Below are positions 1 to 44,498 of a DNA stretch of 44,498 bases, one piece after another. How positions within the stretch are numbered: the stretch's first letter is position 1; each line of letters opens with the position of its first letter. The stretch is from contig NZ_JAMQQG010000046.1 of the NCBI RefSeq assembly GCF_023716925.1, forward strand, positions 34,227 to 78,724, in the 5' to 3' direction. The notes below the pieces were generated by a model. It saw only the letters and a program-made list of their open reading frames with translations, was not told the DNA's origin and made no database searches. The translations under genes were made by a program, and so were the position numbers. The DNA is from Frankia sp. R82 (lineage in GTDB: Bacteria > Actinomycetota > Actinomycetes > Frankiales > Frankiaceae).

Positions 1-97
1 CCGGGCGGCCGCCGCGCGCCCCCCCGCCCGCCCCCCCCCCCCCGCCCCCCCCCCCCCCCCCCCGCCCGCCCCCCCCCCCGCCCCCCCCCCCCCCGCG
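1..97. repeat. C-rich low-complexity tract
   Basis: The first 97 bases are almost pure cytosine with scattered guanines, in runs of up to about 20 C. No reading frame here is credible. Such a tract at a sequence end can be a sequencing or assembly artefact at a contig edge, or a genuine homopolymer-rich spacer. Its true length should be treated as unreliable. Confidence 0.8.
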
Positions 98-505
98 GGA
101 GTCACCGGTTTCGCCATCGCTCCTGCCCCCGCCGCATCGGTTGGTATCGTCATAGGACCCACACTAGACGAGTGGCTCCGATGCCGCGTCAGCGCCCGTG
201 AGCGCTCAGGGTGCGGAGCCATGGCAGGTGATCTTCCAGGCCCATCCGCGTCCACCAGCGTCCGCCGGCTGCGGTCCCCGCCGGGCCGGTAACCCCGGTT
301 GCTATCTGATGGGGAGGAGCCCGCGGCGGTGCGGGCCCGATCCAGGCCCGGCCAGGGCCGGAACGGTGTACGGGTGAAACTCGATTTCGGGAATGGTCAG
401 GATTCCGTCGGCGCGGGCGTCCGCAGCGGCGGCCAACACGGCGATGTACCAGCGCATCCCGGCCGGATGCACCGGCACATCCGACCGAACAGGCAGGTCC
501 GGCAG
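98..505. other. Non-coding stretch upstream of small membrane protein
   Basis: About 400 bases in which I see no recognisable gene. Open frames exist on both strands, but their translations are Arg/Gly/Pro-rich shadow sequence. In-frame starts upstream of the membrane protein exist at 467 (ATG) and 299 (TTG), but the added residues are basic, low in hydrophobicity and resemble no domain, so I treat them as untranslated. Confidence 0.5.
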
Positions 506-922
506 ATGCACTGGGCAGATCTGGCCGGACGGCTGGCGGTGGCCGCGCTGCTGGCCTTCAGTGGCTACATCCATCTGGATCTCTACCGGACGGGATACCG
601 GGTCATTCCCAAGGTCGGCACGATGTTTCTGGTTCAGGAAAGCGCCTCGTTCGCGGTGGCGTTCCTGCTGCTCATCAGCGGATCGTTCGTGCTGCGGCTG
701 GGGGCGGCCGGCCTCGCGGGCGGAGCGCTGGTCGGATTCTGGCTGTCGCGAACGGTGGGCGTCTTCGGTTTCACCGAGCGCGGCCTGAACCCGTCGCCGG
801 ATGCTCTGAACAGCATTCTCGCCGAGGTCGGCGTCCTGGTCATCCTCGCCGTGATGTTCGCGCCCGTAGCGATCCGCTGGCTGCGACACCGTGCTGCCAC
901 CAGCACACCCACTATCGTCTGA
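506..922 (+). CDS. Small four-helix integral membrane protein, unknown function
   Basis: A 138-residue protein with about four hydrophobic segments: near residues 9-25, 40-60, 63-82 and 104-123. A short polar loop with GLNPSPDALN lies between the last two, and the tail is basic (RWLRHR). The first helix carries a polar GYIHLDLY motif, and a glutamate in FLVQES begins the second. The overall look is like small DoxX-type or other uncharacterised actinobacterial membrane proteins, but I cannot assign a family. The start was chosen at ATG 506 because it immediately precedes the first helix. An in-frame ATG at 467 would add 13 basic residues, and there is no clear ribosome site for either. It stands alone, followed by 300 non-coding bases. 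Confidence 0.6.
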   Translation: MHWADLAGRLAVAALLAFSGYIHLDLYRTGYRVIPKVGTMFLVQESASFAVAFLLLISGSFVLRLGAAGLAGGALVGFWLSRTVGVFGFTERGLNPSPDALNSILAEVGVLVILAVMFAPVAIRWLRHRAATSTPTIV

Positions 923-1226
923 CCGCTCCCACCACCTCGGCCCGAACCGCCCACCGCCATCGCTCGGACAGTCCCCGGCGCAGCCCGGACAACCCACAAC
1001 GGCCTGACGGGCCGCGTCGGCGGGTTATCGGAGCACAGGTGGAGGGCTGATACGGGATTTGGGCCTGAACTCCTCGATTACCCCTCCACGTGTCACAGCG
1101 GCAGGCGGGTTCCTCGGGGTTGTGGTCGATGGGCGGATGAGACGCCGCGGAGTGTCTGCCGTTGGCAGATCCGCGGACGGCGCAACCGCCTGGCGGCGCC
1201 GGTGGGAGCCTCCTACCGTTCGCCAC
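923..1226. other. Intergenic stretch before the MBL hydrolase
   Basis: About 300 bases with no convincing gene on either strand. It presumably holds the promoter of the downstream metallo-hydrolase. I see no strong terminator hairpin and no consensus promoter. Confidence 0.4.
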
Positions 1227-1979
1227 ATGAGCGCCGTCCCTCGCAGCAACGCGACGAGCCCGGTGGGCATGACGAGGCTGCTGCCGAGTCTGTGTTTTCT
1301 GCGGTTCCCGGTCGGGCACGTCTACCTCTGGCTCGACGACGACGGCCTGACGCTCGTCGACTGCGGCGTCGCCGGCTCCGGTGCCCGGATCGCCGCCGGG
1401 ATCCGCAGCCTCGGCCGCGATCCGGCGGACGTGCGCCAGCTCGTCCTCACCCACTTCCACCACGACCATGTGGGTGCGGCCAACGAGATCGCCGCCTGGG
1501 GCGACATCACCATCTGCGCCCATCGAGAGGACGCGCCCGTGATCCGCGGCGAGGTACCCGGCGCCCCACCGGTCCTGCTCGACTGGGAGCGTCCGATCTT
1601 CGCCCAGGTCACCGCCGCCACCGGCGGCACCATCGGCTCCGCGGCACCGGTGCGCGTCGACCGCGAACTGGACGACGGAGACACCCTCGATCTCGGCGGC
1701 CAGTATGCCCAGGCCGTCGCCGTCCCCGGCCACACCCCCGGCAGCGTCGCCCTGCACCTGCCCGACCACGGTGTCCTGTTCACCGGCGACACCGTCGCCC
1801 GCGCCCCCGACGGCCAGGTCATCCTCGGCGCCTTCAACATCGACCACGCCACCGCCCTCGACTCCCTGCGCCGCCAGGCCGACCTCAACCCCGAAATCGC
1901 CTGCTTCGGCCACGGCGACCCCGTCACCGCCGACGCCGGCACCGCCCTCCGCCACGCCCTCGCCCGCCACCTGCACTGA
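1227..1979 (+). CDS. MBL-fold metallo-hydrolase
   Basis: A 250-residue metallo-beta-lactamase-fold hydrolase, probably cytosolic. The metal-binding motif THFHHDH sits at residues 75-81 (H76, H78, D80, H81). The third-site histidine is H169 in PGHTPGS, the bridging aspartate is D188 in FTGDTV, and the last histidine is H229 in CFGHGD, so the binuclear zinc site is complete. The N-terminus begins with the usual beta strands (FPVGHVYLWLDDDGLTLVDCG). Length and order fit the glyoxalase II-like/MBL hydrolase group; the substrate cannot be read from sequence. ATG 1227 was chosen because it gives the normal N-terminus. An open frame reaches upstream to 1059, but that extension has no family features. 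The stop lies about 10 bases from a decayed SDR remnant on the other strand. Confidence 0.85.
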   Translation: MSAVPRSNATSPVGMTRLLPSLCFLRFPVGHVYLWLDDDGLTLVDCGVAGSGARIAAGIRSLGRDPADVRQLVLTHFHHDHVGAANEIAAWGDITICAHREDAPVIRGEVPGAPPVLLDWERPIFAQVTAATGGTIGSAAPVRVDRELDDGDTLDLGGQYAQAVAVPGHTPGSVALHLPDHGVLFTGDTVARAPDGQVILGAFNIDHATALDSLRRQADLNPEIACFGHGDPVTADAGTALRHALARHLH

Positions 1980-1990
1980 CTTGCCTTCCG

Positions 1991-2270
1991 GATGATGTTG
2001 ATGATGCGACCACCGCTGCCGGTGCGGTGCACGGTCGCGACGGCGGCCCGGCAGCCGGTGAGCAGGCCGAGTACGTTGACCTCGCACATCGCCCGGTCCT
2101 CGTCGAGGATGGGGCGGTTGCTGGCGACGCCGGCGTTGTCGACCATCACGTCCAGCCGGCCCGCCCGGTCGGCGATGTGGTCTACCAGCGCCGTGCACGC
2201 GTCCGTGCGGCGGCAACACCCGAGGCCCGCCCGGACCTGGTCCGCGAGCTCAAGGCCGCCTCCGCGGCTG
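1991..2270 (-). pseudogene. Remnant of a short-chain dehydrogenase (SDR)
   Basis: Read on the minus strand, the stretch contains a clear SDR middle section: ALVDHIADRAGRLDVMVDNAG, followed by the helix with NVLGLLTGCRAAV, then GGRIINI. These correspond to the conserved NNAG motif (here DNAG) and the beta-5 strand of classical SDRs. Missing are the N-terminal glycine-rich cofactor motif (TGxxxGIG), the YxxxK catalytic pair and everything after it. No start codon with a ribosome site precedes the fragment, and beyond 1991 the frame runs into the antisense of the MBL gene. Upstream of the NNAG region weak SDR-like sequence (LELADQVRAG) continues to about 2270. I interpret this as a deletion remnant truncated at both ends. 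Confidence 0.6.
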
Positions 2271-2347
2271 CTGGGACATCCTGCGACGAGATCCCGACCT
2301 CAGCTCGACCCCCGACCCTGCTCCCACTCCCACTGCGGGTCCCCATG

Positions 2348-2381
2348 CGGTTTCCGGTTCGGTTCCCGATTCGGTTTCCGG
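2348..2381 (+). repeat. Short GGTTTCCGG-type direct repeats
   Basis: The motif CGGTTTCCGG, or close variants (CGGTTCCCG), occurs about three times in 34 bases, between the SDR remnant and the MmcQ gene. It is a small imperfect tandem repeat in a non-coding stretch. No function can be assigned. Confidence 0.4.
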
Positions 2382-2447
2382 CCATCCGAAAGGGATCAGG
2401 CCGTAGCCTCGTCGCACACCAGGTGTTCATGCGGGGAGGGACGTGCG

Positions 2448-2810
2448 GTGGCTGACGTCGAGGATGTGTGCCGACTGGCGCTGGCATTGCCGGGGGTCGA
2501 GGAGATCCACAGCGAGGGCTTCGACTTCCGGGTGGGCGGCAAGGGGTTCGTCTGGTCGTATCCGGAGCGCCTGCCAGGACAGCCGCGGCGGATCCGGACC
2601 GATGTCGCCGTGCTCTACGTCGGTGACGAGGCCGAGAAGCAGGCTCTGCTGCGCGGCGAACCCGATCTGTTCTTCACCACCCCCGGCTACGACGGCCTCC
2701 CGCTGGTGATGTGCCGCCTGGCCGCGGTGGACGTCGACCGGCTGACCGAACTCGTCATGGATGCCTGGCGGATGCGCGCCCCGGACGAGCTCACCGCCGA
2801 ACTCACCTAG
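2448..2810 (+). CDS. MmcQ/YjbR family DNA-binding-fold protein
   Basis: A 120-residue protein matching the MmcQ/YjbR (CyaY-like fold) family. It opens with the typical VCRLALALPGVEE helix, then a strand region with FDFRVGGKGFVW, the central EAEKQALL helix, and the hallmark FFTTPGYDGLPLVMCRL near residues 78-94, ending in the DELTELVMDAWRMRAP-like C-terminal helix. Members are small cytosolic proteins with a double-wing fold sometimes proposed to bind DNA; no precise role is established. GTG 2448 was chosen as the start because a strong GGGGAGGG ribosome site lies 8 bases upstream and the family N-terminus begins here. It stands alone, convergent with the SHOCT gene. Confidence 0.85.
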   Translation: MADVEDVCRLALALPGVEEIHSEGFDFRVGGKGFVWSYPERLPGQPRRIRTDVAVLYVGDEAEKQALLRGEPDLFFTTPGYDGLPLVMCRLAAVDVDRLTELVMDAWRMRAPDELTAELT

Positions 2811-3123
2811 GGTGCATCCCGTGGATCTTCGATCACCCCCGCCATCCACACGTGGCCACCGCGGAACCACCAGACGCGCCCCTGGCAGCGCTGTTGCCGC
2901 CGTACCCGGAGTCATCCCCCGAACCGTGGTCGCTCAGCCCGGCTATCACCGTGCCCAGCAACCACACATCACCCCCCGACCCCCCACTCCCCCGATCGCA
3001 ACGGCCCCCGGTCCACGAAAAACGGCCTGGCGCTCACCGCCGAGACGGCGTGGCGCTGCGCACCACTGAGACCACGTGGCGCTGCGCACCGCCGAGACCG
3101 CATCGCGGCCCTGCCCTTGCCGG
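2811..3123. other. Intergenic region between convergent genes
   Basis: A 313-base gap between convergent MmcQ and SHOCT genes. It is C- and CA-rich in its first half and carries tandem repeats near 3042-3102. No gene is recognisable, and I see no classical hairpin terminator. Confidence 0.5.
3042..3102 (+). repeat. 26-bp tandem repeat, two copies plus partial
   Basis: Two adjacent 26-base units (3042-3067 and 3068-3093) share the core CGTGGCGCTGCGCACC and both begin GAGAC. A third partial unit starts at 3094. The array sits just downstream of the SHOCT gene stop, between convergent genes. It may contribute to transcript ends, but no function is shown. Confidence 0.65.
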
Positions 3124-4119
3124 TTACAGGCGGGCGAGGAGCTCGGCCTTCTTGGCGGCGAATTCGGCGTCCGTGAGCAGACCACGTTGGTGCAGGTCAC
3201 CGAGCCGCTCGATCGTCGCCAGAATCGCCTCCGCAGCCACGTCCGCGCCAGCGACGCCGGTCGCAGCCGCAGACCCGGGCGGGCTCACGACCACCGGGCG
3301 GGCAGGGTCGGCCAGGTCCGGGGCGGACTGTGGAGCCGGAGCCGGAGCCGGAGCCGGAGGCGGGGGTGCGGACGGGTCGGGGGCAGCGGGGCCTGCCAGT
3401 GGGAGGCTGTCCACGGCGAAGGTGCCGTGTTGGCTGGTGAACACCAAGGTGCCTGGGCGTCCACCCTGTTGCTGTTGCACGCCGCCCACACGGCAGTCGC
3501 CCGTGTCGTAGATCCTGACCGGACCACCGTCGCGTTGGACGACCAGCCGCCGCGCGCCCGGGAAGACCGCGTACCGGGAGTCGTTCTGGCTGCCACTGGA
3601 GCTGGGTTGCCCCAGCTCACCAGGCCACCAGCCGCCCAGGTTCGTCGGACGGACCCCGCCGGGCTGCCCCGCGCTGAAACCAGCGGAGCCACCGAAACCG
3701 GCGAAGCCCACGGAGCCACCGAAACCGGCGGAGCCCGCGGAGCCCGCGGAGCCACCGAAACCGGCGGAGTCCGCGGAGCCGGCAGGACCCGCAAAGCCGG
3801 CATCGGATGATGTGGCACCGGTCGGCGGCGCCGGGTTCGCGGACTCGAACAGCTCGGTCGAGGCCAGCAGTGCCGACAGCTGCGCGGCGAGACCACTCAC
3901 CTTGGCCTGCAGGCCGGTGTTGAACATGTCGCCGATCATCGTCATGCCACCGGCCATCCACTGGCCGCTGCCGCCGAGCTCGGGATGGGTGAACTGGGCC
4001 TGGCTGCCGTTGCCCAGCAGCACCGCCGCCAGCAGCGTGCGTACCGCGTCGGTACTCACGCCGTATCGGTCGGCGAGATCGGCGACGGCCTGCTCGCCCT
4101 GAGCGCTCAGCCTGCGCAT
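3124..4119 (-). CDS. SHOCT-domain protein with Gly/Phe-rich linker
   Basis: A 331-residue protein. Residues 1-90 form a helical region that opens with ADLADRYGVSTDAVRTLLAAV, resembling a helix-turn-helix. Residues 105-155 are a low-complexity linker of repeated (A/S)GFGGSAG units. Residues 182-240 form a beta-rich segment (RLVVQRDGGPVRIYDTGDCRV...). A proline-alanine run (PAPAPAPAP) encoded by GGAGCC-type hexamers follows. The last 32 residues are a SHOCT domain (IERLGDLHQRGLLTDAEF..KKAELLARL). SHOCT domains are short C-terminal oligomerisation modules found in many bacterial proteins. The start is ATG 4119, with GAGGAG upstream on the minus strand. An upstream frame to 4248 belongs to the neighbouring pseudogene. 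No catalytic residues are visible and the function is unknown. Confidence 0.8.
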   Translation of the reverse strand: MRRLSAQGEQAVADLADRYGVSTDAVRTLLAAVLLGNGSQAQFTHPELGGSGQWMAGGMTMIGDMFNTGLQAKVSGLAAQLSALLASTELFESANPAPPTGATSSDAGFAGPAGSADSAGFGGSAGSAGSAGFGGSVGFAGFGGSAGFSAGQPGGVRPTNLGGWWPGELGQPSSSGSQNDSRYAVFPGARRLVVQRDGGPVRIYDTGDCRVGGVQQQQGGRPGTLVFTSQHGTFAVDSLPLAGPAAPDPSAPPPPAPAPAPAPQSAPDLADPARPVVVSPPGSAAATGVAGADVAAEAILATIERLGDLHQRGLLTDAEFAAKKAELLARL

Positions 4120-4132
4120 GGTCGTCTCCTCA

Positions 4133-4575
4133 TCAGGCCCGCAGGAGGGTGACGGGACGGCCGGCGGGGCTCGTGATGGCCGTGATCGTGGTGCGATCGG
4201 TGATCGGCGGTGCGTCGGGGCGGCTGTCGAACACGACGAGGATGCCATGGTCGAGGCCGAGGCGCTCCAGGTATCCGTCGAGCTGGCGCAGCCCGGCCGG
4301 CAGGGGACCGGCCTGGCCCGTCCGGCGCTACCTGCAGTGCCAATGCCTCGCGCTGCCAGTGACGTTTTCCGTCCGGCGACGTCCAGGGCCAGCGGACGAG
4401 CAGATCGATCCAGCCACGACCGACGCCGTACTCACGACCGACATAGCCGCCGCCGTTCACGACCCGCAGCAGGAAGCCCCTGACGACCAGCTGGCGCGCG
4501 GCCTCGAGCGGCAACAGGCGCTTCACCGGGACAGCGGAGATGCCAGGCTGGCCAGGACTGCCGGGTCAGGCGGCC
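4133..4575 (-). pseudogene. Frameshifted C-terminal remnant of an AAA-ATPase/PD-(D/E)XK-type protein
   Basis: On the minus strand the first frame reads LPLEAARQLVVRGFLLRVVNGGGYVGREYGVGRGWIDLL and WQREALALQV. This is the C-terminal nuclease-like domain found behind P-loop ATPases of the DUF1703 type, where GRxRIDLL and ExK-like strands are expected. About 50 bases later the alignment jumps to another frame: LRQLDGYLERLGLDHGILVVFDSRP, then PPITDRTTITAITSPAGRPVTLLRA and a stop at 4133-4135. An in-frame stop lies just upstream near 4580, and no ATPase domain precedes it. The gene is therefore both truncated and frameshifted. Its end lies 13 bases from the SHOCT start. Confidence 0.65.
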
Positions 4576-5082
4576 TCGACGCCCATCCGGGCGGCATGAC
4601 CTCACGTGACCTCGGACCGCGATGCCCGAGACGCACAGCTGCCGGCGGCCAGCCGGACGGCGAAACCCCTGGTCACCAGGCCGGAAAACAAACCGACCCG
4701 GCAGGGTTTCCAGGCGCCGACCGGAAAGAAACGAATGCCGGTGTGGGGACAACCACAAAGCATCGGCCGGCCGGAAGGTGCGGGACCCGATGGTGGGGGC
4801 GGCCGGCCGGGACCTTCTACGCTGAATCGGTGTGCCGGATTTCCTTCGGGCGTGGGACGTCCGACAAGGCCGAGGAAACAGGCCCGTGGATAGCGTGACG
4901 TGCGCCGGCAGGTTTCTCGGCCGGTGCGCCGAGCCGGGCGGCGCGGGGCCGTCTGACCGCCGGGCCCGTCCCCGCTGGCGATAACGACACATTGATTGTG
5001 GCTGCCCGGCGGCGGTCGTGACACCCGAAGCCGGGGCCGCGTACGCCAATGCCGGCAGCGGCATCACCATCGGGAGCGGAAT
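4576..5082. other. Upstream region of ctaD
   Basis: About 500 bases without a recognisable gene. Open frames on both strands give only Arg/Pro/Gly-rich shadow translations. The region should hold the ctaD promoter, but I see no clear consensus hexamers. Confidence 0.4.
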
Positions 5083-6798
5083 GTGACACTTGTGCACGAT
5101 ACGCCGGCCGGGCACGCCGACCCGCCGGCAAACGACGCCCCACCCAAGGCCCTGGGGTCGCTGCTGCACTACCTGCGGACGACGTCGCACAAGGACATCG
5201 CGGTGATGTACACCCTGACGTCGCTTGTCTACTACGCGTTCGCGGGTGTGCTGGCCATGATCATCCGGGCCGAGCTCGCTCAGCCCGGACTGCAGTTCGT
5301 GTCAAACGAGCAGTACAACCAGATCTTCACCATGCACGGCACGCTGATGCTGCTGATGTTCGCGACACCGATCGCCTTCGCGTTCGCGAACTACCTGATT
5401 CCGCTGCAGATCGGCGCGCCGGACGTGGCGTTCCCGCGACTCAACGCGCTGTCGTTCTGGTTCTTCTTCTTCGGCAGCCTGACGGTCATCACGGGCTTTC
5501 TCACCCCCAGCGGCGCCGCGTCGTTCGGCTGGTTCGCCTACGCACCGCTGTCGAACGAGGCCTACTCGCCGGGGCTCGGCAGCGACCTGTGGCTGGTGGG
5601 ACTGACCGTCTCGGGTCTGGGGACCATCCTGGGCGCGGTCAACTTCATCACGACGATCCTGTGCCTGCGGGCGCCGGGTATGACGATGTTCCGGCTGCCG
5701 ATCTTCACCTGGAACGTGCTGGTGACGTCGATCCTGGTACTGATCGCCTTCCCGGTACTGGCCGCGGCGCTCATCGCGCTGGAATGTGACCGCCGGTTCG
5801 GCTCGCACATCTTCGACGCGGCCAACGGCGGGTCGATCCTGTGGCAGCACCTGTTCTGGTTCTTCGGGCATCCCGAGGTCTACATCATCGCCCTACCGTT
5901 CTTCGGGATCATCACCGAGATTCTCCCGGTGTTCTCCCGCAAGCCGCTGTTCGGCTACAAGGGCCTGGTGTACGCGACCATCGGCATCGGCGGCCTGTCG
6001 ATCGCGGTGTGGGCGCACCACATGTACGTCACCGGGGCGGCGCTGCTGCCGTTCTTCTCGATCCTGACGTTCCTGATCGCGGTGCCGACCGGCGTGAAGT
6101 TCTTCAACTGGATCGGCACGCTGTGGCGGGGCCAGCTCACCTTCGAGCCGCCGATGATGTTCGCCATCGGCTTCCTGGTGACGTTCCTGTTCGGCGGTCT
6201 CACCGGCGTTCTGCTGTCCAGCCCGCCGGTCGACTTCCACGTCAGTGACAGCTACTTCGTGGTCGGCCACTTCCACTACGTCGTCGCCGGCCTGCTGTTC
6301 GCCGGGTTCGCCGGAATCTACTTCTGGTTCCCGAAGGTCACCGGCCGCATGATCAACACCCGGCTCGCCAAGATTCACTTCTGGACGATGCTGGTCGGTT
6401 TCCATTCGACGTTCCTGGTCGACCACTGGCTCGGGGTCAAGGGCATGCCGCGCCGCTACGCCGACTACTCGGCGCAGGACGGGTTCTCCACCCTGAACAT
6501 GATCTCCTCGCTGGGCAGCGTGATTCTGGCGCTGTCCACCCTGCCGTTCCTGCTGAATCTCTACATCTCGTACCGCAAGGGCCCGATCGTGCGGGTCGAC
6601 GACCCGTGGGGTTTCGGGAACTCGCTGGAGTGGGCGACCTCCTGCCCGCCGCCGCGGCACAACTTCACCACGCTGCCGCGGATCCGCTCCGAGCGCCCCG
6701 CGTTCGACCTCCACTACCCCGAACTCGCCGGCGACGTGGACTTCCACGCCACCCCCGAGTTCACTCCGGCCCCCAACAAAAGGGGCCTCAGTTCCTGA
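5083..6798 (+). CDS. ctaD: Cytochrome c oxidase subunit I (aa3-type)
   Basis: A 571-residue, 12-helix membrane protein, the catalytic subunit of the heme-copper oxidase that reduces O2 at the end of the respiratory chain and pumps protons. All key residues are visible: low-spin heme ligand H85 in FTMHGTLML, CuB ligand H263 with the cross-linked tyrosine Y267 (GHPEVY), CuB ligands H312-H313 (WAHHMY), and heme ligands H396 and H398 in VVGHFHYVV. The length is normal for actinobacterial CtaD. GTG 5083 was chosen because GGGAG lies about 7 bases upstream and homologues begin near here. The gene is not accompanied by ctaC or ctaE, which is common for actinobacterial ctaD copies. A strong hairpin terminator follows 36 bases after the stop. 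Confidence 0.97.
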
Positions 6799-6834
6799 CC
6801 ACTGTTTCCGCACGACACCCGGCACGCGCCGGTG

Positions 6835-6869
6835 AACCGCCCCGGTCTCCTGGTGGGACCGGGGCGGTT
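6835..6869 (+). terminator. Intrinsic terminator of ctaD
   Basis: A perfect 13-bp stem, AACCGCCCCGGTC pairing with GACCGGGGCGGTT, with a 9-base loop, starting 36 bases after the ctaD stop. A short T run (TTTT at about 6874) follows. This is a strong GC-rich hairpin typical of actinobacterial transcript ends. Confidence 0.85.
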
Positions 6870-6959
6870 CGCGTTTTCCGCCCGCCGACGAGGGTCGCCG
6901 ACCACCGCCGGCGGGCGGGAAACCGATGCCGGCGAGCCGACGGTCCGTTGCGGCTACGC

Positions 6960-7157
6960 TCAGCGGTCACGCCAGTGCGGTGTGCGCTTCTTCGGGAACG
7001 CGCGGGTGCCCTCGTCGGAGTCGTCGCTGGTGAGCAGGTCGTCGACCGATCGTCCCGGGTGGTCGGGCTCGCCGATGCGCTCCGAGAACTGTCCGGCACC
7101 CACGATCACGGGGGTTCGGGGATCCCGCGCGTCCGTCCCGGGACTCCGCCGTGTCAT
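6960..7157 (-). pseudogene. Chimeric remnant: thiolase N-terminus joined to enoyl-CoA hydratase C-terminus
   Basis: A 65-residue minus-strand frame. Residues 13-38 (PRTPVIVGAGQFSERIGEPD) match the N-terminal strand and loop of acetyl-CoA acetyltransferases (thiolase-like, xTPVIVGxGQ). Residues 44-65 (SDDSDEGTRAFPKKRTPHWR) match the C-terminal tail of crotonase-fold enoyl-CoA hydratases, where (S/T)xDxxEGxxAFxEKRxPxW is the rule. The join is near residue 40. The simplest explanation is a deletion that removed most of a thiolase gene and most of a following hydratase gene while keeping the frame. It could still be translated, but neither active site is present. It sits divergently, 65 bases upstream of the aldehyde dehydrogenase. 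Confidence 0.5.
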
Positions 7158-7222
7158 AGGTAGCAAACTAACGACCGGACACCCCGACGGCTGAGGATCA
7201 CGAGCGAGGCAGAGGACAGGAC

Positions 7223-8728
7223 ATGACCACGACAGTGCGGACCAAGGATGTTCTGCCGGTCGACCCATCCGCCGAACGGCAGCACGAGGTGCTGCGTCGC
7301 CAGCGGGCCGCGTTCCTGGCCGAGGGGCCGCCGAGCATCGAGGTACGCCTCGACCGCCTCGACCGGTTCGTCGACGCCGTACTGGACCGGGCCGACGACC
7401 TGGTGGCAGCGCTCGAAGCCGACTTCGGCACCCGCTCGCCCGCGACCAGTCTGAGCGCCGACATCGTCTCGATCGTCGGCGAACTGCACCTGATCCGCGC
7501 CCGGCTGGCCGACTGGATGCGCGACGAACAGGTGCCCGGATCGGCCGAACAGGGCGTTCCGACGTTCATCCAGGTCCGGCCGAAGGGTGTCGTCGGCGTG
7601 ATCGGCCCGTGGAACTTCCCGGTCACCCTGGTCGCGATCCCCGCGCTCGAGGCGCTCGCCGCCGGCAACCGGGTGATGATCAAAACCTCGGAGATCCCGT
7701 CCCGGACCGCGGACGTACTCGCCGAGGCGCTCGCCACCCGGATGCGTCCCGACGAGGTGGCGGTCATCCGCGGGAGCGCCCACACGGCCGCCGCGTTCGC
7801 CGCGCTGCCGTTCGACCATCTGATCTTCACCGGCTCCCCCGAGGTCGGCGCGCTGGTCGCCGAGGCCGCGGGTCGTAACCTGGTGCCCGTCACCCTGGAA
7901 CTGGGCGGCAAGAACCCGGTCGTGCTCGGCTCCGACGCGGACGTGGACCTGGCCGCCGCCCGCACGGCCGCCGCCCGTCTGGTCAACGGCGGCCAGGTGT
8001 GCCTGTGCCCGGACTACGTCTTCGTCCCGCGGGCGCAGCGGGACGCGTTCGTCGCGGCCATGGCCACCGCCATCCGGGCCCATTTCCCCACCTATGCCGC
8101 CAACCGGCAGGCCGTCGCCCTCGTCAACGACCGTAACTACAACCGGGTACGGGCCCTGATCGACGATGCGGTCGCCCACGGCGCCAGGGCTGTCACGATC
8201 ACCCCACCGGGCGAGGAGACGGCCCTTCCGGACCCGGCGGCACGGATGATCGCGCCGACGGTGCTGCTCGACGTCACCGCGGCGATGCGGGTCGCGCACG
8301 AGGAGATCTTCGGCCCGGTCCTCGTCGTCTACGGCTACGACCGGCTCGCCGAGGCCCTCGACCACATCACGGCCGCGCCGAGCCCGCTGGCCGCCTACTG
8401 GTTCGGCGACGACGAGGCCGAGTTCCACGAGTTCCTGACCCGCACGACCTCCGGCGGGGTGACCCGGGGTGACCTGCTGACCCACTGGGGGGTCGACGGC
8501 GCCCCCTCGGGTGGCATCGGCCGCAGCGGGATGGGCGCCTACTCCGGCAAGATCGGCTTCGACACGTTCAGTCACCGCCGCACCGTGGCCACGTCCCTGA
8601 AGCCGACCGGCTCCGGCCAGAACCTGCTGCCCCCGGCCAGCACCGCCCGCATCGATGCCCTGCACGCCCTGATCGCCCGGACCCGCGCCGACATCACCGC
8701 CCGCCGCACCGACGAGGCGGCCGGCTGA
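7223..8728 (+). CDS. Aldehyde dehydrogenase, coniferyl-aldehyde type
   Basis: A 501-residue NAD(P)-dependent aldehyde dehydrogenase that oxidises aldehydes to acids in the cytosol. Visible features are the cofactor and oxyanion motif GPWNFPVTL (N131), the general base E226 in LELGGKNP, the catalytic cysteine C260 in NGGQVCLCPDY, and the C-terminal EEIFGPVL motif near residue 363. The GQVCLCPDY form and the missing larger N-terminal part are typical of the coniferyl-aldehyde dehydrogenase subgroup rather than betaine or succinate-semialdehyde enzymes; the real substrate may be another long-chain or aromatic aldehyde. The start is ATG 7223 with GAGGACAGG upstream. A strong hairpin follows and separates it from the convergent MMPL gene. 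Confidence 0.92.
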   Translation: MTTTVRTKDVLPVDPSAERQHEVLRRQRAAFLAEGPPSIEVRLDRLDRFVDAVLDRADDLVAALEADFGTRSPATSLSADIVSIVGELHLIRARLADWMRDEQVPGSAEQGVPTFIQVRPKGVVGVIGPWNFPVTLVAIPALEALAAGNRVMIKTSEIPSRTADVLAEALATRMRPDEVAVIRGSAHTAAAFAALPFDHLIFTGSPEVGALVAEAAGRNLVPVTLELGGKNPVVLGSDADVDLAAARTAAARLVNGGQVCLCPDYVFVPRAQRDAFVAAMATAIRAHFPTYAANRQAVALVNDRNYNRVRALIDDAVAHGARAVTITPPGEETALPDPAARMIAPTVLLDVTAAMRVAHEEIFGPVLVVYGYDRLAEALDHITAAPSPLAAYWFGDDEAEFHEFLTRTTSGGVTRGDLLTHWGVDGAPSGGIGRSGMGAYSGKIGFDTFSHRRTVATSLKPTGSGQNLLPPASTARIDALHALIARTRADITARRTDEAAG

Positions 8729-8750
8729 CAGGCGTCATCGGGCTCGAACG

Positions 8751-8791
8751 CGCACCGGCCCCGGAGGCAGGAACCCTCCGGGGCCGGTGCG
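8751..8791. terminator. Bidirectional intrinsic terminator
   Basis: A perfect 17-bp GC-rich inverted repeat (arms CGCACCGGCCCCGGAGG and its complement) with a 7-base loop lies between the convergent aldehyde dehydrogenase and MMPL genes, 22 bases after the first stop. It can serve transcripts arriving from both sides. Confidence 0.88.
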
Positions 8792-8858
8792 TCGGTACTG
8801 CTGTTCAGTTCAGTGTCAGCTCAGTGCCATGCCGCCGTCGTGTGACGGCGTCCCACCG

Positions 8859-11126
8859 TCACACGTTGACATTGCTCGAGTCGTGCGGCGGGGTCTGGGG
8901 CGGCGTGTGGGCGGCGGTGCCGTCGGAGACCCGGGCCGGGCGCTCCTCGGGCGGTTCGACCGAGACGTGCGGGGTGATCCGGTCCAGCCAGCGGGGGAAG
9001 AACCAGTTGTTCTTCCCGAGCAGGTGCATGAGCGAGGGCACCAGCATGGTCCGCAGGATGAACGCGTCCAGGAACACCGCGGACGCCAGACCCAGACCGA
9101 AGATCTTGATCGGCCGACCCGGCGAGACCAGGAAGCCCAGGAAGACCGCGATCATGATGATCGCCGCGGCAGTGATGATGCCACCGGTCTCGGCCTGGCC
9201 GATGGTGATCGCCCGCCGGTTGTCCCGGGTGTGGATCCACTCCTCGTGCATCCGGCTGACGAGGAACACCTGGTAGTCCATCGACAGGCCGAACAGAATC
9301 GCGAACAGCATCACCGGGGCCCAGGCGTCGATCGGCCCACCGGGGCCGCCACCGAGTGCCTCCGACGCCCAGCCGTACTGGAAGATCGCCACAGTCAGGC
9401 CGAACGAGCCGGCCGCGGCGAGCAGGTTCATCACCGCCGCCGTCAACGGGACGACCAGGCTGCGGAAGGCGAGCAGCAGCAGCAGGAACGACAGGCCGAC
9501 CACGACCCCGATGAACAGCGGCAGCTTACGGGCAAGCACCTTGGCGAAGTCGACGTTGACCGCCGTCTCGCCGTAGGTGTAGATGCGGTTCTCGGTGCCC
9601 TTGTACAGCGGTGGCAGCACGTCCGAGCGCAGGTGACGCACCAGCGAGTAGGTCTTCTCCGACTGCGGCGACGTGGTCGTCTTGAACGACACGAACGCGA
9701 TGTCGCGAGTCAGCGGCTTCGAGCTGACGCTGCCCGGGTCGATACCGGGCTGGGTGGACAGCGCCCGCGACACGCGCTGCAGATAGGCCTGGTCGGCGGC
9801 GCCAGGCCCGCTGACGACCGCCTCAAGCGCGGAGTTGTACCCGACGCCGAAGTCCGAGGCGATCAGGTCGTAGCCCGTTCGGGTGGTGGAGCTCTTCGGG
9901 TCGCTGCCCTGGTCGCTGCTGCCCAGCTGCAGTGAGAAGAACGGCAGCGCGAGCACGATCATGACGGCGCCCGAGATGACGGCGATGACGGCCCGGTTCT
10001 TGCCGACGAACTGCGACCAACGAGCCCAGAAGCCGATCTGGCTCTCGCCGATGAACTCCCCGGCACGCACGGCCGCCCGGTGCTTGCGGGTCAGGACCTT
10101 CAGCCCGAACAGGCTCAGCAGCGCGGGCAGCAGGGTCAGCGAGGCAATCATGGTGAAGCCGACGGCGAGGGCCGTCGCGACCGCCATGCCGTTGAAGAAA
10201 CTCACCCCGAGCGCGATCATGCCGAGCAGGGCGACGCACACCGTGCTCCCGGCGAACAGCACCGCCCGGCCCGAGGTGTTGATCGCCGACACGATCGACT
10301 CGCCGAGCGGCATGCCGCGGCGCAGGTTACGCCGATGCCGGGTCACGATGAACAGCGCGTAGTCAACGCCGACACCGATCACCATCAGCTCGGCCAGGTA
10401 CGGCGTGATGTTGGAAGCGTTGATCACGTGGCTGAGGATCTCGATGAAGCCGAGACCGCTGACAAGCGCGGCGACGGCACTGGCCAGCGGCAGCACGGTC
10501 GCGGCCACCGTCCGGAACACGATGGCAAGGATGATCAGCGCGGCCGCGAAGCCGATGAACACCGATCCGCCCGAGCCCTGGCTCTGCCCGATGCCCTGGA
10601 ACGCGTTGCCGGTGAACTCCACCTGCAGGGCCTTGCTGTCCAGCCGCTTCAGCGCGTCGTAGACGTGCTTGAAGTTCTCCGGCTCGAAGTGGTTGTTCTC
10701 CCACGTGATCGAGACCAGCGCGGTGGTCGACCCGCGCGCGGTGTTCAGCAGCTGGCGGTTGCCCGCCGCGGTGGCCCCGCCCTTGGCACAGTCGATCGAC
10801 TGCCAGGGGGTGGAGATCAGCGCGACATGGTCACCCGAGGTGCACAGCTTCGCCAGGGCCGGCGCCAGCTGTGCCGGCGCGCCGGTGAAGGCGCCGCCAG
10901 CGTTCTTCAGGACGACGGTGCCCGTCGCGCCGCTCTGGTTGTCGAGGCCGGCATTCTCCAACAGGTCGGCGACGGACGCGGTCTCGGTGTGCGGGAGGCT
11001 GAACGTGTCCTTGTAGGCCGCCCCACCCATCGCCGCAGCGATGATCTGGGCCGCGACGATCACCGTGATCCAGCCCACGATGACAAGCCATCGGCGGCGG
11101 ATGGCGAACTCGGCAATGGTCTTCAT
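8859..11126 (-). CDS. MMPL-family RND transporter
   Basis: A 755-residue inner-membrane transporter of the RND superfamily, MMPL type, which in actinobacteria exports lipids or hydrophobic compounds by proton antiport. It has the two-fold architecture: a first helix at residues 13-33, an extracellular domain, helices 2-6, a second extracellular domain and helices 8-12. The Asp-Tyr pairs expected in the proton path are visible in VGVDYALFIVTRHRR and LSMDYQVFLVSRMHEEW. The C-terminal tail is short (EERPARVSDG). ATG 11126 has AGGAGAA immediately upstream on the minus strand. It stands alone, and no regulator or accessory gene is adjacent, so its cargo is unknown. Confidence 0.93.
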   Translation of the reverse strand: MKTIAEFAIRRRWLVIVGWITVIVAAQIIAAAMGGAAYKDTFSLPHTETASVADLLENAGLDNQSGATGTVVLKNAGGAFTGAPAQLAPALAKLCTSGDHVALISTPWQSIDCAKGGATAAGNRQLLNTARGSTTALVSITWENNHFEPENFKHVYDALKRLDSKALQVEFTGNAFQGIGQSQGSGGSVFIGFAAALIILAIVFRTVAATVLPLASAVAALVSGLGFIEILSHVINASNITPYLAELMVIGVGVDYALFIVTRHRRNLRRGMPLGESIVSAINTSGRAVLFAGSTVCVALLGMIALGVSFFNGMAVATALAVGFTMIASLTLLPALLSLFGLKVLTRKHRAAVRAGEFIGESQIGFWARWSQFVGKNRAVIAVISGAVMIVLALPFFSLQLGSSDQGSDPKSSTTRTGYDLIASDFGVGYNSALEAVVSGPGAADQAYLQRVSRALSTQPGIDPGSVSSKPLTRDIAFVSFKTTTSPQSEKTYSLVRHLRSDVLPPLYKGTENRIYTYGETAVNVDFAKVLARKLPLFIGVVVGLSFLLLLLAFRSLVVPLTAAVMNLLAAAGSFGLTVAIFQYGWASEALGGGPGGPIDAWAPVMLFAILFGLSMDYQVFLVSRMHEEWIHTRDNRRAITIGQAETGGIITAAAIIMIAVFLGFLVSPGRPIKIFGLGLASAVFLDAFILRTMLVPSLMHLLGKNNWFFPRWLDRITPHVSVEPPEERPARVSDGTAAHTPPQTPPHDSSNVNV

Positions 11127-11270
11127 CAGTTCTCCTGCTCAGGGCCGCACGGTACGCGGCGTCTGGGAGGGCGGACGACCGGCAGCGGATGCTCCGCGCC
11201 GATATGCTCACGGTGCTACGGTGATGTTCCGGGCTGCCGAAAGAGCCGCCGGCCGGGGGAACCCGTCCGG

Positions 11271-11370
11271 TGTGCACTTCCTGGGCTGCGCACCCTGTGA
11301 GGCTGTGCACCTCCTGGGCTGTGCACCCCTCTGGCACCGACCATCGGGCCTGGTCACCTCTGAGCCTGGT
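11271..11370 (+). repeat. Two nested direct repeats (25-bp and 13-bp units)
   Basis: A 25-base unit beginning TGTGCAC and containing TCCTGGGCTG occurs at 11271-11295 and again at 11304-11328 with three mismatches. Each copy is bounded by GTGCAC or a close variant, so the units are also partly palindromic. Shortly after, the 13-base unit GCCTGGTCACCTC occurs twice (about 11347-11372). No gene is present. Function unknown. Confidence 0.6.
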
Positions 11371-11989
11371 CACCTCCATGGATGTGGGCGTCAACGCGTC
11401 AACGCCAGGCCGGGTCCCGGTGGCCGGCCAATGCGAACATAGCGTGCCCGGTGGGAACCGGTGCGCCCGGCCACCGCACAGTCATACCTCGAATCTGTCA
11501 TCTTGCCGACGCAATATCCGGCCGCCAGGCCAGTGGGTTCCCGGCCGACAACCAGCAGACATCCGGCGTTCACACCGAACCAGGACGGTCACCGCGCGGA
11601 TCCCGTCGGACGGCTCGCCGCCAACCGGTCACCGGGCACCCACTCCCGCGGGCACACGCGATCGCCACGGGGCGGCGACGGCCGCGCCCGCACGGCGGAA
11701 ACCTGCCGGGAGAGAACAGCGACAGGTGGTACGTGCAGTCGCGCCCCGACTCCGTGCGTCGGTGGGTCCATCGGTCCACAGTCGAGGGGTCGGCCAGGAG
11801 AAACCGCAGAGGCGGATGCCAGCATCGCCTGCTGCCCGGCTCGACCATCGGGTCTCCCGCGGGGCACTGCGATCGCCTGGTCCCTTTCCCTCTCCGGGGT
11901 GCGGGGGCGCGACCGTTTCCGGGGCCGTCCGGCCAGCACCATCCAGGCCGGCAAGGCAGCGGCCGCCAATCCGGCAGCCGACCAAATTC

Positions 11990-12142
11990 TCACACAGCGT
12001 ACATTAACAAAAGCCCCAAATTATCCAGAAGGTGCTTTTTCGGTCAGTACCAAGTGACATATTGTGAATATATAGTCATACAATTGTGTGCCGACGGATA
12101 CCGTGACCCGCACTGAAAATCGAAATTCGAAAGGGTCCTGCC
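11990..12142 (+). promoter_or_regulatory. AT-rich promoter region of binding-protein gene
   Basis: Roughly 150 bases that are strikingly AT-rich against the local background, with ATATTGTGAATATATAG, the palindrome ACAATTGT and an A-rich run. It directly precedes the solute-binding lipoprotein and so most likely contains its promoter and possibly operator sites. Several -10-like hexamers (TATATA, CATACAAT) are present and I cannot choose among them. The ribosome site AAGGG lies about 9 bases before the GTG start. Confidence 0.5.
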
Positions 12143-13372
12143 GTGAAGGTTCGCTCACTGTCGGCGCTTCCCGTTGCGTTACTGTGCCTTGTCCCCCTGG
12201 CGGCCTGCCACAGTGGTGCGGCCACCTCGGCCTCGGGCTGCGACGGCCCCGGGGTGTCGAAGAACGAGGTCCGGGTCGGTCTCATCTATCCGGACACCGG
12301 GGCACTCGCCAGGACCTTCCTTCCGGTGCGCTCGGGGCTGAACGCCAGGCTCGGCGCCGTAAACGAGTCCGGCGGTGTGAACGGCCGGCAGATCCACTAC
12401 ACCTGGTCGGATGACCGGGGACGGCCGGACTCCAATGCCGTGGTCAGCCGGGAACTTGTGGAAAAGGGCCAGAACTTCGCCGCCATCGAGGCGACCGCGG
12501 TATCGGCCGGCGGAGCCGCCTATCTCGCCGAAAACAACATCCCGGTGGTCGGCATCGCCGCGGAACCCGCGTGGACCCAGTACCGGAACATGTTCACCTA
12601 TCAGCTCGCGCAGAATGCCGCCCCCGTCACCGATGCCGTCACCACCTTCGGCAAATATGCACGCGCACAGGGCGGCACCCGCGCACTCCTCGTCTCGGAT
12701 CCCGCCGGCCTCGGCATCTCGGACGGCATCGCCAGGCAGATGCGCGGCAGCCTCGAGTCGGCCGGTATTTCGGTCCTGTCCGCGCCGGCGGACGAATCAC
12801 CCAGCGACCGCCAGGTCGCCGACATCGTTCGGCTGGTCAACACCAACCAGGTCGATGTTCTGACCAGCCCGCTGACGATCGCCAGTTTCGCGCGGATCGT
12901 CGCCGCCGTCCGGCAGAGCGGTGCACGACCCAAGGTCATCCTCAGTGACAACCAGCCGCCCAACGCCGTACTGCTGCAGCAGTACGGCCCGCTGCTGGCC
13001 GGGCTGACCACCTACATCATCCAGCCGCCGGACCCGGGCTCGCCGAGCGCCGCCGCCTACACGGCTGCCATCACCCGCTTCGCTCCCGAACTCGGGGACA
13101 AGCAGGACGCCCTCGCCGAGATCGGCTACATCCTGGGCGACATGGTCATCCGCGGGCTCGAGGCCGCCGGCCCCTGCCCCACCCGGCAGAGCTTCATCAC
13201 CGGTCTGCGCGCCGTGAAGAACTACACGGCTGGTGGCCTCATCCCAGGCGTCGACTTCGAGCGGGACTTCGGCAGGGTGCCCGTCTGCTATCCGTTCACC
13301 GCGGTCAACGCCACCGGCACCGGACTGACCGTTGTCTCGCCCAGCTTCTGCGGAGAACGCATCACCATCTGA
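12143..13372 (+). CDS. Branched-chain-type ABC substrate-binding lipoprotein
   Basis: A 409-residue periplasmic-binding-protein type I (LivJ-like) lipoprotein. The N-terminus is a lipoprotein signal with lipobox L19-A20-A21-C22 (PLAAC), so the mature protein is anchored to the membrane at Cys22. The body opens with VRVGLIYPDTGALA and continues with NESGGVNGRQIHYTWSDD, both typical of the branched-chain amino acid binding family (Peripla_BP_6). The later lobe has KVILSDNQPP and the usual C-terminal hinge sequences. Members bind amino acids, amides or aromatic acids outside the cell. No permease or ATPase genes are adjacent, so it is an orphan binding protein; its partner must lie elsewhere, or it serves as a sensor. 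The start is GTG 12143. Confidence 0.9.
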   Translation: MKVRSLSALPVALLCLVPLAACHSGAATSASGCDGPGVSKNEVRVGLIYPDTGALARTFLPVRSGLNARLGAVNESGGVNGRQIHYTWSDDRGRPDSNAVVSRELVEKGQNFAAIEATAVSAGGAAYLAENNIPVVGIAAEPAWTQYRNMFTYQLAQNAAPVTDAVTTFGKYARAQGGTRALLVSDPAGLGISDGIARQMRGSLESAGISVLSAPADESPSDRQVADIVRLVNTNQVDVLTSPLTIASFARIVAAVRQSGARPKVILSDNQPPNAVLLQQYGPLLAGLTTYIIQPPDPGSPSAAAYTAAITRFAPELGDKQDALAEIGYILGDMVIRGLEAAGPCPTRQSFITGLRAVKNYTAGGLIPGVDFERDFGRVPVCYPFTAVNATGTGLTVVSPSFCGERITI

Positions 13373-13385
13373 CGACGACGTGGGA

Positions 13386-13823
13386 TCAGGTGCCGGTGAG
13401 CGACTGGCCATAGACGCGATCGACGGCCAGGGTGATGAGGACACGCCGATCAGCGATCATCGCGGCCCGGTAGTCGTCCCAGTCGGGGTGCTCACCGGCG
13501 GCCCGGCGGTAGTAGTCCACCAGCGCCTCCACCTCGGGCCCGAGCGGATCGCCGCTCGGGTCGGTGAGCGTCACCGTCCCTTCGGCCGTGGCCCACGATC
13601 TGCCGTCGGGGCTGGTGACCTCCAGTGCGGCCCAGGGTTCACGGCGCAGGTTCGCGGTCTTGGCCAACCCATGACGGGTGGAGATGAGGATGACGCCGGC
13701 CGGCTCGTCGTAGAACGGCAGCACGGGCGAAAGCTGCGGGCGCCCGTCCGACCTGATGGTGGCGAGAACGCCGAGTCGGCTCCGCTCGAGCAGCGCATGC
13801 GGGTTGAACAGTGATCCGGCCAT
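13386..13823 (-). CDS. PPOX-class (F420-type) oxidoreductase
   Basis: A 145-residue split-barrel flavin-fold protein of the pyridoxamine 5'-phosphate oxidase-like superfamily. Typical elements are the N-terminal LGVLATIRSDGRPQLSPVLPFYD strand pair, the VILISTRHGLAKTANLRREP cofactor segment and the WATAEGTVTL strand. In actinobacteria this size and sequence style usually belongs to F420-dependent or F420-binding PPOX proteins; I infer the cofactor from the family. ATG 13823 gives the normal N-terminus. Upstream in-frame residues to 13964 are unrelated. It is convergent with the binding-protein gene, leaving only 13 bases between stops, and divergent from the SDR at 13976. Confidence 0.88.
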   Translation of the reverse strand: MAGSLFNPHALLERSRLGVLATIRSDGRPQLSPVLPFYDEPAGVILISTRHGLAKTANLRREPWAALEVTSPDGRSWATAEGTVTLTDPSGDPLGPEVEALVDYYRRAAGEHPDWDDYRAAMIADRRVLITLAVDRVYGQSLTGT

Positions 13824-13975
13824 GCCGCCATCTTTGTCCCGGACGGGCCTCGCTGCCACGCAACCCGACGATCGCGGCCACGGTGGCGGCGAGGCGTCCC
13901 GCCAGCAGAGGTGACTTCGGTACTGTGCGGTGACAATGCGTGTCGCGGCAGACGGATGGATCACGTGAGGGCCGG

Positions 13976-14752
13976 ATGGATCTGAACGCGGTTTCGGCGA
14001 TCGTGACCGGCGGGGCCTCCGGGCTCGGCGCGGCGACCGTGCGGCGCCTGGCCGCCCGCGGCGCCCGGGTCGTCATCGCGGATCTGGACGACGCGCGCGG
14101 CAGCGCGGTTGCCGACGAGGTTGGCGGCGTGTTCGTCCGGGTGGACGTCACCTCCGCCGAGGAGGCCATCGCCGCCACCGAGCAGGCGAGCGCGCTCGGC
14201 CCGCTGCGGGCGCTGGTCAACTGCGCCGGCATCGCCTGGGCCGCCCGCACGATCGGCCGTGCGGGGGGATATGACGCCGCGCACGACCTCGACGCCTTCC
14301 GTCGGGTCGTCGAGGTGAACCTGATCGGCACGTTCAATGTCACCCGGATCGCCGCGTCCGCGATGGCGCTCACCGAACCGCTGGCCGACGGAGAACGCGG
14401 CGCGATCGTCAACACGGCGTCGATCGCCGCGTTCGACGGGCAGATCGGCCAGGCCGCCTACTCGGCGTCCAAGGGCGGCATCGTCGGGCTGACCCTGCCC
14501 TTGGCCCGCGATCTGTCCGTCGCCGGTATCCGGGTGAACACGATCGCCCCGGGACTGATCGACACGCCGATCTACGGAACCGGCCCGGAGGCAGCGCCGT
14601 TCAAGGAGAAACTGGCGCGCGACGTGCTGTTTCCGACCCGCCTCGGCAGGGCCGAGGAGTTCGCCTCGCTCGCCGTCGAGGCGCTCACCAACACCTACCT
14701 CAACGCCGAGGTCCTGCGCCTCGACGGCGGCGCCCGGCTGCGTCCCAAATAA
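13976..14752 (+). CDS. SDR, HSD10-like 3-hydroxyacyl-CoA dehydrogenase
   Basis: A 258-residue classical short-chain dehydrogenase. The cofactor motif is TGGASGLG near residues 11-18, an acidic residue ends beta-2 (VIADLDD), the NAG motif is NCAGIAWA, and the catalytic serine strand IVNTASIAAFDG is followed by YSASK (Tyr/Lys pair). The combination of FDGQIGQAAYSASKGG with GLIDTPIY is characteristic of the type-2 3-hydroxyacyl-CoA dehydrogenase (HSD10-like) group, which oxidises short-chain 3-hydroxyacyl-CoA with NAD in fatty-acid or branched-chain amino-acid breakdown. The start is ATG 13976 with GAGGG upstream. It is convergent with the MFS gene, 33 bases apart. Confidence 0.9.
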   Translation: MDLNAVSAIVTGGASGLGAATVRRLAARGARVVIADLDDARGSAVADEVGGVFVRVDVTSAEEAIAATEQASALGPLRALVNCAGIAWAARTIGRAGGYDAAHDLDAFRRVVEVNLIGTFNVTRIAASAMALTEPLADGERGAIVNTASIAAFDGQIGQAAYSASKGGIVGLTLPLARDLSVAGIRVNTIAPGLIDTPIYGTGPEAAPFKEKLARDVLFPTRLGRAEEFASLAVEALTNTYLNAEVLRLDGGARLRPK

Positions 14753-14785
14753 TCAGGGCGACGAGTCCTCGGCGGGCGCCAGGGA

Positions 14786-16336
14786 TTACTCTGCGGACGC
14801 CCGGGGCTCGGCCGGCACCAGGGGGTCGGTAGCCGGCAGGGAGTCAGTAGCCGGCAGGGAGTCAGTAGCCGGTAGAGAGTCGGTAGTGCGCGGTGCCGGG
14901 GGCTGGTCGAAGGCCGGCTCGGCGCGTGTGCTGCCAGGGACGAGGTAGGCAACGATGCCGGCGGTGAGCCACACACCGGCGCCGATCACGGCCGCCGTGT
15001 CGTAGCCGCCGACTCTCGGCAGCCCGCCGTCACCGGTGGAGTATCCCTCCAGAACGGTGGCGCTCAGTGCACTGCCGACGGAAAAGCCGATGAAGCGCAT
15101 GACCTGGTTGACGCCGAGTGCGCTGCTGCTCTGCGTCGCCGGGACGGAACGCAGGATCAGCCGTGGCATCGCGGCGAACACGCAGCCGACGCCGAGGCCC
15201 GCCGCCCCCATGACCAGGCAGATCTCCCACAGGGAGCCGTGGGCGAACCGAAACTCGAGCATGGCGGCGACAAACACCGCGCAGCCGATGGGAATGACCG
15301 GCCGGAATCCCAGCCAGTTCTCCAGCCGGGCCGCGACCCGGCTGGAGATGACGCTGAACACCGAGAAGGGAATCAGGACGAACCCGGCGACGAGCACCGT
15401 CTCCCCCAGCCCGTAGCCGGTGGACACCGGGGTCTGCACGAACCGGACGACCAGTGACAACAGCAGATACATGCCGACACCGGCCAGTACCGCGGTGAGG
15501 TTCCCGGCGAGCACCGTGCGGTCACCCATGATGCGCAGGTCCACCACGGGATGCGCCGAACGGCTTTCCTGCCACACCCACCCGGCCAGCAGCACCACGC
15601 CGGCCACGAACAGACCCAGGATCCGCGGTGACGCCCAGCCCCACTGGACGCCTTCGCTCAGCGCCAGCATGACCGCGCCGAAACCGAGGACGAGCAGCAC
15701 CGCCCCCCGCGGGTCGATGCGCCGACGCGGCCGGCCCAGGTCGGACGGTACGACAGCGGCGGCCAACGCCACGGCGACCAGGCCGAACCCGGCGACGACC
15801 GCATAACCGGCATGGAAGTCGAGATACTTGGCGATCAACCCGGTGACCGGGTAGCCCAGGCCGACGCCAGCGGCCGCGGTCACCGACAGGACCGCCACGG
15901 CGCGCCGGGCCCGTTCGGCCGGCAGATGGTCGCGCACGATCGACATGGCGATCGGCAGCAGACCGTTCGCCGCGCCCTGCAGCCCACGGCCGACGAGCAG
16001 CAGCGGAAAGCTCCCCGGGATCGCCGCCAGTACCGACCCGAGCACCGCGGCCAGCAGCCCGCCGAGCAGCACCCGCCGCCGGTGCGGCCCGTCACCGAGG
16101 CGGGTCAGCAGCGGCGTGCTGACCGCGCCGCACATCAGGGTGATCGTCAGCGACCACTGCGCCGTGCCCTCGGCGAGGTCGTACGCTCGCGCGATCGTCG
16201 GAACCAGCGGCGCCCCGACGCTGCCGACCAGCGAGATCAGCAGCCCCACCAGGACCAGGACGGGCAGCAGTGCCCGCTCCCGCCGCGCCGGCAGCCCCGC
16301 GACCGCCGAACCGGACGGCTCCCTGACGGCCGTCAT
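14786..16336 (-). CDS. MFS drug exporter, DHA2-like (14 helices)
   Basis: A 516-residue major facilitator superfamily transporter. It has the first-helix region LLPVLVLVGLLISLVGSVGAPLVPTIARAY, the A-motif-like loop LTRLGDGPHRRRVLLGG, and the motif C-like glycine/proline signature VGLGYPVTGL in helix 5. About 14 hydrophobic segments are countable, fitting the DHA2 drug:H+ antiporter subfamily. The C-terminus carries a cytoplasmic tail made of a repeated DSLPAT unit encoded by an 18-base tandem repeat. The start is ATG 16336, preceded on the minus strand by GGGGTGA. No TetR or MarR regulator is adjacent. Substrate unknown. Confidence 0.9.
   Translation of the reverse strand: MTAVREPSGSAVAGLPARRERALLPVLVLVGLLISLVGSVGAPLVPTIARAYDLAEGTAQWSLTITLMCGAVSTPLLTRLGDGPHRRRVLLGGLLAAVLGSVLAAIPGSFPLLLVGRGLQGAANGLLPIAMSIVRDHLPAERARRAVAVLSVTAAAGVGLGYPVTGLIAKYLDFHAGYAVVAGFGLVAVALAAAVVPSDLGRPRRRIDPRGAVLLVLGFGAVMLALSEGVQWGWASPRILGLFVAGVVLLAGWVWQESRSAHPVVDLRIMGDRTVLAGNLTAVLAGVGMYLLLSLVVRFVQTPVSTGYGLGETVLVAGFVLIPFSVFSVISSRVAARLENWLGFRPVIPIGCAVFVAAMLEFRFAHGSLWEICLVMGAAGLGVGCVFAAMPRLILRSVPATQSSSALGVNQVMRFIGFSVGSALSATVLEGYSTGDGGLPRVGGYDTAAVIGAGVWLTAGIVAYLVPGSTRAEPAFDQPPAPRTTDSLPATDSLPATDSLPATDPLVPAEPRASAE
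14826..14887 (-). repeat. 18-bp in-frame tandem repeat in MFS tail
   Basis: Three full units of 18 bases (14826-14843, 14844-14861, 14862-14879) plus a partial fourth, each containing TAGCCGG. Read on the minus strand they encode repeated DSLPAT hexapeptides at the C-terminus of the MFS transporter. Because the period is a multiple of three, copy-number change would keep the frame. Confidence 0.9.
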
Positions 16337-16492
16337 GATCGGTCACCCCGGTCGTCGGCCACCCCATCGCCCATCATGGTTCTCCTCCCGCGGCGGTTGC
16401 CCAGCGGCCGGCCGGCCCGCATCCGATGGCCTCCACCCGACCCGAGCGACGATCCCTCCACCTGTCAGGGACATCAATCCATCTATCAGGGA

Positions 16493-16675
16493 CTATGTCG
16501 CATGCCGGGGCGCCGTGCGTCGTCCGAGAACAGCGACGAACCTCAGCTCCGACGCAGGCGGCCGCCGGCGGACCAGCGCCGAGATCGTGGCGAGACCGGA
16601 AGGCCGGGTGCGCTGCGTCTCGACCTGCACCGGCCTCGCCGCCGGGCCGTCCGGGTCTGCCGACGCCGTTGTCAC
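16493..16675 (-). CDS. Possible 60-residue protein coupled to the CATRA-like operon
   Basis: A 60-residue frame starting at GTG 16675. Its start overlaps the stop of the preceding gene as GTGA, the same junction type used between the caspase and SLOG genes. The translation is hydrophilic with QTRPSGLATISALVRRRP in the middle and no recognisable domain. The junction argues for a real coupled gene; the composition (Arg/Pro-rich) argues for chance. Low confidence. Confidence 0.25.
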   Translation of the reverse strand: MTTASADPDGPAARPVQVETQRTRPSGLATISALVRRRPPASELRFVAVLGRRTAPRHAT

Positions 16676-17178
16676 CGCGATCCGGGCCAGGGCGGTGCGA
16701 TGTCGGGTGGGTGGGCGTCCGGCGGCGGTGCGGCGACGCCCGGCAGTCCCAGGGACGTCAGGGACGTGATGAGTGCGTCAATGCGAAGGCGGACGTCACC
16801 CGGTACCGGGCCGGCCGCATCGGCGGTGGCGCCGGCAGCGGCCAGATCGGCGGGGCCGGTGGTGCTGCCGACGAGGGCGGCCCGGTCGCTGGCGGAATCC
16901 GGCTCCACGCCTCGGCTGCTGATCAGACGTCGCAGGTCGCGCACGGCGGCAGCGAAGCCGCGGGCATCGCCACCCAGCCGGGCCTGGTCCAGACGGGTGA
17001 GCAGGGCAGCTACCGCGGGGTGCCCGGGGCGGACGTCCTGCCAGGCATCGGTGGGCATCGTGCGGTGGGCCACGTCACGCAGCACCCGCACCGCCTCTGC
17101 CCGCGCCTCCCGGTCCGGGCCGCTGCCGGCGTGGGCGCCACCGGCCGGCGCGGGTGTGGCGGGGCCCGGCCCGGTCAT
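16672..17178 (-). CDS. Small helical protein, CATRA-system-associated type
   Basis: A 168-residue protein, the third main gene downstream in the caspase operon. A Gly/Pro-rich N-terminus is followed by a helical core: EAVRVLRDVAHRTMPTDAWQDV, then ALLTRLDQARLGGDARGFAAAVRDLRRL. It ends in the segment VRLRIDALITSL. From memory this helix order (VLRD...W..V, then an Ala-rich helix with DL, then R.RI..LI..L) is that of small proteins annotated as CATRA-system-associated or CATRA-associated small protein. I could not check this. It starts 49 bases after the SLOG stop at ATG 17178, without a strong ribosome site, which suggests translation linked to the gene before it. No catalytic motif is visible. 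Confidence 0.65.
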   Translation of the reverse strand: MTGPGPATPAPAGGAHAGSGPDREARAEAVRVLRDVAHRTMPTDAWQDVRPGHPAVAALLTRLDQARLGGDARGFAAAVRDLRRLISSRGVEPDSASDRAALVGSTTGPADLAAAGATADAAGPVPGDVRLRIDALITSLTSLGLPGVAAPPPDAHPPDIAPPWPGSR

Positions 17179-17227
17179 CTGGCCGTCCGCACGGGTCGAT
17201 GCGTCGGCGGGGTAGCTGATCGGCGGG

Positions 17228-17722
17228 TCAGCGGCGTAGACCCGCGGGCCAGATGACGGTAACGGGTTTACCGAGGCTGTCGGCGTAGGCGACGACGTCG
17301 GCGGTACCACCGAGGCCGCGGGCCGGCAGGCCGTCCCAGACCGCGAGCAGCTGGTCGGCCTCCTCGGCGACGGCGCGACCGGCGGCGAAGAACGCCTCCT
17401 CGGTGGGGGCGGGGAAATCGAGCTCACGGGTCCGCTCGGCCAGTCCGAGCAGCTCGTGATAGCTGGCCAGATCGGACGGGGTGCTGAAGGTGGTGAGGTA
17501 GTCCCGGCAGGGGACGATCGCCACGAGGCCACCACCGGCGGCCAGGACGGTGCGGGCGAACAACTGGTCGGCGCCGGCGGCCAGGGAGCTCAGACCGACC
17601 AGGGGCCGCGCCACCGCGCCCAGATAGGCGGCGATCTCCTGGGTGATCTGGGCAACGCCCTCGAGTGGCAGGTTCTGATGGCCGGAAAATCCGACGGCGG
17701 TCACGGTCCCCCGCGCGGTCAC
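17228..17722 (-). CDS. SLOG-fold protein of the caspase operon
   Basis: A 164-residue Rossmann-like protein of the SLOG (SMF/DprA-LOG) type. It shows GFSGHQNLP at residues 11-19, the helix start SSLAAGADQLF at 45-55, AVWDG near 127-131 and GGTADVVAYA at 138-147, which follow the GxxG...S.xxGAD...DG...GGT pattern of nucleotide-binding SLOG domains. In conflict systems SLOG proteins are proposed to bind or process nucleotide-derived signals. The GTG start at 17722 overlaps the caspase stop as GTGA, so the two are translationally coupled. The SLOG gene therefore belongs to the same functional unit, probably as sensor or ligand-processing part. No second enzymatic domain is fused. Confidence 0.75.
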   Translation of the reverse strand: MTARGTVTAVGFSGHQNLPLEGVAQITQEIAAYLGAVARPLVGLSSLAAGADQLFARTVLAAGGGLVAIVPCRDYLTTFSTPSDLASYHELLGLAERTRELDFPAPTEEAFFAAGRAVAEEADQLLAVWDGLPARGLGGTADVVAYADSLGKPVTVIWPAGLRR

Positions 17723-18669
17723 AGTCTTCCTCTCCGGACGAGCGCCCAGTAGTGCTGACCCGTGCGGGTGAGCCGGCAGGCCGTCGAATTCACCGCGGCA
17801 TAGTACAGATGCTCTTCGTCGACGGGTTCCACCAGCTTTACCGCCCGGGCCTGCTGGAGCAGCGCGAAGTCGGCCTCGTGGGCCGGATCCGCCGGCTGTT
17901 CGGTGGGCTCGTAGGACGGGTCAAGCGGCAGGTGGTGACTGGCCGTCGGGAAAAGGTTCGCCAGCCTGCGCAGCTGGGGGACGGTGATGTCGGGGCGGCT
18001 GCTGCGCAGCTCGTGCAGCCGGTCGATGTTCGCCTTGAAGGTGGGCCGCTGCTCCCAGGCACCGAACATCTCCGACAGGTACGCGTACAGCCCGGCGAGG
18101 GTGATCTGGCCGAGGATGTCGGCCGCGCCGCCGTCGAGCGCGTCCGCCAGGTAGGTGCTGAACACGCCACGGCCGCCGGCCTCGAGCGCCTTCTGATCGC
18201 CGCGGGTCGCGGTCAGCAGGGAGACCCCCTGAGGCAGATACGTGTTCGCACCGTCCAGCTGGGGCACACGACCGGCCGCCCCGCTGAAGCAGCAGTCGAG
18301 AATGATGATCACTTCGCCGATCTTCGAGTGCCGCACCATGGTGAGGACCTCGGCCAGCGGCACCCCCGGCGTGACGTGCGAGCCGTCGGTGGCGGCCAGC
18401 ACGAGGTCGCCACCCCGCTGGACACCATGACCGGCGAAATACAACAGTGCGACGGTGGCCGCCGGGGCGAGCAGCTTCTCCAGGTCCTTCACCAGCCGAT
18501 CCCGGGTCACCCGGGCCTGGCTGCTGGTCAGCGACACGCAGTCGAAGTTGAGCTTCTCGTCGTCATTCCAGTGCAGCAGCGGCTCGAGCGCGCGCACGTC
18601 ATTGCCGCACCCGGCCAGGTCGTCGAAATAGTCGTACTCGTCGATGCCCACCAGCAGGGCGCGCTTCAC
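17719..18669 (-). CDS. Caspase-fold (C14) protease of a conflict system
   Basis: A 316-residue caspase/metacaspase-like cysteine protease. The N-terminus KRALLVGIDEY is the standard first strand. The catalytic histidine is H81 in LLYFAGHG. The catalytic cysteine is C127 in LDCCFSG (D-x-C-x-S-G), and the acidic-pocket region TATRGDQKALE follows. Residues 240-316 form a separate tail with ALLQQARAVKLVEPVDEEHLYYAA and RLTRTGQHYWALVRRGRL, resembling a winged-helix-like adaptor seen behind other bacterial conflict caspases. Such proteases are thought to be suicide effectors, activated by partner adaptors. GTG 18669 overlaps the stop of a 15-codon upstream ORF. It lies downstream of the EAD1-bearing gene and is coupled to the SLOG gene. 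Confidence 0.85.
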   Translation of the reverse strand: MKRALLVGIDEYDYFDDLAGCGNDVRALEPLLHWNDDEKLNFDCVSLTSSQARVTRDRLVKDLEKLLAPAATVALLYFAGHGVQRGGDLVLAATDGSHVTPGVPLAEVLTMVRHSKIGEVIIILDCCFSGAAGRVPQLDGANTYLPQGVSLLTATRGDQKALEAGGRGVFSTYLADALDGGAADILGQITLAGLYAYLSEMFGAWEQRPTFKANIDRLHELRSSRPDITVPQLRRLANLFPTASHHLPLDPSYEPTEQPADPAHEADFALLQQARAVKLVEPVDEEHLYYAAVNSTACRLTRTGQHYWALVRRGRL

Positions 18670-18713
18670 CGGCGCCCGCCCAGCAGGTATCCGACACGAA
18701 AAACGAACAGCAC
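18666..18713 (-). CDS. 15-codon leader ORF coupled to the caspase gene
   Basis: GTG 18713 opens a frame for MLFVFRVGYLLGGRR and stops at TGA 18668-18666, overlapping the caspase GTG as GTGA. A near-perfect ribosome site (GGGGGAG, 18726-18720) lies 6 bases upstream of the GTG, whereas the caspase GTG has only a weak GGGCGG-like site. The design suggests that translation of this short hydrophobic peptide delivers ribosomes to the caspase start. The peptide itself may have no function. Conservation across relatives would decide. Confidence 0.4.
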   Translation of the reverse strand: MLFVFRVGYLLGGRR

Positions 18714-18752
18714 GATGTTCTCCCCCGATGGATTCTTCGTGTGTTGCCCGGA

Positions 18753-18758
18753 AGTATA
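18753..18758 (-). promoter_or_regulatory. Candidate -10 box for caspase transcript
   Basis: On the minus strand TATACT lies about 40 bases before the leader ORF start, in the 111-base gap after the EAD1-bearing gene. No good -35 hexamer is seen at the usual spacing, so this is a weak candidate for an internal promoter that would let the caspase and SLOG genes be expressed apart from the upstream gene. Confidence 0.3.
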
Positions 18759-18780
18759 CCGACGACCGGCGCCGTCCGAC

Positions 18781-20358
18781 CTAGCCGGCACGCGCCGCCC
18801 CGGGAGCCGATGGAGGAACACGATAACGCGCGGCGACCGCCAGAAAGGCCGTGTTGTGTGGATAACGCCGCAGTGCGGCCCGCAGCAGGTCGCGGTACGG
18901 GGCTGCCACGATCCCATGGTCCAGCAGATGGAACACCTCACCCCACCAGACCCGCGGGCTGAGCCCCTCGAAGGCCGGCAGGCTGGGCCGTGGGGCACCG
19001 ACATCCGCCACGAACTGGCGGGCCGCGGTCGGCTCGGCGAACACCATGGCAAGCTCGTCCAGCAGAATCAGCCGGTCCTCGTCGGACAGCGCCAGGTCGA
19101 ACCGGACGCTGGGCGGCGACGCTGGCAGACCGAGCGCCGTTTCGGCTGCAGGTACGGCCGCTGGGAGGAGACCGAGGTCCGCACAGACGCGCAGCAGCTC
19201 GCGCGCCCGCCGGCTCGCGGTCCGCAGATACGCCTCACCGTCGGCGAGCAGCCCGGCCAGGTGCTCCGCGTACTGCAGATCGTCGGAGAACGGATCGGCA
19301 TACCCGGTGGGAATGACCTCGCGCCGGGTCAGCGCACGCATGTTGGCGGTGGCAACCTCGACGTTGCGCCGCAGGTCCGCGACGGTGGTTCGCACTGTCA
19401 CCGCGCGCAGCAGGTCCACCCGCAGGCTCGCGACCCGCGCTCCACCGTCGTGCGCCGGCGAGGAGGCAACCGCGGCCGGTAGGGCGGTTTCGGTCAGGTA
19501 GCCGCCCAGCTGCGTGGACGCGTCGTCCAGGCGACGGCGCAGCGACTGCGCGACGGTTCCGCGGGACCACAGCCGGTCCTGCAGGCGCAGTTTGGCGGCC
19601 TGCGCGAGGTAACGCGCAAGCGGCGGTGCCGCGGTATCGCCGGCCGACCAGGTCCAGGCGCCGAGGCCGGCCTCGCGGGCGGCGGCGGCGAGGATGACCA
19701 GGCGACGCTGGGTCCGGCGGTCCTCGCCGGCGCCCGGTTCCCAGACGGCGAACCCCGACAGGGTGCTGACCCCGCGCGACTCCCAGTCCACGGCCCGCGG
19801 GAACGCCGGCAGCGCCGGTGCGATGGCCCGGGCCAGCGCGCCGCTCGCGGCGTGCGGATAGTGAGCGAGGGCGTCGAAGGCGGGCAGGAGGCCCTGGTAG
19901 ATCCGCGCCTCGTCGAGCAGCTCCGAGCGCCACGGCGCGCTCGCCCGCTCCCACCTGGCGTCCAGCGGCGACCAGTCCGAACCGCTCGGCCGCTGCCCCG
20001 TCCCGACGTCCGTCCCGGCTGCTGCCGCGGTCGGCGCGAGCACCGCTGACAGGCCAAGCAGACCATGGTCGCGGCGCAGCACCGTCTGGAACACCCCACC
20101 GCCGTCACCGGGTGCCTGCTGGACCGCGACCAGAGACCGTCCGGGCAGCTCCCGCCAGGACGTGGGCAGCTCGGTGAGGACGTGGACGGCCGTGGCCGGG
20201 GAGGTCAGGCCGAACTCGGTCCGGCACGCATACCAGAGCCCACGCAGCAGCCCGTAACCGCGTTCCCCCAGCGGCCCGCCGTCAAAGGGTGCGTACACGT
20301 GCACGACCAGTTCGGCCGACCGCAGGCCGGCCCGTCCGCCGGCGCCGGAATGATCCAT
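18781..20358 (-). CDS. CATRA-type caspase-associated adaptor with C-terminal EAD1-like domain
   Basis: A 525-residue protein. The first 80 residues contain a SAELVVHVYAPFDG strand and a YGLLRGLWYACRTEFGL helix. The middle (about residues 130-400) is mostly helical, with RTTVADLRRNVEVATANMRAL and repeated amphipathic segments. Residues about 425-511 resemble effector-associated domain 1 (EAD1): LLDELAMVF, TAARQFVADVG, LPAFEG, WWGEVFHLLDHGIV, PYRDLLRAALRRYPHN. EAD1 is a small death-domain-like adaptor that recruits effectors in bacterial conflict systems. From memory the rest matches proteins annotated as CATRA conflict system CASPASE/TPR repeat-associated. ATG 20358 was chosen; GTG 20361 is equally possible, and GTG 20418 would add 20 residues. 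It is first in a minus-strand operon with the caspase. Confidence 0.7.
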   Translation of the reverse strand: MDHSGAGGRAGLRSAELVVHVYAPFDGGPLGERGYGLLRGLWYACRTEFGLTSPATAVHVLTELPTSWRELPGRSLVAVQQAPGDGGGVFQTVLRRDHGLLGLSAVLAPTAAAAGTDVGTGQRPSGSDWSPLDARWERASAPWRSELLDEARIYQGLLPAFDALAHYPHAASGALARAIAPALPAFPRAVDWESRGVSTLSGFAVWEPGAGEDRRTQRRLVILAAAAREAGLGAWTWSAGDTAAPPLARYLAQAAKLRLQDRLWSRGTVAQSLRRRLDDASTQLGGYLTETALPAAVASSPAHDGGARVASLRVDLLRAVTVRTTVADLRRNVEVATANMRALTRREVIPTGYADPFSDDLQYAEHLAGLLADGEAYLRTASRRARELLRVCADLGLLPAAVPAAETALGLPASPPSVRFDLALSDEDRLILLDELAMVFAEPTAARQFVADVGAPRPSLPAFEGLSPRVWWGEVFHLLDHGIVAAPYRDLLRAALRRYPHNTAFLAVAARYRVPPSAPGAARAG

Positions 20359-20365
20359 CACGGGG

Positions 20366-20449
20366 TCACCAACCGTAGCGAGATCGACAACCTGCCAGCG
20401 CGAGGTGACGCAGGGCACAGAACCCGGTGAGCCCGACCCCGGCCACCAT
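20366..20449 (-). CDS. 27-codon leader ORF upstream of the EAD1-bearing gene
   Basis: ATG 20449 follows an AGGGGGAG ribosome site at a spacing of about 10 bases and encodes 27 residues with a hydrophobic, slightly basic sequence beginning MVAGVGLTGFCALRHLALAG. It ends at TGA 20366, only 5 bases before the possible GTG start of the adaptor gene, which has no good site of its own. It mirrors the leader ORF in front of the caspase. Alternatively it is chance sequence under a misplaced ribosome site. Confidence 0.35.
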   Translation of the reverse strand: MVAGVGLTGFCALRHLALAGCRSRYGW

Positions 20450-20652
20450 CGATATTCCGCTCCCCCTCTGACGAATTTTGCTTTTCCCCGGTACCGGAAC
20501 CGAACGGGCGAGACCGCGCCAAGCCGCCTGGACCCGGGTAGGCCCGGCCAACTTCGCGCCTGTGCGGTAGCCGGACCGTACTATCTCGTAGGTCACATCT
20601 GTGGCATCAGCGTGATCGGGGCCACGCCCCGGCTGGATCTTGGAGGTCGCAC

Positions 20653-21591
20653 GTGGCGGGATCGTCTGGGCGGCGGCGGTGGACCGCGGCTGAGGTTCCT
20701 GACCTGCGAGGAAAGACGGCGGTCGTCACCGGGGCGAACAGCGGAATCGGCTTCGAGACGACGCGGGTGCTGGCCGATCGCGGCGCCACTGTCATCATGG
20801 CCTGCCGCAACCCGGTGAAAGCGGAGGCGGCCCGCACGCGTGTCCTCGCCGAATCGCCGGAGGCCGACGTCCATCTACTCGAGCTGGACCTGAACTCCCT
20901 GGCCAGTGCCCGTAAGGCCGCCGACGCACTCGTCACCGAACGTCCCACCATCGACATCGCGATCAACAACGCCGGCGTGATCATGCTGCCCCACGGCCAG
21001 ACCGAGGACGGCTTCGAGCAGCATTTCGGGGTCAATCATCTGGCGCACTTCGCGTTCACCGGGCTCATCCTGCCCGCGGTGCTTGCCTCCAGCGCGGGCC
21101 GAATCGTCACGGTCGGCAGCAACGGCCATCGGATGGGCCGACTGGACTTCGACGATCTTCCCTTCGAGCAGGGCTACAAGCCACTGCGCGGCTACGGGCG
21201 TTCGAAGCTGGCAAACCTGATGTTCGCTTATGAACTGCACCGGCGGCTGGCGGCGGCGGGGGCCTCGGCGATCTCCCTCGCCGCGCATCCGGGGGGCGCG
21301 AACACCGACGCCGGCGGCTTCGGCGGTGACAGTATGAAGCGGTGGTCGGCGCTCATGGACCACATCCCCAACCCGATCGTCCACTCGGCGCACAAGGGCG
21401 CCCTGCCGCTGCTGCGGGCCGCGGTCGACCCGGCGGCGAAGGGCGGGGACTACTACGGCCCGCGCGGGCTGCTGACGATGACCGGCCCGCCCGTCGTCGT
21501 GAAGTCCAACGCCCGCTCCCGCGACACCGACAGCGCCCGCCGGCTGTGGGAGGTCTCCGAGGACCTCACCGGCGTCACCTTCCCGCTCTGA
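20653..21591 (+). CDS. SDR oxidoreductase, retinol-dehydrogenase-like
   Basis: A 312-residue short-chain dehydrogenase. The cofactor motif TGANSGIG (near residues 27-34), the NADP-type basic beta-2 end ACRNPVKAEAAR, NNAGVIMLP, FGVNHLAHFAFTGLILP, the serine strand IVTVGSN and YGRSKLAN (Tyr/Lys) are all present. This signature set (NHLGHF-like, ACRN) is that of the retinol dehydrogenase/WWOX-like SDRs, which act on varied ketones and alcohols with NADP. The start is GTG 20653 with GGAGG about 8 bases upstream. It is divergent from the CATRA-like operon and not obviously part of it. A 15-bp tandem repeat follows the stop. Confidence 0.9.
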   Translation: MAGSSGRRRWTAAEVPDLRGKTAVVTGANSGIGFETTRVLADRGATVIMACRNPVKAEAARTRVLAESPEADVHLLELDLNSLASARKAADALVTERPTIDIAINNAGVIMLPHGQTEDGFEQHFGVNHLAHFAFTGLILPAVLASSAGRIVTVGSNGHRMGRLDFDDLPFEQGYKPLRGYGRSKLANLMFAYELHRRLAAAGASAISLAAHPGGANTDAGGFGGDSMKRWSALMDHIPNPIVHSAHKGALPLLRAAVDPAAKGGDYYGPRGLLTMTGPPVVVKSNARSRDTDSARRLWEVSEDLTGVTFPL

Positions 21592-21892
21592 CGCCGGATC
21601 CGCCCCGACCACCTGCACCCCGACCACCTGCACCCCGACCACCTGCGCCCCGACCACCTGCGCCCCGACCATTCGAACCTGACGCCTGAACCTGACGCCC
21701 TGAGCCTGGCGATCCGGACGGCCGGCGTCCGCCGTTCGGGCCGGGTCCGCCCAGGTGGTCGGGTTCGCGACTGTCGGTGTTCCGGTTGGCTTGGTGATCC
21801 GGCGGGCATCTCGCGTAGGGTCAAAACGACCCGGTCCGCCCGCGGCCGACGCCGTCCGCGGGCCGGGGCAGGGCGAGGTGGGGAGGACGTCC
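21592..21892. other. Intergenic region with repeats before telA
   Basis: 301 bases containing a five-unit 15-bp repeat, then shorter GAACCTGACGCCT repeats (about 21675-21706), then the telA leader. No gene is recognised. GGGGAGGACG just before telA is its ribosome site. Confidence 0.6.
21601..21675 (+). repeat. 15-bp tandem repeat, five units
   Basis: Five head-to-tail copies of C(A/G)CCCCGACCACCTG starting 10 bases after the SDR stop (21601, 21616, 21631, 21646, 21661). The last unit is degenerate (ends ATTCG). A degenerate array based on GAACCTGACGC follows at once. This is a micro- or minisatellite-like element with no spacers, not a CRISPR. Confidence 0.92.
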
Positions 21893-23131
21893 ATGTCGGA
21901 GCTGGACCTGGGTAAGCCGCTGGCCCCGCCCACGGTCGCCCCCGCGGCAGCCGGTGTCGGTGGGGCGCTGCAGCTGTCCCCACCGGAGCCGGTGCCGGTG
22001 ATCCCGGACGACCAGGTTGACAGCATGGTGCCGATCGACGAGGCGACCCGGGCGCAGTTGCGCGCCCGAGCCGCCGGCTTCGCCGAGGAGCTCGCCGCGC
22101 AGGATCCGCGCAGTCCCGCGTTCCAGGAAAAGATCAACGATATCGCCTCGATGGGCCAGCGGGAGATCGTTGCCAGCGCCCGGGTGTCGAACCGGATGCT
22201 CGAGCGGCCGGCGGCGGCCCTGGCCAGTTCCCGTGGCCGAGGCGGCAATGGTGGCGCAGGCGGCGACGCGCAGACCCGGGTCGCGAAGACCCTGGTCGAG
22301 CTGCGCGAGACGGTCACCGACCTCGATCCGGGCAAGGCCGACCTGAAGGGTCCACGCAAGCTGCTCGGCGTCGTCCCGTTCGGCAGTCGGATCTCGGCCT
22401 ATTTCCAGCGCTACCAGTCGGCGCAGAAGCAGCTCGACGGCATCATCCGGGCGTTGGACTCCGGCCAGGACGAGCTGCGCAAGGACAACGCCGCCATCGA
22501 GCAGGAGAAGGCGAACCTGTGGGCGGCGATGGGCAAGCTCACCGAGTACGCCACCCTCGCCAAGGCGCTGGACGGCGCGGTCAGCACCAAGATCGACCAG
22601 CTGCGCCCGGCGAACTCCGCCGCCGCCGATGCGCTCACCGCCGACGCCCTGTTCCCCATCCGCCAGCGCCAGCAGGACCTGATCACCCAGCTGGCGGTCA
22701 GCGTGCAGGGCTATCTCGCGCTGGACCTGGTCCGCAAGAACAACCTCGAGCTGATCAAGGGGGTCGACCGTGCGCAGTCGACGACGGTGGCGGCGCTGCG
22801 CACCGCGGTCATCGTCGCCCAGGCGCTGGCGAACCAGAAGCTCGTGCTCGACCAGATCAACGCGCTGAACGCCACCACCAACAGCATGATTACCTCCACC
22901 AGCGAGCTGCTGCGCCAGCAGACCGGGCAGCTGCACGACCAGGCCGCCACCAGCGGCGTCAGCGTCGAAGCGCTGCAGACCGCCTTCGACAACATCTTCG
23001 CGACGATGGATGCCATTGACGGGTACAAGGCCAGGGCGGTGGAGAGTATGGCGACGACGGTCGCCGCGCTTGAAACCCAGGTCGGCCGCTCCCGCGCATA
23101 TCTGGAGCGGGCCCGCGCGGACGAACGCTGA
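21893..23131 (+). CDS. telA: TelA-like toxic anion resistance protein
   Basis: A 412-residue TelA (KlaA/TelA) family protein, largely alpha-helical and cytosolic. After a Pro/Val-rich N-terminus of about 60 residues come long coiled-coil-like helices: MVPIDEATRAQLRARAAGFAEEL, then a DPGKADLKGP motif, SRISAYFQRYQSAQKQLDGIIRAL, and the conserved ITQLAVSVQGYLALDLVRKNN followed by AIVIAQALANQKLVL-like sequence. TelA homologues are linked to tellurite and cell-envelope stress resistance and often occur beside Ter proteins, although their biochemistry is unclear. The start is ATG 21893 with GGGGAGG 6 bases upstream. The next gene follows after 15 bases, and a TerD-like gene after that, so the three form an operon. 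Confidence 0.88.
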   Translation: MSELDLGKPLAPPTVAPAAAGVGGALQLSPPEPVPVIPDDQVDSMVPIDEATRAQLRARAAGFAEELAAQDPRSPAFQEKINDIASMGQREIVASARVSNRMLERPAAALASSRGRGGNGGAGGDAQTRVAKTLVELRETVTDLDPGKADLKGPRKLLGVVPFGSRISAYFQRYQSAQKQLDGIIRALDSGQDELRKDNAAIEQEKANLWAAMGKLTEYATLAKALDGAVSTKIDQLRPANSAAADALTADALFPIRQRQQDLITQLAVSVQGYLALDLVRKNNLELIKGVDRAQSTTVAALRTAVIVAQALANQKLVLDQINALNATTNSMITSTSELLRQQTGQLHDQAATSGVSVEALQTAFDNIFATMDAIDGYKARAVESMATTVAALETQVGRSRAYLERARADER

Positions 23132-23146
23132 ACGAAGGGGGGCAGG

Positions 23147-23683
23147 GTGATCTTCCGTCGGCGTTCGGGCCCCGCGCAGGACGGCACGCGGCGCTCCGAC
23201 CCCGGCGACACCGGCGGCTCCCATAGCGCCGCGGCCGAGCCGTGGCCGCACGGGGATGTTCCCGCCCAGATCCAGCGGCTGCGCGCGGAACTCGCCGCGC
23301 TCGTCACCCGCGTCAACGCCGACGGTGGACGGCTGCCCCCGGGGGCGGTGCCCGCCGTACGCGATCTTGATGACATCCTGCGGCCGCTGTTGCACTACGT
23401 CGAGCGCCAGTCGGCCACCGACGAGGAGATGCACGGCCTGACCGCGATCATCCACGAGTACCTCCCGCAGGCCCTCGACGACTTCACGGCGCTGCCCCCG
23501 CAGTACGCCGAGCGCCCCGGTGTCACCGGCACCACCCCGGCCGATGACCTGGTCCGTCAGCTGCAACTCCTCGACGAGGGCGCGAACGACCTGCAGGATC
23601 TCGTCTATACCGGCGACGCCGCCCAGCTCGCGATCCAGGCCCGGTTCCTGGACGCCAAGTTCCGACGCTCCGACCTCGACTGA
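23147..23683 (+). CDS. Helical protein of the telA-terD operon, unknown function
   Basis: A 178-residue protein between telA and the TerD-like gene. Its first 45 residues are basic and disorder-prone (RRRSG, GGSHS). The rest is predicted helical: AQIQRLRAELAALVTRVNADG, VRDLDDILRPLLHYVERQSATDEEMHGLTAIIHEYLPQALDDF, and LVRQLQLLDEGANDLQDLVY, ending with LDAKFRRSDLD. It resembles the uncharacterised helical partners often encoded beside TelA. It has no signal, membrane segment or catalytic motif. The start is GTG 23147 with AAGGGGGG upstream. Its TGA shares one base with the next ATG (TGATG), so the downstream gene is translationally coupled. Confidence 0.75.
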   Translation: MIFRRRSGPAQDGTRRSDPGDTGGSHSAAAEPWPHGDVPAQIQRLRAELAALVTRVNADGGRLPPGAVPAVRDLDDILRPLLHYVERQSATDEEMHGLTAIIHEYLPQALDDFTALPPQYAERPGVTGTTPADDLVRQLQLLDEGANDLQDLVYTGDAAQLAIQARFLDAKFRRSDLD

Positions 23684-25401
23684 TGGCCACCCGCATCCTG
23701 CCCAAGGGCGGCAACATCGCCCTGGCCGACCTCCTGCCCGCCGGCCAGGTGACCGTGGCGCTGGGCTGGGACGACCGGCCGGAACTCGCCGATCTCGAAC
23801 TCGACGCCGTCATCATCGTCACCAGGACGAACCCGCCCGCGCCCACCCACGACGGCAACATCCACGACGACAACGGTGGCCACGAACTGCTGCTGGCCCA
23901 GCAGGTACCCAACCCGGACGAGCGGCCCACCGCGACCCCGCCGCCGAGGCCACTCACCGGCGACGCCGAGCGCCTGCTGGTCCGGCTCGGGGCCGTTCCG
24001 TCGGACATCGAGCGGCTGCATTTCGGCGTCGCGGTGTACGACGCGCCGACGCGGCCGCCGACCTTCCGCTCGGTGCACGGCGCCTACCTGCGGCTGCTCG
24101 CGGCGGACGGCACCGAGCTCGTCCGCTGCCGCGTGGCGGCCGAGACCGGCCTGGAAACAACGATGATCTTCGGTGAGCTCTATCGCCACGCCCACGGCTG
24201 GAAGCTCCGCTGCGTCGCGCAGGGTTACACCGGCGGCCTCACGACGCTTGCCACCGGCACCACCGCCGCCCATCCCATGGACGTCACCGCCTTCCTGACC
24301 AGAACGTCGCCAGCCCGCAGCCGCCGCACCATCGCCACCCACCTGCACCCCCACCTGCACCCCCAGCCGCGCTCGCAGCCGCCGGTCCGGCCCGAGTCAC
24401 CGCCAGCCCCGTCGGCCCCCCGTCCAGCCCCACGACCCGCGGGTCCGGCACCGTCCCACGCGGCACCGGCACCCACGCCGACCCGGCGCAGCACCCTCGA
24501 CCTGGGTGGGGACGACCGGCCGACACCGGCGCAGCCGGCACCGAGCGAGGTGCGGTCCGCCCTGGACCTGGGCGGACCCGCCGCGACGCACCCGACCCAC
24601 CAGCAGTCCTCAGCCGACCAGCAGTCCTCAGCCCAGCAGGCCGCCGCCGGGCCGCAACCGGCCGGCGCACTCGCGCGCGGCTGCGCGGAACCGGGTCGTC
24701 CGGGCGGAGAGCGCCGGGTGGACAGGGAAGGCGGGCCGGTCGCGTCCACGGTGCGGGTCGGGGCGCACTCGTCCCGGCACCGCCAGCGCACCGAACAGGT
24801 CGACACGCTCGACGACGACCATCCGGCCACGATCTGGACGGCGGCCAACCGGGGCACCGGCGCCATGACCATCACGCTTCGCTGGTCCACCCTGACCACC
24901 CGCACGGGCCTGCCGCGCCCCAGCAACATCCACCTGGGTTGCCTCTGGCAGGCTGGCCCGGCGCCCGCGGCGTCCGGGGTGCTGCAGGAACTGGACGGGC
25001 TGGTCAGCGCGCCGGGACGGGGAGCACGCCGACAGGTGCTGCGGTTGGGCCGGCGCGACGAACGCGACGGGCAGACGCTCTTCGTCGATCTTGCGTCCTT
25101 GCCGACGTTCCGGCGGTTCTTCGTGTACGCCTACGGTCTGCGCGGGGTGCCGCCGTGGGCGGAGCTGCGCGCCGAACTGGATGTCCGCGCCGCCTCCGGC
25201 GAGCAGCTGACGGTGCGTCTCGGTGCGGCACCCAGCGATGCGCCCCTGTGCGTGGTCGCGTCCTTCCACGTCGTCGAGGACGATCTGGTGATCCGGCGGG
25301 AGAACGACTTCCTCCCCCGCACCCAGGCCGATGCCGCCGCCCGCTACGGCTGGGCCCTCGACTGGGCACCGGGCGGCACGACCCTGCGCACCGGCCGCTG
25401 A
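23683..25401 (+). CDS. TerD-family protein with two Ter-like domains
   Basis: A 572-residue protein. Residues 1-200 are a TerD-like domain: LPKGGNIALADLLPAGQVTVALGWDD, then LADLELDAVIIVTRTN, corresponding to the (K/D)GxNxxL...VxVGLGWD...DLDA pattern. TerD domains bind calcium in acidic loops. Residues 200-380 form a long disordered Pro/Ala/Gln-rich linker (many PAPAP and QQSSA runs). Residues about 385-572 are a second beta-rich Ter-like domain (GAMTITLRWSTLTTRTG, LLQELDGLV-like, FFVYAYGLRGVPPWAELRAELDV, YGWALDWAPGG). It would act in the tellurite/stress Ter system, probably on the cytosolic membrane face with TelA. The ATG overlaps the previous stop. The gene is longer than usual for TerD because of the linker and second domain. 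Confidence 0.8.
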   Translation: MATRILPKGGNIALADLLPAGQVTVALGWDDRPELADLELDAVIIVTRTNPPAPTHDGNIHDDNGGHELLLAQQVPNPDERPTATPPPRPLTGDAERLLVRLGAVPSDIERLHFGVAVYDAPTRPPTFRSVHGAYLRLLAADGTELVRCRVAAETGLETTMIFGELYRHAHGWKLRCVAQGYTGGLTTLATGTTAAHPMDVTAFLTRTSPARSRRTIATHLHPHLHPQPRSQPPVRPESPPAPSAPRPAPRPAGPAPSHAAPAPTPTRRSTLDLGGDDRPTPAQPAPSEVRSALDLGGPAATHPTHQQSSADQQSSAQQAAAGPQPAGALARGCAEPGRPGGERRVDREGGPVASTVRVGAHSSRHRQRTEQVDTLDDDHPATIWTAANRGTGAMTITLRWSTLTTRTGLPRPSNIHLGCLWQAGPAPAASGVLQELDGLVSAPGRGARRQVLRLGRRDERDGQTLFVDLASLPTFRRFFVYAYGLRGVPPWAELRAELDVRAASGEQLTVRLGAAPSDAPLCVVASFHVVEDDLVIRRENDFLPRTQADAAARYGWALDWAPGGTTLRTGR

Positions 25402-25476
25402 CCGCTCGCCCCGTCCCGGCACACGCGACGACGCCACCTAACCGGTAACCAAGAGTCGAGCATCTATGTTCGCATC

Positions 25477-26493
25477 GTGACTACAACGCCTGGCTCACCT
25501 GCCGCCGCCCGGATTCCGCAGCAGTCCGGGGGCGCGGCCCCGCTCCCGTTGTCCCTGGCCCACGCGCGCCGAGATCCTGATGCGGAGACCCTGGTGGAGC
25601 AGGTCCACGCGCTCGGAGTGCCGTCGTTGGTGGAGCTGGGAGTGCAGGCCGCCCGCGCCGAGGTGGCCGACAAGTGCCGCCAGCTCCCGCCGGGCCCCGA
25701 GGTCGACGACGTCTGGGACGAGACGATCGACACCGCTGGACGGTCGATCTCCGTGCGGATCTACCGCCCGGCGGGCACCGAGACCCTGCCGGTGGTCGTC
25801 TACCTCCACGGCGGCGGTTGGGTCTTCGGCACGATTGCCACCTCCGACGCGTTCTGCCGACGCCTGGCCACCGCGGCGCCGTGCGTGGTCGTCAGCGTCG
25901 AGTATCGGCTCGCACCCGAGCATCCGTTTCCGGCCGGCATCGAGGACGCGCAGGAAGCGATCTTGTGGACGGCCGAGCACGCGTCCGGGTGGGACGGCGA
26001 CGCCGAGCGGATCGTCGTGGTCGGCGACTCGGCCGGGGCGAACCTCGGCACGGCCGCGGTGCGCCGCCTCGTCGACGCGGGCCGCCCGGTGGTGGCCCGC
26101 CAGATCCTCGCCTACCCCGGCACGCGGGTCGGCCGCGAACCATCGGCCAGCCCCTACGGCAACGACTGGCCCCTCACCGATGCCGAGCGGGCCTGGTGCC
26201 TCGAGCAGTACCTGCCCAACGCGGCCGACCGCACGAACCCCGCGGCGGCGCCGCTGCTCGCCCCGGCGCAGGGGCTGCCCCCGACGACGATCCTGCTCGC
26301 CGGCTGCGACCCGCTGGCCGGCGAGGGTCTCGCCTATGCCGAGCACCTGCTGACCGCCGGGGTGTCCGTCGATCTGCACCTTTACACCGGCCAGATCCAC
26401 GGCTTCCTCACCGTCGACCCGCTGTTCCTGCCCCGTAGTGAGGAGGCGCTCGGCGTGGTCGCCAACGCCGTGCGCACCGCGCCCACTCCGTAA
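25477..26493 (+). CDS. Alpha/beta-hydrolase esterase, HSL family
   Basis: A 338-residue serine esterase of the hormone-sensitive-lipase group. The oxyanion-hole motif HGGGW is at residues 111-115, the nucleophile S185 is in GDSAGAN, a candidate aspartate is in AGCDPLAGEG, and the catalytic histidine is in GQIHGFL near the end. The cap region (residues 25-90) and the YRLAPEHPFPA motif (143-153) are normal for the family. It would hydrolyse short-chain acyl esters in the cytosol. The start is GTG 25477, 75 bases after the TerD-like gene, without a strong ribosome site. It probably has its own promoter and no functional tie to the Ter genes. Confidence 0.92.
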   Translation: MTTTPGSPAAARIPQQSGGAAPLPLSLAHARRDPDAETLVEQVHALGVPSLVELGVQAARAEVADKCRQLPPGPEVDDVWDETIDTAGRSISVRIYRPAGTETLPVVVYLHGGGWVFGTIATSDAFCRRLATAAPCVVVSVEYRLAPEHPFPAGIEDAQEAILWTAEHASGWDGDAERIVVVGDSAGANLGTAAVRRLVDAGRPVVARQILAYPGTRVGREPSASPYGNDWPLTDAERAWCLEQYLPNAADRTNPAAAPLLAPAQGLPPTTILLAGCDPLAGEGLAYAEHLLTAGVSVDLHLYTGQIHGFLTVDPLFLPRSEEALGVVANAVRTAPTP

Positions 26494-26564
26494 CCTCCCC
26501 GCACGTTGGCCGTCCGTGGTGGGCGCAACGTTTCACCGGTCGACGCCATGGTCAAATTCCCCTC

Positions 26565-27713
26565 ATGCCCGCGACCTGGCGACAGCGCCGACGCAACCCC
26601 GGCTCCCCCACGACCGTCGACACCGCGTCCGCGCCGAAGGCCCCGCCCCCGCCCGAGGCCACTCGCGCCACCCCCGTCGCTTCCATGATCATCACCGATG
26701 CCGTCCCCGTCCCCGTCCCCGGCCAGCCGGTGCCGGCCGGCGGGGCGGTGCCGGCCGGCGGGGCGATGCCGGACCGGCCGTCGCAGCTGCGGTTTCGCTC
26801 GTGGTTCGCGGTACTGCCGCGCACCGTGCGGGAGTTCCGGCACGACGAACTGCCCGACCGGGCCGCCGCACTCACCTACTACGGGGTACTTGCGATCTTC
26901 CCGGCGCTGCTGGTGCTGGTGTCGATGGTCGGGCTCGTCGGCGATGCCGAGGCGGACCGCATCCTGACCAACGTGCAGCAGCTCGCCCCGGGTTCCGCCC
27001 GTGACGTCCTGCGCGACGCCGTCACCAACCTGCGCAACAGTCCCGGAACCGGCAGCGTGCTCGCGATCGTCGGTCTGGTCGGTGCGCTGTGGTCGGCGTC
27101 GAGCTACATCGCGGCGTTCATCCGGGCAGCGAACGTCGTCTACGACATGACCGAGGGACGTCCCGTCTGGAAGGTCGTGCCGCTGCGCCTGGCGGTGACC
27201 ATCGCGCTGGTCGTGCTGCTCGCGGCGAGCGCGGCCATCGTCGTGCTCTCCGGTGGCGCAGCCGACCGGATCGGCGCGATTCTCGGGGTGGACGTCGGCT
27301 CACTGCACGCCTGGTCCTATGCCAAATGGCCGGTGCTCGTGGCGCTGATGGGTGTCACGATCGCGCTGTTGTACTGGTCGACGCCGAACGTGCGGGTGCC
27401 CGGGTTTCGCTGGCTGACCCCGGGCAGCGTGCTCGCCGTGCTGCTCTGGCTCGCCGCGTCCGCCGGGTTCGCCGGGTACGTGGCGAACTTCGGCTCGTAC
27501 AACAAGACCTATGGCACCCTGGCCGGCGTCATCGTGTTCCTGGTCTGGCTGTGGCTGTCGAACCTGTCGATCCTGCTCGGCCTCGAGTTCGACGCGGAGA
27601 TCGCCCGCGAACGCGCCCTGCTCGGTGGCCTGCCCTCGGATGCCGAACCGTACGCCGAGCCCCGCGACACCCGCGCCTGGAAGCGTCGCCGTCCCCGTAC
27701 CACCGCCCAGTGA
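26565..27713 (+). CDS. YihY/BrkB-family inner membrane protein
   Basis: A membrane protein of up to 382 residues in the YihY/virulence-factor BrkB (formerly RNase BN-like) family. The conserved ends are clear: FRHDELPDRAAALTYYGVLAIFPALLVLVSMVG (first helix with AAALTYY), then GSVLAIVGLVGALWSASSYIAAFIRAANVVYDM, a string of helices, and the late FVVWLWLSNLSILLGLEFDAEIARER-like signature. About six helices are present. Function is unsettled; links to envelope stress have been proposed. The N-terminal 60 residues are Pro/Val-rich. Several starts are possible: ATG 26565 (used), ATG 26685 or ATG 26766 (GGCGGGGCG just before it). A short 18-bp repeat (two units, about 26729-26765) lies in this ambiguous region, encoding PVPAGGA. 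Confidence 0.85.
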   Translation: MPATWRQRRRNPGSPTTVDTASAPKAPPPPEATRATPVASMIITDAVPVPVPGQPVPAGGAVPAGGAMPDRPSQLRFRSWFAVLPRTVREFRHDELPDRAAALTYYGVLAIFPALLVLVSMVGLVGDAEADRILTNVQQLAPGSARDVLRDAVTNLRNSPGTGSVLAIVGLVGALWSASSYIAAFIRAANVVYDMTEGRPVWKVVPLRLAVTIALVVLLAASAAIVVLSGGAADRIGAILGVDVGSLHAWSYAKWPVLVALMGVTIALLYWSTPNVRVPGFRWLTPGSVLAVLLWLAASAGFAGYVANFGSYNKTYGTLAGVIVFLVWLWLSNLSILLGLEFDAEIARERALLGGLPSDAEPYAEPRDTRAWKRRRPRTTAQ

Positions 27714-28305
27714 GCCCTCCCGACCACCCAGCTCCAGCCGAACCGCTCCGGTTGTAACGCACCCTTCGGCTCGCCTCGCAGGTAATCAAGCCACCCGCAC
27801 CCGCGCACTGTCCGTGGACAAACACCACCTCCAGCGTCAGAGAATTTCTTGCGTACGGCAGAAAAAGTACGTTAAGAGCACGCTCACCTACAGATCGCAA
27901 TGGGGCACCCTCGGCGGATATCCGGGCCAGACAACCCACTGTGAATACCTGCCAATTGGTGACAGTCGGCCAGGCAGGTTTCCCGGGAGAGTTCATCGAA
28001 CCGTGTGACGTAACTGCTAGCAATGACCGGTGAGCCGAAAGGACACCCAGCCGGCCGGCGAAGCTCACCCGTCCACCGCCCGACCACCCGCCCCAGAGCC
28101 ACCCACAGGGCCCGAGACGGGAGAATCGGTTGACAACCGGCGCGATTCGCCCTTCATAAGGCGATAGCCCACACCCACGTTTGACAGCAGAATTCACCGC
28201 ACCGCACACTTGCCAGATGTCCGGCAACTCGCCCACAATAGGCCCTGTTCTCGCCTTCCTGAACCCTGTCGACGGTCGCCGCCTCGAGGCGGTTCCTGCC
28301 CGATA
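27714..28305. other. Intergenic region with candidate promoter for the channel gene
   Basis: 592 bases with no gene that I can recognise. The middle is relatively AT-rich (AGAATTTCTTGCGTACGG..., AGAAAAAGTACG). Near the end is a promoter-like sequence overlapped by a palindrome. A stem GGTGAGC/GCTCACC spans about 28030-28070, too loosely spaced to call a terminator. Confidence 0.5.
28127..28158 (+). promoter_or_regulatory. Candidate promoter with palindromic operator
   Basis: The -35 TTGACA (28130-28135) and -10-like TTCATA (28153-28158) are 17 bases apart, 150 bases upstream of the channel gene. The -35 sits inside the 13-base palindrome CGGTTGACAACCG (28127-28139), whose two arms are exact complements around a central A. 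A repressor bound there would block the -35. The -10 is a poor match to TATAAT. Confidence 0.4.
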
Positions 28306-29487
28306 ATGGCCAAAATCCACATCCCTGCGCGCACAGCCTGCCACCGACTCGGCGCACTCCTTCTGCTCCTGGCGTTCCTGACCGCGGCGCTGCCCACAGT
28401 GCCGGCCGCGGTGCCGGCCGCGCTGGCCGCCCCGCCAGCGCCGACACAGCCAGCACGGCCGGCACAGCCGAGCCGCGCCATGTCCACCGGTGCCGCCGGC
28501 AGCGCCCTCACGGTCGGCATCAAACCGCTGGACCCGTTCGTCGACCGGGACGACACCGGCGCCTACACCGGGTTCAGCATCGACCTGTGGAACGACATCG
28601 CGCGGCGCAACGGCTGGCAGACCAGGTACGCCTGGTATCCGGACATCCAGTCTCTCGTCGCCGCGGCCAGGGACAACGCCGTCGACGCGGCGATCTCGGG
28701 AATCTCGATCACCGCCGATCGAGAGGAGAGCGTGGACTTCTCCTACCCGATGTTCGATGCCGGCCTGCAGATCCTCGCCACCGACACTCCGGCCGGCCTG
28801 AACCTCTCGCAGCAGCTGCGCAACCTGCTCTCCCCCGCCACCGCGCGCTACCTGCTGGCGTTGCTCGTCATGTTGGTGCTGGCCGGGGCCATCACCTCGG
28901 CGGTGACCCGGGTCGGCAGCGAACACCGCTGGCACCAGCGGATGAGCAACGGAATGTTCCGGGCCGCCGCCATCGGCCTCGCCGGTGACGTCGGCGACCC
29001 CCAGAAACCGCTTCTCAAGATCATGACCTTCGCCTGGCTCATCGCCGGCCTGGTATTCGTCTCCCTGTTCACCGCATCCGTCACGACCCAGCTCACGGTG
29101 CGTTCGATCCGCACGGGCATCACCGGCGTCTCCGACCTGCCCGGCAAACGCGTCGTCACGGTCCGCGGCTCCACGGCCGAAAGCTATCTGCGCCACCACG
29201 ACATCAAGCCACGCACCGTGACGTCCATCGACGCCGCCTATCCGCTGCTGCAACGCGGCGAGGTGGATGCCGTCGTGTACGACTCGCCCGTCCTGCAGCA
29301 CCAGCTGGACGCCTCCCACAACCGCAGGGAAACCCTCGCCGGCCCGATCTTCGAACCCGAGGACTATGGCATCGCCTTCCCCACCGGCAGCGCCCTGCGC
29401 AAGAAGGTCAACGCAGCCCTGCTCCAGATGCACGCCGACGGCACCTACGATGAGCTACGCCAACGCTATTTCGACACTCCCTCCTGA
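28306..29487 (+). CDS. Ionotropic-glutamate-receptor-like channel protein (SBP with internal pore)
   Basis: A 393-residue protein with the topology of prokaryotic iGluRs. It has a signal peptide (residues 1-41, cleavage near ALAA), then the first lobe of a type 3 solute-binding domain (LTVGIKPLDPFVDRD to about residue 165, with ligand arginine R139 in ITADREESVDFSYP). TM1 is at 181-200, the re-entrant segment at 213-232, and TM2 at 240-262 with VSLFTASVTTQLTV. The second lobe (SDLPGKRVVTVRGST, AVVYDSP) follows to the end. A ligand outside the cell would open the pore. The expected TVGYGD-like filter is replaced by GLAGDVGDP (224-232), so selectivity is unclear. It could instead be a sensor. 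The start is ATG 28306. Confidence 0.82.
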   Translation: MAKIHIPARTACHRLGALLLLLAFLTAALPTVPAAVPAALAAPPAPTQPARPAQPSRAMSTGAAGSALTVGIKPLDPFVDRDDTGAYTGFSIDLWNDIARRNGWQTRYAWYPDIQSLVAAARDNAVDAAISGISITADREESVDFSYPMFDAGLQILATDTPAGLNLSQQLRNLLSPATARYLLALLVMLVLAGAITSAVTRVGSEHRWHQRMSNGMFRAAAIGLAGDVGDPQKPLLKIMTFAWLIAGLVFVSLFTASVTTQLTVRSIRTGITGVSDLPGKRVVTVRGSTAESYLRHHDIKPRTVTSIDAAYPLLQRGEVDAVVYDSPVLQHQLDASHNRRETLAGPIFEPEDYGIAFPTGSALRKKVNAALLQMHADGTYDELRQRYFDTPS

Positions 29488-29550
29488 TCTTCTCCTGATC
29501 CGCGGCGGCGGTCGGCGCGCCTGGTCCGACCGGACCGGGGCGCCCATCAG

Positions 29551-29580
29551 TTGACACCCAATCGACCACATCGATATTTT
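29551..29580 (+). promoter_or_regulatory. Promoter of the P450 gene
   Basis: A perfect TTGACA -35 (29551-29556) is followed 17 bases later by ATATTT, or 18 bases later by TATTTT, as -10, in a locally AT-rich stretch. This would start transcription near 29587, about 50 bases before the P450 GTG. It is the best sigma-70-type (HrdB-like) promoter in the window. Confidence 0.55.
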
Positions 29581-29639
29581 ATGTACACAATGCGGTCTGA
29601 TCGCGCTAGATCGTAACCGGGTCCCGTAGGAGGCTGATC

Positions 29640-30845
29640 GTGAACATCGACGAGGCGGGACGCGTTTTCGTCACACCCCAGGCCTACGCCGACGAAAAGT
29701 GGCTGAATTCTGCGACCGCGCTGCTTCGCAGGGAATCGCCGGTGCACTGGGTCGAGGCCGAGGGTTTCGAGCCTTTCTGGGCCATCACGAGACATGAGGA
29801 CGTGGCACACATCAGCCGCGCCACGGACATCTGGCTCAACGCGCCCCGACCGGCACTCGCCCGCCACTCGAGCAGCGCGGAGGTGCCGGTCCGCACGCTG
29901 GTACAGATGGACGCGCCGGACCACGGGGTCTATCGGCATCTCAGCGCGGACTGGTTCAAGCCCAGCGGGGTGCGCCGGCTCACCGAAAGAATCCAGCAGC
30001 TCGCCCGGCGCTATGTCGACCGCATGGCCGACCTCGATGGCGAGTGCGACTTCGCCGCCGATGTCGCCATCCACTTCCCGCTGTATGTCATTCTGTCGCT
30101 GCTCGGGCTGCCGGAGAACGATTTCCCGCGGATGCTTAAACTCACCCAGGACATGTTCGGCGCCGAGGACGTCGACATGACCGACAAGAACCTGCTGGAA
30201 ACCCTGGCAGATTTCTTTCAGTATTTCCAGGGTATTGTTTCCAGTCGCCGCGAGAACCCGTCCGACGATCTCGGCTCGGCCATTGCCAACGCCACGATCG
30301 ACGGCCAGCTGATCGGCGAGTTGGAGGCGATCGGCTACTACGTGCTCATCGCCACCGCCGGGCACGACACGACCAGCGCCGCGATCTCCGGCGGGCTGCA
30401 CGCCCTGGTGGAACACCCCGACCAGTGGCGGCGGTTGTCGGACAACCTCGACCTCGTCCCGACCGCGGTCGACGAGATGTTCCGCTGGGTGTCGCCGGTC
30501 AAGCAGTTCATGCGCACCGCCGCCGAGGACACCGAGGTCCGCGGCGTCCGGGTCGCCAAGGGCGAGGCGGTGCTGTTGTCCTATCCCTCCGCCAACCGGG
30601 ACGAGGACGTCTTCGACGAACCCTCCCGCTTCGATGTCGGCCGCACCCCGAACAAGCACCTCGCCTTCGGCATCGGCGCGCACTTCTGCCTCGGCACCCA
30701 CCTGGCCCGCCTCGAGGCGCGCGCCCTGTTCGCCGAGCTCGTGCCACGGGTGCGCTCGATCGAGCTCGCCGGCACCCCGCAGTACATGGACACGCTGTTC
30801 GTCGGCGGACCCAAGCGCCTGCCGATCCGCTACACCATGACCTGA
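29640..30845 (+). CDS. Cytochrome P450
   Basis: A 401-residue bacterial soluble P450. The oxygen-binding I-helix motif is AGHDTT (240-245), the K-helix ExxR is EMFR (E279, R282), and the heme-binding loop is FGIGAHFCLG with the thiolate ligand C350. The remaining structure (B-helix region, HPDQWRRLSDN) is normal. Such enzymes accept electrons from ferredoxin and hydroxylate hydrophobic compounds. No ferredoxin or reductase gene is adjacent. The start is GTG 29640 with AGGAGG 7 bases upstream. An amidohydrolase follows after a short repeat, so both may act in one catabolic step series, possibly on terpenoid or aromatic compounds; that is inference. Confidence 0.95.
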   Translation: MNIDEAGRVFVTPQAYADEKWLNSATALLRRESPVHWVEAEGFEPFWAITRHEDVAHISRATDIWLNAPRPALARHSSSAEVPVRTLVQMDAPDHGVYRHLSADWFKPSGVRRLTERIQQLARRYVDRMADLDGECDFAADVAIHFPLYVILSLLGLPENDFPRMLKLTQDMFGAEDVDMTDKNLLETLADFFQYFQGIVSSRRENPSDDLGSAIANATIDGQLIGELEAIGYYVLIATAGHDTTSAAISGGLHALVEHPDQWRRLSDNLDLVPTAVDEMFRWVSPVKQFMRTAAEDTEVRGVRVAKGEAVLLSYPSANRDEDVFDEPSRFDVGRTPNKHLAFGIGAHFCLGTHLARLEARALFAELVPRVRSIELAGTPQYMDTLFVGGPKRLPIRYTMT

Positions 30846-30896
30846 ACACCGCGACCTGAACACCGCGACCCGAACACCATGGCCTGAACACGGGAA
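30841..30896 (+). repeat. 14-bp tandem repeat across the P450 stop
   Basis: Four units of CCTGAACACCGCGA or close variants (30841, 30855, 30869, 30883). The first unit includes the P450 stop codon, and the array continues into the gap before the amidohydrolase gene. The third and fourth copies are degenerate. It has no spacers. Confidence 0.85.
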
Positions 30897-30971
30897 CCTG
30901 GTCGAAGGCGTCGAGGACCCGCCCGGACGGCTCGTCCGCGGCGGACAGCGCACACGTGGGGAGCACCGCCG

Positions 30972-32000
30972 ATGAAGCTTGACGAGACCGCGACGGAGCC
31001 GGCGCCGCGCGAGGACGTGATCGACCCGGAGCTGCCCATCGTCGACGCCCATCATCACCTGTGGCCGTCCGGCTACTGGATTCCCTACGACCGGCCTGCC
31101 TACCTGCGTGACATCGAGCGGGGTCACCGGATCACCGCGACCGTGTTCGTGGAATGCCGGGCCGCCTATCGCCCCGACGGCGACGAGGCACTGCGCCCGG
31201 TCGGGGAGACCGAGCTGGTCACCGCCGTCTGTCCGGCCGGTGCCACGCCGGCGCTCGCGGCCGGTCTCGTCGCCTGGGCGGATCTCACCCGTCCCGCCGA
31301 CGCCGCGCGCACGATCGACGGGCACCTCGAGGCGGCCGGTGGCCGGCTGCGCGGTATCCGGCACAACGTGATCTGGCATCGCAGACCGATCGTCAAGGGT
31401 CAGGACTCCCCGCCACACCTCCTGCTCGACGGCCAGTTCCAGGCCGGTATCCGTGCGGTCGGCCGCCGTGGCCTCAGCTACGACGTGTGGCTGTTCCACG
31501 AGCAGCTCCCCGAGCTCGCCGCCGCCGCCGCCGCTCTGCCCGACCAGCTGTTCGTCCTCGACCACCTCGGCGGGCCCGTCCCCGACGAGCCGAACCCGCA
31601 GGCCCGGTCCGAGATCTTCGCGCGCTGGAGCTCCCTGCTGCGCGACGTCGCGCGCCGACCGAACATCGTGGTCAAACTCGGCGGCCTGGGCATGCCCCTG
31701 CACGGCCTCGGCCACGAGGAGCTGGCGACCCGGCCGTCGTCGGCGGACCTCGCCGCCGCCTGGGCGCCCTACATCGAAACAGCCATCGACGCCTTCGGCC
31801 CGGACCGGAGCATGTTCGAGAGCAACTTCCCGATCGACAAGCAGAGCGGCAGCTACGACGCCACCTGGAACGCCTTCAAGATCATTACTGCCTCGATGTC
31901 CGCGCCGGAACGCACCGCCCTGTTCGCCGGGACAGCCCGACACGTCTACCGCCTCGACGCCGAGCCCACCGACGCCGAGCCCGGCGACACAGGTCGATAG
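30972..32000 (+). CDS. Amidohydrolase 2 family metal-dependent hydrolase
   Basis: A 342-residue TIM-barrel hydrolase of the amidohydrolase 2 (PF04909-like) family. The N-terminal metal site is DAHHHLW (H27-H29), and later barrel elements are LDHLGGPV (middle), VKLGGLGMP and the C-terminal MFESNFPID, whose family aspartate completes the metal site. Relatives hydrolyse lactones, decarboxylate aromatic acids or process ring-cleavage products; the precise substrate cannot be told. The start is ATG 30972 with GGGGAG upstream. It follows the P450 gene in the same direction with about 125 bases between, and is convergent with a PPOX gene. Confidence 0.9.
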   Translation: MKLDETATEPAPREDVIDPELPIVDAHHHLWPSGYWIPYDRPAYLRDIERGHRITATVFVECRAAYRPDGDEALRPVGETELVTAVCPAGATPALAAGLVAWADLTRPADAARTIDGHLEAAGGRLRGIRHNVIWHRRPIVKGQDSPPHLLLDGQFQAGIRAVGRRGLSYDVWLFHEQLPELAAAAAALPDQLFVLDHLGGPVPDEPNPQARSEIFARWSSLLRDVARRPNIVVKLGGLGMPLHGLGHEELATRPSSADLAAAWAPYIETAIDAFGPDRSMFESNFPIDKQSGSYDATWNAFKIITASMSAPERTALFAGTARHVYRLDAEPTDAEPGDTGR

Positions 32001-32031
32001 CCGGAGTCCGGACCGCGGCCGACGAGGATCG

Positions 32032-32436
32032 TTAGCCGAGCTCGACGATCCGGGTGGGACGCAGGGTGACCGCGACCCGGTCGTTCGTCGGGATACCCGT
32101 GCCCGCCAGGTCCGCGCCGTAGTGGGCGAGCACCCGCTTCATGACCTCGAGCCCCGGGTCGTCACCGATCTCGGCGGTGGCCCGGATCTCCAGGGTCCGC
32201 TGGGGGTTGGCCGGGTCCAGGACGAACAGGGTCGCCTGCGGGTGCGCGGCGAGGTTGCGGTACTTCTGCCGGTCCTTCGTGACCGAGATGAGCACGACGT
32301 CGCCGCCGTCGGAGTCCGAGTCGAGGATCGCCCAGACCGCGGTGACCTGCGGCTGCCCGTCCCTGCCGACGGTGGCGAGCACGACCGTGATCGGCTTCTC
32401 CAACAGGTCACGATGACTCGGCGAAATGATCGGCAT
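32032..32436 (-). CDS. PPOX-class (F420-type) oxidoreductase, second copy
   Basis: A 134-residue split-barrel flavin-like protein. It has the typical PITVVLATVGRDGQPQVTAVWAILD strand pair, the cofactor segment VVLISVTKDRQKYRNLAAHPQATLFVLDPANPQRTLEIRATAEI and the end strand DRVAVTLRPTRIV. In actinobacteria this style is usually an F420-binding PPOX protein; cofactor and substrate are inferred. The ATG 32436 start has GGAGTCAAGGA upstream. It is convergent with the amidohydrolase (31 bases) and follows the helicase gene in the same direction with 89 bases between. It is distinct in sequence from the copy at 13.4 kb. Confidence 0.88.
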   Translation of the reverse strand: MPIISPSHRDLLEKPITVVLATVGRDGQPQVTAVWAILDSDSDGGDVVLISVTKDRQKYRNLAAHPQATLFVLDPANPQRTLEIRATAEIGDDPGLEVMKRVLAHYGADLAGTGIPTNDRVAVTLRPTRIVELG

Positions 32437-32525
32437 GTCCTTGACTCCCGGGTTCGCACGTCCACACACGTCCACCTGCGCCCGCGCACGTCTTATACGC
32501 GGCTCGCGGCATGATGCCAACCCTG

Positions 32526-34970
32526 TCAGGGCCGTTCTCCGGGTCCGAAAACGGGTCGGTGAACAATCTCCGAGCTCGTGGTCCGCAGGCCGGCCCAGAT
32601 GCGGTCGCGGGCGCGGGTGATGGCGACGTAGAGCTGGCGGCGTTCGAGGCGGAGGCGTTCGCGCAGTGCGTCGTCGGACTCGTCGGCTTTCCGCGGGCGT
32701 GGGAACAGGTCGCGGTCGGGGATCCACACGTGCGCGAAGTCGAGGCTCTTCACCCGCGCGTACGTCCCGACCTTGACGCTCTCCTGGCGGCTGCCGTCAT
32801 ACGCGCGCAGCGCCATGGCCGGGATCTGACGGCGGCGCAGCACCGTCAGCCACCGTTCGACGGCCTGGTCCGTCGGGACGAGCACGGCCATGTCGCCGAA
32901 ACGGGCACCGCGCTCGGTGTGCAGGCGCAGCAGGTCGTCGCACAGTCGCTCGTCCTGCGCGGCGGCGCTGGGCAGCCGCTCCTCGCAGACCTCCCCGCCG
33001 GCACGTTCCACGTCCACGGGCCGCCGGCCCTGCACCTCGACCCCGTCCAGGTCGTCGAAACCGTCGTCGGCGAGGACGGCCTGGGCGTACCGCAGGATGT
33101 TCGCGCCGTTGCGGTAGTTACGGCCGAGGACGGTGGACCGTCCGACGACGGAGACACCGGCCTCGGCCAGCGTGAACCCACCCGGGTAGATCGACTGCTG
33201 CCCGTCACCGACGACGAGCAGCCCGTCCGGCCGGTCTCCGACCAGGGCGTGCAGCAGCTGCAGGCCCACGCAGGTGAGGTCCTGCACCTCGTCCACGATC
33301 ACCGCGTCGTACCGCCCGGTGCCACCGGACGGGCCTGGCACCCCGGCGGCACCGGACGGGCCGGAGGCGCGTACGAGGTCGCGGGCCAGCAGCAGCAAGT
33401 CGTCGAAGTCCAGGACGTCACACTCGATGCGCAGGGTCTCGTAGCGCTCATACAGGTCCCAGACCGCACGCCGGTGCACCGGCTGCAGCGCCGTGCTGCG
33501 CCCGACCCTGGACAGGGTCGCGTACTGCTCGAACCCACGCAGCCCGCGGCCCTTGATGACCTTGGAGATCTCCTCCTGCCAGTAGGACAGCGGCAGCCCC
33601 AGTCCCGACAGCACCGAGTGCCGACCCACCTGGGCCCAGGCACGCCTGAAGCAGAGCCTGACCCTGTCCTTCTCGACGTGGCCGGACAGCCCCCGCGCCT
33701 CCAGGCAACGCCGGGCGAACTGGTGCACCGTGACGAAGTCGACCCGTGCCACGTGCTCCGGCGCCATCCGGGCCAGCAGTGCCCGGTTGACCGGCCCGAG
33801 CGTGCTCACCAGCGAGGTGAACAGCACCCGGTCTCCGCGGGCGGCCAGGTACTTGGCCCGGTGCAGCGCGACGACCGTCTTGCCGGTGCCCGCCGCGCCC
33901 CGCACCCGCGCCGGCCCCGACCAGCGCCGCCCCGCCAACCTCGCCTGGGACGGGTGCAGCCACGTCATCCAGGACTCGACCGGCTCGCGCGCCGCCGCGA
34001 CCAGCAGGTCCTGCCACAGTTCGCCCATCCCCGGCAGCGTCTCCAGCGCCGCCGGCGTCCTCTGGACCGCCGCCGTCATCTGGACCGCCGGAACCGCCGG
34101 AACGGCCGGAACCGGCGGAGTGACCGGCGCCGGGTGCGACGGCGGCGTCGTCCGCGTCGTCGGCGTCGTCGGCGTCCGGGCAGCACCGCGGTCCCTGTTC
34201 GCCCGGGTGTCGCGGGGGGATGCCGTGACGCCGTGCGTCCGCGCGGGTGTCGATCCACCCGGCCGCCGGCCCTCGTCTCGCGGCATCGGCGGGCAGCCCT
34301 GGTCAAGGCATTCCAGCAGGCGTTCCACCGGCTCCGGGCCCAGCCGAACGCCCTGGCGCAACAGATAGCCGGTGAGGTCCTGCTGCCCGAGGACGGCCAC
34401 CCGGTCGAGCTGCTCGTGGAGGCCACGGCGCCCGGCCATCACCAGCAGTGGCACGACCTCGGTCGGGGGCAGCCCCGCCTCGGCGACCACGTCCTCAACA
34501 GCGGTGGTCTGCTCCAGCAGCTTGCGCACACTGTCGTCGGCGTCCGCCTGCCCGCGCCACAGCCGGCCACCCTCGACGCCGAACTCCCGCCAGTTCTTGA
34601 CGTCCACCACGAACACCCCGCCGGGGCCGACGACGATCACGTCGATGTTGGCCTTACGGGTACCCGGCCAGCGCCGATCCGCCAACACCTGCCAACCGAC
34701 GTCGACCATGCCGACCAACACCCGCACCACGCTCTGCTCCCCGCGCCCACCAGCGGCCCAGCGATCCCGGGTGCGCACCAGCTCACGGAGCAGTTCCTCG
34801 AAGTGGCGCACCTGCCGCGCCACCCCGTCGATCTCGAGCTCGAGCTGCGCGACCTGCCCGAACGCCGACGGCTCGACCAGCTCCGCCTGCTCCGCCTGCT
34901 CGGCCAGCCGCACGCGGCCAGGACCGGATGCGACGGGCAGGCGCCTGGAGGCCGGCGGGCCCGAATACAC
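32526..34970 (-). CDS. NERD-domain UvrD/Rep-like helicase
   Basis: An 814-residue protein. A helical N-terminus (residues 30-70) precedes a NERD nuclease-related domain (about 75-200), with GEQSVVRVL and RKANIDVIVVGPGGVFVVDVKNWREF (D110, D123, K125). Then comes a long low-complexity Pro/Thr linker (235-310). The superfamily 1 helicase follows: Walker A GAAGTGKT (358-365), motif II DEVQD (D560-D564), GDGQQSIY (588-595), RNYRNG (617-622) and motif VI YVAITRARDR (781-790). Such proteins act in DNA repair or in defence against foreign DNA. GTG 34970 has GAGGAGG upstream. The 2B-like region is reduced. It is a lone gene apart from the PPOX gene after it. Confidence 0.88.
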   Translation of the reverse strand: MYSGPPASRRLPVASGPGRVRLAEQAEQAELVEPSAFGQVAQLELEIDGVARQVRHFEELLRELVRTRDRWAAGGRGEQSVVRVLVGMVDVGWQVLADRRWPGTRKANIDVIVVGPGGVFVVDVKNWREFGVEGGRLWRGQADADDSVRKLLEQTTAVEDVVAEAGLPPTEVVPLLVMAGRRGLHEQLDRVAVLGQQDLTGYLLRQGVRLGPEPVERLLECLDQGCPPMPRDEGRRPGGSTPARTHGVTASPRDTRANRDRGAARTPTTPTTRTTPPSHPAPVTPPVPAVPAVPAVQMTAAVQRTPAALETLPGMGELWQDLLVAAAREPVESWMTWLHPSQARLAGRRWSGPARVRGAAGTGKTVVALHRAKYLAARGDRVLFTSLVSTLGPVNRALLARMAPEHVARVDFVTVHQFARRCLEARGLSGHVEKDRVRLCFRRAWAQVGRHSVLSGLGLPLSYWQEEISKVIKGRGLRGFEQYATLSRVGRSTALQPVHRRAVWDLYERYETLRIECDVLDFDDLLLLARDLVRASGPSGAAGVPGPSGGTGRYDAVIVDEVQDLTCVGLQLLHALVGDRPDGLLVVGDGQQSIYPGGFTLAEAGVSVVGRSTVLGRNYRNGANILRYAQAVLADDGFDDLDGVEVQGRRPVDVERAGGEVCEERLPSAAAQDERLCDDLLRLHTERGARFGDMAVLVPTDQAVERWLTVLRRRQIPAMALRAYDGSRQESVKVGTYARVKSLDFAHVWIPDRDLFPRPRKADESDDALRERLRLERRQLYVAITRARDRIWAGLRTTSSEIVHRPVFGPGERP

Positions 34971-36276
<1,306 letters not shown>

Positions 36277-36283
36277 CCACATG

Positions 36284-36321
36284 GATCAGCCCGGCCAGGC
36301 GTCGATCAGCCCGGCCAGGCG
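36284..36321 (+). repeat. 18-bp direct repeat at convergent gene ends
   Basis: The unit GATCAGCCCGGCCAGGCG occurs at 36284-36301 and again at 36304-36321, identical, with a 2-base gap (period 20). The second copy covers the last codons and the stop of the DUF6457-like gene. It may be a duplication made by replication slippage. Confidence 0.9.
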
Positions 36322-36542
36322 ACGGCCAGCGCGGCGGCCGTGCCGAAGGCGTCGGCGGGATCGGCTCCGCGTCCGACAGCCAGCCCGACGAGAAAGGCCG
36401 AGACCGGCGCGGCCGGGCGAGCGATGCCATGGGCGGCGTCCCGGGCCAGGTCGAGCACCGCCGTGGTGTCGACCTGACCCGGGTCGAGGCCGAGCGCGCC
36501 GCACAACGCGGCCACCCAGGCGCTCAGATCAGGCTCACTCAT
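36306..36542 (-). CDS. DUF6457-like small protein
   Basis: A 78-residue, mostly helical protein: LSAWVAALCGALGLDPGQVDTTAVLDLARDAAHGIARPAAPVSAFLVGLAVGRG, then DPADAFGTAAALAVAW. The pattern LDLARDAAHGIARPAAP is the hallmark of DUF6457, a small domain often fused to or near molybdopterin-guanine-dinucleotide biosynthesis proteins; here it stands alone. The start is ATG 36542 with GGAGG upstream on the minus strand. The role is unknown; a link to molybdenum cofactor use is inferred from the family only. Confidence 0.82.
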   Translation of the reverse strand: MSEPDLSAWVAALCGALGLDPGQVDTTAVLDLARDAAHGIARPAAPVSAFLVGLAVGRGADPADAFGTAAALAVAWPG

Positions 36543-37256
36543 CGGGCCCACCTCCGCCTCCACCAGGCTGACGGACCACCTGTCACAGGAACGAGATCCG
36601 CAGGCAAGCCCGGCTCCGCCCCCATTCTGGCCCCGCCCCACCCCGGTAGCCACTCCTTGCAGCGCCCTCCCGAGCACGATCTGTCCGACCAGGTCGCCGC
36701 GGGGGCAAAACGGACATACATCCCCCATCGCGACCCGGTTGGCGTTCCCGCCCGCACCACCTGACCACATCGGCGACTCAGGGTGAATACTGGCGGCGGA
36801 GCTGGCCCGACCGCCAAGAAAGACTCGCCGACCGGCTGGCGTGTCCCGGCGGGCCCTGGCCGGTCAACGCCGAAATAGGCCACCCGCGCTTTCTCAACGG
36901 GAGCCGACCGTCCACGCTCTCCGCCAAGGCCGTACATGGTCGTACGTTGTGGCCCGGCAGCCCCCAACAAATCCCAGACGCAGCGCAAAATACCCTCTGA
37001 CCAGCGCCGATATGGACGGCGACAGCCCGGCATCCGCTGCGGCACAGCATGATCGTCAAAAGATGACGACATGTTGCCCCCGCTGTGCCCGCAACCCGAC
37101 AGAACACGGTGTATCTTGCGACGGTGCGCAGCCATACCCTGCCGCGTTACACGAAAGCGTGTTTCGGCGGGTATCTCACGGCTCAACCGCGAGCGCATGA
37201 GTGACCTGGCACCCGGGGGGTCGGGCGCTGCGTGAGCCTTGGGGGAGGCCACACTT
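36543..37256. other. Intergenic region before the VWA-tubulin cassette
   Basis: 714 bases. I see no gene: frames on both strands give Arg/Pro/Cys-rich shadows. A short inverted repeat ACACG-AAAG-CGTGT (37149-37162) lies about 95 bases before the VWA gene and could be an operator or weak hairpin. The promoter of the cassette must lie here, but no consensus hexamers are clear. Confidence 0.5.
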
Positions 37257-40025
37257 ATGGCGAACCGAACCGCCGGCTCCGTCCGCGGGATGACCCGTGT
37301 GCTGATGGCCGCCGCGGGTGCCGTTCTCCTGGTCGCCCCGCTGGGGATGCCCGCCGTCGCCGAGCCGGTCGGCGGCCCCGCCACGGTGGGCGCCGACGGC
37401 CGGCCACGGGTACACGCCGTGGTGCTCGTCGACGAGTCGAACAGCGAGACTCCCGAGACCGTCCGACAGGAGGCCGAGGCCGCGGGCCTGATCGCCACCA
37501 GCCAGCAGCTCGACACGGGCTCAAAGGTCGCGGTGGTCGGTTTCGGCACCGATGACTTTCCCGAGGTCAGCCGCCAGCAGCACGGCGCGACCGACGAGGT
37601 CTGCCCGCTCGCGCAGGTCGGCAGCACCGACTTCCGGACCTGCCTGGGTCGGCTGCACCTGCGGACCATCGAGGAGGGCAACGGCACCGACCACGCCGCC
37701 GCCCTGACCAAGGCGCTGGACATCCTCGAGACGGCGAAGGACCCGTCCTCCTTCAATGTGGTGTTCCTGCTGACCGACGGCGGTCTGCGGGTGGACAACG
37801 TCCAGCGTTACGGGGCGAGGCTGCCCAACGCCGACGCGACGATGCAGTCGCGGATGACCGCCGCGATGGGAGTGACCGCGGACGACGTCGGGCCGCGGGC
37901 CAGGGCCCTGGGCGCGCAGATCTGGCCGGTCGGCTTCGGCCAGGTGCTCAACCGGGACTGGATGGCCCGCCTGCCCGGCTTCGGCGCCGGCACCAGCCAG
38001 AACTGCCAGAAGGTCCCGGTGGCCGCGCCGGCCCCCCTGTACGCCGAGACCGCCGCGGACATCGCCGAGGCCCTGGACCGGGCGCTGGCGAACGCGAGCT
38101 GCATGGGCTTCGCCACCAGACGCGGCCAGGGCGGGCCCGGTGACCCGGTGACCCTGTCGCTGAACATCCCGTCCACCGCGTCCAGTGCCACCATCAACGC
38201 ACTCAAGCGCGAACCCGGCATCAAGGTCACCTACACGGACCCTCGGGGCCGGGTCGTGCAGGGCTCCGGCCGCCGCGACGGCTCGTTCTTCACCCTGAAC
38301 AACAGCGCCCCCACCTCCGAGTCGCTGTTCATCGCCAGCCCCTACCCGGGTACCTGGAAGGTGACCTTCACCTGGCCCTCGGACGCCCGGCCGCAGACCG
38401 TGCAGGCCGATCTGACCTGGATCGGCCAGCTGAGCTCGGTGGTCCGCCTCTCGCCGGCGTCCCCGAAGCCGGGCGAGTCCGCGACGGTGCACGTCACACT
38501 GCAGACCAGCCGCGGGGAGCCCGCCGACCCCCGTGAGCTCGCCGGACTCGTGTTCGACGCGCAGCTGGCCGGGGACGGCTTCGCCCCCGTGCCGGTGACC
38601 CTGACCGACAACGGTCAGGGCGGCGACGAGAAGGCCGGCGACGGCAGTTACACCGGCCAGGTCAGTGTGCCCAGCGGCGCGACCGGGCTGCTGTCGCTGA
38701 CCGGAAGCATCACCGGTGCGGGTCTGCGGGGCACCGTGCAGCGCGCGACCTACCGGATTCCGGGGCCGCGTGACGGCGGCGCGGTCGTGGAAATGCGTAC
38801 GCCCGACGACGTCCACCGCGGGGCCTCGGTCAGTGGCCTGCTGCGGGCGGACAATCCGTCGGGCACGGCCCGTCAGGTCTCGTTGCGCCCGGCCGGCCTG
38901 GCCGGGGTGTCCCTCGACCCGGTCACGGTGACCGTGCCGGCCGGGGCCAGCGGCTTCGAACAGAAGCTGACGCTGTCCGTCGCGTCGGATGCCGCCTACG
39001 GGCCGCGGCACGGGGTCATCCGGGTGTCCGTCGCCCCCGGAGGCTCGACGACCGGAGGCTCGACGACCGGCGGCTCGGCGGGCAGCGCGGCGAACGAGGG
39101 GGCGGGGGTCGTCCTCACCGAGGAGCCGGTCAGTTTCGACGTGGACGAGCCGCCCGGGTGGCTCGCGCGGAACTGGCCGTACCTGCTCCTGGCCGCCGTC
39201 GTCCTGCTGCTCGCCATCCTCGCCGCCCTGCTGCTGCGGGCCCGGCGGCGCCGCGCCGTCGACGTCTCCCAGCTGCAGGCCTTCGCCACCCGTGGGGACG
39301 GGGCCGGCGCGGACCTGCCGGCCTCCCGGCAGTGGGCGGCCGCGTTTCGGTTCACCCTCAACGACGCGCCCGGGGTCCCGCTCACCCTCACCCAGGCGAA
39401 CCCGGGCGGCGGCGGCGTCTACACCGTCCGCCGGGCCAAGCACGGGCAGCTTGCCGTGCACACCCCGGGCGGTGAGGTTCGGACCCTGCTCCCGGGCACC
39501 CGGTTCCCGGCCGGCATGTCCGGTGCCCAGCTGTGGATCGAGGACCGGCGGCTGCAGGGTCTCGCTCCGAGCACGCCGCCGTCCGACGATCCGTGGAGTG
39601 GCGGCGGCACCGAGGCGAACAGTGCCGACCCGTTCGGTGGTGGCGGCGGCGAGCCCGATCCGTACGCGACCATCGCCGGCCAGGACCCGTTCGCCGGCGC
39701 CGGCGGCAATGCCCGTGTCAACGGCCATGGCGACACCCCGCCGTACAACGCCAGCCAGTACAACGCCAGCCCGTACAGCGCCAGCCCGTACGGCAACGGT
39801 CCGTACGGCGGCGATCCGTACGGCACCCCGGCCGGGTCGGCTCCGCCAGGCGGCGCCGGTCCCGGCACACCTGCCGGGACGGGTGCGCGGGCGGACGACT
39901 ACCGGGCGATGTCCGAGGCACCCACCCTTCAGCCCGGCCAGCCCGGCCAGCGGCCGGCACAGCCACCCGGGCAACCGCCGGCGAACCCGTGGCCGGCCGA
40001 CGACTGGAACAACACGCAGTTCTGA
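37257..40025 (+). CDS. Membrane-anchored extracellular VWA-domain protein
   Basis: A 922-residue protein. It has a signal peptide (residues 1-35, AVA before the cut), then a VWA domain with MIDAS residues D59-S61-S63 (DESNS), a threonine in EGNGTDHAAAL and the aspartate in FLLTDGG. Ig-like or beta-sandwich segments follow (about 300-520), including an acidic calcium-like loop DNGQGGDEKAGDGSYTG. A single membrane helix (about 642-662) is followed by RARRRRA (stop-transfer), and then a cytoplasmic tail. The tail has a beta-rich section (FRFTLNDAPGVPLTLTQ) and a low-complexity end of repeated NAS/SPYG units. The start is ATG 37257 with GGGGGAGG upstream. The exterior binds a ligand by metal; the tail may contact the next gene's product. 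Confidence 0.85.
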   Translation: MANRTAGSVRGMTRVLMAAAGAVLLVAPLGMPAVAEPVGGPATVGADGRPRVHAVVLVDESNSETPETVRQEAEAAGLIATSQQLDTGSKVAVVGFGTDDFPEVSRQQHGATDEVCPLAQVGSTDFRTCLGRLHLRTIEEGNGTDHAAALTKALDILETAKDPSSFNVVFLLTDGGLRVDNVQRYGARLPNADATMQSRMTAAMGVTADDVGPRARALGAQIWPVGFGQVLNRDWMARLPGFGAGTSQNCQKVPVAAPAPLYAETAADIAEALDRALANASCMGFATRRGQGGPGDPVTLSLNIPSTASSATINALKREPGIKVTYTDPRGRVVQGSGRRDGSFFTLNNSAPTSESLFIASPYPGTWKVTFTWPSDARPQTVQADLTWIGQLSSVVRLSPASPKPGESATVHVTLQTSRGEPADPRELAGLVFDAQLAGDGFAPVPVTLTDNGQGGDEKAGDGSYTGQVSVPSGATGLLSLTGSITGAGLRGTVQRATYRIPGPRDGGAVVEMRTPDDVHRGASVSGLLRADNPSGTARQVSLRPAGLAGVSLDPVTVTVPAGASGFEQKLTLSVASDAAYGPRHGVIRVSVAPGGSTTGGSTTGGSAGSAANEGAGVVLTEEPVSFDVDEPPGWLARNWPYLLLAAVVLLLAILAALLLRARRRRAVDVSQLQAFATRGDGAGADLPASRQWAAAFRFTLNDAPGVPLTLTQANPGGGGVYTVRRAKHGQLAVHTPGGEVRTLLPGTRFPAGMSGAQLWIEDRRLQGLAPSTPPSDDPWSGGGTEANSADPFGGGGGEPDPYATIAGQDPFAGAGGNARVNGHGDTPPYNASQYNASPYSASPYGNGPYGGDPYGTPAGSAPPGGAGPGTPAGTGARADDYRAMSEAPTLQPGQPGQRPAQPPGQPPANPWPADDWNNTQF

Positions 40026-40176
40026 GCACCCGCACCCATCCACGACCGACCCACCGAACGCGACCGCACACACCCGGCCCGACCCACGCCACCGGGCAGG
40101 GCCGGGCAGGACCCCGGGCAGGACCGACCGCCGGACACCGGGCACGACCCAGCGCAGAACACGGATCGGGATACGT

Positions 40177-43100
40177 ATGCCGACACGCGACACCGCCTTC
40201 GGGCTGAACATCTACCAGCCACTGGTCTTCGTGGGACTGGGGGGCACCGGCTGCGCGATCGGCACCGAACTCGAGCGGCGGCTGCGCGAGTCGCTGTGCG
40301 GGCCGGACGGTACGGCGTTCGCCGAGCGGATGGGCACCCACGGCAACTCCGGCTATCTGCCCTACCAGCTGCCCGGCTGCCTGCAGTTCGTCTACGCGGA
40401 CCTCAACGAGGCCGAGCTCGACCGCATCCACGGTGCGACCGTCCCCGCGCCGATGCACCACCAGGCGGCGGCCCGCAACGCCCAGCTGGTCCGCGGGCTG
40501 GTGCCGAAGTTCCAGACCTACGCGGAGGTCGCGGCGAACCTGCGGATGACCGCCGGGCAGTTCGTCCAGTCGTGGCTGCCGCCGATCCTGGACGAGCCGC
40601 TGGTCGCGCCGATCACCAAGGGAGCGGGGCAGCTGCCGACGGTGGGCCGGGCGGCGCTGTTCGAGACGGTGCGTGAGGACATCGGCCCGGGCCAGCAGCC
40701 GCTGCGCGACGCGATCGACGCCGTCAGCCGGGCCGGTGCCGAACTCGGCGTGCTCGGCGGGCGGTCGAACCGGTCGTGCGACGTGTTCGTCGCCTTCTCG
40801 GTGGCCGGCGGTACCGGCACCGGCATCTTCTACGACTACCTGCATCTCATCGCGGACGCGTTCGACCGGGCCCGCATCGGCGCGCAGATCTACCCGCTGG
40901 TGCTCATGCCGAGCGCCTTCGACGAGGGCCGCGGCGGGGGCCGCTCGGCGCAGCTCAACGCCGGGCGTGCCCTGCTCGACCTGTTCCGCCTGGTGGACGA
41001 CCAGAACGCCCGCAAGGCCAGGCGGGTGCTGGGCCATTCGGACAACATCGGCCGTCCGATCGACGTCGCCTACCCGGGCCGCAAGATCCAGATCGCGTCG
41101 GGCACGGTACAGACCGGCTTCCTGTTCAGCCGCACCCCGGGGATGGACAAGGACGACATCCACCGTTCGATCTCGTCGCTGGTGCTGTCGCTGATCACCT
41201 CCGAGCAGCAGGCCGAGCAGGCGGCCGTGGTCGGTCAGTCGTTCCAGTCGTTCGCCGACTCGTTCATCAACAGTGCGGCCGAACGGCACACCGCCGCCGA
41301 CTCCGGCATCGGACATCGCGGCGTGTCCACGGCGCTGGTCGCGTCGCTGACCGTGCCCGGGGACGCGCTCGCCGAGCTCGTCGCCGGCCGGCTGCTGGCG
41401 CGGGCCGTTCCCTTGCTGGAGAGCCCGACGCCGGGCGGGGAGCGCAACATCCCGCTGATCGGAAAGATGGCGCGGGCGGCGAACCTCGACGAGATCCTCG
41501 ACCGGCCGGACCTGCCGGTCGGCACGCCGCGGGTCACCGACGGCGCCGCGGAGATCAAACGCTCGCTGACCGACTACTCCGACAACATCGGCGCCGTCCT
41601 GCGGGCCCAGGCCACGCAGCTCACCGGGCAGGCCCAGGAGATCGCCGGGCAGCGGTTCCAGCCGGTGCAGGCCGCCCGGACGATGCTCGACGAGGTGGAC
41701 GTCCTCCATCTGCGCCGGATCATCCGCGGGCATCCGGAGCTGCTCGACCCGCCGGACCGCAGCGGCCTGCTCGGCCTGCTCGACGCGCGTAAGAACACCC
41801 CACCGCAGGTACCGAACCGGCCGCAGGTCAGCGCCGCGGCCCCCGTACTGCCCGACATCCGCAACCGGTTCCCCGGCAAGGCGAAGTGGGGTGACCCGCC
41901 GGTGCAGCAGGCCATCGCCACCCTGCAGCACTGGCACCGGTGGAACACCTGGCGGCTGTGGCACGAGGCGTGGGGCCGCCAGACCCGGGTCTGGCAGCAG
42001 AAGATGAACGTCGCCGTCGGCCATGTGGACGACTTCGCCGACGCCCTCACCGTGTTCGCCCGCGCGGAACCGGACGAGTTCGACCGCCGCACGATCGCAC
42101 TCAGCCAGGACCGGACCGGCATCCGTCAACTGCTGCCCGCCGGCGGCAACCTCGAGGTGTTCTACCGCACGGTGCTGCGGGCGTTCCTGCAGCGTGGCGG
42201 GCTGCCCGAGGGTGCCACCGAGGCGGACGTGCTGCGGCTGCTGCTGCACGGCTCCGACTGGCAGCGGGCCTTCGAGGAGATCACCGAACGGGCCGCGCCG
42301 CAGCGGGCGGTGGCCATCCTGCGCGACCGGCTCAAGCAGGAGGTCCGGTCGCTGTTCGCCGAGGCGGAGGGCGGTGGGGTGCCGTTGCTGCCGTCGATGG
42401 GCCGACTGCTGGCCCGGGCCGCCAGCAGCGCCGCACCCGACGTCGACCCGCTGGACCTGCGCCAGTTCCTCGACCAGCTGCGCGCGTTGCTGCCCGGCGG
42501 GTTCAGCCCCGACGGCTCCGGCCGCCTGAAGATCCTGATCGCGCACCCGGCGGTCAAGCACGCCGGCGCCGGCGAGGTCGAGGCCTGTCTGCGCGACGAA
42601 CTGGCGTTGCCCACCGGGCAGGGCGTGACCCCCGACTTCCGGCCCGGACAGCCTGACTCGATCGTCGTGGTGCTCTTTCGCAGTTCGATGGCCGTCAACG
42701 AGGTGCGGGAGGTCCGGGAGCTGCTGCGGTTCTGGTCGCAGGCGGTCACCCACAACGACCCGGCCGACTATCTGCGCTGGCGGCAGCGGCTGAGCTACAA
42801 CTACGGCTGGCTCGCGATGACCGAGGACAACCGCACCACGATCCTGCACCGGTTGCTGTGCGCGATGTGGAACGGACGGGTGCGGGTCACCGGGTCGCTG
42901 GAGTCGCCGGAGTCGATCCAGGTCAGCGCGGTCGAGTACGACGAGGCGCAGTCGATGTACCTGCCGCTGCACCGGATCGGGCAGACCTCGTCGTGGGGGT
43001 CGCTGCTGCGGGTCTACGAGCAGGCGATCGTCGAGGATGACGACGAGGCGCGCCGGGCGTTCACCCGCAGCCTGCGGATGATCCGCCCGGACGGACTCAC

Positions 43101-43356
43101 CCACGAACCGGTACCGCCCGCGGCGGTGTTCCGGATCTTCGTCGACCTGGCCGGGTCGGAGGTCGCCCGGATCGAGAAGTTCCGCACCGGACTGCCACCG
43201 GCCAGCCGCAGCCGGCTCGACCAGACCCTCGAGTTCTGGTCGACCACCGTGCCCGCCGCGCTGGACCGACCGTTCACCGAGGAGGGCGCGATCCGCGGGA
43301 ACCTGCGTGACCTCTACGAGTACACGGCCGAGGTCGAGTGGGCGGACGAGCGATGA
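40177..43356 (+). CDS. Tubulin-like (Tubulin_2-type) GTPase
   Basis: A 1,059-residue cytosolic protein. The N-terminus PLVFVGLGGTGCAIGTELERRL (residues 15-36) is the first nucleotide-binding loop. Residues 209-216, VAGGTGTG, are the tubulin/FtsZ signature (GGTGTG), followed by FYDYLHLIADAF. The C-terminal two thirds are helical with no recognised domain (KRSLTDYSDNIGAVLRAQ, YNYGWLAMTEDN and so on). It is much larger than FtsZ, as expected for the Tubulin_2 family of bacterial tubulin-like proteins, often encoded beside VWA genes. The start is ATG 40177, 151 bases after the VWA gene, so the two may be co-transcribed. Its stop overlaps the next ATG (ATGA), showing tight coupling. Confidence 0.85.
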   Translation: MPTRDTAFGLNIYQPLVFVGLGGTGCAIGTELERRLRESLCGPDGTAFAERMGTHGNSGYLPYQLPGCLQFVYADLNEAELDRIHGATVPAPMHHQAAARNAQLVRGLVPKFQTYAEVAANLRMTAGQFVQSWLPPILDEPLVAPITKGAGQLPTVGRAALFETVREDIGPGQQPLRDAIDAVSRAGAELGVLGGRSNRSCDVFVAFSVAGGTGTGIFYDYLHLIADAFDRARIGAQIYPLVLMPSAFDEGRGGGRSAQLNAGRALLDLFRLVDDQNARKARRVLGHSDNIGRPIDVAYPGRKIQIASGTVQTGFLFSRTPGMDKDDIHRSISSLVLSLITSEQQAEQAAVVGQSFQSFADSFINSAAERHTAADSGIGHRGVSTALVASLTVPGDALAELVAGRLLARAVPLLESPTPGGERNIPLIGKMARAANLDEILDRPDLPVGTPRVTDGAAEIKRSLTDYSDNIGAVLRAQATQLTGQAQEIAGQRFQPVQAARTMLDEVDVLHLRRIIRGHPELLDPPDRSGLLGLLDARKNTPPQVPNRPQVSAAAPVLPDIRNRFPGKAKWGDPPVQQAIATLQHWHRWNTWRLWHEAWGRQTRVWQQKMNVAVGHVDDFADALTVFARAEPDEFDRRTIALSQDRTGIRQLLPAGGNLEVFYRTVLRAFLQRGGLPEGATEADVLRLLLHGSDWQRAFEEITERAAPQRAVAILRDRLKQEVRSLFAEAEGGGVPLLPSMGRLLARAASSAAPDVDPLDLRQFLDQLRALLPGGFSPDGSGRLKILIAHPAVKHAGAGEVEACLRDELALPTGQGVTPDFRPGQPDSIVVVLFRSSMAVNEVREVRELLRFWSQAVTHNDPADYLRWRQRLSYNYGWLAMTEDNRTTILHRLLCAMWNGRVRVTGSLESPESIQVSAVEYDEAQSMYLPLHRIGQTSSWGSLLRVYEQAIVEDDDEARRAFTRSLRMIRPDGLTHEPVPPAAVFRIFVDLAGSEVARIEKFRTGLPPASRSRLDQTLEFWSTTVPAALDRPFTEEGAIRGNLRDLYEYTAEVEWADER

Positions 43357-44498
43357 CGCCCGCCATGATGCCTCCCGTAGCCGGCGCCGGCTACGGCGGG
43401 CGCGAGGATGACGACGCGGCGCTGGTGGTCGTCATCGACCTGCGGGACGACCCGCGCCGGGTGCTGTCCACCCCGATCGGCACCCTGCAGCGGGAGTACG
43501 CCAGCCAGTCGGGCCGACGTGACGTGGACACCAGCCGGATCCTGGTCGTCACCGAGGTGGACTGCCTCGAGGAGTACCGGGAGCTGCTCGTGCGGGTGTC
43601 CGCCTCGGCGTCGCAGCTGTTGGTGCTGGGACTGGGCCCGCGCCCGAACCCCGAGCGGCTCTACCTGCCGGCCGTCCCCGAACTGCCCGTGTTGTGGGCT
43701 GGCGACCTGCGCGGAGTGCGGTGGAGTCCCGGCCGGGCCGGGCGGGTGCTCGGCCCCGACGAGGACGCCCAGCCGAACCTCGCGGCGCTGTTGCAGGCGT
43801 TGGGCATTCCCAGTGTCTTCAGCCGGGTGCGCGACGAGGTGCTGCGCTGCGCCCACCAGGTCGCCGCGCCGGCGATCCATCTGCTGCTCGGCCGGGTGAG
43901 CCGGGACGTCCTCGACCAGGCCGCCGGGCATGCCTTCGGCCATTTCACCCTGGAGGACAACGGCATCCCGCCCGGCCCCGGCGGCACCGGTCTGCCTGGC
44001 ACCGGTCTGCCCGGCGGCGGCCTGCCCGGCGGCCTGCCCGGCGCCCCGGATGCGGCCCACGGTGGTGGGGCGAGGCCGGTGGTGCCGGAGGAGGCCGTCC
44101 GGATCGACCGGCTCCTGACCGGCTCGGCCACCACCGATGTCGCCGGCATCGGCTCGATCATCAACCCGAACGGCCAGCTGCCGGCGGCCGCCCTCGCCGC
44201 CCGCCGGCACCTTGACGAGGCCACCGCGCTGGTCGCCGCCCTGCGCGAGGAGCCGTTCGCCGCCCGCCGCTCGGTGGCCGGTGAGGGGCTCGTACCCGTC
44301 GGGTCGCTGGTCTGGACGGAACTCACCCAGGCCGGCGCCCACCTGGGGACCCTTGCCGAGGGCCTGCACACGGCGCTGCGCGAGCTGGGCGGCCACGACG
44401 GCGTCGGCCCGCAGCAGCGACACACCCTGGCGCTGCTCGGTGTGCAGATGGTGCCCGTCCCGGCGGCGGCGGCCGCGGAGGTGCGCACGGCGCTGGCC
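43353..44498 (+). CDS. Third gene of the VWA-tubulin cassette (partial, runs off window)
   Basis: Open to the window end for 382 codons, so the C-terminus is unseen. ATG 43353 overlaps the tubulin-like stop as ATGA. Residues about 20-160 look like an alpha/beta domain: AALVVVIDLRDDPRRVL, ILVVTEVDCLEEYRELLVRVSASASQLLVLGLGP. A conserved-looking stretch FGHFTLEDN is followed by a Gly/Leu/Pro repeat (GLPGTGLPGGGLPGG, about residues 214-228). After that come more helical segments (AALAARRHLDEATALVAALREEPF, GSLVWTELTQAGAHLGTLAEGLH). I do not recognise a family. The strict coupling indicates it works with the tubulin-like protein. Confidence 0.75.
   Translation, partial: MTPAMMPPVAGAGYGGREDDDAALVVVIDLRDDPRRVLSTPIGTLQREYASQSGRRDVDTSRILVVTEVDCLEEYRELLVRVSASASQLLVLGLGPRPNPERLYLPAVPELPVLWAGDLRGVRWSPGRAGRVLGPDEDAQPNLAALLQALGIPSVFSRVRDEVLRCAHQVAAPAIHLLLGRVSRDVLDQAAGHAFGHFTLEDNGIPPGPGGTGLPGTGLPGGGLPGGLPGAPDAAHGGGARPVVPEEAVRIDRLLTGSATTDVAGIGSIINPNGQLPAAALAARRHLDEATALVAALREEPFAARRSVAGEGLVPVGSLVWTELTQAGAHLGTLAEGLHTALRELGGHDGVGPQQRHTLALLGVQMVPVPAAAAAEVRTALA

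What the first reader, a model, noticed from the sequence alone, without database searches (positions are those of the whole stretch)
37257..44498. VWA-tubulin-unknown cassette: a possible membrane-linked tubulin machine
An extracellular VWA protein with one membrane helix and a cytoplasmic tail is followed by a 1,059-residue tubulin-like GTPase and, through an ATGA overlap, by a third unrecognised protein. The order suggests an outside ligand controlling a cytoplasmic filament or GTP switch. The cassette continues past the window, so more parts are likely. Its function appears undescribed.
Basis: partly seen in the sequence, partly recalled or inferred. Interest (0 to 1): 0.75.

Follow-up and report, generated by a model that had tools for sequence, protein, structure and literature searches.

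The report
Membrane-linked tubulin GTPase operon, probably defence
A Frankia-type soil bacterium carries a gene cluster that joins an outward-facing sensor protein to an unusual bacterial tubulin; the cluster is of a known but untested kind, probably an anti-virus alarm, and its unrecognised third protein may be a second, membrane-held tubulin.

Summary
Window 37257-44498 holds a signal/VWA/one-helix protein, a 1,059-aa Tubulin_2 protein (PF13809, E 5e-59) and, by an ATGA overlap, a third protein cut by the contig end. In 80 related loci the order VWA-tubulin-gene 3 is kept wherever the contig allows (77 of 80 on each side; misses are contig ends). The rest of the operon is on another contig of the same genome: end of gene 3, pseudokinase, zinc-ribbon double-GTPase, GAP1-like, FtsW-like and a second GTPase gene. 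The kind is in print: Makarova & Koonin 2010 (FtsZl1-vWA operons) and Kaur et al. 2020 (DO-GTPase/GAP1-N2 tubulin "conflict systems"). Relatives carry PycTM (25 of 80 loci), SLATT or TIR-MoxR genes, which favours defence. New here: a predicted tubulin fold whose C-terminal domain is split by a ~360-aa helical insertion; a structural hint (not supported by sequence profiles) that protein 3 is a degenerate, membrane-embedded tubulin paralogue, with a degenerate tubulin found at that position in a distant relative; and an FtsW-like gene, without FtsW's key Asp, in five Frankiaceae operons. Function is untested. New variant of a known kind.

The parts
37257..40025 (+). VWA protein, 922 aa: N-terminal hydrophobic signal, vWA domain, ectodomain, one transmembrane helix, cytoplasmic Pro-rich tail
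37419..37781 (+). vWA domain (residues 55-175)
   Evidence: Pfam VWA_2 E 8.5e-6, 26.8 bits against cut-off 27
39180..39236 (+). transmembrane helix of the VWA protein (residues 642-660); cytoplasmic tail follows to 40022
   Evidence: hydropathy script
40177..43356 (+). Tubulin_2 / FtsZl1 GTPase, 1,059 aa
   Evidence: PF13809 E 5e-59; AlphaFold2 pLDDT 86.5; structural matches to the tubulin superfamily
40213..41421 (+). tubulin GTPase domain plus first strand-helix unit of the C-terminal domain (residues 13-415; boundaries read from DSSP, inferred)
41434..42516 (+). helical insertion of about 360 residues (residues 420-780; boundaries inferred)
   Evidence: DSSP of the model; aligned ranges run across it
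42523..43056 (+). rest of the tubulin C-terminal domain (residues 783-960; boundaries inferred)
43353..43356 (+). ATGA stop/start overlap of tubulin gene and gene 3
43353..44498 (+). gene 3 (family C3), first 382 residues, cut by the contig end; its end lies on contig G000:C75 (locus L119); candidate degenerate membrane tubulin paralogue

Best explanation
The three genes are the front half of a membrane-bound, nucleotide-switched alarm system of the DO-GTPase/GAP1 tubulin type, probably antiviral or another conflict system. Shown by sequence: a conserved operon VWA - tubulin - gene 3 - pseudokinase - zinc-ribbon GTPase - GAP1-like protein, with lineage-specific effector-type genes beside it. 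Inferred: the VWA ectodomain senses something in the wall or outside; its tail controls GTP-dependent assembly of the tubulin, perhaps with gene 3 as a membrane-held partner; the assembly state is read by the pseudokinase and the DO-GTPase/GAP1 pair, which release a membrane-acting (PycTM, SLATT) or TIR effector. In five Frankiaceae genomes the attached part is an FtsW-like protein that looks catalytically dead.
For: Synteny 77 of 80 on each side. Kinase-like 69, GTPase 68 and GAP1-like 64 of 80 loci; all kinase-like and GTPase misses, and 12 of 16 GAP1-like misses, have at most two genes called after the tubulin. Own genome continues the operon on contig C75 with DO-GTPase2 E 4.2e-11, over its cut-off. 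GAP1-like and GTPase parts are fused in one protein in 4 loci and SLATT is fused in 3 of 31 GAP1-like members, both traits that Kaur et al. give for GAP1. PycTM immediately upstream of VWA in 25 of 80 loci, 25 of 25 scanned matching PF18967. TIR and bpMoxR-type AAA genes follow in a 5-locus family, one locus scanned. SLATT gene beside a Pseudofrankia copy. Patchy: 12 of 35 genomes of the window's family and 6 of 246 of the phylum, own included.
Against: No experiment. No PADLOC model matches the three window proteins (the other core proteins were not scanned there). No GAP1 Pfam model hit in 31 GAP1-like members. PycTM, TIR and SLATT occur beside some copies only and could be independent genes. 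PADLOC hits among 77 of 141 flanking-gene representatives have no background control. Copies are not all at different sites: G030/G032/G033, G016/G019 and own/G012 share flanking genes, so there is little support for a freely moving island. No recognised toxic effector in the window's own operon as far as its contigs reach.
Confidence: 0.55

Rival explanations
1. A membrane-remodelling or vesicle machine driven by the tubulin-like GTPase (the 2010 proposal).
For: Published context analysis. VWA protein and gene 3 are membrane proteins (at least two hydropathy helices in 67 of 72 gene 3 proteins); a helix-like stretch ends 41 of 71 GAP1-like hits (profile later cleaned).
Against: Rare and patchy; neighbours PycTM, SLATT and TIR are not expected of a basic membrane machine.
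Confidence: 0.2
2. A cell-wall or septation module of filamentous actinobacteria, built from a tubulin, an FtsW-like protein and a kinase-like protein.
For: FtsW-like gene in the operon of the own genome: TIGR02614 E 1e-8, PF01098 E 3.3e-6, 26.8 bits against 26.4; FtsW chains are the two best PDB hits, E about 0.01.
Against: Seen in 5 of the 12 Frankiaceae genomes with the tubulin (two others are cut too early to tell); its profile hits no gene in the loci of other genera. Where FtsW has its Asp the five sequences have R, R, R, H, T (that this Asp is catalytic is recalled; one sequence has an Asp one place away). 23 of 35 genomes of the family show no tubulin match.
Confidence: 0.15
3. A cluster without a selected common function.
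For: Patchy distribution.
Against: Order, 4-base overlaps and GTP motifs are kept across many genera at about 40-47% identity.
Confidence: 0.05

Closest known systems
FtsZl1 (Pfam Tubulin_2) / vWA operons, Makarova & Koonin 2010, PMC2875224
   Same: Same tubulin family, vWA partner, GTPase and kinase-type partners, membrane-associated unknown neighbours.
   Different: They could not identify T6-H7 or a known C-terminal domain; the model here places the C-terminal domain on both sides of a long insertion. Some neighbours left unnamed there get a tentative identity here.
Actinobacterial tubulin theme of GAP1-N2 / DO-GTPase systems, Kaur et al. 2020, PMC7159879
   Same: Zinc-ribbon DO-GTPase; tubulin with a helical extension; membrane vWA protein; GAP1-like protein next to, or fused with, the GTPase; SLATT fused to some GAP1-like proteins.
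   Different: Their text gives a single tubulin gene in actinobacterial systems, and the word FtsW or RodA does not occur in the main text; here gene 3 is a candidate second tubulin, a pseudokinase is core, and some operons hold an FtsW-like gene. Their HRDC-FNIII protein was not recognised here.
CetZ, TubZ, FtsZ and tubulin
   Same: Fold of the window protein (CetZ Z 21.8, 303 residues); T1 and T4 motifs.
   Different: About 360-residue helical insertion inside the C-terminal domain; T7 region not clearly identifiable; 1,059 residues.
Pycsar (PycTM effector)
   Same: PycTM encoded immediately upstream of VWA in 25 of 80 loci, all titled Streptomyces.
   Different: Not found in the Frankiaceae operon; the cyclase-like gene near one Streptomyces copy had no Pfam match.

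Membership tests
FtsZl1 / Tubulin_2 (PF13809) | Match to the family model over its cut-off | tested here: met
   E 5e-59, 200.8 bits against 27
FtsZl1 / Tubulin_2 (PF13809) | vWA gene in the operon | tested here: met
   77 of 80 loci, misses at contig ends
Tubulin/FtsZ superfamily | Tubulin fold in both domains | tested here: met
   AlphaFold2 pLDDT 86.5; CetZ Z 21.8 with 303 of 342 residues, M. tuberculosis FtsZ Z 19.6 with 271 of 305; the 50 best Foldseek rows are tubulin-superfamily proteins or chains of microtubule and gamma-tubulin complexes, best E only 1.8e-3
Tubulin/FtsZ superfamily | T1 and T4 nucleotide loops | tested here: met
   GLGG and AGGTGxG invariant in 40 of 40
Tubulin/FtsZ superfamily | T7 catalytic acidic loop | tested here: inconclusive
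   candidate SFAD at 358-361; D361 in 33 of 40; equivalence not established
Tubulin/FtsZ superfamily | GTP-dependent filaments | not testable with these tools
   needs biochemistry
DO-GTPase/GAP1-N2 tubulin system | DO-GTPase with zinc ribbon | tested here: met
   own genome L119:7464-8567(-) PF19993 E 4.2e-11; in relatives P-loop 69 of 69, CPxC 63 of 69, [TN]KxD 46 of 69
DO-GTPase/GAP1-N2 tubulin system | GAP1 next to or fused with the DO-GTPase | tested here: inconclusive
   right position in 64 of 80 loci and fused in 4, SLATT in 3 of 31, but no GAP1 model hit in 31 members
DO-GTPase/GAP1-N2 tubulin system | Membrane vWA protein with FNIII repeats | tested here: inconclusive
   vWA and helix present; no FNIII model hit at E 0.1
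DO-GTPase/GAP1-N2 tubulin system | HRDC-FNIII protein | not tested
   not searched for by name; none recognised among the genes scanned
Gene 3 as tubulin paralogue | Tubulin-like fold | tested here: inconclusive
   VIA rows 1-10 all tubulin superfamily, Z 7.4-8.7, 200-235 residues, but the next, unrelated rows score 7.3 and the tool's background is 7-8; in Foldseek CetZ1 is only rank 26, E 0.73
Gene 3 as tubulin paralogue | Sequence-profile similarity to the tubulin | tested here: not met
   hhalign probability 0.2, 0.4 and 0.1, 0.2
SEDS / FtsW | FtsW/RodA model match | tested here: met
   PF01098 26.8 bits against 26.4; TIGR02614 E 1e-8 but far below its equivalog cut-off
SEDS / FtsW | Catalytic Asp (role recalled) | tested here: not met
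   R, R, R, H, T at that position in five sequences
Active Ser/Thr kinase | HRD and DFG motifs | tested here: not met
   HRD in 6 and DFG in 1 of 48 stand-alone proteins

The most novel reading that the evidence does not exclude
The tubulin and gene 3 form an unequal pair of tubulins, one soluble and GTP-binding, one degenerate and embedded in the membrane; with the pseudokinase and the dead-looking FtsW-like protein they make an inactive copy of the division machinery: a decoy divisome that detects viral attack on cell division or the wall and then fires PycTM, SLATT or TIR effectors.
Probability: 0.12. Interest if true: 0.9.

Novelty: new variant of a known kind. Interest (0 to 1): 0.56.

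Why it matters
Bacterial tubulins other than FtsZ and TubZ are little tested. If the reading holds, a whole tubulin family works as a membrane-bound immune switch rather than in division. The model suggests where the missing half of FtsZl1 lies, a question left open in the 2010 paper, and names a concrete partner, gene 3, to co-express. The FtsW-like gene in Frankiaceae operons gives a testable link between wall or division surveillance and defence.

Tried and rejected
Sequence link between gene 3 and the tubulin: none. PDB sequence search with the tubulin profile: six hits, best E 0.76, gamma-tubulin at 1.2; with the gene 3 profile: 13 hits, best E 0.018 to a designed coiled coil. Viral fold library with gene 3: nothing useful. 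GAP1 and FNIII: no model hits. Second half of the FtsW-like protein as a penicillin-binding protein: PBP2/PenA chains appear only at E 0.4-0.5, beside polyketide-synthase chains with better E, so no claim. Kinase-like proteins: best NCBIfam hit is the MADS kinase MAD6, E 7.7e-8 and 5.1e-7, but about 30 bits against a cut-off of 460. In two other Frankiaceae genomes (G016, G019) a different multi-helix gene stands near the FtsW position; one was scanned, PF01098 E 0.75, not significant. tRNA scan of the window: none. Promoter, phage-record and plasmid searches were not run.

My first idea that every Frankiaceae copy sits at another site was wrong: shared flanks are listed. My first GAP1-like profile held four wrong or fused seeds; cleaned, its count fell from 66 to 64 of 80.

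Gene calls are from my own script, not an annotation. The 80 loci are the best of 173, not dereplicated, with many Streptomyces, and several are the same records as loci L013-L023. One search listed 74 of 80 tubulins of 1000-1300 aa; one search aligned 39 of them with the window. One search aligned 35 of 71 gene 3 proteins. One search used 30 of the 42 first GAP1-like seeds plus the own protein. One search took 77 of 141 flanking representatives. The PycTM count is of 25 small clean members of a cluster found in 28 loci.
Full report
WHAT IS THERE. The window ends exactly at the end of contig G000:C22. Its last three genes are a VWA protein (37257-40025), a Tubulin_2 protein (40177-43356, PF13809 E 5e-59) and gene 3 (43353 onward), which starts in an ATGA overlap. 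The VWA protein has an N-terminal hydrophobic stretch and one internal helix at residues 642-660, leaving a 262-residue tail. The nearest named relative of the tubulin, 97% identical, is in Candidatus Frankia nodulisporulans, so the host is taken to be a Frankia-type bacterium.

THE REST OF THE OPERON. Searching the window's own genome with the downstream DNA of Frankia sp. AiPa1 (L068, tubulin 91% identical) found contig C75. On its minus strand (L119) lie in order: the end of gene 3, a kinase-like gene (9751-8564), a zinc-ribbon GTPase gene (8567-7464), a GAP1-like gene (7456-6014), an FtsW-like gene (6068-2796, start uncertain), a second GTPase gene and a further gene cut by the contig end. 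The window and C75 share no end overlap by string search, so contiguity is inferred from order and homology; roughly 230 residues of gene 3 are missing between them.

SYNTENY. Of 173 tubulin relatives in genome contigs the best 80 were kept; all are titled with actinobacterial names. VWA lies within three genes upstream in 77 of 80 (immediately in 71) and gene 3 immediately downstream in 77 of 80; the six misses are contig ends. Kinase-like, GTPase and GAP1-like genes follow in 69, 68 and 64 of 80; all kinase-like and GTPase misses and 12 of the 16 GAP1-like misses have at most two genes called after the tubulin; the other four (L037, L039, L060, L077) are true misses at this threshold. Kinase-like and GTPase parts are in one protein in 20 loci, GAP1-like and GTPase parts in 4. 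The tubulin is found in 12 of 35 genomes of the window's family and in 6 of 246 genomes drawn across the phylum, own included; one of the six is weak (31.8 bits, cut-off 27). The Frankiaceae copies lie at several sites, but siblings share sites: G030, G032 and G033; G016 and G019; own and G012.

THE TUBULIN. AlphaFold2 with 40 sequences gave pLDDT 86.5. Foldseek's 50 best PDB rows are tubulin-superfamily proteins or chains of microtubule and gamma-tubulin complexes; the best E is only 1.8e-3. VIA-align gives CetZ Z 21.8 over 303 of 342 residues and M. tuberculosis FtsZ Z 19.6 over 271 of 305, with model ranges 13-863 and 13-838. Since these ranges run across a helical block at about 420-780, I infer that the C-terminal domain is split: first strand and helix (383-415) before the block, the rest (from 783) after it. 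The output gives no residue-level alignment; boundaries are my reading of the DSSP string. T1 and T4 are invariant. The T7 loop is unclear: SFAD at 358-361 is a candidate, with D361 in 33 of 40.

GENE 3. No Pfam or NCBIfam match, and no significant PDB sequence match. At least two hydropathy helices in 67 of 72 members. The model of the Rhizohabitans protein (L041, pLDDT 90.0) has an N-terminal alpha/beta domain, a long helical part and a small C-terminal part with strands. In VIA-align the ten best rows are tubulin, CetZ, FtsZ or a gamma-tubulin complex chain (Z 7.4-8.7, 200-235 residues, between residues 4 and 731), again around a helical insertion; the next, unrelated rows score 7.3 and the stated background is 7-8. 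In Foldseek CetZ1 is rank 26 with E 0.73. Profile comparison does not link gene 3 to the tubulin. So this is a hint only.

A HELPFUL DISTANT RELATIVE. In G193 (locus L135) the gene after the tubulin is a 776-aa protein with two hydropathy helices. Its family of six (6 of 36 genomes) keeps a GLGxxG loop in 6 of 6 but, by eye, not the T4 box. Its N-terminal profile matches that of the adjacent tubulins at hhalign E 2.6e-5, probability 74.7, against E 0.25-0.75 for four other families; full length it is E 2.1e-4, probability 45.7. Limits: these are single comparisons, the confident segment is 37 columns, the 277-column alignment over T1, T4 and later strands came from a relaxed setting, the alignments are shallow, and there is no match to the window's own tubulin family (E 0.063) or to gene 3. 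I read it as a degenerate tubulin paralogue at gene 3's position; that it is the same gene as gene 3 is inference. Kaur et al. state that Firmicutes systems have two tubulin genes.

KINASE, GTPASE, EFFECTORS. The kinase-like protein lacks HRD in 42 and DFG in 47 of 48 stand-alone members, so it is a predicted pseudokinase. The GTPase keeps its P-loop in 69 of 69. PycTM is directly upstream of VWA in 25 of 80 loci, 25 of 25 scanned at E 0.001. A TIR gene and a MoxR-type AAA gene follow in a five-locus family of Lentzea, Amycolatopsis and Actinocrispum; one locus was scanned. SLATT domains are fused in 3 of 31 GAP1-like proteins and stand beside a Pseudofrankia copy. In five Frankiaceae genomes (own, G002, G007, G008, G030; G012 and G029 are cut too early to tell) an FtsW-like gene follows the GAP1-like gene. 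It passes PF01098 narrowly, hits FtsW in PDB at E 0.0095, and has R, R, R, H or T where FtsW has Asp.

WHAT IT WORKS LIKE AND WHAT IT IS. Membership is clear for FtsZl1/Tubulin_2 and good, though incomplete, for the DO-GTPase tubulin systems of Kaur et al. From PMC2875224 I read parts 1-3 of 5 of the text; from PMC7159879 passages and section 29; from PMC9871819 passages; all other papers only as search listings. Searches with FtsZl1, Tubulin_2, DO-GTPase, GAP1-N2, tubulin-like with vWA or anti-phage, and Frankia with FtsZ-like or FtsW showed, by title, no experimental study of these operons; some searches listed only 20 of 237, 40 of 257 and 15 of 69 papers, and the library lacks preprints and most subscription journals. 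One search for decoy or guard with phage and division (10 of 28 listed) showed nothing on a decoy divisome by title. The effector-type neighbours and patchy distribution favour the conflict reading over membrane remodelling; the FtsW-like gene keeps a wall or division role open.

VERDICT. Real, conserved, known in kind, untested in function. The added value is the split tubulin fold, the candidate membrane tubulin paralogue, the pseudokinase, the FtsW-like add-on and the count of effector neighbours.

Noticed in passing
window 32526-34970 (-): NERD plus UvrD-type helicase protein (Pfam NERD E 2.2e-13, UvrD-helicase E 2.9e-15; PADLOC C3a187 'NERD+UvrD' E 7.5e-26), a candidate defence gene about 2.3 kb upstream of the cassette.
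   Followed up: no
L126, L127, L128, L129, L130, L131, L139 (other loci of the genus): A separate pair without tubulin beside it: a gene 3 homologue (169-636 aa; no hydropathy helix in the six tested) followed by a 1,040-1,390-aa protein that hits the GAP1-like profile in 5 of 7 loci; further genes follow, one with a PP2C domain in L131. G002 and G007 have both this pair and the tubulin operon.
   Followed up: partly
L025, L026, L028 (G008, G007, G030): A membrane-protein gene of one family on the opposite strand directly after the operon; DUF4407 in the one scanned (L026, PF14362 E 8.1e-67).
   Followed up: no
L138 (G164): Two neighbouring short tubulin-like genes of 498 and 573 aa, both with a GTGSG box, in a distant actinobacterium.
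   Followed up: no
L075 and L058, upstream of VWA: A Crp-type regulator, a cyclase-like gene and a long gene of one family recur near Streptomyces and a few other copies (clusters C7, C5, C6).
   Followed up: partly
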